NCBI GenBank assembly: GCA_963681505.1
Contig: OY811971.1
Location: 22,160,962 to 22,224,961 of the forward strand
Direction: 5' to 3'
From: Eunapius fragilis
Taxonomy: Eukaryota > Porifera > Demospongiae > Spongillida > Spongillidae
DNA length: 64,000 nucleotides
The stretch's first letter is position 1, and each line of letters starts with the position of its first letter. The translations under genes and the position numbers were made by a program. The notes beneath the pieces are model-generated. The model ran no database searches and was not told where the DNA came from. It worked only from the letters and a program-made list of their open reading frames with translations. Positions 1 through 64,000 of the stretch are shown one piece after another.

Positions 1-735
1 CCCCCAACACTCTTACATTCTGGACCAAACACACAGGGCTTAGTGTGTCGGCCAAGTTGCTTAACCCCCAACACTCTTACATTCTGGACCAAACACACAG
101 GGCTTAGTGTGTCGGCCAAGTTGCTTAACCCCCAACACTCTTACATTCTAGACCACACCCACATGGCTTAGTGTGTCGGCCAAGTTGCTTAACCCCCAAC
201 ACTCTTACATTCTAGACCAAACCCACAGTGCTTCGTGTGTCGGCCAAGTTGCTTAACCCCCAACACTCTTACATTCTGGACCAAACACACAGGGCTTAGT
301 GTGTCGGCCAAGTTGCTTAACCCCCAACACTCTTACATTCTGGACCAAACACACAGGGCTTAGTGTGTCGGCCAAGTTGCTTAACCCCCAACACTCTTAC
401 ATTCTGGACCAAACACACAGGGCTTAGTGTGTCGGCCAAGTTGCTTAACCCCCAACACTCTTACAGTCTAGACCAAACCCACAGTGCTTCGTGTGTCGGC
501 CAAGTTGCTTAACCCCCAGCACTCTTACATTCTAGACCAAATCCACAGGGCTTAGTGTGTCGGCCAAGTTGCTTAACCCCAAACACTCTTACATTCTAGA
601 CCAAACACACAGGGCTTAGTGTGTCGGCCAAGTTGCTTAACCCCCAACACTCTTACATTCTAGACCAAACACACAGGGCTTAGTGTGTTGGCCAAGTTGC
701 TTAACCCCTTACACTCTTATATCCTAGACCACACC
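1..735 (+). repeat. 64-bp minisatellite array (left)
   Basis: About 11.5 head-to-tail copies of a 64-bp unit beginning CCCCCAACACTCTTACATTC, with a few substitutions between copies. The first six copies and the last copies differ at the same few sites (CTGGACC or CTAGACC, ACACAGGG or CCACAGTG), so variants are shuffled along the array. The array is cut by the left window edge. Its last, divergent copy carries CTAGACCACACCCA, which is the reverse complement of the core of the array at 8197-9356. Confidence 0.95.
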
Positions 736-2395
736 CATGCAGCAGTGATATTGTAAAGAAATATACAGCGCGCGTGCTAGATAATACGCGTACTGAGACA
801 AACTAACACTACTGTATAAATTTGTGCCGGAATGATTTCGGTATCACATACCTTGCAAATATTCAGTGTGCCGGCAGTAAGTTTCGTGTGAAGGGTATTC
901 AAAATAATATTTCTGGCAAATAAATAGAGAGGGTTAAAAATTATAGCGTTTAATCAAATTTCCCGTAAATGGCGCCACAATCGACAAGTTGCATGCGACA
1001 AGTCGCCGAGTGAAGTCGGCAGGAAGTCGCCATATGTACTATGCCGGCCTTTATGACTACCGTACGATAGCCTTAAGTGCACGCATCGTTATGTACACGC
1101 GTGTGTGACTGAATGCAATTCACCCGCGTGTGGACGCGGCCGAATTGCTGTGCATCACTGTCAGCTCAGGTTCAACCAGATCACCTCTGGTACTGCTTAT
1201 TCAGTTTTTGAACGTAGTATTTTGAAACATTCCTATGCACTGAACATTTAGAATCGCGAATGTCAGGTGCGTACGGTTTGTGTCTAGTGTTAAATATTAT
1301 ACCTCACTATATTTTAATCAACGCCACGCCTCTTGGCTATGTCGACTGTGGACCTGGAGACCCTCTTACTCTCTGCCTCTTGCAGAGATCTATATATGAT
1401 CTCTGTCTCTTGTATCTATTTATCTTTCGATTTCAAACTTGTATAGAGTTCTTCAGCCAATTGTAGCTTTACAAACTAGCTGAAATGCATTCACAACGTC
1501 CGGCCTTGTCGATCGGTTTTGTACAACCGGTAGTACTAATAGTCATTATACACATGACACAGCAAAGTGCTCGTGTTCGCTCAACATACTGTACTGCCAC
1601 GGTCACTAACCACATAGCTTTGGTGTACGTATACGTTTCGATCCAGCGCCAGTCGAGAACGTACGTCATTACCAGCTAGTATACACTAGTTTATGGTATA
1701 CGCACAAGGTCTCGCTTAAAAAAAAAAAACCCGCCGGTAGAAGTTACATCCAAGTAGGCCTACCAGAGACAGAATGCGTTCGCTTGAAAAACTGGTACAT
1801 ATCCCTTATTTCATACCGAACACCCATCTTGCGTGTACGGTACTATGCCAGATAAGGCTATGGTGTTTATGGAAACTATTAGGCTAGGCACGGTCGGCTC
1901 TACCAAGCACCAATAATTTGCTCATCTGACGTCGGATGACAATTAATAATTTCATATATTTGTCCCAGATTTTGAAGTGCGGTTCATAAAAGTGCCTTGG
2001 GAATGTTGTGTGTAAGAGTATAAAATACACCACTTGCTCCAAAAAACGACTCAGTAGTTCAGCCTTCATATTCCACAATGTAGACTTGAGATTTATGGCT
2101 GAGTGATAAGAAAAAAGTTGAAGAAACATGACAATGTCATGTTTCACATACAAATGTACGTAGTAGCACAAAAACGCGTATGGAATTAGTAGTGAACACT
2201 TTTCTACAGAGACCAGAATATAGAAAAGATGGCTCATCAGTATCCCTATCATAAACCGTTACGTAGAGTTGAATTACAGCTACTGTACAAGGACCGTGAG
2301 TGTTTTTACACATTTCTCCATACACTTCCTGTTCAATTAATTTTTATCGCGTGACGCGGGTATTCAATTATTCATGTCCGCGATTGCTGGACATG
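736..2395. other. Gene-free, no recognisable feature
   Basis: AT-rich sequence with short open frames only (none above about 122 codons) and no domain I recognise. It holds a short poly-A run near 1720. Nothing here is supported as a gene. Confidence 0.5.
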
Positions 2396-2570
2396 TATTT
2401 AGCACACGAACAACATACTATATCCTACATATAGAAATGTGCTAAATATAGGACTATTCCATTTTCCCTTATTATTAGACCCTTGTTTCCTTCCTTTTTA
2501 CACCACCATTGCCTTCAAATCCTATATGCCACCAACTTTCTCATAGAGAATGTTTTTTATTTACTTGTTT
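2396..2570 (+). repeat. Half copy of a foldback (hairpin) repeat family
   Basis: The segment holds the loop region (TTTAGCACACG ... TGTGCTAAATATAGG) and one arm (CCACCAACTTTCTCATAGAG then a TTTATTTACTTGTTT end) of the hairpin element that is complete at 27841-28115 and 48795-49091. The other arm is missing. Confidence 0.75.
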
Positions 2571-2689
2571 CATTGATTTTTATTCATACCCGATTATGAG
2601 CCGTATAGCATGTTAAGTAATCCATCTTGATATGAGAGGGAGGTTGTAAAGGTACGACATACCCTTGAGTGACCTTAACTCTTTCGCCG

Positions 2690-3138
2690 AGCGAGATGCA
2701 CGTTCAGGACTATGGCAATATCGCTGTCTTTTTCCAGGATCTGCTCGATACCTTGCACGTCGAGAGGTCCGTTCCTTTTCAGGATCTGAGGGGGCTTTAA
2801 GGGGCGGCCGAAATAGAAGAGAGGTTATTAATTGTCGCCCCAGCGCGATCGAACCCACGAACGCATTTTGTATCGGGCCAGACTGAAGCAGACAGCACCC
2901 TCCCCTCTCACTCCCCCGCCCCCCCTTCCTACAGTCTACTAATCGCATCTCGATACCTTGCGCGTCGAGAGGTCCGTTTCTTTTCAGGCTCTGCTCGATA
3001 TTTTTCACGTTGAGAGGCCCGCTACTTTTCAGGCTCTGCTTTGTAGTTCCGCTCGGGCTGAATCTAATTCACGTCGACTCTAGTTTTGAGGTACTATGCT
3101 CGTCGTTTGGCTTTCTTCTTTTCCTGACGTGAAGGCAT
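2690..3138 (-). pseudogene. Decayed ORF of 15-residue basic repeats, mobile-element type
   Basis: Read on the minus strand from an ATG near 3138 (MPSRQEKKKAKRRA), the DNA encodes tandem units of the form YRAEPEKKRTSRRAR, repeated every 45 bp, interrupted by three stop codons in the first half. The homologous exon at 27525-27670 has the matching peptide DPEKKRSAKRQRYWESPE. Such runs of (D/E)PEKK-RY repeats are often found near the start of mobile-element proteins of marine invertebrates. I cannot name the family. A 4-bp-spaced GTCACT after the last repeat could be the old splice donor. Confidence 0.5.
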
Positions 3139-3790
3139 TTTGAAAAAAAAAAAAGTTACAAAGAGCGTCAAACTTACAACGATCGAATAACAAGAACGAT
3201 TATAGTACGCACGTGCACGTTGTTAAAAATACATAATATCCACAGTTAATTACCACTACGTGTAGTGCCCAGGCCGTACACATTTGATTACATGATGTAT
3301 ACTGCTAGTACTTCGTACAAAGAGCGAAGTAGGACCTATCCGAGTTGTGTCAGTGCAGTAAGCTTAACTATACGTGATTTGCTAACACAACCACCGATAT
3401 ATGTCATGTAGCCTCGAGACGTTTTGACCACAGAAGCGAGAATGCCAACGAATTCTGAAGCCATTGGTGTGATTTTCATTTCTTAAAAGTGTTCCTATCC
3501 CGAGTTATGCGTGGTCAAGAACAAGAAGAAGAAGAAGAAATACGTGGGACTGGGCACGAGTTTCGAAAATTGTTTTGTTCTCTACAACCACGTGGTTCTG
3601 TGACATCAAACAAACACGAAACTACTTGTTGTTACCTTCTTGTACGATGACGATAACAAGGTAAGCCATCCGCTCGTCGGGAGTCTTGTTAGAAGCGGGT
3701 CACGTTTTTTAATGACTTCATAATCGGGGTCAAATCCTATATGAGAGTTACTAACGTAACTCTCGATTATACCAGATACGGTGAACAATT
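2690..3790 (-). repeat. Composite interspersed repeat, minus copy
   Basis: Reading from 3790 down, three blocks follow in order: a segment matching about 27130-27320, a block with GATAGGAACACTTTTAA-type sequence (3460-3510) also found near 27385 and 48630, and the basic-repeat ORF. They are followed by the foldback half copy at 2396-2570. The same order occurs on the plus strand at 27130-28115, so both are copies of one element about 1-1.4 kb long. Confidence 0.55.
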
Positions 3791-3834
3791 TAATTTAGTA
3801 TTAATTGTCATAGAAAATTTTTGGGGGACTTAAG

Positions 3835-3865
<31 letters not shown>

Positions 3866-4450
3866 ACCTCCTTTATAAACAGATCCGGTCCGATTGATGC
3901 GACTGATTGTTTAAATAGATAACAACACTACATTTGAATCTTGAAAACAGCACCTCCTTGCATTTTTTTATTGCCTCTAACTTTGTCTGACTTTCGAGCT
4001 ACGTTATTTTGTATAGAATAGGCCATCTCTTCCATGCATGAGAACGAATAAGAGACGTTATTTTAATCAATGCATGTGTCGTCAAAATTTCATCTACGAA
4101 AAATTCAACAATCCATATATTTCCTGATCGTCAGACATCATGCTTATCTCTATACAAGGTAAAATGTATAAACTGATACGTATAGAGTTCTTTAAAATGC
4201 CTTATGCAAATATGTCATTGTCACTTTGCTGGTTGGCATATATTTAGCATTTTTAAAATCCGCTTACAGTATATTGAAATAGATCAATACTTGCACAAGC
4301 ACATATTCTTTCAGCCTAATTGGGAACAGCAAAATAAAGTGATAAGCAGTAGCCAACCAACTATGAAAACTTCTTGGTTCTGTTCCAGTAATGTGGTGTG
4401 CTTTTCAACACCCGAATTACTTGCAGAAAATCATTACATGCAAGTCTGAC
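3791..4450. other. Gene-free stretch with poly-C tract
   Basis: A run of about 32 C begins near 3834. The remainder is AT-rich with no recognised feature. Confidence 0.6.
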
Positions 4451-4935
4451 ATACTAGCCTACAATTTACACCCTATAAGGTTAGTTCTCTGCAATACATG
4501 TACATAACAGTCGACTTTGTCAACACTGCCCATGTACAGTTCTAAAGAAACCTTGCCGTCGTGTAACAGACATTGCCATTGTCGAAATCGAAAGCCCATG
4601 TCATATGCAGTAGGGTACACGCCAACATTCAAATCGCACACAGGGGACATTTCCTTATGGGCTTGAATGCAATTTGAGTGTGCAGCCAATCAGAACATGA
4701 AGGGAGACCAGTTGTAGTGCCTGTTTTAAACTAATGTATAATTACAAAACTGCAATTCAAAAAATTTCCAAAGACACAATGAACAACATCGTATGTACAC
4801 ACAGTACACCGGGAGGGGTCCAGGTTTGTACAAGACTAAAATCTGTCTTTATTGTTCAAACCTTTCATCAGCAGCTTCCTGAAGGTTGCTGACAAACTGT
4901 TGGCCAACCGCTGAACCTTCCTGGTACAGGACACA
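4451..4935 (-). repeat. Duplicated 3' end of GH31 gene, copy 1
   Basis: About 480 bp that recur in the same orientation at 49091-49530, at roughly 90 percent identity by eye. On the minus strand the right end is the last coding exon of a GH31 enzyme, and the rest reads as its 3' untranslated region plus downstream sequence. Confidence 0.85.
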
Positions 4936-4979
4936 GGGGTACCCAATGGAAGCAGGAATATCCACCCACTCACTGATGC
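4849..4979 (-). CDS. Terminal exon of a GH31 (sulfoquinovosidase-like) glycosidase
   Basis: The minus-strand exon follows a TTTTGTAG acceptor at 4980 and ends at TAA 4851-4849. It encodes about 42 residues: ISEWVDIPASIGYPCVLYQ followed by EGSAVGQQFVSNLQEA. This fits the C-terminal end of YicI/YihQ-type GH31 enzymes, where a 'P-A-x-x-G-x-P ... Y-x-x-G-S' pattern closes the protein. The exon itself is open. I could not find the preceding GH31 exons to its right, where a different gene fragment begins, so this is probably an orphan exon or a gene with a long upstream intron. The family call rests on the short motif and on the N-terminal part found at 49656-51296. Confidence 0.55.
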
Positions 4980-5234
4980 CTACAAAACAGACAAGTTCCA
5001 ATTGAGTTGAACATTGTCGATACATGACAAGTTATGTATGCTGACTCCTTTAGAAGCAATTCATACAAGCATAGCATTTCATATATGCTCTGGAACGTTA
5101 CCACTTTCAACACCAGCCCCTCCATCACCACTCCAGCCTCCATACCTGAATACTGTAGCAAGACTGGATTCCCTCTGTGAGACCCCACATGACTAGTTTT
5201 GAAGGTGATGTCTAAGACCTGTCTCTCCTAGATT

Positions 5235-6160
5235 GTGTAGAGATGGTCCACATTGATGGAGGGTGGGTAGTTCACTTATGTCACCATGACAACGATGACA
5301 TAGGGAACATTATTATCGTACACACTCATGTTAACAAAGAAGTTGCCATACTGGTATAAGGGAGGCTTGTAGTAAATGAGGAAGTGATGGTCCTGCATTG
5401 ATCAGTCCACAAAGTGCCAGTCGCCCTCACTGGCCTCCACAGCCACTACCCATGGAGGGACCTGCACATCATCAAAGTAGTAAGAGACGTTGATGATGAT
5501 GATGGGCATGTCCTCCAGTGTCTCTGCTTCCAATGGACATATGGGGAAGGGTGGGTAGTTGACTAATGCAATATTAACAGTGATGATCACGTCCTCCTCA
5601 GAGCAGTCATTCATTCTCTTATCATGCATGTGACTCCCATGAGTCCCTCTTATCATGCATGTGACTCCCATGGGGACTCATGGGAGTCACATGCATGATA
5701 AGAGAATTCTCTGGTGCCAAAGTCATGGATGTTACCAGTGGTGGTGTGAAAATTGTCCTTAGAAGTGACCTTATAAAAGACACCATCACATCACTAACTC
5801 CAGCCACACCCATTACCCATGGTGGGACCTGGGGTGAGGGGGCTAGCCAATGATACATGAGGGGGCTAGCCAATGATACACGAGGGGGCTAGTCAATGAT
5901 ACATGAGGGGGATACTATGTCCACTATCCCCTCATCAAGGATTGCTGGTCCATTCCTTTAGGTGCACTCCATCTCTACCTCCAGCTGGTAGAGATATTCA
6001 TCCCACACATCTGGATCACTGATGTAGACACTGTTATGGTCCACAATTGGGATGGGCGTGGCATCTTCACAGTAAGAGATGATGTAGGTGGGGCCAGGAG
6101 CTGAGGTCAAGGGTGGGTCCAGAGGTGGGTGCAAAGGTGGGTCCAGAGGTGGTACCAGAG
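5235..6160 (-). pseudogene. Extracellular cadherin-like (tandem beta-sandwich) repeat gene fragment
   Basis: Several minus-strand stretches read as pieces of an extracellular repeat protein. One (6150-5975) has YCEDATPIPIVDHNSVYISD followed by PDVWDEYLYQLEVEMECT. Another (5600-5402) has EEDVIITVNIALVNYPPFP, then LEAETLEDMPIIIINVS. A third is near 5235-5370 (YQYGNFFVNMSVYDNNVPYV, stop, then VNYPPSINVDHLYT). The 'EDxxPI.I.D...I.DPD' and 'I-T-V-x-x-V-N-x-P-P' patterns resemble cadherin-like, VCBS or tandem-95 repeats of large matrix proteins. Frames change and stops occur between pieces, so this is a decayed or multi-exon gene. Exon borders cannot be fixed by eye. Confidence 0.4.
5645..5704. repeat. 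Perfect hairpin inside the cadherin-like fragment
   Basis: Two 24-bp arms (CTTATCATGCATGTGACTCC continuing CATG, and its exact complement) surround a 6-base centre. A further direct copy of one arm lies just to the left (5618-5643). It may be a young local inversion-duplication or a small foldback element. Confidence 0.85.
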
Positions 6161-6224
6161 GTGAAAATATTATCACTATCAAAACCAAACACATTACCTG
6201 ATCCATAACCTCACACACCTAGCC

Positions 6225-6754
6225 ATCTTATGTGTGGTACAAGCTCAAGAACCAGAGGAAAGTAGCACTTTGTGTTGTCCAGCAATGGAAGGACACCTAT
6301 CTCCCTGGGAAGGCAGTTAAGAAGAATGATGGAGATTCCTGTGCCCCTGGGAAGGATGACGATTACAAGTTTTGATGTCCCGAAGACAGTCGTTTGTAGA
6401 CAACCCATCAGACCAGAGAGATCTGTAGCACCAGACATGTACAGTATATAAAATACGTGCATGGGTGATACATGCACGAAAATGCATGTAGTTACTCGTT
6501 GTTGCCTTGACCGAATAAGTCGTTTGGAGTTCCGTGCTCTCACGCCGAAGACAATTTCTGTATGTTGCGACACCAACTATTCAGAAAAGCAATGACATAT
6601 ACCAAGCAAGTTGCAATTTTACAATTACGGACCACTTATATCCACAAATAAGTGCCGATTTCCGTGGATATTTTGTCCACAGCCATACGATTATGAGGAC
6701 ATGAAATACTACAAGAACCAAAGCAAACATAATTAAATCACGGTTTATACTAAT
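6225..6754. other. No recognised feature
   Basis: A 121-codon open frame on the minus strand (6211-6576) shows no motif that I recognise. The rest is AT-rich. Confidence 0.4.
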
Positions 6755-6884
6755 TCACTCACGCGACGGTCGGCTATTTTCGAACGGCAGTCCTCTCCAA
6801 ATGAAGCATGTATACCCTTCTGATTTTTGCCTGTAAATGTAAATACTGTTGTAAGCGCGCGAATGTATACGGCAGGGTTGACTG

Positions 6885-7325
6885 ACCTGGAAAGCAAGTG
6901 GTGTAAGTCTCCGTCGCTTAGAAGTCTTTATACCAGATGCAACACCATCGGTTGTTTCCAAGCGAGACTCAAGCTGCTTAACTGTCTGTTCAAGAGCGAA
7001 GTTCAAGCGCAAACAAATTTTACAGTATCGTTGATAAATTTCGCTAGCTAGAAGAGCTAGCTTTTACTTCATCCAATACTGACGGTATAGGCTGCTGGTG
7101 ATCCTCTGCCTCACTTGGTAACCACGAAGCCGCACGCTCGCTACGACTTCGCAAAGGTTCTTCTCGAGTTTGTCGATGTCCATAAAAATTTCTAACGTTG
7201 TAGTATAGGTGTTGTGCTGAGTTGCTGGTGTTGGTTGCAGCTTGAAAATCTTAGTTCACTGCACAGATTGCGTGGAGGCTAGACGAGACAGCGGAGACGA
7301 TCGACTGCGCGGATTTGACATTATT
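6885..7325 (-). CDS. Unknown small protein, coiled-coil N-terminal part
   Basis: Minus-strand coding-like pieces lie in order. There is an ATG near 7322 (MSNPRSRSSPLSRLAST). After a TTTTCAAG acceptor near 7241 comes a stretch rich in S, Q and E (REEPLRSRSERAASWLPSEA, then VLDEVKASSS). After a 4-bp tandem duplication near 7045 comes EIYQRYCKICLRLNF, then ALEQTVKQLESRLETTDGVA and KTSKRRRLTPLAFQ, ending at a GTCAGT donor near 6892. The middle has heptad spacing of a short coiled coil, followed by a basic patch. I do not recognise the family. It could be a host gene or the first exons of a mobile element. Confidence 0.35.
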
Positions 7326-7654
7326 TCACCACGTGCATGCAGGGAGTCACGCATGCGTTTTATAATAATAGCAAAATGATGAGTGACAAAACAAGCGAGT
7401 ATGTTTGTTCAGGATGCAATCAAATTAAAGTGTATCAAAAGCAACGAATTATAGACACAAAATTCCTGGTGTTTGTGTCTCGCATGACCGATACCGCTAC
7501 GTCAAATTTTGCAGATGTCACTATCAATGATCCCGAGTTCTTCTGCGAAAATTCAGTCACTGAATGAAATCCTGAGTCATCCGATATCGTCAGATGAAAT
7601 AATGACTGGAATTGAAATTGTTTCTGAATTTGGGCAGGACAATCTCAGTTTTTC

Positions 7655-7655
<1 letters not shown>

Positions 7656-7744
<89 letters not shown>

Positions 7745-7758
7745 CGTGTGTGTATATG
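7656..7758. repeat. (TG)n microsatellite
   Basis: About 100 bp of TG repeats with a few CG interruptions. The cysteine/valine-rich and histidine/threonine-rich open frames across it are repeat artefacts. Confidence 0.98.
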
Positions 7759-7801
7759 TGTGCATTGAGAACCATGCAATCCAGAACACTACGCAATCTT
7801 A

Positions 7802-8190
7802 AGAAACCCAAGTGCATTAAACTTTTAATGACCAATATCAATATTCAACTTATCAGGATAGAGTCACAATGCACATGTTAGTACACTTCTAGTAGGGATG
7901 AGAATTTCATTGTTGCACCATTTCTCATTTGAACTATAGGGGATGGCTGATGTAAAAGGTCTATATTGATGGGGAGGGTATATGAAATAGCACATACATA
8001 GACACTTCAACTTAACTTGTCAATGGCTAGCGATGTCATAGGCTAATTCTTTATGCACTGTGCAAAGGCGACTTGGCATCAGAGACAATTGGCATGATAG
8101 TCAGCTTTCAGGTAACCTTTAAGTTCAACTGCCATTCTGACAGCCACAAGAGGGATAGTGAGATTATGACATGGTGGTTGTAAGGATTTC
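7802..8190. other. Gene-free stretch
   Basis: There is no coding signal or repeat that I recognise between the TG tract and the minisatellite array. Confidence 0.5.
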
Positions 8191-8196
8191 CTTTGG

Positions 8197-9356
8197 GTGT
8201 GGTCTAGAATGTAAGAGTGTGAGGGGTTAAGCAACTTAGGCAACAGCATACACCCTCTGGGTGTGGTCTAAAATGTAAGAGTGTGAGGGGTTAAGCAGCT
8301 TGGCGGAAATAATAAGCCCTTTGGGTGTGGTCTAGAATGTAAGAGTGTGAGGGGTTAAGCAACTTAGACAGCAAAATACACCCGCTGGATGTGGTCAAGA
8401 ATGTAAGAGTGTGAGGGGTTAAGCAACTTAGACGACAACATACACACTCTGGATGTGGTCTAGAATGTATAAGTGTGGGGGGTTAAGCAGCTTAGACGAC
8501 AAAATACACCCTCTTAATGTGGTCTAAAATGTAAGAGTGTGAGGGGTTAAGCTGCTTTGCGACACAATCAGCCCTTTGGTTGTGGTCTAGAATGTAAGAG
8601 TGTGAAGGGTTAAGCAACTTAGACGAAAACATACACCCTCTGGGTGTGGTCTAGAATGTAAGAGTGTGGGGGTTAAGCAGCTTAGACGAAAACATACACC
8701 CTCTGGATGTGGTCTAGAATGTAAGAGTGTGGGGGGTTAAGCAGCTTGGCGGACATAATAAGCCCTCTGGGTGTGGTCTAGAATGTAAGTGTGTGAGGGG
8801 TTAAGCAGCTTAGACGACAACATACACCCTCTTGATGTGGTCTAAAATGTAAGAGTGTGAGGGTTAAGCAGCTTTGCGACATATTAAGCCCTCTGGGTGT
8901 GGTCTAGAATGTAAGAGTGTGAGGGGTTAAGCAACTTAGATGAAAACATACACCCTCTGAGTGTGGTCTAGAATGTAAGAGTGTGGGGGGTTAAGCAGCT
9001 TAGGCGACAACATACACACTCTGGATGTGGTCTAGAATGTAAGAGTGTGGGGGGTTAAGCAGCTTAGACGACAACATACACACTCTGGATGTGGTCTAGA
9101 ATGTAAGAGTGTGGGGGGTTAAGCAGCTTGGCGGACATAATAAGCCCTCTGGGTGTGATCTAGAATGTAAGAGTGTGAGGGGTTAAGCAGCTTAGATGAC
9201 AACATACACCCTCTGGGTGTGGTCTAGAATGTAAGAGTGTGAGGGGTTAAGCAGCTTAGATGACAACATAAACCCTCTTAATGTGGTCTAAAATGTAAGA
9301 GTGTGAGGGGTTAAGCTGCTTTGCGACACAATAAGTTCTTTGGTTGTGGTCTAGAA
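8197..9356 (-). repeat. 64-65-bp minisatellite array (right, inverted relative to 1-735)
   Basis: About 18 tandem units built on GTGGTCTAGAATGTAAGAGT followed by GTGAGGGGTTAAGCAGCTT. The reverse complement of this core matches the unit of the array at 1-735. Two spacer types alternate irregularly: one reads AGACGACAACATACACCCTC, the other GGCGGACATAATAAGCCCTC. The second type is the closer match to the left array (its complement has GGGCTTA and GCCAAG). Confidence 0.95.
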
Positions 9357-9988
9357 TGTCCCAGTCAATTTTCATCAATCTCTCCGTTCTGGTCGCGTGC
9401 ATCATAGAGATATGCTTGATACTAATTGCATATTGACAGACGTAATGAAATTGATACTTTTAAAAATTATAACAGAAAATAAGATAAACGGTGTATTCCA
9501 CATAAGATATACACATTATGTGTACTGTACGTATAACACCCGCAATCAAAATCTTGTCGCACACTTACCGCAACAACGTGTGCACGTGTGTATAAGTGTT
9601 ATACTTGTTATAGGCTTGTAATACACTTATTGTATACCAGCCATATACGTTTTGGTGTATAACTCTGCGTATACAGTACAAATGCACCAAGTGTATTAGT
9701 TGTACAACTGCCTTTTTCCATAGTGTTAGTGGTAAGATTGTGGACTTCTTTTCCTTAAGAGTCGCCATGATTATACGAGATTATTATAATCAATTAATCG
9801 CGATTAAAAGTTTAATATAGAGCGATTAGGCGATTACGGTCAATTACGTAATCGCGGCAATACTGGACAGGCTTATTATCACACAATTTTTTCTCTCTGC
9901 ACGTTGCGCGCATTCGAGTATTATTACAACTATGTACATGTAAATATATGTACTTAAATGACCTTTAAATATTGGCATATAGTGCAGC
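9357..9988. other. Gene-free, AT-rich
   Basis: It contains several GTATAAC/GTTATAC motifs in both directions (9500-9680) resembling the repeats at 33490-33720. No gene is supported. Confidence 0.4.
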
Positions 9989-11043
9989 CAGGGCTGCCAA
10001 AGGCCAGCCGGCCTGTCAGGCCAGAGACCTGGCCTGACCTGTCAGGCCGGACCCCTGGCATGTCAGGCCGGACCACGCCCCTCTTGTGCGAAGACTTGCA
10101 TATAGTATATGACTGATTTGTACATGTACAGATCAAGCTTACTTCTTGTTCAGAATTCAAATATTAATGTAGTGAAGATGATCGATTGTGAAATAATAAA
10201 GATGCGAAAGAATATTATTATTTATAGTACATTGAACAATAGCATTGGTTTATTAGCCTTATTTCTTTCGAAGCATCCATGCATTGTGCTTTAGCATAAT
10301 TGATGCCTCCAGCCGTTGGGGAAGTACATGCAGGCTCCATCGCTTTCGTCCTGGATCAAAATGGCTCTTGAAAACACTCCGCTCTCGGATGCATATGGAG
10401 CGGATGACGCTGGAATAGCCAGGTACATTCAAGCAAGCTTTGCAATAGTGTGAAATTGTGTGTTTTGCATTTTACACCATTCCCACCGATCTAAAGAGGC
10501 CATGACATCTACTGATCTGTTCTCCAAGAGTCGAAGCCAAGCATCATATTCCTTATAGCTGTGTTGCGAAGAGACTGCTACACACATGCACATTGTTGTT
10601 CATCCTTGTAATGCCGTTCAATGTGTCGAGACAAATTAAAGTGCAGTGTTCCCTGGAGAGCGGCCTGTGGCAGTAATCACACCACGCTTTATCTGCGTAG
10701 GCCTACTCCTTTGATGTATGGATTTGAAATGAGACCAGATAGCGGATGTGTTTACACTACTACAGTACTACTAAACCTTCGCAATGGCGCGAATCTCATG
10801 ACTTCCTCGGGATTGTATTCCCACAGATCCGGGTTTGAAACAGGTTTGAGCCACTGAACAGAAGGTATAGGAATCGTAGAAACTCGTTGATTGACAACGC
10901 AATAACGTAACTTAATAAAATTAATGATTGACATTTATAAACTATAATATCGACTAATTTGGCCTGCCAGACCGACCTGTCAGGCCGGACTGGCAGGCCT
11001 GCCGGCCTCAGGCCAGACCCCTAGCCGGCCTACGGCAGTCCTG
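9989..11043. mobile_element. hAT-like non-autonomous element with GGCC-rich ends
   Basis: The ends form inverted repeats, CAGGGCTGCC at 9989 and its near complement GGCAGTCCTG ending at 11043. Each is followed inward by 50-80 bp of repeated GGCCGG/CCTGTCAGGCC palindromes. ATAGTGCA lies two bases before the left end and ATAGTGCT directly follows the right end, consistent with a slightly damaged 8-bp target duplication as made by hAT transposases. The 1-kb interior has no long reading frame. Confidence 0.6.
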
Positions 11044-11169
11044 ATAGTGCTGAGCAGATATATGTTGGAATGGTAGTTAAATTATTCCCCACATTTATTG
11101 GCCACTCATGTGTTGATTCTCGTAAATGTATACACCGAAATATGATTCTCTATGCTCTTTCATGGTCAC

Positions 11170-11590
11170 ATGACGCGTGGGCTTTAATTGCGTTAATTGC
11201 TTATTGTCCGCCATATTAGTGCTCGGAAATATAGTTTTGGTACTTTTGATACGTATAACTCGCGCTCCGAGGGCACAAATATTGTTACAAATGTTTTAGA
11301 TCACAATAATATATATTTAAACGACACTCTGAAGTAATCCCATAGGGGCCGTTCATAAATTACGTCACGCTAAAGGGGGGGGGGGGGGGGGGTATCAACA
11401 GTGTGACGATGTATACATTAAAGCATACATCAGTATGGGATAATGAGTGACGAGGGATGGGGAGGAGGGGGTCCAATTCCGCCATTTTCGCGTGACGTCA
11501 TTTGTGGACGGCCCCATACATCTCCGAGCACCAATATGGCGGACTAATTAGTAGATGAATGCTATTAAGTCACGCGACGAAAGAGCTCTA
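11170..11590. mobile_element. Inverted-repeat MITE (outer of a nested pair)
   Basis: TGTCCGCCATATTAGTGCTC (about 11217) and its near complement GAGCACCAATATGGCGGAC (about 11528) face each other. Imperfect pairing continues outward (ACGCGTGGGCTTTAAT against ATTAAGTCACGCG). A second MITE lies between the arms. Confidence 0.55.
11346..11516. mobile_element. MITE with GGGGCCGTTCATAAATTACG ends (inner)
   Basis: A terminal inverted repeat of about 26 bp: GGGGCCGTTCATAAATTACG then TCACGC on the left, and GCGTGACGTCATTTGTGGAC then GGCCCC on the right. ATA abuts both ends. It is about 170 bp long with a poly-G run. I know similar ends from many invertebrate MITEs but will not assign the superfamily by eye. 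Confidence 0.7.
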
Positions 11591-11892
11591 TTATTAACCG
11601 GCTCCTATCACAACTATTTTACTTTAAAAAACTTCGTGAGGGAATAAATAAATGTTAATAAAGAATAATATGGCCATACATTATAACAACAGTTATTATT
11701 ATGAAGTTCCTTTAAAATGTAACAAATACATGTTTAACTGAACATTATTAAAGTTTTAGGCAGCGTACAATTAATTATCTGCACAATACTAAACTATACG
11801 GTCAACAGCTTTTATTATCACCAATGATCTATGTGGCATAAATGTGTAGGCGTTTTTAATATGCATGTACACAAGTTGTATGATTCCTTTTC
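11591..11892. other. 3' flank of the adhesion GPCR gene
   Basis: AT-rich sequence downstream of the stop codon at 11893. It probably includes the 3' untranslated region. AATAAA-like words occur in minus orientation, but I could not choose a polyadenylation site. Confidence 0.35.
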
Positions 11893-13186
11893 TCACTTAT
11901 CTTCCTTTACTATTACAGCATTGATAGGACCGTGCATGCTATTGCCCTGGGGCACTTCAGAATATGCTTTTTCTTCATTAACAATGGAATCTTCATCCTT
12001 ACTGCAAGACTTCTCATCCAAGGTAATAGATAGTCCTTCAGTACAATGAGTAGGCTGTGGAATTGCTGTTCGACCTGCCTTTTGAATAGTGTCAGTATCC
12101 CCAAATGTGCTTCTGCCAACGGAGTAAAACTTGCTGTGAAAGCCAAGCCATGATCGCCAAACCACCTTTGCATCCTTACTGCGCACACCATGAAAGATGA
12201 GAAGGAGAAGCCCCTGACTGCTCACAAATAAACTGAATACAAACTGAAATGCACAAGCCAGAGCACTGATGTTGTGGCTGCTTGCAGCAAGACCAAAGCC
12301 CCAGCCCAGTCCTAGAACCAGGGCTAAGCCTGCAGCTATTAAGACATTGCGCAGAGTGAAATCGTTGCCCCCTGAATCATTAGACTGCTTTACTGCAGAT
12401 CTAGCTGAATGTTTTCCAATCGATATCATTATCACTACGAAGATAAACCAGTTGAAAACATAGATCGCGGAGAAGGGAAGAATAAATCCAAGGTAGAATG
12501 GAAGACCAGTTGCACGGCAACTGCCAAAGGGAGCAGCAAGTAAAATAAGGTCATGGGAAAAGAATTTGCAGATTAATCCATTCTATCGTACTACAGTTTA
12601 TGAAACAAATATTGGCAACCTACTAATTTTGATTGTAATAATAGCGATACCCTGCTCCAGCTGATACAACCACAATGAAAAGTGGAACCACTGAAACAAA
12701 GTACATGAGATACATTTATTTATTTATTTATTATGAATTGATAAAACTCACACCAAGATAATAGCCCTGCTTTGAATGAAAAGCTGTTTATGTTGTTTCC
12801 AAGGACCTTAACGAGCTTTATGTATAGAAATACTGCCTCAGCCAAGGTCCACATAAAGTACACCAACATGAAGTAATGGACCAGAGCAGCACTGATTCCA
12901 CATATGGCTGGTACGGATGTTGTATACCCTGACACCACAAACACGATGTACAGGCACAACAGTGCACAAGATATATTAATGAGTACTTGACCATGCTGAG
13001 ATCTGCGTAGAGGTCTGAAACGATACAGGAATATACGTTACATGCAACGGTAGTAGCCTAAAGTATTGCTCACTTTGAGGACAAGTATGTAATGATGAAA
13101 AATACCAAGGAGATGATTGAGATGGTTGTTCCAATGACTGTGAGTATCTCAGCAGCTGGACAGCTCACACCCCCCGGATTGAGATC
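11893..13186 (-). other. Seven-transmembrane domain, adhesion (family B2) type
   Basis: Five exons. Helix 1: [20 protein letters not shown]. Helix 2: [20 protein letters not shown]. The conserved cysteine and helix 3: [20 protein letters not shown], then TLAEAVFLY. Helix 4: [15 protein letters not shown]. The extracellular partner cysteine is in NYCRATG, next to helix 5 ([20 protein letters not shown]). Helix 6: [20 protein letters not shown]. Helix 7: [19 protein letters not shown] then IFHGVRS. The C-G-x-x-A...H-Y-F and S-x-Q-G patterns are diagnostic of adhesion GPCRs. The tail carries S/T-rich and acidic stretches. Confidence 0.92.
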
Positions 13187-16100
13187 CTTAGAGTTAGTAT
13201 AATTACTTGTGTGGGACAATTAAATTTTAACTTACCAAGAGCATTCCAAAACTACTTTGATAAACAGTCCTTTTGATTTCATCAGTTAGCAATGTTTCTG
13301 TTATGAATATGTTGCTGTGTTTGCTGATAACTCTGGACCCTTCTGTTACCCACATGCCTTCTTTATGCGTGCCATTAATTTTATTCATAATCCACTGTGC
13401 AGGCTTGGCACTGTTAGCATCCTGCGGAAAATGTTATCATGTATTACAATGCCCAAATTGCAATGATCACTTACCTTAGAAACTTGAAACGTGAACTGAA
13501 GCTTGTCAGCCAATGGTATTGCACTTCCTCCTATGCTTATGATGATGGACCCAAGCTTGTAGCCTTCCTTTTCCTGTTGTGGAGATTGAAAAAGTGTGTT
13601 TTTCAGAAATGTATAGAAGGCCAGTCTGTACACAGACGATCCTGTATTGATGCAGTTATCTGGAACTGGAGGTGCAAGGTACACAGAAGCCGTAGTGTTC
13701 TCTGTACTCTTCGAACCAATAGCATTTCGATCTATTGTAGTATTTCCTGCTGTTGCCTCATCGTAAGATCCCACATTAATGCTGAAGTTCCTTCCAGTAA
13801 AGCAGCCTTTAGAAAGATTAATATCTTCAAGCTGGGTGGCAAATACTTTTCCAGTAAACACAGTGGTTTCATTAATTATGGCATTGTTGGAATAGTAATT
13901 CAAGAGGTTTAGTAACCTGTGAACAAAATAGACCATACCATTATCCATTATAATTATTACAGTTGCAAATAATGGGATAATTACTTGCAACCTTGTAGAT
14001 AAAATATCAAATATATTCATCATCCACTGCAAAATATTTACATGTGTATGTAGTTTGCATGAAACAAACTGAACTTACCTGTCCACGTCTTGTGATCGAT
14101 ATATACCATCATTATTAGTATTTATCAAGTTATCTACACCAGATAGTAGCCTGTAAGCAACCTGCATATATGCAATAGTGAAAATGTGATTTTCAATAAG
14201 TTCAGTAACCTGTGTGTTATTAAGGGCTTCTTCCACAAGATTCTCCAATTCACTCACAGCACATGATACATAATCAGATGGACAAGTTAATATCACCGGT
14301 TCCCATTGACCTCCCGTGGAATATGTTCCCCCACAGCGACGCTTAATGCAGGGAGATAGCAAATTCATAGCACCAATTTCAGTCTCAAGCCACACATATC
14401 TGTTGCCACAAATACTGGTGAAAGGACATCCGTCTATTTCCACGGAAAATACAAGCTTAAAAATCTTCAATATCATCTTCACCTTACCAAATCGTTGTAC
14501 ATTGATGATATTAAAGTGCTCATATTCCAGAGTAACAGAAAGAAGATAATGTAATTCATCAATTAATGCATTGTAGGAGGAAGATTCATTTCGAACCAAT
14601 GTAATGAGTACGTTGAATGTAGTACCAGAATGGCTGAGAAAAATAAATAGATTAATTAATTTTGCAAGTATTGGAAATTGTGTAGTTACTCATTTACACC
14701 CTTCACTCATGCTCGCATTGAACGATATGTTGATTATTACATTGCGTTAATACAATTTTCAATGTAGCATTGGATTTACACTTATTCCAAACATATGCTT
14801 AAAAATACCTGATATTGGCAAGAATAATATATGCACTGCCATTTGCAATGTATCGCCCTGTAAGGAATGTGCTCAGCTGGAAAGAGAAAACATTACTTCA
14901 AGCAATCACTACGTGAACTGTAATTCAAAATACTTTGATCTCCAATAATTACCTCAGCCACTATATTCAATGATGTAGAAATATTTACTTCAAGATGTGC
15001 AGTATACTGATATATACCTACTCGGTTTGGGACTGAAATAAGCACCAATCTAAACAAATCATTAAACTAACCCTTTATTGAAACTTTTGCTTCACTGGAA
15101 GATGCAGAACCAAATTCATTGACAGCTTTGCATACATAAAATCCTCTATCAGACAATGCCACTGTTTGTATAATCAAGTATTGACCAGTCGAAGCAGCCA
15201 CATTGTCTTTATACCAGGTAATCTGGGGACTTGGGCATCCAGACACTTGACATAGTAACATTATCTTTGAGCCCAACATCGTAGATATGCTCTCAGGCTG
15301 CATAGTGATTATGGGTGCCTTCTGGCAGTTTGTTTCTATTAAAATGAAGGATGTTATTACAATACATTTCTTTTGGACTTCCAACAGTGGATACCCCGCT
15401 AGTTTCAGATTCCCTTTATGTTAATATACGACTATTACATATCCCCTTCTTATTAGACCCTTTTTTCCTTCCTTTTTACACCACTATTGCCTTCCAATAG
15501 TATGCTACCACCTTTCTCACTGAGAATGTTTTTATTACTTGTTTAAATGGCTGTGTACTAGTAACGTTACAGCAAGCAAAGGAGTATATTTCGTCCCGCT
15601 ATAGCGGGACAAATTATAGTTCAACTGAACTCCTGAAACTAGTGTCGGTCTGTACATGTATTTTAAAGCGGGTGATCTAGCATGCTGCACATGGGATTGA
15701 GTACTAGAAATGTGGCTAGCTAGCTGTGGCTACCTAGCCGAACACATAGAGCTGTCGGCTTGTATGATTACTTTGCTGAGCATAAAGAATTATGAGAACA
15801 GACAGAACATAACTTTTTCCTCAGTTAGATGAGTACATGCATTGAATATGAAAAATGTAACCGACTGAGCAATATATATATATATATCCGCTTAACTACA
15901 TTTCATCATCATGCAGACCCCTGGTCCTAGTGTCAGTGTTTCATGCATGCGAGCTACACTATTTGAGAACATGCAGATTGGATGAAGCAAAAACTGTATT
16001 GTACTGTATTTGAGAACATGCAAAAAACTGTACATGTAAATGTTGGCTAGCGCTGGCTAGCACGCTAAAGATCACATGATTCGGAGAATCTCCTTTTGCC

Positions 16101-19100
16101 TGGAAATCGCCTTTTACTGTGCAATGTCAATGATAGATGCATTGCTCACCTTCTATATAGCATAGCACCTCCATCATTAAACAGTTGTCATTGTGGCCAG
16201 AAATTACTGAAAGTGCTCTGAGTAAACAGGTACCTCCCTCTCCCCCCCCCTCCCCCCCCACCCAAGCGTAACTGGAAACAAGATGAATGAAACATTTATG
16301 AATATACTAAAGATAAATCACATACACATACATAATATAAATACTCTAATCTGAAAACTACTACCTAACACTACAGACACATAATAATGCATAATGATTA
16401 ATGTGGCCTTACAGTCAAGTTAACCTAGATAGGATGGCTCTGCAATTGGCTCTTACTAAGGCCAACTGTAGGCAGCTGTACAGTCACCCAACACCCTTAA
16501 GTCTCGACCACAAGTGGGATGCAGACCCAACCCAATTCCTCACACTTCCTACCATCAATGTTATGCTTTCTTTTCTTGGCCACAAGGGCCGAGAAATAAT
16601 GCAGTATAAGGTCTGTCAAGTTGATTAAAAGGATGCAAACATCTACCCCAAAAAACCAGCGCCATTCATATTTTCCGCTTGAGGATCGTTGTGAAGCATT
16701 TCTCCATCGTGTGACACCCTAAACACGCACGTGCACGCATGTGACGTAATTTAAGTTTGTCTATCCCATAGTACTCTGAACGCCAATAACGCCACCGCTC
16801 TAGAGCTAATTGCTTCATCGCCTTAAGGCGTTATTGCTTTGAGGCATAGAGGAATTCAAGTGATTGCCTACACAAGAAATGCTAATTGCGTCATTGCTTT
16901 GGGCGGAACAGAGTTTGTGTCTTTAGCGCTACGCGCGCAATAATCGCTCGAAGATCGTAGGTCGAGAGCGGAACTCCAGGGCCACCGTATTGTCTGGTGC
17001 ATATTATGTAATGAGTCTTAAGTATCTAAGTAAAACTATAATACCCTTACCAATACAACTCCTTCCATCAGCATCTATAAATATGCCAAAATCGATTACC
17101 ATGGAAAAATGCAAACATAATGTGCCTTCTCAGCAAGACATGTGCTGTCTTCAACAGACGATACGTAGCCCATGATCACAACATGTATTCCAACAAACTT
17201 TACGTGAATGCAAATAATCTGCCATCAATCATTGGCATACTGTCATAGGACGTATATGTACATCTGACATGGGTTGCATAATGATTTATAATTTATGCAA
17301 CAATGAAATTTCTCACTTAACCTGTAGCTTGCTATCATGCATATTTTGTTTTCAACACACGCAGTTGCCATTTAGCCACAGAAATGAATGCAAGCAATAT
17401 TATGATCAATAGTCATTTTTGACAAATATATAGGCTGCTGGTTTCGTGCTGTATATATATATATATACATCACTTCGTTGAAATGCATACACATGAAATT
17501 TGAATATAGCAGTTTTATTGTAAGAAAGAACTCGGATGCACACAGACAGGCAAGTCTTACCGGTGCAACTGCTTCCATCAGCAGTTAGCACATAGCCAGA
17601 TAGACACAAACAGACATAGCTTCCAACTGTGTTTGTACAGAGCTGAGAACAATTTCCAATATTTGACATACACTCATTGATGTCTATAAGTGCATGTAAC
17701 CATCACAACATGAGCCAAAAAAAGTTCCTACTCACCAAGACATGTTTTGTTGTCAGTATTCCAGATGTAGCCCAGTGTGCATGAGCAAAAATAGCTGCCA
17801 ATAGTATTAGTGCACGTTTCTGTACAATTTCCATTACTGGAACTACATTCATTGATATCTGTAACATACAAACAAGCTGAATGTATTGCAATTTAAAATA
17901 CTAAACTGTTTATGAACACAATATGAAGGTTTCTCACCATAACAACCTGAACCATTAGGTGACAATGCATAGCCAGGTTTACAACTGCAGTAGTATGACC
18001 CTATGGTATTTGTGCAATTATGTTGACATGTACCAAGACCTCCATTGGGTAAGCATTCATTAATATCTGTAGTTGCAAGATAAAATCCATCCTTATACCA
18101 CTTAATGTAGCATTTAACCTACCATCACAGATGTATTGAGACAAGTTATAGCCAGCATTGCAACAGCAGTTGAAACTTCCTGCTATACTAGTGCATATCT
18201 TTTGGCATGTAGCACACACACCAATATCTTCATGTAAAGAAGGGAGCGATATGTATATATGATTATCACAGCATTACAACCAGCATCACAGCATCACAAC
18301 CATACTAGTATTTTTTTACACATGCCAATTGCAAATCAGGCAGCGCACATTGCTGCTCACGTCATGTATATAACATTATATGCTTGTGGGCTACGACTTT
18401 GCATTGCTTATAATTATTAATAGTCCGGGTACCCAACAGGTCTGTTTTTGCACCATCATACTACAAAAGATCTATCAGGTTCCTGGCTGAAGGTTTTAAT
18501 TAATTATCTTTTCAGAGCATGTATATGTTTCTAAGCAACAGGTGATTAGAAGCGTTCTGATCTAAGCTATCTATATTGAGAAAACAAACTTCGAAAACAT
18601 TTGCATTATCAACATAAAGCTCACAAGGGCTTGAATACGGTCACATTGAGGTTTAAACTGCACAGAATTAAGGTATGGGTGGTAGGGGACATAAGCCATA
18701 CAACAGACCAAATTATGCACAAACTAATCATGCCCAAATTGTTTTACTTTTTTGGGCCCTCTCTGATATGAATTACGGTACAGATAAAAAAATCAAGCAG
18801 TGTTTTCCGAGCAAATAAAAGATATACATTCAGCACAGAATAGAGCAACACTGAAGCTTACTTGCATTTGGTGCTGCCACATTTTCTAGCTGCAAAACCC
18901 ACTGCCCTGGTATTAATACATTACTTGTATATGTGATGTTCATTACAGCAGGTGTTCTTGATCCAGGAACGCTAAAGTATGTAACATTGTCTCCTGCATT
19001 TAACCCGATTTGAGCTTCGGTCCCACCAAGGCCATGCACACCACTTGCCGAATCACCTGTTGTCCATTGCATCAAACCATCAGCATACAGGAATATTGCG

Positions 19101-20585
19101 TATGACTGAATATTGTTAGTGGCCAGGATGCACTGAAACGTGTTGGTCTGCGCAGAGGGAATAATGTGTAAATTCGTATGGAGTGCAGAATTAGCACCCA
19201 ATTATATACCTAATAGCGTACTTGTACTTGCAAGTTTTTTTTTTCAATAACACAATACTGTACTCTAAGTTTCAATTTATTATTGCTGCATTGACAGGGA
19301 TTTCCTCCACACCCACATGATGGACACATTTCAGGCAATCCAATAACAGTAAAAATGCTTTGATTTATCAGTTAGACAGCATCAGATCTGCGTATTTATT
19401 CATGCATCATATATAACCTGCAAAGAGAAACTTTTAGATCATTCCAGTGCTGGCTGACATCAACACCAGAGTCCCTAGGAACTAAAGTGGTACACATTCA
19501 GGCGCTGATGTATGAAGGGGGCGTGGCAGTTCAAGAGGGTTTTTAACATGATTCATTCACACTATCAATGCAGACTCCTGCAATGAATAATATTATGGAA
19601 GGGCTGTAAGGGGGTTAAACCTCCCAAAACCCCTAGATCTGCTACTGATATAATGCTAGATATTCATTATTATCATGTGCAGAAATGAAGGTAACGTTTG
19701 CATATGTACACTTGTTCTACTTACCTTGTCTATATGATTGCTATGGTAGCCAACATGGTCCCAGGTAGCAATGAACAACCAACATGGGTTAAATGTATGT
19801 CCTGATGAAATAGCTGATATGTCATTCACTGCTTTAGCTATTAGAGCTGAATCATTTGTCGCTCTGTACCATACGTAGCCAGTACCTGTTGTGTCAACAT
19901 CAGCTAAAAATGGAGCAATCATTGGCAGTGCTGGCACTGGAAATATTATGGGAATGTAGCCAGTATAACCTGAACTAAATGTCAAGTCTCCATGGTTGTT
20001 CACCTGAAATGGATACAGTGGAAAAGGAGAGTTGGCACAGGTAATATCGAGGGGTTAATTGGTTTTAATTATATACAAGCATGTATGCTAATTTCACATA
20101 TTTGCCAATTATCTACAAAAAAGAATCGCACCACCAATATTGCAATAAATTATTGCCACTATTTGACTCAAAGTTATAAAATTATTGTAGAGTATTGAAG
20201 GAGAGTGCTTATAGCTTATCTGAAATATACCAGGATAATTTTACAATCAAAATAAATATGCTAGGACCATTATAAGTGGCTATTGTAAAACATGCTTTAC
20301 TATTGTTTCGTGCATGCATTATGCAATACATATACCAAGTACAAGGTCTAGTCACTTAAAATTATTCCCATTCGTATCACGCTTCAAGCTTACAAAAATT
20401 CTTATGTATGATGTTCCAAAAAATGGAAATGGTGTTGGTAGCCATATGGCCTGGCTAGTGACATCTAAACCACGTGGCACTAAGTCATCACCAGCGGATG
20501 ATCCATATTGATAGAATGAGCTCAATGGGATTGCAGTTCCAAATGGAGAGCATAGCACCAATAATAGGCCAAGCATGTATGCCAT
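11893..20585 (-). CDS. Adhesion G-protein-coupled receptor, NIDO-EGF-Ig type (17 exons, complete)
   Basis: Seventeen minus-strand exons with GT-AG borders join in frame to 1300 codons plus stop: 20585-20394, 20003-19725, 19147-18862, 18227-18123, 18066-17938, 17858-17736, 17683-17561, 15335-15072, 15032-14953, 14876-14809, 14633-14079, 13916-13475, 13421-13236, 13186-13074, 13014-12752, 12690-12624, 12520-11893. Domains in order: signal peptide, NIDO (about 35-250), four EGF modules (253-412), one Ig (about 416-500), a long ectodomain (501-882), a GPS-like segment (883-944), seven membrane helices (about 955-1205) and an 80-residue tail. As a plasma-membrane receptor it would sense an extracellular or matrix ligand and couple to G proteins; the ligand is unknown. 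Several introns are about 50 bp; the Ig-EGF intron (15336-17560) is 2.2 kb. I chose the ATG at 20585 because it begins a signal peptide directly after a splice acceptor (TTCACAG), so a 5' untranslated exon probably exists. Confidence 0.88.
13236..15032 (-). other. Ectodomain/GAIN-like region with a GPS lacking cysteines
   Basis: About 440 residues between Ig and the first membrane helix. The part nearest the membrane has the usual GAIN run-in ([15 protein letters not shown]) followed in the next exon by [18 protein letters not shown] and, at the end, YQSSFGMLL. These line up with the GPS landmarks C-x-x-W, W-x-x-x-G-C and (H-L-S/T)-x-F-A-x-L, but all the conserved cysteines and the HL-S/T cleavage triad are missing. 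Self-cleavage is therefore unlikely. The first part (15032-14079) may include a SEA-like fold; this is a guess from hydrophobic spacing only. Confidence 0.7.
15072..15335 (-). other. Immunoglobulin module of the receptor
   Basis: One exon encodes an I-set Ig fold: [20 protein letters not shown] then [17 protein letters not shown], and [18 protein letters not shown]. Both bridge cysteines, the core tryptophan and the D-x-G-x-Y-x-C motif are present. Confidence 0.9.
15336..17560. other. Large receptor intron carrying repeats
   Basis: This intron of the receptor gene contains a half copy of the foldback family (15425-15544), a short C-rich run near 16240 and no additional receptor exon that I could recognise. 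An open frame at 16401-16628 has no known motif. Confidence 0.6.
15425..15544 (+). repeat. Half copy of the foldback repeat family (intronic)
   Basis: It matches one arm of the hairpin elements at 27841-28115 and 48795-49091 (TTTTACACCACTATTGCCTT, CACCTTTCTCACTGAGAATG, ending TTTATTACTTGTTT). Confidence 0.7.
17561..18227 (-). other. Four EGF modules, one exon each
   Basis: Four phase-1 exons (18227-18123, 18066-17938, 17858-17736, 17683-17561) each encode one EGF module. The last three begin with the calcium-binding signature DINEC and carry the hydroxylation/consensus region NTxGSYxCxC. The first begins NIGVC, lacks the acidic pair and has an irregular cysteine pattern ([17 protein letters not shown]), so it is probably not calcium-binding. 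Confidence 0.9.
18862..20585 (-). other. Signal peptide and NIDO domain exons of the receptor
   Basis: The first exon encodes [18 protein letters not shown], a typical signal peptide. The three exons then give a NIDO (nidogen-like) module: [13 protein letters not shown] joins [13 protein letters not shown] across a phase-0 intron, followed by [65 protein letters not shown] and [16 protein letters not shown]. These match the NIDO signature of N-G-x-x-x-F, D-x-D/T, F-Q-x-x-L and F-x-Y-x-x-x-x-Q/M-W-T. NIDO modules occur in matrix and adhesion proteins. Confidence 0.85.
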
Positions 20586-22497
20586 GACTCCTAACCTGTG
20601 AATTGAATGTGTTTCATTATGCAGCATCAATCGCACTGTTGTGAACATGGATATGCATGACAGACCAATAATAATGATGGTTACTTCTGTTCAACTTGTT
20701 GTTGTGCTTATTTCAGGACGCGCCGCTAAATTCATTAATCTATTTTGTCACTGCAAAAATGCCATTTTGTAAACCCAATACCAAATTGGAGTTGAGCATG
20801 ATAGTAGGAAGTATTCTTATGAAAATAATAATGAAAGTATTGAATTAATTTACATCTGTACTGTATGTGGAACTGAATGCATCATGCGTATACATTCACT
20901 TTACTTCTGTCCTGCTGCTATAGTTAAATTTAAATTCTACATATGTTTTTGACATGTAATGAGCTTAACCTTTGCTCGAAAAATTGAAATCGTATCCTTT
21001 AAATCCTGGATTGATTGATCCTTCACCATCATATCGTGATTTGAAATTGGATCAAGTGTCTTGGGTGAATTCATCTACCAGCTAGAACCTTTGTAAAAAT
21101 GTAACCCTCACATGCAGGGTGAGACATCCTGCAGTCCTGTAACTTGTGAGCGCTATAATATCTGCACCGCAACTGGTGAAAGTGTTTTATCGTGGCATTT
21201 CTATAAGGTTTTATGTTTTGTCAAACACAGTCTATTAATATATGCTGTCAGCGGTAAAAGGTCAATTGATTTTCCAAACTCACTTTCAACTATTTTTTTT
21301 AATTGAATTCTTGAAATATGTGCATAACTGTTTTGCCCAGGTCAGCTTCTTTAGAGAGAGTTCTCCATTATCATGGGTAGGTGGATGTAGGAAATGGAAT
21401 GGCAAGTGATGCCATTACAAATCATTGGTTACTGCTTGAAATTCTCTTTGGGGGACACTAAGGACATGCTGCCAGTGATTACTCAGGTGTGTTAAGACTG
21501 ACTACACTTAAAATATTTAAATACTGCCAAAGGAAGCGTTTATTCATAAATATTCATACACAGACGTTACCATAGATTAATAATGCCCAATACACTTTGG
21601 ATTGATAACGCGTAATTAATATATAATGTTGTTTCTATGACAACAGTTACGCACGGTGAAATAATTGACTTGAATGTTAGAATTGAAAACCCGGGCGATA
21701 CAGAATAGTTTTTCGCACGTTTCTGCAGTTCTTCTACTTCTGGGATACCCATATTATACTAGGCTTTTAGATCACTATTTCAAAACGCTTCGAACGCTTG
21801 CAGACAAACATTAGAACTGCAAAAAATAAAGCACAAAATTCATCATTTTCGTTGCACAACTTACGCAAACGATGTTAAACTTCGTTGTGCCCACCCACAA
21901 TAGTTAGACCAGTATCAAATAAACAATATATAACTGTTTTTGTCCACAAACGACATTCAATCACCCGGGTTTTGCGAAAACGCAAAGAAACGCCCGGAGT
22001 GCGATGCAATAAGGTTGCTATGACAAATATAAATAGAATTAATTTGCGGGATCATTGAACAAAGATTTGGTATAAAGAGAATAGCTACAAGAAGTACCCA
22101 AACAGAAAAGTGGCATGTTGGAATGTTTGAATTTTCGAATTCCAAATATAGTGTAGCCAGTCTTAACATACCTGTATAGTGTTCTGTAGTTCAAAAATGT
22201 GGGTAATGGTCATTAGTTTCAATGCATTTGTTGTTTAGTAGGGGTTATTCCAATATATAGCTAACTCTTTGCATATACCATCCTGCTTAACACCTCGTCC
22301 GTGGAATTAGAATGTTGTTTATTGGCGTATTTTGTCGAACTCACTATAGAGATTGTGCAATAGCGTCATAAATCGTCATCAATAAATAGCAACCGTTGCT
22401 AAGTGCCATTTTGAGTGTCAAAAGCACACACGCGTCTATCCGTAATGGAGTGATTGGAGGCTCCTGACTAACCATTTGAGCTAGTTCGTGTGACTAA
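20586..22497. other. 5' flank of the receptor gene, no gene seen
   Basis: It should hold the promoter and a 5' untranslated exon of the receptor, but neither can be placed. Two facing copies of AAAACCCGGG(C/T)GAT lie at about 21687 and 21963, suggesting an old foldback element. Confidence 0.4.
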
Positions 22498-22985
22498 ATG
22501 CAGCTAGGAAGTACGGCCAAGTACTCTGAGTATTACTATTTGCTTGATGACACTGCCAAACAGCGTTACAAGGTAAAATTGGAGCTGGTTGGTGCGCTTG
22601 AAGACCCGTATGTTGCGTATGAGAGAGGCATTGTTAGTGCAGATTGGAATAATTGGCCTCAGGTTGAGTATCCTGATATTTACAGCTATCTAATTCAAAC
22701 ACCCAGCATTTAAAACCTACAAATGTTTGGAAGCGTATAATTTATTCATTACGGTTGGGTGGAAGATATCATTGTTTATGCAAAATCAGATACCTCTGCC
22801 ACCAGTATTTCTATTACATTCTCAGCGGATTTCAATCACTCCTTGCAAATCTTCAATAGCAGCAAGGAATGAAGGACCTATATATTATGTGCGCACTGTG
22901 GAATCTGACATTCTGTTCATATCATGCACATGCTTCCTCTTCAAAGGGCTCTTTATTCGCTCGATTAAGGAAGGAACATAATCAG
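22498..22985 (+). pseudogene. Fragment of a SWIM-finger transposon-type protein
   Basis: The first frame has KVKLELVGALEDPY, then NNWPQVEYPDIYSYLIQTPS. After a frame change come TYKCLEAYNLFITVGW and, further on, HSQRISITPCKSSIAAR followed by CAHCG. This order (L-x-x-Y-P-D-I-x-x-Y-L, Y-K-x-L-E-A-Y-N, then a C-x-C/H SWIM-like cluster) is known from uncharacterised invertebrate proteins that also carry a YqaJ-type nuclease. The nuclease part is absent. The fragment is broken by stops and frame changes and is cut by the hAT element just to the right. Confidence 0.45.
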
Positions 22986-23199
22986 GGGATAGCCGGTTGT
23001 TGCACTTTTCCCCCGAAACGAAGTGTACGGTACATATTCACGAGCACTCATTTGGAATCCAATCTTTGCGCCCCACTGCTGCTATCCACTGGGATTTACG
23101 TTCTTCATCTTGAAGAAAACGACAAAAATGAACGCCCGAACCTTTTACTGCATCCAACTGCACAAAAAGCTACTAGTATTGCTTTTGACACTCAAAATG

Positions 23200-26099
23200 C
23201 AGGGACGTAGGAATAGGTCCGGCAAGTCCGGCTTTCGCCGGACCACTTTTCCCCAGCACTTTTTTTTTTTTTATCTGCGTCTTTTCGTTTAGTTAACATC
23301 GCAGTTGCGGATTGATTACAACTCCGCTATTCACGTAACAGTGATATAATCTATCTGTCAAAAGCTGTAAATCAATTAGCAGCTGCGAATGCTTGGGTTT
23401 GGGAACAAGGCTACATTTTACTATCCCGTTGTAATAATAACCGGTTATATCATTGGTGCGCAGTGACCAAAATATAAATGCGTTACTAGACAAGTAACTA
23501 TAATTTTGTGAGCGTCATTTAGAAAGCTATCATTTTGCAAGCGATTACCGATTCCTCAGTGATTCCTATCTATTGCGCCGATTCTGACATTACCATTGGC
23601 TCGGACCCGATAATCATATGGCAAATTGTTCTACAAGCTATTCTGAGGGTTCAACTTCTCAAAGAAAAACTTGTGTACATGTATCCAATCGACCTCACCA
23701 GCCGGCATCGGGTTCCCGAAGCGTTCATTTGGCGTTAAAAAGGTAGAACAGCGTAGCTTCAAGCCACAATGGTTTGCGAAGTGGCCTTTTCTACACTACG
23801 ATGAGGCAAAGGACGTAGTATTCTGCCATACATGTATTGAGGCCTGCAAGCTTAAACGTGTTACTGCAAAACAACCAGAGCCAGTGTTTGTAAGTACATG
23901 CATCCAGTACTATTTTGCAAGCACATGTATGCAATATACATGTTGTATAGCATTCAATTAGATTTTTAAACAATAAATGCATGTAATTTTTTTTTACATG
24001 CCATGTTTTGAATTTTGGCCCATTCTTTTTGAAGTACTTGTAACTTTTGTGCTTTTCATCATTATGGCAGGTGATTGTTGGCTTCTCTAATTGGAAAGAT
24101 GCTACAGTATCGTTCAGGAACCATGAATCAAGCTCTTTCCACAAAGAAGCAGTAGTAACTCTTCCTTCTACAACCCAGATGTTGGAGAGCTTTTGTCAAA
24201 GCAACATGCTACAGAAAAACAGAACAATCGGCACTGTTTGTTTGAAATCATACAATGCATTCGGTTTCTGTGTAGACAAGGATTGGCCCTCAGAGGTGAT
24301 GATGATGATCAAGACGGAAATCTTAAGCAACTCATACATATGAAAGCTTACAGTGATACCATGCTCAAAAACTGGCTTGTTAAAAAGGACAATGTTTACA
24401 CCACTCCAGAAATACAAAATGAAATCATCCAAACAATGAGTCTCCAAGTGCTAAGAGAAATCATGGCTGAGCTCCAGTCTTCTCCTTTTCTGACCATTAT
24501 GATAGATGAAACTACTGATTCATCCAACATGGAGCAGGTTACACTTGTCATAAGACATGTCACTGAAGAACTGCAAGTGCATGAGAAGAGTTTTTAGGCT
24601 TATATGCTGTGGATTCCACTGATGCTACAACTTTGGTATCTGTGGTCAAGGATGCGATGGTGCGAATGAATCTTCCAATGTCAAAACTACGTGGACAATG
24701 CTATGATGGGGCAAGTGTGATGATTGGGATAAGGAGTGGCGTTGCCAAACAAATAGCAGACATTGAACCAAGAGCAATTTTCACTCATTGCTACGGTCAT
24801 GCATTAAATCTTGCTGTTGCTGACACAGTAAAACAATCCAAGGTTATGAGAAATGCTTTAGAAACAACATATGAAATCATAAAACTTATAAAATATTCCC
24901 CCAAAAGAGAAGCAATTCTCAAAAAGATTAAAACAAACTTGCTTGATGCTCCAAATGTTGTAATCAGAACACTATGTCCTACCAGATGGACTGTAAGAGC
25001 AGATGCACTTGGTAGTATAATTAGCAACTATGAAGTTTTGCAATTGACATGGGAAGAGTCAGTTGATGTAAGCAATGATACTGAAGTAAAAGCAAGAATT
25101 CATGAGGTATCCGCTCAGATGAAAACCTTCGATTACTTGTATGGAGTCATTTTAGGTGAGATGGTCTTAAAGCACTCAGATAATCTTAGTTGCACTCTGC
25201 AACACAAATCCATGTCTGCTATGGAAGGACATGAAATTTCTGTTATGACTATTGCTATGTTAAAATCACTTCGCAATGATACATCTTTTGATCTTTTGTG
25301 GGATAAGGTTAACCTTATGGCATCCAAACTAAATGTTGATGAACCTCAGCTTCCTAGAATCAGGAAAAAAAACCCAAGAGGTTTGATGATGGTAAGTCTG
25401 ATGGTGATTTTCATGCGGACCCAAAAGCCTTATACAGGCAGGGTTATTATGAAGTAATAGATTTTATCATTGCCGCCATACAAGAACGTTTTGATCAACC
25501 CGGATACAAAAAATACCAGCAATTGGAAGCTCTCTTGATAAAAGCAATGAAGCAAGAGAAGTTGGAAGATGATCTACATGGTATTTTCTCCTTGTATGGT
25601 GATGATTTTAACAATGGTCTACTTGAGGCACAACTTATCACATTTGGATTGCATTTTCAGCAGGTTCTTAAGGAGAAAAATGAGCCATTGAAAAATGATA
25701 TGAGTATCTTTGATGTCAAGGATTACTTCACCTCTCTCTCTCAGGGTCAACAAACTCTGTTGTCTGAAGTGAAAAAAGTACTTCAACTTGCAACAAATGC
25801 AACATCAGAAAGATCGTTCAGTGCTCTTAGGCGGGTTAAAACATATCTCAGGACCAAAATGTCTCAGAAATGGCTTAATCATCTATTAATACTTAATGTT
25901 CACAAAGAAAGAACAGACACACTTGACCTTAAGGATACACTTAATAGCTTTGTGAAGGATTCACAACATCGGGTAGGGTTGTTTTCTTTGTTTTAATTTG
26001 TAAGTTTGCTACAACAGTTCACTATGTAAACAGTTTTGTAATTATTATGAATATAATTAAATTCGCCGGACCACTCATATATTGAGTGCTACGTCCCTG
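23200..26099 (+). mobile_element. hAT transposon with 11-bp perfect terminal repeats
   Basis: CAGGGACGTAG at 23200 and its exact complement CTACGTCCCTG ending at 26099 bound a 2.9-kb element. Inside each end lies a direct copy of TTCGCCGGACCACT. The flanks (TCAAAATG left, AAATGGCG right) are not a clean 8-bp duplication, so the target duplication is decayed or the element was rearranged after insertion. The interior encodes one transposase gene on the plus strand. Confidence 0.85.
23618..25996 (+). pseudogene. hAT transposase (TTF-finger type), frameshifted
   Basis: The N-terminal TTF-type zinc finger reads GFPKRSFGVKKVEQRSFKPQ, WFAKWPFLHYDEAKDVVFC and CIEAC. A GTAAGT-GCAG intron (23890-24069) follows, then VIVGFSNWKDATVSFRNHES. 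The DDE core has FLTIMIDETTDSSNMEQVT and RGQCYDGASVMIGIRSGVA with FTHCYGHALNLAVAD. The C-terminal hAT dimerisation region is ERSFSALRRVKTYLRTKMS then NHLLILNVHKE. The likely start is the ATG at 23618. Frame changes occur near 23690, 24190, 24592 (in a T run) and 25370 (in an A run). With so few changes in homopolymers, either recent decay or base-call errors is possible. Confidence 0.8.
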
Positions 26100-27130
26100 A
26101 AATGGCGGATAACACAAACAACGTCACTTCGCTCCGCCCATAATTTTCGCACAACCTCATCAGTCGGAAGGGCTCCAATTGACACAAATATACACGTGCT
26201 TAGTAGGACAACTCTCTACACGTAGCTAGTTTGACGTTTTTACAAGTTCTTTTTAGAACCTGCGTTCGTTTAAAGCCGAGAAGGTACGACCGACTCCGCA
26301 AAAGGTACACTGTTTTCTGAGGTGGTATCGAATGCTCAAAAACAGCGCACCTATACTCACCTCGATCAGACTGGTAGGGTTTGTAAAAAATCAGGTGGTA
26401 TGTCTTCGTGCCACACTAGAAGCACTGCTTCACCTCGTCTCCAGACCTGTTTTACGTCTTGGTGCCGGATATCGATGTGTGGGAGTCGCCAAACGTTACT
26501 TTCATTTGCTCATCATTACAACCCATTAGCTCGAGAACCTTTAGAATGTGTGCCTGTGATGCCGTTGCCGCCATCCTCAACTACAACCGGTGTTTCAACC
26601 GATGTGTCCGCATCAGGTTCGATTCGAGCAGACCTTGTAGGATTTAACCGATGTAGTGTGAATCAAGCACAACACGAGTCTTTCTCGGTCTACCAAGCAT
26701 ACGGGGTTAGCACAAACAGCATTTAGTACACTTAATTAGTTCCAGCCGGAACACCTGCTGCCGCCCCTTTACAATGTGTACGAGTCTGTGCACCACATGA
26801 AAAAGGAGTACCGTATTTGATTCGATAATCAGGCCGATTTTGAGCATAAAACATTCGTGGTCTCAATTTTGTATCTGTCAAAGCCTAAATGTACAACCAG
26901 ACTTGATTGAACTTACCTCAGAAAAAAGTGTACCGTACAACTCTTGACGACCGAAAAAGGGCAAACTGCTTGACTTAAAATTAATACAGGTTCGTCGCCA
27001 TACAACGTATCACATTAAAATTCACAGTATACATCTCAGAAAGAGTTGGGATATTTGAAAATGTATTTTCCATTGCAAATAGCGAACACCTGTAATGCGC
27101 CGCACGGAAATACGAATACTCGCATGTAGT
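26100..27130. other. No recognised gene
   Basis: One open frame (26322-26726, plus) has no motif known to me. The stretch shows no repeat arms. Confidence 0.35.
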
Positions 27131-27524
27131 CCGATTACACACCTATATTGATGGTATCGGAAGTTTCGCCATTTAGCCGACTATGAACTCATTAAAAATA
27201 CGCGACCCGTCTCTAACAAGACTCCCGATGATCGGATCGTTTAGCTTGTTATAGCAATCGAACTAGAAGTCAAAAACGAGCAGTTTCGTATTTGTTTTAT
27301 GTCATAGAACAAAAGGGTACTGTCCGTCCTCGTACTCAGTCCCTGAACATGGTCTCCTTCTTCATGGCAACGCATAACTTGGGATAGGAACACTTTTAAA
27401 CAATGAAAATTTCACCAATAGCTTCAGAATAGGCTGGAAGAGCCGCTTTCATATAAAATAGCCGACTATACGGTATATGTAAGATGCATGATTAGATAAT
27501 ATATTAGATATCTTAAGATAAAAA

Positions 27525-27670
27525 ATGGTTGTATCAAGCAGACCCAAAATACCGCTGAACCGTCAACGCGAGCGGTATCAAGAAGACCCAGAAAAGAAAC
27601 GGTCCGCTAAAAGGCAACGTTATTGGGAGAGTCCTGAATCTGCTCGCTTGGCGAAGAGAGTGCGGTACGG
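27525..27670 (+). CDS. First exon of an unknown mobile-element protein
   Basis: From the ATG at 27525 it encodes a 49-residue basic peptide, MVVSSRPKIPLNRQRERYQE then DPEKKRSAKRQRYWESPESA, ending at a GTAAGC donor. The minus-strand pseudogene at 2690-3138 encodes the same type of peptide. No following exon could be recognised, so the copy is truncated. Confidence 0.4.
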
Positions 27671-27840
27671 GTAAGCTAATCGTACCCTGCAAAATCAAAC
27701 GTGGCCATCGAAAGAGTAATTCAAAGGTATGTAAATGTAGCTAGTCTACCTACTCTTACTATGACATTGTTAGCTGAACACTACGAATCAATTACGCATC
27801 ATCAATTATGTATCGTGCATGAACAAAGAAAAAATGAATG

Positions 27841-28115
27841 AAACAAGTGAATAAAAAAACCTTCTCTACGAGAAAGTTGGTGGGATATAGGATTTGAAGG
27901 CAATGGTGGTGTAGAAGGCAAGGAAACAAGGGTCTGTAATAGTAAGGGAAAATGTCATAGTCCTATATTTAGCACACGAACATAGTATATGCTATAAACG
28001 AGCTAAATATAGAACTATATGACATTTTACAGACCCTTGCTTTTTACACCACCATTGCCTTCAAATCCTATATCCCACCAACTTCTCGAAGAGAAGGTTT
28101 TTTATTTACTTGTTT
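27841..28115. mobile_element. Foldback (hairpin) MITE, complete copy
   Basis: Both arms are present. AAACAAGTGAATAAAAAAAC then AGAAAGTTGGTGGGATATAG run inward on the left, mirrored by TATATCCCACCAACTTCTCG and TTTATTTACTTGTTT on the right. The loop centres on TATATGCTATAA. Arms of about 125 bp could form one long hairpin. Confidence 0.85.
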
Positions 28116-28770
28116 AAAAACATTTAGTCCTGAAGTACTGTCATTGATAATAATAATAATAATCAGATTACAAAGTACAATAAAAATAAATGCACCCTAA
28201 CATATGCGACCAAAAACAGCCTATAATGAGACTCTGCCTTCATGTACTGCTATGGCCAGATCACAATAACTGCTTGTGGTAAGAAGACCTGCTTCCTCGC
28301 AGGCACATGATAGCACTGCGCAGTATGGCAAAAGACAGACGATATCTCAGCCAGCCCATAATGAGGAAATATGCCTTGTCTAGTTTTTCAGATAGTAGGT
28401 CGGCTAACCGTTTGTAAAATGTGGTGGCTTCTCTCCCATTGTCTGATGCATCCGGTATCTTATTGCAAAACAAACTGGTTGGTATCACTACATGTAAACG
28501 CTATTCCATCATGTACGCTATTGTTTATTCTTACTGTTGATCTTGTCTAAATAAACTTCTTACCGATATTCGTATGTGTTGATGCCTAAATTTCAAACAA
28601 CCATTGTGTGCCCGCTCACCGAAGCATATGTGTGTGTACTGCCTAATGCAATCTGGAAGTGAACTTAAGAATCCCAAAACTACGTTGCATAATCCTGCGA
28701 AATGTTGAATTATCTTAATTTGTTTAACACCCCATGCATTTCAGCCATTACCCTATATTCAATCACCCCC
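28116..28770. other. Gene-free stretch
   Basis: A 75-codon minus-strand frame (28261-28488, with ASDNGREATTFYKRLADLLS) is unassigned. It may be a fragment of a regulatory-protein-like or mobile-element gene, but nothing supports a name. Confidence 0.35.
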
Positions 28771-28773
28771 CTC

Positions 28774-29040
<267 letters not shown>

Positions 29041-29164
29041 CCATCGCTTTATCTCTCCTTGGCATATGCAAGCAGCCATTTTCAAAGAAACCTGCCGAAA
29101 TGACAGACGCCTATAGCTATGTTATGTTGCGTTACACGCAAACGTACTGAAGCACCGACAGCAC

Positions 29165-29219
29165 ACATGCAGTCCTACACGCACACATACACACTCACAC
29201 ATGTACACACACTCACATG

Positions 29220-29281
<62 letters not shown>

Positions 29282-29290
29282 CACACATAT
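29165..29290. repeat. (CA)n microsatellite
   Basis: CA-rich repeat that follows the CT tract closely. Confidence 0.97.
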
Positions 29291-29473
29291 GCAAACAGTT
29301 TGATGGGATATTACTCCATCCCATGCAACCTATTAGAAGCAATGAAGCAACAACGGCTACTAGACGGCTGTAGATGCAGGCGTGCCTTCTTCCTAAAACT
29401 TTGGGGTGTTATCCGCGCACCCAAGACTACGTCAATTGTATATTTTGATTGGGTCCTATATAGTGCCATAGTA

Positions 29474-29882
29474 CAGGGCCGTCGCCGCCGGTCCGGTTGC
29501 ACGGTTTTAACCGGACCACTTTTTCTCCCTGCTGTCTCGGTCTCAGACCCATTTTATTACATCAGTTGATGTTCTTGCACATGTTCATCGTTACGATCTA
29601 CTGTTATATGCATGCGTCAGCAGTATCAGATCCAGGGGGGAGGGGGCACCAAGGGCCCGTGCCCCCCCCCCCCCCCCTTCATTCGTCTAATTATATATTC
29701 ATAGTCGCGCAATATAGCGTTTTAAAATGCATTTTAAACGTGGCTTCTGGGGCTCCGCCCTAGACCCCGATGGGGGAGCTTCCAGGACTCCCCCATACCC
29801 CCTAGCTGGCCGGGGCGGCTCCGCCTACACACCCATCATTATCTACAACCCGACCACTAATTGTATGGCGGCGACGGCCCTG
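29474..29882. mobile_element. 409-bp MITE related in its ends to the 23.2-kb hAT element
   Basis: The ends are a perfect 16-bp inverted repeat (CAGGGCCGTCGCCGCC and its complement). Just inside the left end is AACCGGACCACTTTTT, which resembles CGCCGGACCACTTTT of the hAT element at 23200. There is no coding capacity, but a poly-C run and GC-rich palindromes are present. The flanks show no clear 8-bp duplication. Confidence 0.7.
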
Positions 29883-30485
29883 TAGCACTGTGTTTACATT
29901 ATAATGCGGATTCCGGCCCATTACAACTAACTTAAACCAAAATTTGGCTTCACGTTCTCGACTACATGGTTCAAACCAAACTTGGTTTTTTTTTGTTTTA
30001 AAAGATAATATCATGTCCCGTTGGCTTTTTCTTGAATCACTCCTCAGTTAATTTTAGTTTGACGGATTGAAAAAGAGTTTGCCATGAGTACACGTGTGCT
30101 TTCCATACCCTCCAAATAGTTGCCGCGAAAATGGACCCAACGCATATTCATTCTAGTATACCCTAGATACACCTAGGTCCTCATAACTTCTTCTTACTTC
30201 TTGTAAATTGGTAAATTGGTCTATCCGTCTTGGAGTTGCGAAGGCCTTGAATTTTTTTAATTTATTATGCGTACTCATATTAATTGCGTGCGTCAACTTT
30301 GATGACCTTGTAAATTAACGGAGAATAATAGTGTTTTCCCTGTCCGTATATAAATTCGCGGTGTCAAATAGATGTTTACTACGTTACTGAAGTGTTTCTT
30401 GAGACGCGACCAGAAATATTATCCCAATTTGTTCTTCTTTATGAACATGGCTTCAGTTAGTTTGTTGGAATTCCTTCTTATACCA
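29883..30485. other. Gene-free stretch
   Basis: AT-rich sequence with no recognised feature. Confidence 0.4.
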
Positions 30486-30489
30486 ACAC

Positions 30490-30685
30490 TAAAGGTGCTT
30501 CCGCACTTAAACCGCTTCGAACCGCATTGGATTCACTTCGTTGCAAACCAGATCGAGTCGCGGTTTGGGCATTTCAAAATTATAAAATTAAGATGGCCGC
30601 CTGCGGACATTGAAGGGATCGCCGGATCGGTCTAGATCGATGCGGTTCGGTGCGGTTTGAGATGTCTAGTGCGGAGCGGCTTAAT
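30490..30685. mobile_element. Short inverted-repeat element (CCGCACTTAAACCGC type)
   Basis: CCGCACTTAAACCGCTTCGA then ACCGCAT faces GATGCGGTTCGGTGCGGTTT then GAGATGTCTAGTGCGG about 150 bp away, forming an imperfect terminal inverted repeat. The interior is non-coding. Confidence 0.55.
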
Positions 30686-31224
30686 AAATCAACCAACATA
30701 TTTGCAGCGCATGCACCGTTTGATGGAAAAACCTACCTTTCGATTCGAGTAGATATATTCTTGTACAGTCTTCTGCGATTTATTTGTAATTCTGTCTAGT
30801 TCTAGTGTATATAAAAGGTATGTGAGCACGCGCGCATGCGCATATATACAACTCGCCGGATGTGACGTTTCATAATTGTACTGCCTCCAGTTTGTATTAC
30901 GGTAAATTTGAACCAGTGCTACAACTACTCACATTTGATATAGAGCCCGATGATTCGCTAGCTTATAAAACTAGCTCCCTTTTATTGAAAATGGCTTGAA
31001 AATAGCCTTGAATTCGATGGAATAGCACTTTTTAAATTGGTAGTCTCGTACCCAGACCCAAATTGACGTAGATCATCGTTACGTACATTTAGGTCTGGTT
31101 ACGACTATGCAATAGGCTAGCGAAACTTGCTTTAAAAAAAAAATTAAAGCCTCCACAAAGCGACGCAGCAAAGCTACATCAGTAACTCTGCCTAGAAAAG
31201 CCTTTGCATTGGCTCTACATGGGG

Positions 31225-31325
31225 CTCGGAACAGGGGGATTTTCGCACTTCGGAACAGTGGACTTTCGCACTTCGGAACAGTGCACGTGGACTTTCGCAC
31301 TTCGGAACGGTGGACTTTTGACATG
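31225..31325. repeat. Short tandem array of about 28-bp units
   Basis: Four imperfect copies of a unit containing TTTCGCACTTCGGAACAGTG. The surrounding 30690-32008 has no recognised gene. Confidence 0.8.
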
Positions 31326-32008
31326 TTCATTGTTATTTTAGCTCCCAGATCCAATTGCTAAAGTAAACGCGGGTAGGCGTTGCGGATGGTAAAAGATTAA
31401 GATAGTGACTGGATTGCATAACTGTTGGTGTACTTAGCAAACCCACATTTACTGTTTATACGCTCATGACTATAAGTATTTCATTTCCTTCCCTTTCATT
31501 ACATATGCATGTCGTGTACGTAAATATCAGTTCATCAAATAAGGGATATCAGATACTGCTTTATATTTAGACAGTTTTGCCAACCATGCATGCGTACAGA
31601 GAACACAGATCAATTGCGTTAAGATCTCTGCTCTTTTATTGGCAGATGGACGTTGCGACAAATGTCAGTGGAGTACGATCAGGCTGGCTGCCACTGCGAT
31701 TAATTAAGCTACATGTAATACTGCTTTTTGTATGTGTAGGAACCATATACACACTCTTGCATAGCTCTACATGTGTGCATCAACATTTAGCCATGTACAG
31801 AACAGCATATTGTACGCATGCATGCATCGCATTCAAAAGTGATTATAAGTCACGAGGGCTGTTGCTTATACTTATAATTACCCCCATACCCTTCATATGG
31901 TGTCTCTTCTTACCGCGTAGGAACACGTTGCTGTGCATGTTTAAATTTTCACCTTCATGAACTAAATGTAACCACAGTGTGCGTTTGACTCGAGCTCTGG
32001 CAGAGGTC

Positions 32009-32523
32009 ATGTTGAAGATTGAAGCGCTAGCTAAAGTGTTCACTTATACCTCATAGTTGTCGTAACTTGTGACCGGTTACCACGCGTTATATGATACCTT
32101 TGCCAGCGATGCGCCCGATACCTATAAGGTAAGTCAATAGGAACACACACAACGTGGATTGCGCGAACGATTGAATATCAAATATATTGTCGAGTGACCT
32201 TCACGTGCTATTGCATAATAAGTGTAACCTACTACACTCCTCCCCCCTTGTCGAAACTACCGTTTTTGTTTTTGTTTTTACAGCCTTTTAGGAGGGTGAG
32301 ACGTGCGACTTGACCTTCTGAGGTTACTGCGATTGTCAACTTCCCGTTGTGCTTGTGCCTGAGGAATTGTGGTTGTTGTGTTGGTGTTGAGTTCAGGTTC
32401 AGGTTCAGGTGTATCCTCTTGTTCTGGGTCAGCTGACTGCCTTTTCCTTATGTGGTCTATATTTCGACGCAGAATAAAACCATGGCCAACAAATGGCCAA
32501 CCGGTTTGACAGTGTTGAAGCAC
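32009..32523 (-). mobile_element. Gypsy-type LTR element, 3' fragment (fossil)
   Basis: The minus-strand frame ending at 32278 has the usual pol tail: GHGFILRRNIDHIRKR, then a spacer and RRSSRTSHPPKRL. Downstream lies a purine tract, and then a segment of about 228 bp starting TGTAGTAGG and ending AACA that fits a 3' LTR. Only this 3' end is present; it stops abruptly at about 32523 against the plus-strand Gypsy. The element is broken. Confidence 0.55.
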
Positions 32524-32630
32524 AACTCAGTGTCGCAAAGGAGGAAACAGTACCACAGGACACAAGGAAGGGACGTTTTTCTGGACAGAGACCCACATCA
32601 CAAGGCTGCTATAGGTGTGGTCAGTATGGA

Positions 32631-32713
32631 TGTTCCGTACGGATGCCCAGCAATTGACCGGTTATGCAACCGGACAACCGGATACACAACCGGACAACCG
32701 GATACACAACCGG
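32631..32713. repeat. Left terminal and subterminal repeats of the Ginger element
   Basis: After the terminal repeat come three near-palindromic units such as CCGGTTATGCAACCGG and ACCGGATACACAACCGG. The series resumes at 39068-39090 beyond the inner insertion. They resemble multiple transposase binding sites; this role is inferred. Confidence 0.75.
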
Positions 32714-32954
32714 CACTGTGCAAAAAACCTAGTATACGCTAGCGTATATTTTTGCGTATATTTCGCGTATACCATCAATATACCAAGGGTAGTGTATATT
32801 TCGAATATCCACCTGGTATATTTCAAGAACCTAGGTGACAATTATTCATTGTGCGTATTCTCGAAATATCACGCATACGCACACCGCAATGAATTATGCA
32901 ACGCATTCAAATCTAAATAACTTACATGTATAACTTTGATATGAATAATTTGAA

Positions 32955-33035
32955 CCGCAGTATGCCTGCTATGTGAATTCGAACGTAGAGCATTATGGAC
33001 GTTTACCACTTGAACTATAAGCGTCGGTACGTATG
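32955..33035 (-). repeat. tRNA-like remnant (possible SINE head)
   Basis: On the minus strand, TATAGTTCAAGTGGTAAACG resembles a tRNA D-arm/A box and GTTCGAATTC a B box about 30 bases further on. The anticodon stem does not pair well and the 3' part is too short, so this is not a working tRNA gene. Confidence 0.3.
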
Positions 33036-33489
33036 TACAATATTAATGATGCATGGCATGGCTTAACAGGTGGGTAAGATAAGTGAGGAGGACAGGAATG
33101 GGGGTGTGTATGCCAGGGTTATGTGTTATCGCATGCGTCACTGTTGACCAGTGGGTACTTTAGGCAACACTAGCTAAGTTAACGAATGCGTAATTGTATG
33201 CTGTATACCAGTGGGTCAATGTGTCTACAGGATGGTAGGAAGCATGGGAGGCCATGTTTGACCGGGGTCAATCTTTGTAACCAGGTAGCCCAGCAGGGTG
33301 GTGAATTGGCCGCCCATGCAACCATATATATGCAGCTCATCATTTATATCAGCCATTGTGGTCAAGATCCCCAGTGATCTAGAGTTGCAGAGGTTAGCTG
33401 ATATGGTTCCTGACAAATAGGCCAACAGTATGATCACCACTGAAATAGCAGTGAAATAGCAGTGACACCTTGTGGTCTTGGCACTTGCA

Positions 33490-33725
33490 CTGTGTAAAAA
33501 GGGGTGTTATACTCGCCTGTATAACATTGTTATACAAGTAGTTATACAGCATTTGTTATACACATTGCATATAGTTGTGTATAACTGTGTATAATGGTAG
33601 TATGTACCAATTAAAAAAACCGCAGTGTAAAAAGGGTTGTTATACTCGCCTGTATATCCGCCTGTATATCATTGTTATACAAGTAACTGTTATACACATT
33701 GTGTATAACTGTATACATGTGATGC
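33490..33725 (+). repeat. Two tandem copies of a GTTATAC-rich unit
   Basis: Two adjacent copies begin (G)TGTAAAAAGGGGTGTTATAC and GTGTAAAAAGGGTTGTTATA, each followed by CTCGCCTGTATA and several GTTATAC/GTATAAC words. The first starts CACTGTGTAAAAA, close to the end of the host 6.35-kb element. Confidence 0.6.
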
Positions 33726-34229
33726 TAATTTTATACCGCATCATAGCGAGGGCGTAATTCGTTGTTAATTGAGCTATTGGCCATTAATAATGGGCCATTA
33801 AATTTAAATTTAAAAAGAAAGATGGCTATACGTGTTCCGAAGTGTCAAATAAAGAAATCGCGGAAGGAAAGCGTATATCTGGTTGGTCGGAGTTCTGGCT
33901 AAAATTTATGTATACACATACTTGCTTAGTTTATGAATTACGCACATTTGAATTTGATTCGTCTACCGGTACTTGTATACAGTTTCAGTGATGATATGTG
34001 TGAAGCCAAAAAGCCCCAAGTTGTGTAGACGTCGCGTTGGATGGAGTGACCACTGAAAGGTAAGCCAATGTAGTTTTGTAATATTTCTGGGTTGTACCAT
34101 GTATATAAATAATTTATGGTTGTCATACATACTATTATAATCAAATTTTAAAAGTCACCTTTTGAAATGGGCTGATTGTAACTGTGGCAACCAGCTCAGT
34201 ATGCGCGCCCAGGGTCAGGCTACATGCTG

Positions 34230-34420
34230 CTTATGTGTGTGATTGTGTGTGTGTTGTGTGTGTGTGTGTGTGTATACATGTGTATGTAATAGTAACATGT
34301 ATGATATGTGTGTGCATTTGGTACATGTGTGTGCGTGTGTGTTTGTTGTGTGCATGTATGCGCATACATGTGTATGTGAGCATGTATATGTGTACATGTT
34401 CAACGTGTGTATATTCACTG
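34230..34420. repeat. TG-rich low-complexity tract
   Basis: Imperfect TG/CATGTATG repeats. Cysteine- and valine-rich frames across it are not genes. Confidence 0.8.
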
Positions 34421-34584
34421 ATTCAATGTTCCTGTTACATTGGTCATGATGTAATCTGTGCATCAAGCATGCAGGATCGGTGCTCTGGGTACATTGCATG
34501 TATATGTGTGTTCTGAGTTATTGGTGAGACAAGCGTATGCCGTTTGCAGTCTGATGCACATGAACAATGGCCTCCTTGATAATA

Positions 34585-35832
34585 ATGTGCTCACCTCATG
34601 CTGTCATGTGCTCACCTTATGCTGTCTCATGTGCTCACCTCGTGCTGTCATCAATCCTCATGCTGTCATCATGTGCTAACCTCATGCTGTCATGTGCTCA
34701 CCTCATGCTGTCGTCATGTGCTCACCTCATGCTGTCATGTGCTCATCTCATGCTGTCATGTGCTCACCTCATGCTGTCATAATGTGCTCATCTCATGCTG
34801 TCATGTGCTCTCCTCATGCTGACATCATGTGCTCTCCTCATGCTGTCATCATGTGCTCACCTCATGCTGACATAATGTGCTCACCTCATGCTGTCATGTG
34901 CTCACCTCATGCTGTCATGTGCTCACCTCATGCTGTCATCATGTGCTAACCTCATGCTGACATCATGTGCTCATCTCATGCTGTCATGTGCTCACCTCAT
35001 GCTGTCATAATGTGCTCACCTCATGCTGTCATGTGCTCACCTCATGCTGACATCATGTGCTCACCTCATGCTGTCATGTGCTCACCTCATGCTGACATGA
35101 TGTGCTCACCTCATGCTGTCATGTGCTCACCTCATGCTGACTCATGTGCTCACCTCATGCTGTCATCATGTGCTAACCTCATGCTGTCATGTGCTCACCT
35201 CATGTTGTCATCATGTGCTCATCTCATGCTGTCATCATGTGCTAACCTCATGCTGTCATGTGCTCACCTCATACTGTCATTATGTGCTAACCTCATGCTG
35301 TCATGTGCTCACCTCATACTGTCATCATGTGCTAACCTCATGCTGTCATCATGTGCTAACCTCATGCTGCCATCATGTGCTCACCTCATGCTGACATGTG
35401 CTACCCTCATGTTGTCATCATGTGCTAACCTCATGCTGTCATGTGCTCACCTCATACTGTCATCATGTGCTAACCTCATGCTGTCATCATGTGCTAACCT
35501 CATGCTGTCATCATGTGCTCACCTCATGCTGTCATGTGCTCACCTCATGCTGTCATCATGTGCTCACCTCATGTTGTTATCATGTGCTCACCTCATGCTG
35601 ACATGTGCTACCCTCATGCTGTCATCATGTGCTAACCTCATGCTGTCATGTGCTCACCTCATACTGTCATCATGTGCTAACCTCATGCTGTCATCATGTG
35701 CTCACCTCATACTGTCATCATGTGCTCACCTCATGTTGTTATCATGTGCTAACCTCATGCTGTCATGTGCTCACCTCATACTGTCATGTGCTCACCTCAT
35801 ACTGTCATGTGTTCACCTCATACTGTCATCAG
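34585..35832 (+). repeat. 1.25-kb minisatellite of 21- and 24-bp units
   Basis: More than 50 copies of CTCATGCTGTCATGTGCTCAC-like units. Short (21 bp) and long (24 bp, with an extra ATC) forms alternate irregularly. Both lengths are multiples of three, so long reading frames appear on the plus strand in more than one register. They have no biased coding signature. Confidence 0.95.
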
Positions 35833-35939
35833 GTGCCTGATGAAGATGGTTTGGTATTTAATGCTAGCATTCCTACTTACCCTAATCACCTAATAATGTC
35901 TACTAAACCACATCACATGATCTTAACACTCACCTTGCA

Positions 35940-35998
35940 TGCACACACATGCGCACACACATACACACATACACACATACACACACATACACATACTT
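35940..35998. repeat. (CA)n-rich tract
   Basis: ACACACATACACAC-type repeats. The sequence from 36000 to 36960 holds no recognised gene. Confidence 0.85.
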
Positions 35999-36974
35999 GA
36001 AGAAGTTGCCAAGGGGTAATACACTCACACAGTTGGTGCTTTGCCACACCCCATGATGAGGCTACCATGATGCATGTGGGCACTCCTGCCAAAGGGGAGG
36101 GTTGGTGGACTAACTGTGGGCTGTTAGCACTGAAGTTTGATTGCTTTGGTGTAACTCTTAAGTTTTTATAGTTCACTGTGTGATGTTTAGTCAGTGCCAA
36201 ATAGACCCAGGCAGCAATATGTTTTGGTGCCTAGCTGTGTAGGGCTTTCATTGTTCTGTGAACATTCTTACATGTAGTGGTTGTATTGAAGGACCTTTTG
36301 GGAGGATATTGGCATGTGTGCAGCTACATACATAGGGTACGCATGTGTGTGTATCTGTGTCTGCATGTCACTAGGAGAAGAAAGCACAATTCTGTCAAGA
36401 TGTGTGTATGCATGTGTCTGCATTTTATACCAGTATGTGCATGTGCATCCACATATGTTTACAATTGTCTGTACGTGCTTATATCTGTGTGAGTAGGTGA
36501 AGATGCTAAGAATGTGGTTTGAAAGAGGCGAATGTGATTTTGGAGCATTCAAAATGAAAATGTTTAGCTAGAGGCTTGGCGCTTGGAGGTGGCACCAGTA
36601 TTACTGCCATTTAGTAGCTGAGTGCACTAAGAATCTATCCTTCTCAATAGTCTTCATCCAAATTGTATGTATGGTATGTTTGCATGGTGTGATATCTTTA
36701 AATGATATATTTTCACCCTGATAGGATCAAGCCTTACATCAATTGAATGAAACTGAAAGATCTGATGTGAACTTACATTTGTTGTATTGTTACATCTTTA
36801 CATGTACATGTTGTGTACTATTCTATCTCCACTTGTGAGACTAGCTGGGTGTAACCGAACGTTTCCATACATGTACATGTCATGTTAATGTACATACATA
36901 GAAGTCTTACAAAGGGGTGTGGCCATATATTACTATATAGCAATGACACAGTACACTTTTTCTATGTCTAATAC

Positions 36975-37700
36975 GGTCATGTGATCAGATGGAATCAGGA
37001 TAGCGGCCAGACCTGGTGTGCATCAGATTGAATCTTTTTTATGAAATCAGGGTATCCTGATTCTATTTGATGCACATTGTTCTGGTCGCTACCATGTTTC
37101 TATTTGATGCTCACTAGGATCTGGTTGATACCACAATCCTATCAGCTGCACACCAGAGAATGGCCAATAGCTTTATTTGATGCACACCAGGTCTGGCCGC
37201 TAATATGATTCTGTCTGATGCACACTACCATGACCCTCACATTAGGAATTGCCACGTACTAGCATATCAAGTAATGCGAGCAGCAGTCCCTGGTGTGCAT
37301 CATATAGAATCATGTTAGCAGCCAGACCTGGTGTGTATCAAATGGAATCATATTAACTCGTCTGCATCAAGTAAAGACACGCTAGTGGCCAGTCGCTGTT
37401 GTACATCTGGTAGGTTTGTGATATCGATCAGACCCTGGTGTGCATCAAATAGAATCATGTTAGCAAACTGACCCAGTTTGCATCAAATTGAATCATTAAA
37501 TTCTAGTAGTGGCCAATCCCTGGTGTGCATCTAATAGAATCTTGGTAGCGACCAGACCTGGTGGGCTTCAAATAGAATCAGGATAGCGGCCAGACTTGGG
37601 TTTGCTTATTTGCATCAAATAAAGTGGCAGTCCCTGGTGTGCATCTAATAGAGTCATGTTCGTAGGTGTGCATCAAATAGAGGCCAGACCAGGTATTGTA
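36975..37700. repeat. Degenerate tandem repeat, TGGTGTGCATCAAATAGAATC type
   Basis: At least ten imperfect, irregularly spaced copies of a unit with CCAGACCTGGTGTGCATCA and AATAGAATCATG, in both direct and partly inverted form. It is an old, diverged minisatellite. Confidence 0.8.
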
Positions 37701-37739
37701 ATACAGTCTTGTGTACATCAAATAAGTCATTTCTAAGTT

Positions 37740-38860
37740 GCTTTTGAAACCCCACTCTGAGCAGAACAAATACAGTGTGTACGAGGCTTCTTGTCAAATG
37801 AATGTAACGCGCATGCGTAGACTCTTCAAAGCCGCATGCATATATGGCGTCATCGTCGGGAAATCTACTGCAACTATAACCGTACGTTCCTATCATCCAG
37901 AAGAAATATCTTAGGTGGGTCTTCAAGTAAATTGAGGGACTAGTGGCTAATTCCCAAGTCTCTCCTCTAACAGGTCCCCGAGAAACGATGAAGTCATGTC
38001 GTCACAGCAGAACCTACATGTATATCGATACTAGTACGATGATGACGAAGAAGACTGCGCCAAACCCTAGGTCCTAGGCAGCATGGCGATGCTGTTTGCA
38101 CAGTCCGTTACACTACTGCAGGAGGTTGCGAAACTACAGATCCAAAACTGTCTCAAAGCGATGCTGTAAGACCAACTCGAGGGAAAAGGACATCACTTTC
38201 TGTACAGGTACAGTAACGTTATATCGGCTTTTTTTTCCTACTGAGGAGAATCCAGCTGAAGTCTCGAAGCGTAAGCAGTGATCATCACCTTTTTTTTCTC
38301 GATCAAATTTAGACACGTCATAAAAACTAGCAAAGGCAGAGCGGGTAAGAGATTGCGTTTTCGACAAATTATACGAAGAGCGGAGATAGAGAAGTAGCGG
38401 ATTGCTTTGGAATATAAGGTAATGGCTTCGTTTGTTTAACCCTGTATATTCCCTGCAGCTAGACAAGGAAACTTCAGATTCAGCTGAGCTTGTCAAGCAA
38501 TCCCGCCGTCAGTGTAGGCCTCTGTTTGCATTTGTATCGTATGGATGCTCTATTTTGCTGTAGCTATATGGACTATGGTGACAGTACAGGGAAGCAGTTT
38601 GAAGCCTACGCTCAACTACTGCCGCGCGTTTCGTTAGAAGAGGTTGCAATGGATTTCTGAGCAACTCGTGGCAACGGCGGGTTGGAGGGCCACTACTGGA
38701 GTATCTCCTTCCTGGATGGCTGGAGAGCTTGAACATTGTCTATTGATTGTATTGCTTTATTTAATATTGATAATAATTTTAATACTAATCAAGCCAGTAT
38801 ACAACGAACATAATCGGGTGGCGTACCCAATACAGTATACGGTCAACGTAGGTACAGTGT
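37740..38860. other. Unassigned region inside the 6.35-kb element
   Basis: Short frames with plausible splice sites (for example an ATG at 38082 followed by AMLFAQSVTLLQEVAKL) occur, but I recognise no domain. If the element has its own gene, this is the only place left for it. Confidence 0.3.
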
Positions 38861-39155
38861 AGTATCCGGAGACATTAATTAGAGAATCCTCCATAAGCGC
38901 ACGTGATACATTTGAGGATACTCGAAATATACGCAGTGCGAAATTGGTTCTATACGCAAAATATACCAGTGGGATATTTCGCGTATACGCACGCGTATAT
39001 TCATGCGTATACTCGAAATATACGCAAAATATACAATAGCGTATATCCTATTTTTTGCACAGTGCGGACGACCGGTTATGCAACCGGATGGTGACTTGCG
39101 CATGCTCATACACTAACAAGGTGTCACATTCTCTTATCCACGTGTTACGCGCCCG

Positions 39156-42100
39156 ATGGATGCGTTCGAAGAATACCTTTTTGCTGCTTTTCCAAAAGAC
39201 GCTAAGAGAACAAGAAGTGCCGTAATTCACCAACAGACTACAGTTCGGAGAACGGATCATCCACTTTTTAAAGAATCCTCTATCGATTGAGGATAGAAAG
39301 TTTCATCATCTTATTAAAAGAAGTGGATTTCAACTGCTGGACTTGCCTGAAGCTGGAATAAGGGATGCATTGGTTGTCCAAGTCAAGGAGGAAAAGGAGG
39401 TAATTCGTTCTGTGTTAGTATTCATTTTTCTGTAGTTGATTACTGGCCGGTTTGTTGGTATATAGAACGTTAATGACCGCACGATCATGAAAGGCTATAG
39501 AAGGGTCGTTATAGTGGAGGAATTCTACCAAATTTTGAAACAGATCCATGATAAAAATTGTCTGCATGCTGGTTCAAGAAAAACCTATGCTAGGGTAAGT
39601 AGCAATTTAAGTACGTTACGGCACATGTACAGGCTAAATTGAGTCATGTATATGTCACTCCTTATACACTTTAGGTCCAGTCATTGTACTCATACATACC
39701 AAGAGTTGTGGTTGAAAAGTATGTAAGCTTGTGTTCAACATGCAGCTTAAGGAAACCACAGCACACTAAAGCCCCTTCAAGACCAATCATAGCTGATGGG
39801 CTATACTCTCGTATCCAGGTAGGTTTAATCACTATTCATGCTTACTAACACGTACAAAAGATTTATACATATCTGTAGATCGATCTGATTGATATGAGGC
39901 ATATGCCACATAATGGATGCAACTGGATATTACACATCGTGGATCATTGGTCAAAGTTTAATTTTGCATTTCCTCTTGCTAAAAAGAAGGCAAACCATGT
40001 GGTTAAAGCATTGCACAACTATGTTTTCCCAGTGTTTGGCTTGCCTGCTATCATTCACAGTGATAATGGCAAAGAATTTGTAAACAAACTCTTTGAAGAT
40101 GTAGTTTCTACATGGCCAGGTCATGTGCAGTTAATCAGTGGTCGTCCGCGACATCCCCAATCCCAAGGATTAGTTGAACAAGCACACTACACACTTGAGA
40201 GAATGATCAGTGCCAAAGTTGTTGAATGTGGCGATCAATCCCCACCATGGTCTCAATGGCTTCCACATATTGTGTGTAAGTGATCCAATGTTTTTCGATG
40301 TTGCAAATGTTATTATGTTTTATGTCATTGCAGATACAATGAACACTCAGGTTCATGACACCACCAAGCAAACCCCGTACGAGTTAGTATTTGGCCAACC
40401 TCCAAGGGCAATTTTTGTTCCAGATGTCACCTTTCGGGGACAGCTTGATGAAGATGTTTTGAAACCTTGTGACAGAGATAAATCAGAGGAAGGGACGAAA
40501 GACAAAGAACAGGATTATGAAGGAAATGAAGAGGAGGATGAGGAAACAGAAAAGGATGAAGAGGAGAAAGAAAAGGAGGATGTTGAAAACGAAGAGGAGC
40601 ATGATGAAAACGGAGTGCATGAGGAGGAGAAAGAAGATGAGGATGAGGAAAAAGAAGATGAGGAAAAAGAAGAGGAGGAAAAGAAAGTTGAGGATAAAGA
40701 AGATGAGGAAAAAGAAGATGAGGATGAGGTAAAAGAAGAGGATGAGAAAAAAGAAGAGGATGATGAGAAAATAGCAAAGGACAGTGGGGATGTAGACAAG
40801 GATGATGGAGAGGAAGAAGATGAGGACAATTTAGTGGAAAAGGAAATGGAAGGTACTTATGTGGGCACTGTTGCAAGGGAGATAGAAAGCAATTTTGAGG
40901 AGAGAAACAAAACCACTGCTGCAAGCGTTTTTTCTGTCTACCAGTACTCTGTTGATTCAGAAAAATGTGATGGTCATGACAGTGATCGTGATGAAAATGG
41001 TAACAACAAAGTACAAGTAAGTGCCTCAATAAATGTTTAGATCCTGATTAATCTTTCTGGTTCCTTTCGATGTATAGGTGGCTTTAATGAAATCCAATTC
41101 AAGGGTTTTGGCTACTACTGAGAAGCACTTGCCTGTTCTCCAGATTGCAGACAAAGAATACTTGAAAAATGCTAATAGGATGATGGTAAAATACAACCTT
41201 AAGCACAAAGTTAAAGAAATTCATGTGGGAGATTGTGCTACTGTGAGAATTCCTCGCATTGATCGGGCTTCCACTGACCCAAATAGACTGCCGTGCATAA
41301 TTGTACAGGTGATTGGAACGGCATGTGCAATGTACCGCTTGCGGTGCAAGTCAGGAGTGTTGAATAAATGCCACTCTGCTTGTGACCTGGAATTTTTTGA
41401 AGGGACTTTCTGTCTATCTGTGAAAGGATGGGAAAATTCTATTCGTGTGTCACTTCGAGCAGCTTCAAACGAAAGTACACCGTGGAGTGCATTTTCAAGA
41501 ATATGTGCAAGTGCACAGCAGGCTGCAGCACACAATGGTGCCCTTGCAAGAAGAATAAAATTGAATGCACCTCACACTGCCATAAAGGGGATAACTGCAA
41601 AAACAAGAATTGTACACCTGCATCAGCTATGAAATTATCACCACCATCTTCTAGCAACAAAACTCCTTTCTTGGATACCCAAGCATCATTGTCATGTGCA
41701 TGCAAAACGAGATGCAACAGTGCAAAGTATTGCTGCTGCAAAAATAACAAATCATCCTGCTCTGCTCGTTGTCACCCAGGACATTCTTGCACTAATGGTG
41801 ATCACACAAAACCCTTGTGCAAGATAGATTTAACAGCAGAATTGAGTGGAGATGATGAAGACACCTGGGTTACTATCTGTACTGTTCAACTGACAACGTA
41901 CCACAAGGCAATACATACATCTCCAAAAAGCTGGCTAGATGATCTTATAATCACCGCTGCACAATATATGCTGAAACAGCAGCACCCATCCATAGATGGC
42001 TTTCAACCACCTGCACTTAGCCAGAATTTTTCCCTGATTCCACCACAGGAGCAGTTTGTGCAGATCATAAATGTGAATAAAAATCATTGGATTGCTCTAT

Positions 42101-42603
42101 CCACTGTTGGTTGCCAAAAAACCAGCATCAAACTCTTTGACTGCAATGGAGATAAAGAGCTTCCCAAGCCTACCCTGAAGCTTATGAGTGGCCTACTTCA
42201 AACACAAGAAAGCCAATTTTCAGTTAAGTTTGTAGATGTTCAACTGCAGGAAAGATCACATGACTGTGGATTATTTGCTCTGGCGTATATCACTTCCATT
42301 TGTAATGGACAAGATCCAGCAGTTCTATTGTATAAACAGAATGCAATGAGGAAGCATATTTTGAAAAGTATTGAGGACGGAGTGATGACTGCCTTCCCAA
42401 CTTCTGCAAGTAGACTTCCTAAGGCATCTATCAGGAAGAGCATACCAGTATACTGTATTTGCCGGCATATTAATGATGGCTCAAAAATGATTAAATGTGA
42501 TGTTTGCCAGCTGTGGTTCCATGCAGCCTGCATGAAGATCGACAAAAGTGTACACAAAGATCGCAATTTTATGTGGAACTGCCCTTCGTGCAGTACAGTA
42601 TAA
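39156..42603 (+). CDS. Ginger transposase: integrase, acidic region, CXC clusters, Ulp1 protease, PHD finger
   Basis: Six exons with GT-AG borders: about 39156-39399, 39466-39594, 39675-39818, 39879-40275, 40334-41016, 41078-42603. The N-terminal part resembles KRBA2-like proteins. An H2C2 zinc site (H...H...CSTC) spans exons 2-3. The integrase core follows with IDLIDM, HSDNGKEF and a Q-G-L-V-E-Q segment (D, D, E). Then come an E/K-rich acidic region (40470-40860), a C-terminal integrase part (VGDCATVRIPRI) and cysteine clusters CKCTAGCSTQWCPCKKN and CACKTRCNSAKYCCCKNN. A Ulp1/C48 protease shows NHWIAL (H), FDCNGD (D) and QERSHDCGLFA (Q, C). A PHD finger, CICRH...CDVCQLWFHAAC...WNCPSC, ends the protein at TAA 42601-42603. 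About two small frame disruptions are apparent, so the gene looks nearly whole. Confidence 0.8.
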
Positions 42604-42889
42604 ACTGATTATCACTATTTGTAACAGTCTTAGTACATGTATATTAATATTTCTACTGCATTGTGCTGTGTACTGGTCAGTTGTAAGCCTCATGTCAGCA
42701 TTATACAACATCATCAGTTATTTTTTGTACTAGTGTCCATAAACATATATTGTCATCTTCTCAGTATGACAAAACATCTTAAATGTGCAAATAGTCTCAT
42801 CCATACAGATGGCCGGTTGTATCAGGCCTTACCAACCAAAACAACCTGAGTTGTGCATAGATAATTATTCATATAATTATAAAGATATT

Positions 42890-43165
42890 AAAAAACGGAC
42901 AGCCAGTTACACAACGGGACAGCCGGTTACACAACCGGACAGCCGGTTGCACAACCGGACAGCCGGTTACGCAACGGGACAGCCGGTTGCACAACGGGAC
43001 AGCCGGTTACGCAACGGGACAGCCGGTTGCACAACGGGACAGCCGGTTACGCTACGGGACAGCCGGTTGTGTAACCGGACAGCTATTATAAAATGCATTG
43101 AAACGGGACAGCCGGTTACATAACCGGACAGCCGGTTACACAACCGGCATCCGGTTACGTAACCG
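42890..43165. repeat. Right subterminal 20-bp array of the Ginger element
   Basis: About 12 units of GGACAGCCGGTTACACAAC type. The CCGGTT and AACCGG or AACGGG blocks make most units near-palindromes, and the last units convert to the CCGGTTACGTAACCGG form that joins the terminal repeat. Confidence 0.9.
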
Positions 43166-45337
43166 GCAATGTTGGGCATCCGTACGGAACATGGACATGG
43201 GAAGCAGGACTGCCCATTATCACGTAAGTGTTACCAATGTGGGGAGGTTGGGCATTTTAAGAAGGAGTGTCCGTTAAAAGGGAAAGGCCCCTCAGTGGGT
43301 GGACAGAAGGTGGCCAAGACAGAACTAAACCACCACATGGTGTATGTGTGTAGTCTCAAATCTAAAAGTACAAGGATATTTGGCAGGAAAACCTGTCTGT
43401 TTTCTTGTGGACTCAGGGGCAGCAATTTCAGTAGTGAGTAGTGAGTTGCTGTCTGGGTCACAGCTACAAATGGCTACTAGGACTTCTGTAGGGCTGAAAG
43501 CAATCGGTGCAAATGGTTTGTGTCCAAATTAGGCTTTCGATGACTGTAGAAAGTGTAGAAAGTGAACATGAAAGTGTAGAAAGTGAACATGATTTCCTGG
43601 TTGCAAGTAATTTACCGGTAGAGTGTATTCTTGGCATGGATTTTCTTACCAAATACCATGCTGTAATAGATTGTGGGGAGAGGGCACTCAGGCTAACTGG
43701 AGCTGATCACAAATTGTCAACACAAACCAGTGATGTAAAGGAGTCTGGCATGGGCAGTTACATTACCTAAGACTTATAACATCCCCGGTCGGTGTGTAAT
43801 GTTTGTGTCTGGGTCAGTTCAAAACCAGGGTAGTACAATAAAGGGGTTAGTGGAACAGATATCCATAATAGCATTATGGTTGCTAGAGGTTTGTGCTGTA
43901 CTCAGTCAGATGGTGCTGTGGTGCTCCAGATGGTAAACATAGGCCCAGAGACAGTGACCCTCTACAAAAGGAACTAGAGTAGCGGTGTTCTCACCCCAGA
44001 ACCATGTTATGGTGCTGGGTGAGGAGGGTGGTGTTAAAGCTGGAGGCAGTCATACTGACAGCAACGGGCCTGTACCTGTTGACCTTTCAGACTTATCAGG
44101 GGGAGTAGAAAACCAGACTTGGGAATTTGCTGGAACACTTCAGGGATCTTTTCATTTCAGATGACCAGGCACTGGGTAAAACAGCCATGGTTACCCATAA
44201 AATCAAGAGAATGGGGCATCCTATTCAGCAGCCACTGAGGCGATCACCAGAAAGTTTGAAGACAGTGGTCCAGCAAGAACTCAAGTCCATGCAACCTAAG
44301 GGTGTTATTCGACCAAGCTGCAGTCCCTGGGCTTCCCCAATGGTTCTGATAAGGAAGAAGGATGGTAAATGGATTTTTTGCGTGGACTATAGGAAATTGA
44401 ATAGTGTAACTGAAAGAGATGCATACGGTAACCCTTTACCTAGGGTAGATGCGACACTGCATTCCCTGGCTGGCTCAAAGCTGTTCACAACACTAGATTT
44501 AGCTTCAGGATATTGGCAAGTGGAGGTGTTGGAGGAGGATAAACCCAAGACCCCGCCTTCCCAACTCCTTACTGGTTGTTTGAATTTAATGTTATGCCAT
44601 TTGGGCTGACGAATGCACCTGCAACTTTCCAACGTCTGATGCAGTGTGTGTTGGCTGGTCTTTCTCCTGAAAAGTGCCTTAGATATTATTGTTTTCAGTC
44701 ACGTTTGAACAGCATCTGACCTGTTTACGTGCTGTTTTGGAAAGGATTGCAAAGGCTGGTCTTAGGCTAAAAACCACAAAATGTCAGTTTGCCCAACGCC
44801 AAGTGAAGTATCTAGGTCATGTGATATCATAGCAGAGAATTGAGCCAGACCTTCAGAAAGCCCAAGCTGTAAAGAACTTCCCCAGGCCACTCCAACCAAT
44901 GCAACTATGGTTAAACAATTCTTGGCTTGTCAAACTACTACCGTCGATTTATACAAAAGTATGCCATTGTGGCAGAACCTCTGTACAAACTTACCAGGCA
45001 GGCAATGCATGGGTATCCAGTGGTCAGAGATGTGCCAGAATGCTTTAGATACACTGATAAACAAGCTTGTATCAGCACCCATTTTAGCCTACCCCGATTT
45101 TGACAAACCTTTCATGCTGTACACGGATGCTTCTGATAATGCTATTGGTGGGGTACTGGGGCAAAGCATGTGAATGGGGAAAAGATGATCGCTTACTGGA
45201 GCCAGCAGCTGCATAAGGCGGAGAGGCAATATTCAACAGTAGAAAAAGAGGCTCTAGCAGCTGTGAGCGCAGTGAAGGAGTTCAATCCATACTTGTATGG
45301 GTTTCCCTTTACCTTGATTACTGATTATAATCCACTT

Positions 45338-48300
45338 TGATGGGTCATGGCTGTGTTTTAGACCTCCAACAGAAGATTATGTTCACAGAGCAAGGACCTG
45401 TACATTTTGTGTCATCTGTATGTATTGAACATAATACCCCTGTATGCTTTGTTGCACTGAGTGAAAAGGTAACGGTTCCACCAAACAGTCAAATGTGTTT
45501 GCCTGTAAAGATGACGGGACCTAAGTCTGCAGCTGGGGTGCTAGTAGTGGAACCATGTGAAGAGTTTGTGCACGCATATGGTCTTCTTGTTGCTCATTCT
45601 ATCACAGATGCAGTTGCCAACCACACAATGGTCCAGGTGATGAACCCATGTTTTGCACCTGTCACTGTACATGAAAACGTGAGGGTAGGTATGTTGCACT
45701 CTATTGTTGATTGTGCTAAGATACAGCCTGCACGCAAGCAGTCTAGACCTAAACAGGCCATCAAGGATACTATTGGTCAGATGACTTCCAGTCTGGCGCC
45801 GGGTGTCCAGGAGAGCGTGGCTGCACTTTTGTGGATATACCAAGACGTCATCGCCTTAAATGATAATGATCTAGGTTGTACCCAACTGCTGGGCCATCGC
45901 ATCGACACGTCAGATGCACTTGCTCGACGACTACCATTCCATCAACAGGGAGAAGTGCGTGGGTTAATTGATGACATGTTGTCCGGGGAATTATTGAGCC
46001 ATGTTGTGGGCCATGGGCATCGCCTATCGTATTAGTAAAGAAGAAAGACGGTAGCACTAGATTTTGTGTCGATTTCCGCTGGGTTAATGACCTTACGCGC
46101 AAAGATGCACAACCGCTTCCTAGGATAGACGATACGTTGGATGCCTTGGGAGGAGCCTATTACTTTTCAACTTTAGACTTGGCCAGTGGCTATTGGCAAG
46201 TTGAGGTGGACAGTCGGGACAGGGAAAAGACGGGGTTTGCGACACCGTTTGGGCTTTTTCAATTTCGCGTGATGCCGTTTGGGTTGTGCAATGCGCCAGC
46301 AACCTTCCAGCGGCTCATGGAACAAGTTCTAGCTGGTCTGCACTGGACTACGTGTCTCGTCTATCTTGATGATATCATCATTTTTAGTAAGTCGATTGAA
46401 CAGCACTTAGCGCAGCTTAGTGACGTGTTCGCACGTTTGAAAGGGGCGGGGTTGAAGATCAGGCCTAAAAAGTGCCGATTGCTACAGACTAGTGTGCAGT
46501 ACCTCGGTCACATAATTTCAGGTGAAGGTGTTAGGACTGATCCAGCAAAAATATCATGTGTAGCCAACTGGCCCATTCCAAGGAATAAGACTGACCTTCA
46601 ACGTTTCCTTGGTTTTGCGTCATACTACAGACGTTTTGTAAGGAGTTTTGCTTAATTGGCGTCCCCTCTGCATGCCTTGACTCAGAAAGGTGCACAGTGG
46701 GTATGGATTGAAGGGTGTAATAATGCATTTTTTGAGCTAAAAAAACTACTCATGTTATCACCAATACTTGCTTTACCTGACTTCAGTTTGGATTTTGTTT
46801 TAGACACAGATGCCAGTGGGGATGGTCTGGTGCTGTGCTTTCTCAGATGACTAATGGAGAAGAACGGGTACTGGCATACGCCAGCAGGGCGTTAAGCAGG
46901 TTAGAAAGGAAGTATTGTGCCACAAGACGGGGATGCTTGCTTTGGTGTGGGCTGCTCGTCATTTCCGGCCCTACCTCTATGGGAAGAAGTTTGTTCTCCG
47001 AACAGACCATCATTCTCTGCAATGGCTACACAAGTTCAAGGAGCCGGAGGGGCAAGTTGCCCGCTGGTTGGAAGTACTATCTGAGTTTGACTACAAAGTG
47101 GTGCACCGTGCAGGTAAGCGACACACAAATGCTGATGCATTATCACGTGGCAGGTGCAGCCAGTGTGGACTGGAGGAGGAGGAAGAGGATAAAATCTTAC
47201 CCTGTGATGCTGTATGACACCTCATGTTACCAGCTTGGACTGAAGAGGAGATTAAGGCTCAACAGAGTTCTGACCCTGACCTACATCAGATGATCAGCTG
47301 GCTGGAGATGAATACCTTCCCGGACAAATGCCCTAGAGGTGTGTCTCGGAAACTATATTCCCTATGGGTGCAGAGAAGGTATCTCACTTTGAGAGATGGG
47401 GTTTTGCATCGCATATGGGAGGATGTACCAGGTGGTGGGGTGGGTAGACACCTCCAACTTGTACTCCCAGCCAATTTGGTTAAGAATGTATTAGAAGGTC
47501 TGCATAGTACTCTGGTGGGTGGACACATGGGGGCAGCAAAAACATTAGAAAAAGTGCGTGCCCGATTTTACTGGCCAGGTCAAAGAAATGATGTGGACAT
47601 GTGGTGTAGGACATGTGCCATCTGTAATTCGCGTAAGGCACCTCCAGGGAGAGCCAGGGCCCCTCTGGAAATCAGCTTAGCTCAAAGGCCCCTACAGCGA
47701 GTTGCAATGGATATCCTGGGTCCACTACCTGAAACACCAAGGGGTAACCGCTACATCCTGGTGATTGGTGATTATTTCACCAAATGGAAGGAGGCATTTC
47801 CTTTGAAGGACACAGAGGCACTGACTATAGCGAGGGTTTTTGATAATGAGTTTGTGTGTAGGTTTGGTGTCCCAGATTCCGTCCATACAGACCAGGGGAA
47901 GAACTTTGAAGCTAAGATCATAAAGGAAATATGCACATTGCTGGACATCAAGAAGACACGCACCACTGCATACCACCCTCAGTTGGATGGCCTTGTGGAG
48001 AGGTTCAACAGAACCTTACTTGGTATGTTGAGCATGGCGGTGAAGGAGGATGAACAGGGGTGGGACCTTCTCCTCCCAACTCTGTTGCTAGCCTACAGGA
48101 CTAGTCATCATGCCACAACCGGATCCACACCATTTGAATTGATGTTTGGTCGTGACCCTCGTCTTCCTGAAGATGTGTTGTTCTCTATTCCAGGTGCAGT
48201 TGAAGATCCCTCACAATATGCTGAGGTACTGAAGAATAGGATGCAGCAAGCTTGTGCACGAGTCCTGAAATACAGCAGCATCGACAGAAAGAGTATTATG

Positions 48301-48592
48301 ATAAAGGAGTGAGAGGGAAGACATATGCGGTTAATGACTTTGTATTTCTCCACAATCAAGCAGTTGGTCGAGGATACTCCAAAAAGTTCCACAAGCCATG
48401 GCAAGGGCCATTCAAGGTTGTGGAAGTTTTAGGGCCAACTGTGTACAGAATAGCAGAATGTGCTAACCCCAGAAGGCAGAAGGTGGTGCATTTTAACTGG
48501 CTAAAGCCTGCCCCAGCAGAGGCTGAATCACAACCACCACCTGAGGTTATCCTATGGCCATGCTCGTTCCCCTTCCAAAAATAATGAGCGGG
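45338..48592 (+). mobile_element. Gypsy-type LTR element B (fossil): pol region
   Basis: A second, distinct Gypsy pol begins here in the protease-RT linker. Parts in order: reverse transcriptase (46050-46650, catalytic YLDD at about 46368), RNase H (46660-47200), integrase with HHCC zinc site and D-D-E core (47224-48310), and an integrase C-terminal region ending near 48585. No LTR was found on either side. The element is broken by about four or five disruptions, but long frames survive, so it is probably younger than element A. Confidence 0.8.
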
Positions 48593-48599
48593 TCGTCTG

Positions 48600-48690
48600 C
48601 TTCTTCTTCTTCTTGGGAACTCATAACTCGGGACAGGAACACTTTTAAGCAATGAAAATTGCACCAATAGCTTTAGAATTTGCTGGAGGA
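48600..48690 (+). repeat. Short block of the composite repeat
   Basis: AACTCGGGACAGGAACACTT and CACCAATAGCTTTAGAAT match 3460-3510 (complement) and 27370-27430. The foldback follows at 48795, so this is a third, internally deleted copy of the composite repeat. Confidence 0.6.
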
Positions 48691-48794
48691 CTCGCTTTTA
48701 GGCTTTGATACACAAAAGCCTAAAAGCCTATACACGGTCTTATCAAGTCTAATTAAGCAAAAGTACCTATTTGGGTGTTAAAAAAAATTTAAGG

Positions 48795-49091
48795 AAACAA
48801 GTAAATAAAAACATTCTCTCTGAGAAAGTTGGTGGGATATAGGTTTTTGCAGGCAAATAATATACTGGTGTAAAAAGCAAGGAAACAAGTTTTATCCGAA
48901 GGGAAAATGTAATAGTCCTATATTTAGCACAGAAACAGCATATGCCTTAGTCGAAGTGTGCTAAATATAGGACTATTACATTTTCCCTTCGGATAAAACT
49001 TGTTCCCTTGCTTTTTACACCAGTATATTATTTGCCTGCAAAAACCTATATCCCACCAACTTTCTCAGAGAGAATGTTTTTATATACTTGT
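48795..49091. mobile_element. Foldback (hairpin) MITE, complete copy with near-perfect arms
   Basis: The arms are about 135 bp each and almost identical: AAACAAGTAAATAAAAACAT then AGAAAGTTGGTGGGATATAG on the left, and the complement ending TATATACTTGT on the right. The high arm identity suggests recent formation or upkeep by gene conversion. Confidence 0.9.
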
Positions 49092-49530
49092 ACCCTATAA
49101 GGTTAGCTCTCTGCAATACATGTACATAACAGTTGACTTTGTCAACACTGCCCATGGGCAGTTCTAAAGAAACCTTGCCGTCGTGTAACAGACATTGCCA
49201 TTGTCGAAATCGGTAGCCCATGTCATGCAGCAGGGTACACGCCAACATTCAAATCGCACATAGGGGTCATTTCCTTATGGGCTTGAATGCAACTTGAGTG
49301 TGCAGCCAATCAGAACATGAAGGGAGACCAGTAGTAGTGCCTGATATAAACTAATGTATAATTACAAAAAATTTCCAAAGACACAATGAGCAAGTTGAGC
49401 AACACATGTACACACAGTACACCGGGAGAGGTCCAGGTGTTTACAAGACTACAAACTGTCTTTATGGTTCAAAACTTTCATCAGCAGCTTCCTAGCCTGA
49501 AGGTTGCTGACAAACTGTTGGCCAACCGCT
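49091..49530 (-). repeat. Duplicated 3' end of GH31 gene, copy 2
   Basis: It matches 4451-4935 in the same orientation. On the minus strand it keeps GSAVGQQFVSNLQ, but a 5-bp insertion (within CTTCCTAGCCTGAAGG) breaks the frame before the stop codon. The left border coincides exactly with the end of the foldback element. Confidence 0.85.
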
Positions 49531-50145
49531 GAACCTTCCCGAATCCAACCTCAAAACATCAGCCCCCTCCGCAGGGTTTCAGAAAAAAAAAAAAAAAAAC
49601 GTGTGCTATTTAATACGTTGATAACGTGTGAGGATCCTTCCAAGTGTCTCTTTACCTGCTCCAGGTGTATTTAGATCCAGGAGGAAAGTCAGAGGTTGCC
49701 GCCCCCTGCCCACGCCCTGCTCCGTCATGAACACGGGGAGGCGTTGCCCCTTCATGTCCAGTAGGGTGTACTGGGTCCCGAACCCGTAGAAGCGCTCGTC
49801 CTCGCACTGGTAGGCGAGGACCAGCTGGTTGTACTCGGAGGAGGGCGAGGTGAGGGAGACCCCGAACTCCAGGTGCGTGGCCGTCTCGTTACCGTCCGAC
49901 GCGTCCGCGGCCTGGAACCAGAGCTGGAACGAATGTTCCTCGCACAGCTGTCCCGCGAAGGTTACCAAGGGTACCCTGCTGCTGGCTCCGCCCACTGGTG
50001 GTGATGTTGGCACCTTCGCAGGTCTTGACCGTATGGGACGTCACCACAAAGATGCATAGATATTAGAGTAGATGCCACCATTTTGCGTGACGTTCTGGCG
50101 CACGTAAACTGCCCCGAGGTAGCCGTTGTCCGATGCGAGCGTGGA

Positions 50146-51137
50146 CAGTGGCGGATCTACCATAGAGTTGGGGGGGGGGGGGGGGGGGGGGGCGGCCGCC
50201 CCCCCCCCCCCATCGATATAAAATGCCGCCCCTATTATTAAATTGGCGCCCCCCTTCACACTACGACATACACATAAACACTACGCGTGTCACTGTGTTT
50301 CCATATAGCGGTGATGTAATCCACTCGCAGCTGTCGGGAATCGTACGGTTAAAATTGTTACTGTTATTTGTTAAATCTTTATTATGAATTATCAGATCCT
50401 GAATTATTTATTTTTTTAATTTCTTTTATTTCTTTTTTTTTTTTTACTTAATAAATATTAATAACTTACTATTGAACTAAATCATACAAAACTCTTCATC
50501 ATCCCCATTCATTGTCCCCATTACTGAAGCTGAATTGCCTCTCTGAATGGCAACAGATAGCCTTTGGGCAAGATATTGGAAAGAGTTTGCTTCTCCTGAC
50601 ACTTGCCTCAACCGATGTCCCAGCTCTTTTAGGAAATCGGTTGTTTTTTGGCCATACACTCCTGATGTTTCTTTTGCCACAGGAGTGAAGAAAAGGTGTG
50701 AGCTAAGGTCTGAATGATAATTGATAATAAAGGTCCCGACAAATTATGAACAATAATAAAATCATGCCAAAAATAATTAAGTTATAAATAGCGTGCATGG
50801 ATGCGTGAAAGGTTGATTTATGACGAGCCCCAGAGTCCCAGACCCAGCTAGTGTGACGTGGAAGGTAGGGGGACCGTGAGGGCCGCAGTGGCGGCGGAAG
50901 GGGGGGCTGGGGGGTCTCGAGCCCCCCCAATAATGACATAGGGGGGCTCAGCCCCTCCTAACCAAACGACAGTATAATTGTTATTCTTCGCCTGCGAGAT
51001 CGCTCGCGTATATACCGTTATCAATTTATATAATGACATCCAGAAAAGTTTAGATCTGTCGCCATAGAAGACCGCTCGATGTATTTTCTTAACCCCCCCC
51101 CCCCCCCCCCATTACCTTATTCCTGGATCCGCCACTG
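50146..51137. mobile_element. hAT element, 992 bp, with 8-bp target duplication AGCGTGGA
   Basis: CAGTGGCGGATC at the left end and its complement GATCCGCCACTG at the right end are flanked by AGCGTGGA on both sides (50138-50145 and 51138-51145). It lies in a GH31 coding exon. It contains G/C homopolymers and a LINE tail but no transposase, so it is non-autonomous. Confidence 0.92.
50400..50700 (-). mobile_element. LINE 3' end inside the hAT element
   Basis: The minus-strand frame reads SHLFFTPVAKETSGVYG, FLKELGHRLRQVSGEANSF and LAQRLSVAIQRGNSASVMG, the last part of a non-LTR reverse-transcriptase ORF, followed by an A-rich tail near 50430. The same ORF end occurs at 59985-60640. The family is not determined. 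Confidence 0.6.
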
Positions 51138-51296
51138 AGCGTGGACCATATCGCCTCACCGCCTGTAGCACCGTCAACGTGGGGAACGAGGTGGGGTCGT
51201 GAACGGACCCGTCTCGTAGCTTGTAACAGCGCGCGCGGTGACCTGGTACCAGCAAGCGGCTAGTACTGCCGAGAGCAACACCCACGGCGAAGCCAT

Positions 51297-51370
51297 CGTC
51301 ATACCTCGTTCCCAGGATAACTGCAGCCAATAATTATAACTAACAGGGCGTTGCTATTTATATTGGGGGC
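51297..51370 (-). promoter_or_regulatory. Possible TATA-type promoter of the GH31 gene
   Basis: On the minus strand TATAAATAG lies about 60 bp before the ATG at 51296, with ATTGGCTGC between them. Position and spacing fit a core promoter, but there is no proof of use. Confidence 0.35.
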
Positions 51371-52662
51371 AATATTTCGTATTTAAGTACGTATACATGT
51401 ACTTGGAATGGACCAGTTGCGCGTAAGCAATGGAATGTCATTTGATTGAACGTGACGTCACGTCCGGACTGCGTCTTAAAGTTGTCAGCCCAAGGAACGG
51501 TGACGTTTAGTCATGATATTTGCCTTATCTTCACCAAACACATAAACAGTTGATTTTCTGGATCTATTTTTCGTTTTTCAATTCCGTACAGGAGCACCCT
51601 CCTTTCACTCTCAGTACTGCAGATCAATAACAACTGGACCAAGGAAGTTGTAGAAGGCCAAAAAAATATGAACCCAGTTAGACTCTAACTAGGCAATCAT
51701 CGTGTTCGATCCTAAATTTAATCTTTGTAGGTGCATATTCGTTTCTGGAAGTATTTTGAGTTTCTAGACGGGGAGTTACTCTGGTGCATTCACTAATGAT
51801 TCAGTCTAAAGGAAGCTAGATTGAACACCTCGATGGGTAATGCGCCAGACTGTGAAGCATCGTCAACATTGTTGGGCAACTAACTCATGCACTTGATAGT
51901 CGCACACTAGTTGTTCTCCGACATCAGCTACAGAAAGTGGAGGTTGTTTAAAGGTGGATGTTATCATAGAATTGCTGCATGCTTGATGGTGCCGATGTTA
52001 CTGACGTTGACAAAAGAGAATCTATAGTCGAATTAGCTGCTTATTGGCCTCTCGGTTTTTAGCCCTCTTTCTCGGGGGGGGGGGGGGGGGGGGGGCGAGG
52101 TTAACCTATTCCCCGAGGGTAGTTATTCGCTTCGCTATTTGGAAAATGTCTGATGGAACAAACGCGATGGTAAGGCTTTATATCCTTTAAATGGCTGTAA
52201 GTTAAACACGGTATGCTAGATAGATAGCCGCCTTCCTAGGTTTGTAGGGAATCTGTGAACGGAGGCATTTGGATCGCCGGACTTGCTGTTGTCACACACT
52301 CGGCACCATGTGCCAGGCATAGCAGCTGTTTATTCGTCAAGGTTTCCCAAGGATGGCGGTATACACGTTGAGCTCGTTCAAACAGTAGCAGTCCGGATGT
52401 AATTAAGGATGATTAAATTCTTTGTACCTTACGCGCGACTCGTCCATTGTCTAGTTTACTGATGATTACGCGGAGAAATACTGATTCTTCATGCAAAATG
52501 GTACCTTCAAAACTACACTCGTCCCGCCTCCAGGCCAACATATATAAAATTTCATGCTCAAACAGTCAGCTACGCTGTGAAAAAATGAGACAAGATACAC
52601 TGAAGGGCTACAATACTGCAAACAATTACACCATTCTCATGTAATCAGCTAATTAACCTTGC
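51371..52662. other. Intergenic, no gene seen
   Basis: It contains a run of about 21 G near 52075 and only short frames. It lies between the 5' end of the GH31 pseudogene and the 3' end of the VWA5A-like gene. Confidence 0.45.
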
Positions 52663-54201
52663 CTATGAGATCTTTCTAGCCACTTCCTTCATCTTAATCA
52701 GATCAGCTCTAGCAGGAAGGGACTGACCATCCAACCACAGATCTGCCTTCATGGCAATTAATTAACTCCCACTCAATCTGCTCCCACTCATCCTTTTGAG
52801 ACGGATGCCTCAGCTTCAGGTAAGCAATGCAGAGGACGGTGGCCCATACGGTGGCCACTTCCCCCTCACACCTCACTGGACATGCGTCCCTCAGCTCCTC
52901 GGGGCTCTTGGAGAGGACCTTTGCAATGACATCATCCAGCTTCCACGACCCATCGGCTCGTTGTAACGATAGGACAGTGTCACCAGTGAGTGGTTGGCCG
53001 GAGGTAGACTCTTTTCCCTTTTCTCCATGCAAACATACTGGTGAACATAATTGCGCAGCAGAAAGGCAGACATGGGATGCAGAAGGGTGTACAAGGGGTG
53101 CAGAAGGGTGTACAGGGGATGCAGAAGGGTGTACAGGGGATGCAGAAGGGTGTACAGGGGATGCAGAAGGGTGTACAGGGGGTGCAGAAGGGTGTACAGG
53201 GGGTGCTGAAGGGTGTACAGGGGATGCAGAAGGGTGTACAGGGGGTGCAGAAGGGTGTACAGGGGGTGCAGAAGGGTGTACAGGGGGTGCAGAAGGGTGT
53301 ACAGGGGGTGCAGAAGGGTGTACAGGGGATGCATAAGGGTGTACAGGGGGTGCAGAAGGGTGTACATGGGGTGCAGAAGGGTGTACAGGGGGTGCAGAAG
53401 GGTGTACAGAGGGTGCAGAAGGGTGTACACGGGGTGCAGAAGGGTGTACAGGGGGTGCAGAAGGGTGTACAGGGGGTGCAGAAGGGTGGGTGTACAGGGG
53501 GTGCAGAAGGGTGTACAGGGGGTGCAGAAGGGTGGGTGTACAGGGGGTGCAGATGGGTGTACAGGGGGTGCTACATTCCTTTCAAGTTGCACCGTTTGCT
53601 GCGTTGGATCATCCACTCCTTTCCTAATTTTAAGTAACTGAGCCCTTGCTAATTCTAATTCACGCTCTTTCATTGCTGGGGATTCACGCATTTCAAGTTC
53701 CTCTCTAAACTTATTAATGACACGTCCACCGCGTAACTCCGTTGCTCCTTCCATATGGTGCTGCCTGAGGTGGACAGGACATTGCTTCATGGCTCCCTTG
53801 ACAGGCTGGTTGCTCTCATCTACTGCTACAAATGCGGTGTGACTGGACACCACACTGGACTCTACGCTCAGCTTCACTATCTCTGACTTCTTGTCCCCTC
53901 CATCCCTCTCCCAGTCCTTGATCAGGGCCTTGGCTGCAAGATGGTGGATGATGGGGATGGGGAAGGAGGGACTGTTGCCAGGTACTTCAAATGGAATAGA
54001 GTACTCCAGTGGCTTGCCCAGGACCTGATCCTTGAGAGAGGCAGTGCAGTCCACTGGAGACAATAGCTCTGAGGGTCCCTTCAGGATCCCATAGACCCCA
54101 GCCTTGTCTCCACTGAACACCACGGGGGGATTGGAGGGGGCCTGTGTGACCTCAAAGCCATGAGGAAGCTGGAGTTCCACTCTCAGGTCTGTGATTGCAG
54201 C
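52663..54201 (-). CDS. VWA5A/PARP4-like protein, last two exons
   Basis: The first exon (54201-about 53575, after a GGTCAG acceptor) encodes [38 protein letters not shown] and [20 protein letters not shown] then [12 protein letters not shown]. The second (about 53037-52663) encodes [31 protein letters not shown] and [14 protein letters not shown]. These match the C-terminal part of VWA5A (LOH11CR2A) and PARP4, downstream of the VIT and VWA domains, which are absent here. Near 52757 AATT is repeated once too often. Without the extra copy the frame would run [20 protein letters not shown] to a stop at 52665-52663. The exon junction spans a 21-bp minisatellite and cannot be fixed: the obvious donor (53574) and acceptor (53038) are out of phase. 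Confidence 0.65.
53075..53572 (-). repeat. 21-bp minisatellite at the VWA5A-like gene
   Basis: About 23 copies of GGTGTACAGGGGGTGCAGAAG-type units. On the minus strand in the frame of the upstream exon they encode the heptapeptide HPLYTLL, but the complementary strand is open as well. The array is therefore either an intron or a coding expansion. Confidence 0.95.
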
Positions 54202-54209
54202 CTGACCTT

Positions 54210-54700
54210 TAAAAAAAATTTTTATACAACATTGAGTTTATAATTCTGTGATTATATTTTAGGGTGTGTAACCTTCCCTGCATAATTTTCCGAATACTTT
54301 AAAAACACTAATCGATTTTTCAGGTTATTGTGGATCTGAAAATTGATGTTTCCGAATGGCTTAAAAAACAAAATCGATTATCCAAAAAAGGTTTTGCCAA
54401 ATTTCCTGCCAAATACCTAGATTATTCAGGTAATGGTGCTTGTGGAGTGCACACTGAGAAGATAAATTTTTTCTGCACAGAAATCCACCTGGTCTCACAC
54501 CCAAACTAGAGCTATGCGTATCATATGAAACCACAGACAACACAATGGTCTACAGTAACATGTGTTTGCCTAATATAGTTTCAAGTTAATTAATTGCATG
54601 TCTTCACTCAGTTGTACATATCAATAGTAATGTAAACCTAGCCATCCAACACTAACCACTGAGACCAGACATGTTACACACTTGTGTCTTTTTTAGAAGC
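54210..54700. other. Gene-free stretch
   Basis: AT-rich sequence right of the VWA5A-like exon. No further exon of that gene was recognised. Confidence 0.4.
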
Positions 54701-55940
54701 GATTATGCACAATCTTTGCCTTGTGGCCCTATAAACTGCCTTTCAGACAATGGCAGAACTACGAGTCCAACGACACACAACTATTCCGGTGACTCAAGTC
54801 TCTGGAGTCAGATGAGCTCGACAAAGTCATTGAAGTGCACATGACACAGGTATTTGTGTTTCAGCCTGAGCCTGTCAGTGCCTCACTCCCCTTATAGCTA
54901 TAGACTGTCGAGCGCATTATAAACCTTGTGGAGAACTTTGGCTATCAAGAATAATCGTGCTTCTGTCAATTTGGCCTCCTTCAGCATCCTATCTCCCTTT
55001 TTCCAGAGAGCCATAAACGTTGGGTGCTTCAGCCAATGCTGGAGATCAAATTTAAACTCCTGCCTTGAAGTCTTTTCTACAACACTTTAATTGTATGATC
55101 TCTCGGAGTGCCTCAGCACGCCTGAAATTTTTGGTCAGCTATTTACAAACTGGCCCAATTCCTTCATGCATGTGTTCAAGATAGAGTTTGTGTAGCCTCA
55201 CATGCAGGACCATGACATCAATTTTCGCATTGAGCTTGCAAGCGTTGTAGATGATTTTCTGTATGCCTATCATGCAAGCCTGTCATGTCCTTGAAGATGA
55301 TTATTGGCTCCAATCACATACGAAAAGCTTCTAGAGTTTAAAGCTCACATTGAAATTGTAAAATGGCCTAACGTTTCCTGACTGGCAGCACAGTTTGATC
55401 CTCATGATGAGGCTCAACAAAACACACTGCTTCAACATGCTAAGCAGTGCATGTATCAATTCCGGATTTGCCTACTTCAAAGACCGCTTCTTTGAGTTTC
55501 ACACATGAGGAGATCTGAATGAGGCTATGGATTTCTTCAAAAGTGCTCGACTGCTCAATCCCCCCCAGATTCTGTGCAGTGTACAATGCACAAGAACTGC
55601 CCTTATTGCTTGACAAATTCAAGTTTCTACATGATGATGAGAAGAAGCAGCTTGTTAGTGAAGCCCCAGCTTATATTGCCCTTGCAAATGACATCTGTCA
55701 GGACATTGACTGACCTCATGCAGTGATGGCATCAAAACCGATCCGTTGTACCGAATTTCACATGTTTAGCATTTCGTGTCATGTTAGTGCAGCCAAGTTC
55801 AGCTTGTGTAGAAAGGGCTTCGCAATTTGCTTACAGACTGACAAGAACATACCCTGGAAGGTTCTGTTGAACTGTCGGTAATGCTGGCCTTCAACAAAGC
55901 ATCTCATAACTCACTTTCTGATGAAGTGAGAGATAAACTT
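54700..55940 (+). pseudogene. Strongly decayed hAT-type transposase remnant
   Basis: Plus-strand fragments in several frames. One reads AVYNAQELPLLLDKFKFLHD with an adjoining DDEKKQLVSEAPAYIALA. Near the right end are pieces resembling the C-terminal dimerisation region (a VQ-S-x-A-C-V-E-R-A-F-like stretch across frames at about 55790-55900). Stops and frame changes are frequent, so it is far older than the element at 23200. Confidence 0.35.
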
Positions 55941-56469
55941 TGTAGATATTTCAGCAGCTTTTACGTGGCTTTTTTGGTGATATTTGGACTTTTTATTTAT
56001 TTTTTTACTTTTTCTGGGATTTTTTTTGAGATTAAAGATTCATCATAAATCTAGATTTACCTGTAGGTGGATATCCCAAGTAAGGAGGGAACAGGTACAA
56101 TGATCAATCAACAATGCAGTCTACAGTGTCAACAGGGTGTCAACAATGTATAGTAAACTGAAGTCATACATGTGGGACACCACAATACAACAATTCACCA
56201 GGCTGTATACAGTTGTATTTAAAATGGCCTACAGTGCCTTTATACACCGGCATTACCTTCGACTGCAGTTCCTGGCATAAGAAAATGGAAGCACAGATTC
56301 AGAGTGTCGTGCAGTCCTCCGTTGCTACAGGTGGATCCAAGACAAGGGCAGAGGAAAGTGGAGAGGAACGAGGGGTGGGGTGTCATTATGTAATACCGGC
56401 CAACGACCATTGGCGAAAAACATGTCTGTGGACAAGAAGGACACATAAACTTTAAACTTCAGCCAACAA

Positions 56470-57130
56470 GGTGAACGGCAGCAGACCTGGAGCACCAGAT
56501 CGATGAATGTTCACCAACCTATACATTTTGATTGCAACATGTCTGGCAATGTAATTTTTGCTAATGGTAAGGTGGGAGACATGCCAATGCCTATCTTTAC
56601 AATTGATGCTGTGAGTAACAATTGCAGGAAACAAAACCAAAAACAGCAGTGGGTGCCAATACAGTAGTTTTCCTCTAAAAGTGATGGGTCAGGTAGCTGT
56701 GAAGATATCTTTGGACATATTTCAAGCGACTCAAACATTGTTAGTGGTCCAGGATTTTACCTTTGAGTGCATCTTGAAGCGGATTTCCTTTCTTGCAACA
56801 AAGCCGTTGTGGATTTCAGAATTAACAATCTTCATCTGGGGAATCATACTACCATTACAGTTCCTGCCAGTCAAACACTGTACATGTAGGTGCACAGGTA
56901 TCCACTCACATCAGCTTTGTACATTCTCCGGATGATCTGCAGGTTCCTGGGAGGTCAGTACTATACCACTGGTGAATGGAATGTTGCTAGTGGTTGGCAG
57001 AGAAGCAGAAGTAGAGGAAGAGTTGGTGGAACCAGCTACTGTCAGATTGCCATAGCATCTATGTGTTGCTCGGTTCTTGGGAAAGGTCTCTTCTTAATGG
57101 TTCAATTCCCTATTGTGTCAACAATCCTGT
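56470..57130 (+). pseudogene. Unknown decayed reading frame
   Basis: One frame, interrupted by only three stops, reads MSGNVIFANGKVGDMPMPIF, SDGSGSCEDIFGHISSDSNI and AVVDFRINNLHLGNHTTITV. It looks like once-coding sequence of an extracellular or repeat-type protein. I do not recognise it. The stretch between 55940 and 56470 has no recognised feature. Confidence 0.3.
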
Positions 57131-57377
57131 TTATAGTAAGTGTACAGTCTATTTCTATTAATAGCACACTCGTTATATGCACATACCCTCATTAGATGTA
57201 TTGAAAGTTATATTCATGGTAATGCGGTACCCTGATGGGGAGGGAGCGGGGGCGGGGGGAGGGAAGGAATGATCAATTCAATTATTATGGTGCCATGTAG
57301 TGTAAAATAGAAGTCTTCAACTAACTGGTGTGGGAAGTTGGACACAACACAAATGGCCTACAGTACATGTACAGTAC

Positions 57378-58333
57378 CTTTAACACCCTGCAGATTGGGT
57401 CCTCATCAGATGCACATTGCTCCTTCTTCATCTTCCTCAACAGTTCATCTTCCTTCTCGTCTTGGCTCTCCCCTTCCTCCATCCCCTCCTCCTGTCCGTC
57501 CTGCTCAGCTGTCTCACTGATACTGTCGTTGTAAACATCAGAGCTCCCATCACTGAGGGAAAGATAACATCCCTTACCTCACACATGTACCTGATTCCTA
57601 GCCACACCCCTTACCACTATTACTATTAGCCACACCCTTTCCTTCCCTCCTATTAGCCACACCCCTTACCACTATTCCTATTAGCCACACCCTTTCCTTA
57701 TTAGCCACACCCCTTACCACTATTCATATTAGCCACACTCTTTCCTTCCCTCCTATTAGCCACACCCCTTACCTTCCCACCAGTTCTGCATCAGAATATT
57801 CATCATCTTCCTTGTGCTTGACCTTTGACCCCACCTCCTCACCAGGTACCACTGGGGATGGCTTGCCACTGCTCTCTGAGAGAGATACTCTCTTCATAGA
57901 TCCCTTGGCCACCACTGGTCTGTATAAACACAGGGGGCAATGTCACACACGCCACACATACCTACAATTACACACGTGCACATACACACCTACACATAAG
58001 CACACATGCACGCAGTACAATAGGGTGCTCTAATTATCAGTACAGCACTAGCAGTATCATGCACCTGCTCCACAAAGTACTCACAGAGTCTTGACCACTG
58101 TCTGATACTTCCTCTTCAATTCCAAACACTTAGCAATGATGTGTTTCTTGAGGATGCTAGCCATCTAAGTAGGAACATGCCAAGGTCACATGACATCAGA
58201 CATGGGGAATTACAAGATCAACAGCCCTCCCTACCTTGTATATTTCAGAGTTAGGTTCGTTAAAGTGGTGTGCATTCTTGACCATAAGTATCAGGTTATC
58301 CTGTATGGCCTTGAGGTTGACGTACTTGTCACT
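57378..58333 (-). CDS. Polybromo-like chromatin protein, four internal exons
   Basis: Minus-strand exons 58333-58235, 58164-58085, 57919-57773 and 57552-57378 have good splice sites and matching phases. The first two encode the second half of a bromodomain: SDKYVNLKAIQDNLILMVKN, then AHHFNEPNSEIYK (with the acetyl-lysine-binding Asn) and MASILKKHIIAKCLELKRKY. The next two encode an acidic, serine-rich linker (KEDDEYSDAELVG, DGSSDVYNDSISETAEQDGQ, EDELLRKMKKEQCASDEDPI). Alternating bromodomains and acidic linkers fit polybromo (PBRM1/BAF180), a subunit of the PBAF nucleosome-remodelling complex. The gene continues to the left beyond 57378, where no further exon was recognised. The first half of this bromodomain is not found upstream on this strand. 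Confidence 0.65.
57595..57775. repeat. Short intronic tandem repeat, TATTAGCCACACCCCTTACC
   Basis: Five or six irregular copies of a 20-35-bp unit in the intron between two polybromo-like exons. Confidence 0.8.
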
Positions 58334-58339
58334 CTAAAT

Positions 58340-59980
58340 GTGAATGGAATATAAACATGACCACACACATACAGGTGTATCACCTAATGGTCATGCAGAT
58401 GAGTGGCACATACAATGCATCATACCAAGTTACAATGTAGTCAACACAGGCAGCAGCACATTATTTGAAGCACAATTAGTCACAATCAGTCACACAATTT
58501 AATTAATTAAGGCTACCATGCTGTTGCTAAGGCTACCACGTATGGTTGCCTTAATATGTAAACAAGAGGCGAACGCGTAGCGTCATTTTCAATGCAGGCT
58601 GTTGCCCTTACCTCGCCAATATCAGTCAGGCTCCACATGCAGGAACGTTGCGTCGATTACTATCATTCGAGCTTTACGCACGGCTCGTACCACGCCACAA
58701 CGGAAGGTGAGCGCTTTGCAGGCTATTAGACAATAAACTTTAACATGAGCTCACGCAGTACAGGCAATTGAAGCGACGGAGCGTAACACATCGCTTGGCG
58801 CTCGCGATGAAATGGTACTTCTTCACTGCAATTGGATACGTCCGAAACATACGTCAATACAAGAAAGCACCAGTGACGTGTCTCGCTCTTGCTTTGCGCA
58901 AGGCATGGACGTATACGCATGTATGCAACTAACAGGTGAGTTTTTTTAGCCAAGGCCTAATTATAATCATGAAAATGTCATGCACACTGACCTAGGACAT
59001 CTTCCTGAAGGACCAGCTGCAGTTCAATGTACGGATCACTCATGCAACACATGGCTGACGGTGAAAGATGGCTCATAGCCAACAAAAGGAACAGTGTAAT
59101 TACTATTGTACTTTAACATACAGTACAACATATAATGGCCTGTACATTTTTGTTCATATGTAAAATACAACCAGTAAGGGTTTCCACCCACCCTATAGTT
59201 CAGCACGTAAGATATTTGTGTGCTAATATTCTTCGTTATGTTGTATTCAAGTTGGCACCTTTCATGAAATAGTACTGCAACCAAATGCTGTACATAGAGG
59301 GTATCAAAGATGACGAGATCTTCCAGCCCCTTTTGTTCCTACTACCCCTGCAAATTCATGTTTCCTGCTGTTACCTAGAAGCCATAGCTGTGCCCCACAG
59401 CTGTTGGGGGGGTGGGGGGTGGGGGGGGGGGGTCAGTGTATGAATCTTCTCATCAGTCAACAGGCTTACCATGGAATTTACAGGGGTACGTGCAAGTACT
59501 ACTGCACACAAACTAGCAGCATTCATCTCCTCCATATGCTCATCTGGTTTTGGTCTAAGACTTGTACTTAAAAATGAAGGTGCGGTATAAAAAGCGTGCA
59601 AAATTTCTGGGCGTAAAATGGCGGTAGTGGCCCAGATCCATCCCTCTCATGGTGGGTGTTACATTGCATAAAATGGTGGTTAACCTCATTCATTGTTTTT
59701 AATAGTAACATGACCAAAGGACAATATTATGCAATATGTGTGCATAACTTCAGATTTAACACATAGACAACCTCTAGGGAGGGTAAGGGAACATGTCTGG
59801 GCACTGCATGGCTTCAATTTGTATGGTCATTGGCGTATGTTTCTAGGTGTTGCTCAGTTCTATGGCTCTTGTATTGGTCACAGTACAATAGAAGTGACGT
59901 GAGTATTTTTAAATTTTTTTATTAGTTTAATAATGAGATAATTACAATAAAGGTACAGAATGAAAGAAACACAAAGTTTA
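58340..59980. other. No recognised gene
   Basis: It contains a poly-G run near 59410 and a CCATGGTAGCC/AAGGCTACC pair near 58515-58555. A short minus-strand piece at 58992-59036 (SDPYIELQLVLQEDVLG) could be an exon, but its splice sites are poor. Confidence 0.35.
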
Positions 59981-59984
59981 ATAC

Positions 59985-60640
59985 ATTGTAATTACACTGC
60001 TCTAAATCTAAACTAGCTCAACCCATGACAGATGCTGCATTGCCTCTCTGCAGGACAACAGAAAATTTTTAGGACAGGTATGCCCTTGAGTTTGGTTCAT
60101 TAGATACATCTTTGATTTGGCGAACCAAATCACGTAGTATTGCAGAGGCAACTGGGCCAAAGACACCTGATGTTTCGATAGCAATGAGGCAGAATAGATG
60201 TGTTTGAGCTATGGTCTCGTATTTGGTCATTGCTTTCCGCTCTGCCAAAGCCGCAACAGCCCCCGCCTCTGACGTTGCCTTTAGCTCATATGAAGTTGCA
60301 AAAGTGTCAGGACATGTCACATCCCAGACATGTGGACGTCCAGACTTCTATGGTGCAATTGTGACGCCATCAGGACGTTTTCCATTAGAGCGTGATAGAC
60401 CTGCAAGGCTCCATGATTGATGGAGTTCGAGCCGCCATCAAAGATCTATGAATTATGCTATTTATTGCAGCATGGCAAGGTAAATGGCCTTGACTCTTGG
60501 GACAACTGAGGCCGTGAAGGCATAGCTAGTCTACTGTTGCCTTGCAGAGATGGCACTAGTGTGGATGACAGATGGGAATGGCCAGACGTAGAGACCAACA
60601 GCTATTTGTATTACATCATCATCCATTCGTAACCCAAGAG
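59985..60640 (-). mobile_element. LINE (non-LTR retrotransposon) 3' fragment
   Basis: The minus strand carries NGKRPDGVTIAPYKSGRPHV then WDVTCPDTFATSYELKATSE, AGAVAALAERKAMTKYETIA and QTHLFCLIAIETSGVFGPVA. It ends with a degraded LSVVLQRGNAASVMG. The KRPDG and W-D-V-T-x-P-D-T motifs are typical of the C-terminal end of many invertebrate LINE reverse-transcriptase ORFs. It is 5'-truncated and carries a few stops. Confidence 0.65.
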
Positions 60641-60870
60641 AAGATAGTGGAAGTGCATTTAACCATGCATCTGTCTATTTGGCAGAAACTGCCAAAAGTC
60701 GTGCACGACATTTGGTGTCAGATGCATTTTCAATGAGATGATCATATATGGCTTGTACCAGTGGTGTATCCCATGCTTTCTGTTTTGTGTCTGATGGTGT
60801 AACAGTTCTAACTTGGCTTCCTCAACTGCAGTATAAGGAATGTAGTTTAATTTGTTCTTCCCTCATGTGC

Positions 60871-61060
60871 AGTACAAGAGGCTACCCTCCATCAAGGAGC
60901 GTCTCATGGCCATCTATAGGGTCCTGGTCCAGTACAGGGACCCTACTGATGGGAGGGTCATCACAGAGCTGTTTGTGAAGCGGCCATCACCAAAGATGTA
61001 CCCTGAGTACTACACCATCATCAAGTGTCCTATTGACCTGAAGGAGATATACCTGACCAC
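60871..61060 (+). CDS. First half of a polybromo-type bromodomain, inverted exon
   Basis: After a CTCATGTGCAG acceptor the plus strand encodes YKRLPSIKERLMAIYRVLVQ, YRDPTDGRVITELFVKRPSP and YPEYYTIIKCPIDLKEI, the Z and A helices and ZA loop of a bromodomain with the Y-Y-x-x-I-K-x-P-I/V-D motif. The reading then runs without a donor into a poly-C tract and a hAT-type end at 61149, so the exon is probably truncated. It would complete the bromodomain half found on the minus strand at 58333-58085. Confidence 0.6.
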
Positions 61061-61078
61061 ATGTGAACAATTAGACAC

Positions 61079-61149
61079 CCACCCCCCCCCCCCCCCCACC
61101 CCCCCCCCCCCCCACCCCCCCCCTTGAAATCCTGGATACGCCCCTGATA
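61079..61149. mobile_element. Single hAT-type terminus with poly-C tract
   Basis: TTGAAATCCTGGATACGCCC then CTG is the complement of the common hAT end CAGGGGCGTATCCAGGATTT. Next to it is a 45-bp C-rich run. The opposite end of the element was not found. Confidence 0.5.
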
Positions 61150-61993
61150 ACATGCCTACCTAGAATTGATGCTATGTAGAATGGAGATGTTAAATCATCA
61201 TGTGGTGGTGTGGCTATGGCTTCTGGTATTGTATACTGTAGTAGGCACAGCTAGCCTATACAACCTATAAATGGTGAAAGGAAACCAGAAGCCATAGCCG
61301 CACATCATTTAACAACACATTTGGAAGCATGCACACACCACAAAATAATACACATAAGCACACACACTCCTGTGACTGCCAGGGGTCTGGGGGAAAACTG
61401 ACAGCTCCCCCAGTGGGTCGTCTGTACCATAGATAGTATAATTGGAAACGCTGTACATTAATACGTACGTGACGTCACTTCCCGCGTCTACTCCGTGACT
61501 CGATTTTGAGGCGTTTGAAATAGTTGTGAGTTTTGTCAAACAGGGTTTCGTTTAGGTGTTGTCATACTTTAACGTACATCAAATAGTCTGTGGTACCAAC
61601 AAGAAGGAAGGTAAGTGTTTTGTATTGTATGTCTACGTATCATATTAGGACACGGTCCTAGACCGCCCATGTATTTGGTTGTGTAATTTTCCTCATTGAA
61701 CACAAGAACTTTAAAACACGTCTTATGTCCTGTCACTTGCTGTATAGCAGCAAGTATTGCTCTGGGGCATTTTTAAGGCTTGAGAACGATTGCACGCGAA
61801 GTTAGAGTCAAGCATAAGCGTATTCTGTGATACAAATGATCACTATTTGTGTTATTTTTGTGACGAAACCTTTACAATCCACGAACTACAAATTATTTGG
61901 TATAGATGTACAATGACCCTAGAGTTGTTCAGTTGGCTTATCAACATTTAAGCGGTCGTTTCTATTACAGCTTCTACTATTGTGTGATCACCA
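61150..61993. other. Upstream region of the P-type transposase gene
   Basis: Two facing 25-30-bp segments (GGTGTGGCTATGGCTTCTGG near 61206 and CCAGAAGCCATAGCCGCACA near 61284) form an imperfect palindrome. A GTAAGTG near 61611 could be a donor of a 5' untranslated exon. The terminal repeat of the P-type element was not identified. Confidence 0.4.
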
Positions 61994-63985
61994 ATGCCAC
62001 GTAAATTTCGTCTGGGCCTGCCCAGAAAGAATTCGGAAAGAAAGGTTCAGAACTGTAAAAAGGCTATCGGCATCAACAAGAAGGGAAGGCCTAGTAAACA
62101 GGTATGAAGAGGTTATGCTTCTATCATTTTTAAAGTTACATGCATGTGAGGTCTTTTTAATACATGTATAGCTCCATTATCAACACCTTCGAATTGGGTT
62201 AAGCTTGCCACCCAAGTGGAGTGATCAATCCACAACAAGCCATATAGTGCTATGCAAGTTTGAGCACATTGAAAAATGCCTGAAAAGTCAGCCACCAATT
62301 AAACTGATTAAAAGTCTTACAATAAATGAGGACTTTAGTTGGTCAGTCCATGTGCATGGATATAGACTGAACGCAACTAAATGTAGTGCTTTGGGCCATG
62401 TACCTGAGAAGATTAATACAAAAGCCACATTAAACAAGCTTCTTTTAACACTGGACACGTTGAATGTGTGCTCGGGTAACCCTGACGCTCATTTCCTTGC
62501 TCTCGCTGATTCACGTAATGGAGTATTCCAATCACAAAGCAACAGTACTATTGCTTTTGTTGATGCATTTAATTCAGTCAGTCATAATGGAAAAGTGTTT
62601 GATCGTACAGTTCGTACCAGTGAATGTGAGCTTTTAGTTATCGATACTTCATGCAACAATTGCAAGCAATATAGATGCACACTGCGTTCTTTATATAGTA
62701 AGTTGATTTGTCAATCAAAGTCTGAAAGGAGCAAACACACTGCTGTGTCCAGTCACACAAACTATAGGTATTTAAAAGGTCCCCAGCACAAGGAACGCAT
62801 GAGTAAATTAAAGGCAGAATTATATTCTAAAAGAAAAGAGGTGGAAAGGTTGAAGGCATATGTTAAAGAGGTTAATGAAAAACATGGAATTTCCATTGAC
62901 ACAAATTGAACAAGACCTTGAAAATATTATGAAAGAACACAGTTCAATAGTTGAGAAACAATATTCAAAGGATTCATTTCATTACTTGTTTTGGAACGAG
63001 CAATTAAAGCACCTAAAGTTGAAAAACAAACGACAGATTAGGTGGCATCCAATGATGATACGTTGGTGCCTCAGTTTAAAGCTACTTTCATCAGCTTCAT
63101 ATAATGCCCTTAGATCATCCAATCTTCTTATACTGCCATCAGAACGAACACTTAGAGATTACACCCACACTTTCAAATCAAAACCTGGTTTTCAGGTGGA
63201 AATTGACCAAATGTTATGTGAAGTAGCTAAAATTGACACTATTCCAGAGTTCCAAAGATATGTGTGCCTCTCCTTTGATGAAGTAAAGGTGAAAGAAGAT
63301 CTCATATATGACAAGCATCCGTTGAAGTTAATTGGGTTTGTTCAACTTGATGATGTCAATGATCATATTACTAAGTTTGCAGATCGTAAAGATTCTAATC
63401 CAGTGCCAAAGCTTGCCACACACATTCTATCCTTTATGGTCTGTGGTATTTGTTCAGATTTACAATTCCCTTACTTCTTTTTTCCATGTTCTTCCATTTC
63501 GGGTGATCAAATGTACTCAATAGTGTGGGGGTGTGTTAAAAGGCTAGAAGCAAGTGGATTTAAGGTTATTGCAATTATATGTGATGGAGCATCTCATAAT
63601 CGCACATTTATGAAACTTCATAACTCAAATGATGTCATTCATAAGACCATTAATCCTTTTTGTGATGAAACTAGACCAGTATTCTTTATTTCGGATCCAC
63701 CACATTTAATAAAAACGGTTCGAAACTGCTGGGCTAATTCATACAGCCATGCCTTCACAAGACAGCTTAAGGTTACAAGTTTTATTTCTTTCTTATTTTA
63801 ATTTACATGTTTGTATTTTTCAGATAAATGGGTGTGATATAAGTTGGCTACACTTAGTGGATCTATATAAGAGACACTGTGGTGTGAAATGCTCGACACC
63901 TGGTCTCTCCATTGTTCATAAGCTAAAATTGGAACATATTCAACTAACGTCATACTCAAAGATGCATGTTGACTTGGCTGTTCAG
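61994..63985 (+). CDS. P-element-type transposase (5' part, cut by the window edge)
   Basis: Exons 61994-62101, 62172-63771 and 63824-63985 have short introns (70 and 52 bp). A short basic N-terminus (MPRKFRLGLPRKNSERKV) replaces the expected THAP finger. A coiled coil follows (ELYSKRKEVERLKAYVKEVN), then the RNase H-like core: YVCLSFDEVKVKEDLIYD (first D), VIAIICDGASHNRTFMKLH (second D) and FFISDPPHLIKTVRNCW. Exon 3 gives the insertion-domain start INGCDISWLHLVDLY and VHKLKLEHIQLTSYSKMHVD. These match P transposases and THAP9. One frame change lies near 62890-62905, at the end of the coiled coil. The C-terminal part is beyond the window. Confidence 0.75.
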
Positions 63986-64000
63986 GTATGCCTAAGTAGC

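Follow-up and report, generated by a model that had tools for sequence, protein, structure and literature searches.

What occupies the interval between two copies of TGGA in the genome of the freshwater sponge Eunapius fragilis, and in what order did its parts arrive? The interval lies in a 64-kb window (the whole stretch of DNA analysed here, 64,000 nucleotides), in which a first-pass annotation had described a complete and dated Ginger-type transposon with exact borders, inserted with a TGGA target duplication into the zinc-knuckle region of a Gypsy element. Our analysis makes it very likely that the locus has three layers, namely a Gypsy element, a transposon of about 4.2 kb that entered it and belongs to the Ginger superfamily, closest to Ginger2/TDD, and a CACTA-like element of 6.35 kb that entered the latter at a later time. 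The nest of three elements is real and its borders are exact. The borders, the duplications, the empty sites, the sibling copies and the domains were all observed directly; nesting yields an order of insertion alone, and no age was computed for what had been called a dated nest.

The left TGGA (32627..32630) was assigned from the flank sequence and from the empty site L121, in which TGGA stands once, and the right TGGA (43192..43195) from the flank sequence. The sequence TGTTCCGTACGGATGCCC starts at 32631 and its complement occupies 43174-43191, each occurring once in the whole 64-kb window. The terminal inverted arm is perfect over 19 bp. Over 45/43 bases the two ends share 39 identities, with 4 mismatches and 2 one-base gaps, and over 83/80 bases they share 62 identities, with 18 mismatches and 3 gaps. 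The 43-bp ends of the first-pass annotation are therefore an inverted repeat, as it had said, but one that is imperfect beyond the 19-bp arm; its inverted ends, flanking TGGA copies and internal integrase-type gene were all found where it had placed them. The interval 32631-43191 measures 10,561 bp, of which 6,351 bp are a separate inner transposon; without the latter and its 3-bp duplication, the Ginger-like element is 4,207 bp long. Its 5′ terminal part (32631..32713, forward strand), consisting of the terminal inverted repeat (TIR) and CCGGTT-type subterminal repeats, resumes at 39065 in 17/17 siblings whose homology extends to the 5′ end. The main part (39065..43191, forward strand), with the transposase gene and the 3′ end, is delimited by the sibling loci and by a 3′ border common to other copies. 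Near this border, tandem-repeat analysis revealed 12.7 copies of a 20-bp subterminal repeat (42897..43158), which are putative transposase binding sites, and 17 CCGGTT-type motifs lie within 42881-43191.

The state of the locus before the insertion can be read from empty sites, a search for which the first-pass annotation had proposed. We joined the two flanks and searched with this query in the genome of 219 Mb (24 contigs), where two places span the junction uninterrupted. One of them, C18:3300515-3300910 (GTCAGTATGGACATGGG), is 94% identical across the junction and contains a single TGGA; the other, C4:2347934-2348323, is 92% identical, its four bases having diverged to CGAA. Read from the C18 site, the point of insertion falls within the first CCHC knuckle of a Gypsy gag and divides it. 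The left part of this gag, ending in that knuckle, lies at 32486..32630 (forward strand; C18 matches from 32488 and C4 from 32486). In the right flank, the frame 43163-43438 encodes a gag zinc knuckle (zf-CCHC, E 1.2e-7), and protease, reverse transcriptase (RT) and RNase H frames come after it. In all, the remainder of the entered Gypsy, assigned by Pfam matches to 43196..45173 of the forward strand, comprises the second knuckle and broken protease, RT and RNase H pieces, with zf-CCHC, RVP_2 and RT_RNaseH_2 over the cut-off and RVT_1 at 29.5 versus 29.6 bits.

The surroundings are rich in other repeats. A repeat at 32401-32483, present at 8 other genome places, directly borders the gag piece on its left side, and the entered Gypsy is probably cut there by another element. 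On the right, a second Gypsy (45331-48581) with RT, H2C2 plus integrase core and a GPF-bearing C-terminus adjoins the broken first one; close relatives of its core elsewhere lie in frames of >1,500 aa. A 450-bp direct repeat (4470-4921 and 49092-49539; 44.6 kb apart, 89% identical) was considered as the LTRs of the entered Gypsy and rejected, and it was left out of dating because its edges are not TG...CA and other repeats lie between its copies. Arrays of 64-bp units at 1-876 and 8062-9381 are mutually inverted and about 79% alike.

Sibling copies give the borders and target sites of the Ginger-like element. The exact 18-bp end occurs 41 times in the genome, both window ends counted, and this number and the two empty sites show that the pattern is no product of chance. 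When up to 3 mismatches were allowed, 86 and 71 places were found; the reversed control gave 48 and 29, and most of the weak end matches may accordingly be due to chance. Opposite ends on one contig, no more than about 12 kb apart, were paired from the end listing together with two partners from another search, which gave 16 copies in addition to the window (17 two-ended copies). In the 16 others, homology stops at the same terminal bases and the flanks differ; a few have single-base changes or a small indel at the termini. Copies running past 32631 or 43191 would have spoken against the proposed borders, and these 16 all stop there. Together with the empty sites, they back the first-pass reading of a Ginger-type element inserted with a TGGA duplication and exact borders in a Gypsy zinc-knuckle region.

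A matching 4-bp duplication was present in nine of the 17 two-ended copies. It is TATA in six (C3, C12, C17:3015153, C21, C8 and C16:2242909, the last after allowing for an arm deletion), GATA in C6:7174929, TCCA in C5 and TGGA in the window. With their neighbouring bases, the six TATA sites all read RTATAY, the context in which Ginger2/TDD elements make their 4-bp (or 5-bp) duplications; the window (ATGGAC) and C5 (ATCCAT) keep R-T-N-N-A-Y, and C6 reads TGATAT. Among these sequences, the TGGA of the window is an atypical target. The other eight copies lack a matching duplication (e.g. TATA/TAAC and CATA/TATA), for which mutation, recombination or an incorrect pairing of ends may be responsible. 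Neither CCGG nor CCGT was found as a duplication among the 17. Separately, a segment of about 105 kb at C7:2809046-2914432 contains eight Ginger ends that all point the same way; seven of these are exact and the eighth has a mismatch, and the cluster is perhaps a result of local amplification.

The gene inside the element, read on the forward strand, begins with an H2C2 zinc-binding region in two pieces (39466..39845; Pfam Integrase_H2C2, E 7.8e-4 for profile positions 7-33 and 0.076 for 43-59, both below the cut-off), which are probably split by an intron. The integrase DDE core of the D37E type follows at 39879..40275, in a frame to 40280 (Pfam rve, E 2.6e-10, 40.9 bits versus a cut-off of 32.6); its best PDB match is foamy-virus integrase (E 1.3e-9). 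Next to it lies a putative 58-bp GTAAGT...CAG intron (40276..40333), and the protein also has an acidic repetitive stretch. At the place of GPY/F, we read from the sequence a C-terminal module (41078..41405) that contains NRLPCIIVQVIG and has no Pfam match. There is no GP[YF] motif in the module of the window, where the Gypsy, used as a control, has GPF, nor in the siblings in which the module was found by pattern (9/11 sibling loci scanned) or the relative L072. Two CXC-like cysteine repeats (41500..41840) are the next feature, the first matching Pfam TCR below the cut-off (E 0.031) and the second without a match. A Ulp1-like protease and a PHD finger (41824..42600) were recognised over the Pfam cut-offs (Peptidase_C48, E 1.9e-5, 25.1 versus 20.7 bits; PHD, E 7.2e-8). 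Among solved structures in the PDB, the PHD finger is closest to those of PHF2 and PHF8, and the motifs NHW, FD and HDCG are presumably the H, D and C of the Ulp1 triad. RT frames were seen only outside 32631-43191, the inside having been checked as frames that were scanned in part.

In the siblings L053 and L004, one frame covers both the C-terminal module and the cysteine repeats, but in the window these lie in two frames; the window's first coding piece is also out of step with the siblings L052 and L055. The window copy is therefore most likely an inactive relic. The description as a complete transposon has to be amended: the interior contains the 6,351-bp CACTA-like insertion, and the reading frames of the window copy are broken.

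With an integrase-like DDE core, TIRs and no RT seen inside, the element belongs to the Ginger superfamily. The available text of Bao et al. 2010 (PMC2836005) describes Ginger1 elements as 2.6-7 kb long, with CCGG or CCGT duplications, GPY/F, YPYY, OTU or Ulp1 and, in some, PHD, and lists Ulp1 together with PHD for Ginger1-9_HM; Ginger2 elements have 4-bp duplications at RTATAY and are without GPY/F or YPYY, and TGTNR termini are common to both. Measured against that account, our element resembles Ginger2/TDD in its integrase-type DDE core, its 4-bp duplications, its RTATAY target, the absence of GPY/F, its TIR of tens of bases and its size, which is in the listed range. It differs in its Ulp1, PHD and CXC-like domains, unlisted for Ginger2 in that text, and in its ends: the termini TGT...ACA are present, but the 5′ end, both here and in most copies among the matches listed, reads TGTTC, which falls outside TGTNR. 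With Ginger1 as described there it shares the integrase core, Ulp1 or PHD, introns (putative here) and the 2.6-7 kb size, but neither the CCGG/CCGT duplications nor GPY/F. Its H2C2 pieces, below the cut-off, are a candidate for the zinc finger of Ginger1, and by eye no YPYY string was noticed ahead of that region.

The element could instead be a Ginger1 that shifted its target preference from CCGG to TATA and no longer has its GPY/F motif, as the pairing of C-terminal Ulp1 and PHD known from Ginger1-9_HM (PMC2836005, available text) would suggest. We consider this unlikely in view of the 17 two-ended copies, which offer no CCGG or CCGT, the RTATAY context in 6/9 of those with matching duplications, and the missing GPY/F. 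Ginger1 identity on the C-terminal domains alone was rejected, and the element was not filed there despite these domains, because its target sites and the lack of GPY/F disagree. By its sequence features, it is best classified as a Ginger2/TDD-like element, a new member with a mixed architecture. Among the matches listed in a literature search to which Repbase was external, only PMC2836005 combines Ginger2 and Ulp1 in one paper, and in its available text Ulp1 is a property of Ginger1. For autonomous elements in Repbase, PMC10045372 counts 23 Ginger1 and 30 Ginger2 entries. Sesarmid nimaviruses with a Ginger2-like integrase gene insert in AT/TA repeats, according to the available text of PMC10871703. 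They resemble our element in the intron-containing gene, the inverted ends and the AT/TA targets; unlike it, their Ginger2-like genes sit in large viral genomes. Our search for relatives in viral contigs gave seven stretches that matched a pattern, none of them confirmed, and phage records gave no match.

The Ulp1-PHD partner is not peculiar to this copy. We compared 79 of 150 core matches with 86 of 156 Ulp1-PHD matches, and 20/79 distant cores were followed on the same strand by a Ulp1-PHD match no more than 5 kb downstream, versus 0.11 on average for random positions under a rough model; in L079, core and Ulp1-PHD occur in one locus. Ulp1-PHD is therefore standing equipment in several families of this genome. 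To place the core itself, a tree was built from 12 Ginger-type cores and 6 Gypsy cores, all from the same genome. The two groups split at 100/100, with support on the Ginger side weak in places; as no published Ginger protein is among its rows, the tree excludes only the 6 Gypsy rows. Grouping with Gypsy integrases, which the first-pass annotation had named as evidence against its reading, was thus not observed for those six. A Gypsy integrase captured by an otherwise non-autonomous inverted-repeat element might explain the 32% identity over 105 residues between the Ginger-like and Gypsy cores of the window, but we give this idea almost no credence, given that the core clusters at 100/100 with further non-Gypsy families from its own genome, that its D-to-E spacing is 37 versus 35 in the window Gypsy, and that so many distant cores have the Ulp1-PHD partner. 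A further Gypsy-type integrase match, at C4:5162737-5163147, lies in an open frame reported at 6,499 aa, far longer than those of its relatives.

The inner element (32714..39064) is a 6,351-bp, high-copy, CACTA/EnSpm-like sequence that was defined by its copies, arms and duplications; it has CACTG...CAGTG ends and a CGG duplication and sits 83 bp inside the Ginger-like 5′ end. CACTA/EnSpm DNA transposons have CACTG...CAGTG ends, 3-bp duplications and imperfect terminal inverted arms. The inner element likewise has CACTR ends, 3-bp duplications and imperfect arms (about 32714-32823 and 38959-39064, 80% inverted identity); unlike them, it has no recognised transposase frame, its frames having been scanned in part. 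Outside the frames of a minisatellite (34585-35836, from tandem-array analysis) no frame exceeds 124 aa, and the 124-aa frame, the only one scanned, has no Pfam match. Genome searches gave 367 first-look candidates for the left end and 414 for the right. Among the matches listed for the left end, all 39 from outside the window start between query bases 82 and 88 (window 32708-32714) and are 93-99% identical, and the 3-bp duplications match in 17/17 other copies examined at both ends. We also compared the 29 non-window core loci L052-L080 with the window. In all 17 that extend to the Ginger-like 5′ end the inner element is absent, homology passing from about 32713 straight to 39065, and the 29 loci match it only in short simple-repeat tracts, which occur in three of them and are never longer than 126 bases. 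A reading of the full 10.56 kb as a single, exceptionally long Ginger element, as the single pair of ends and single duplication bounding it might suggest, is refuted by these sibling loci and by the inner element's own ends, 3-bp duplication and many copies, and we regard it as practically ruled out.

These features suggest how the nest could have been built. The integrase-like transposase would bind the CCGGTT-type subterminal repeats and attach the TGT...ACA termini to the two target strands with a 4-bp stagger, at sites similar to RTATAY (ATGGAC in this case); the target duplication would then arise through host repair. At the transposition complex, the Ulp1 domain may act on proteins of repair or chromatin by removing their SUMO, and the PHD finger, which resembles those of PHF2/PHF8, may read histone H3 tails and direct the insertion. 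The CACTA-like element landed later, 83 bp inside the Ginger-like 5′ end.

Apart from its mix of features, which is only mildly unusual, the element is unremarkable for a genome so rich in repeats, and at this locus the order of the three insertions is clear and has been verified in several ways. We tentatively propose, as a suggestion that could well prove wrong, that a lineage of the Ginger2/TDD type, with TATA targets and without GPY/F, carries a standing CXC-Ulp1-PHD cassette previously credited to Ginger1, and that the cassette would then be older than the Ginger1/Ginger2 split or have been transferred between the two. The published split, with Ulp1 and PHD on the side of Ginger1 and AT-rich targets on the side of Ginger2, may not be tenable; this matters for the question of how transposases of the integrase type acquired their chromatin-reader and SUMO-protease partners.
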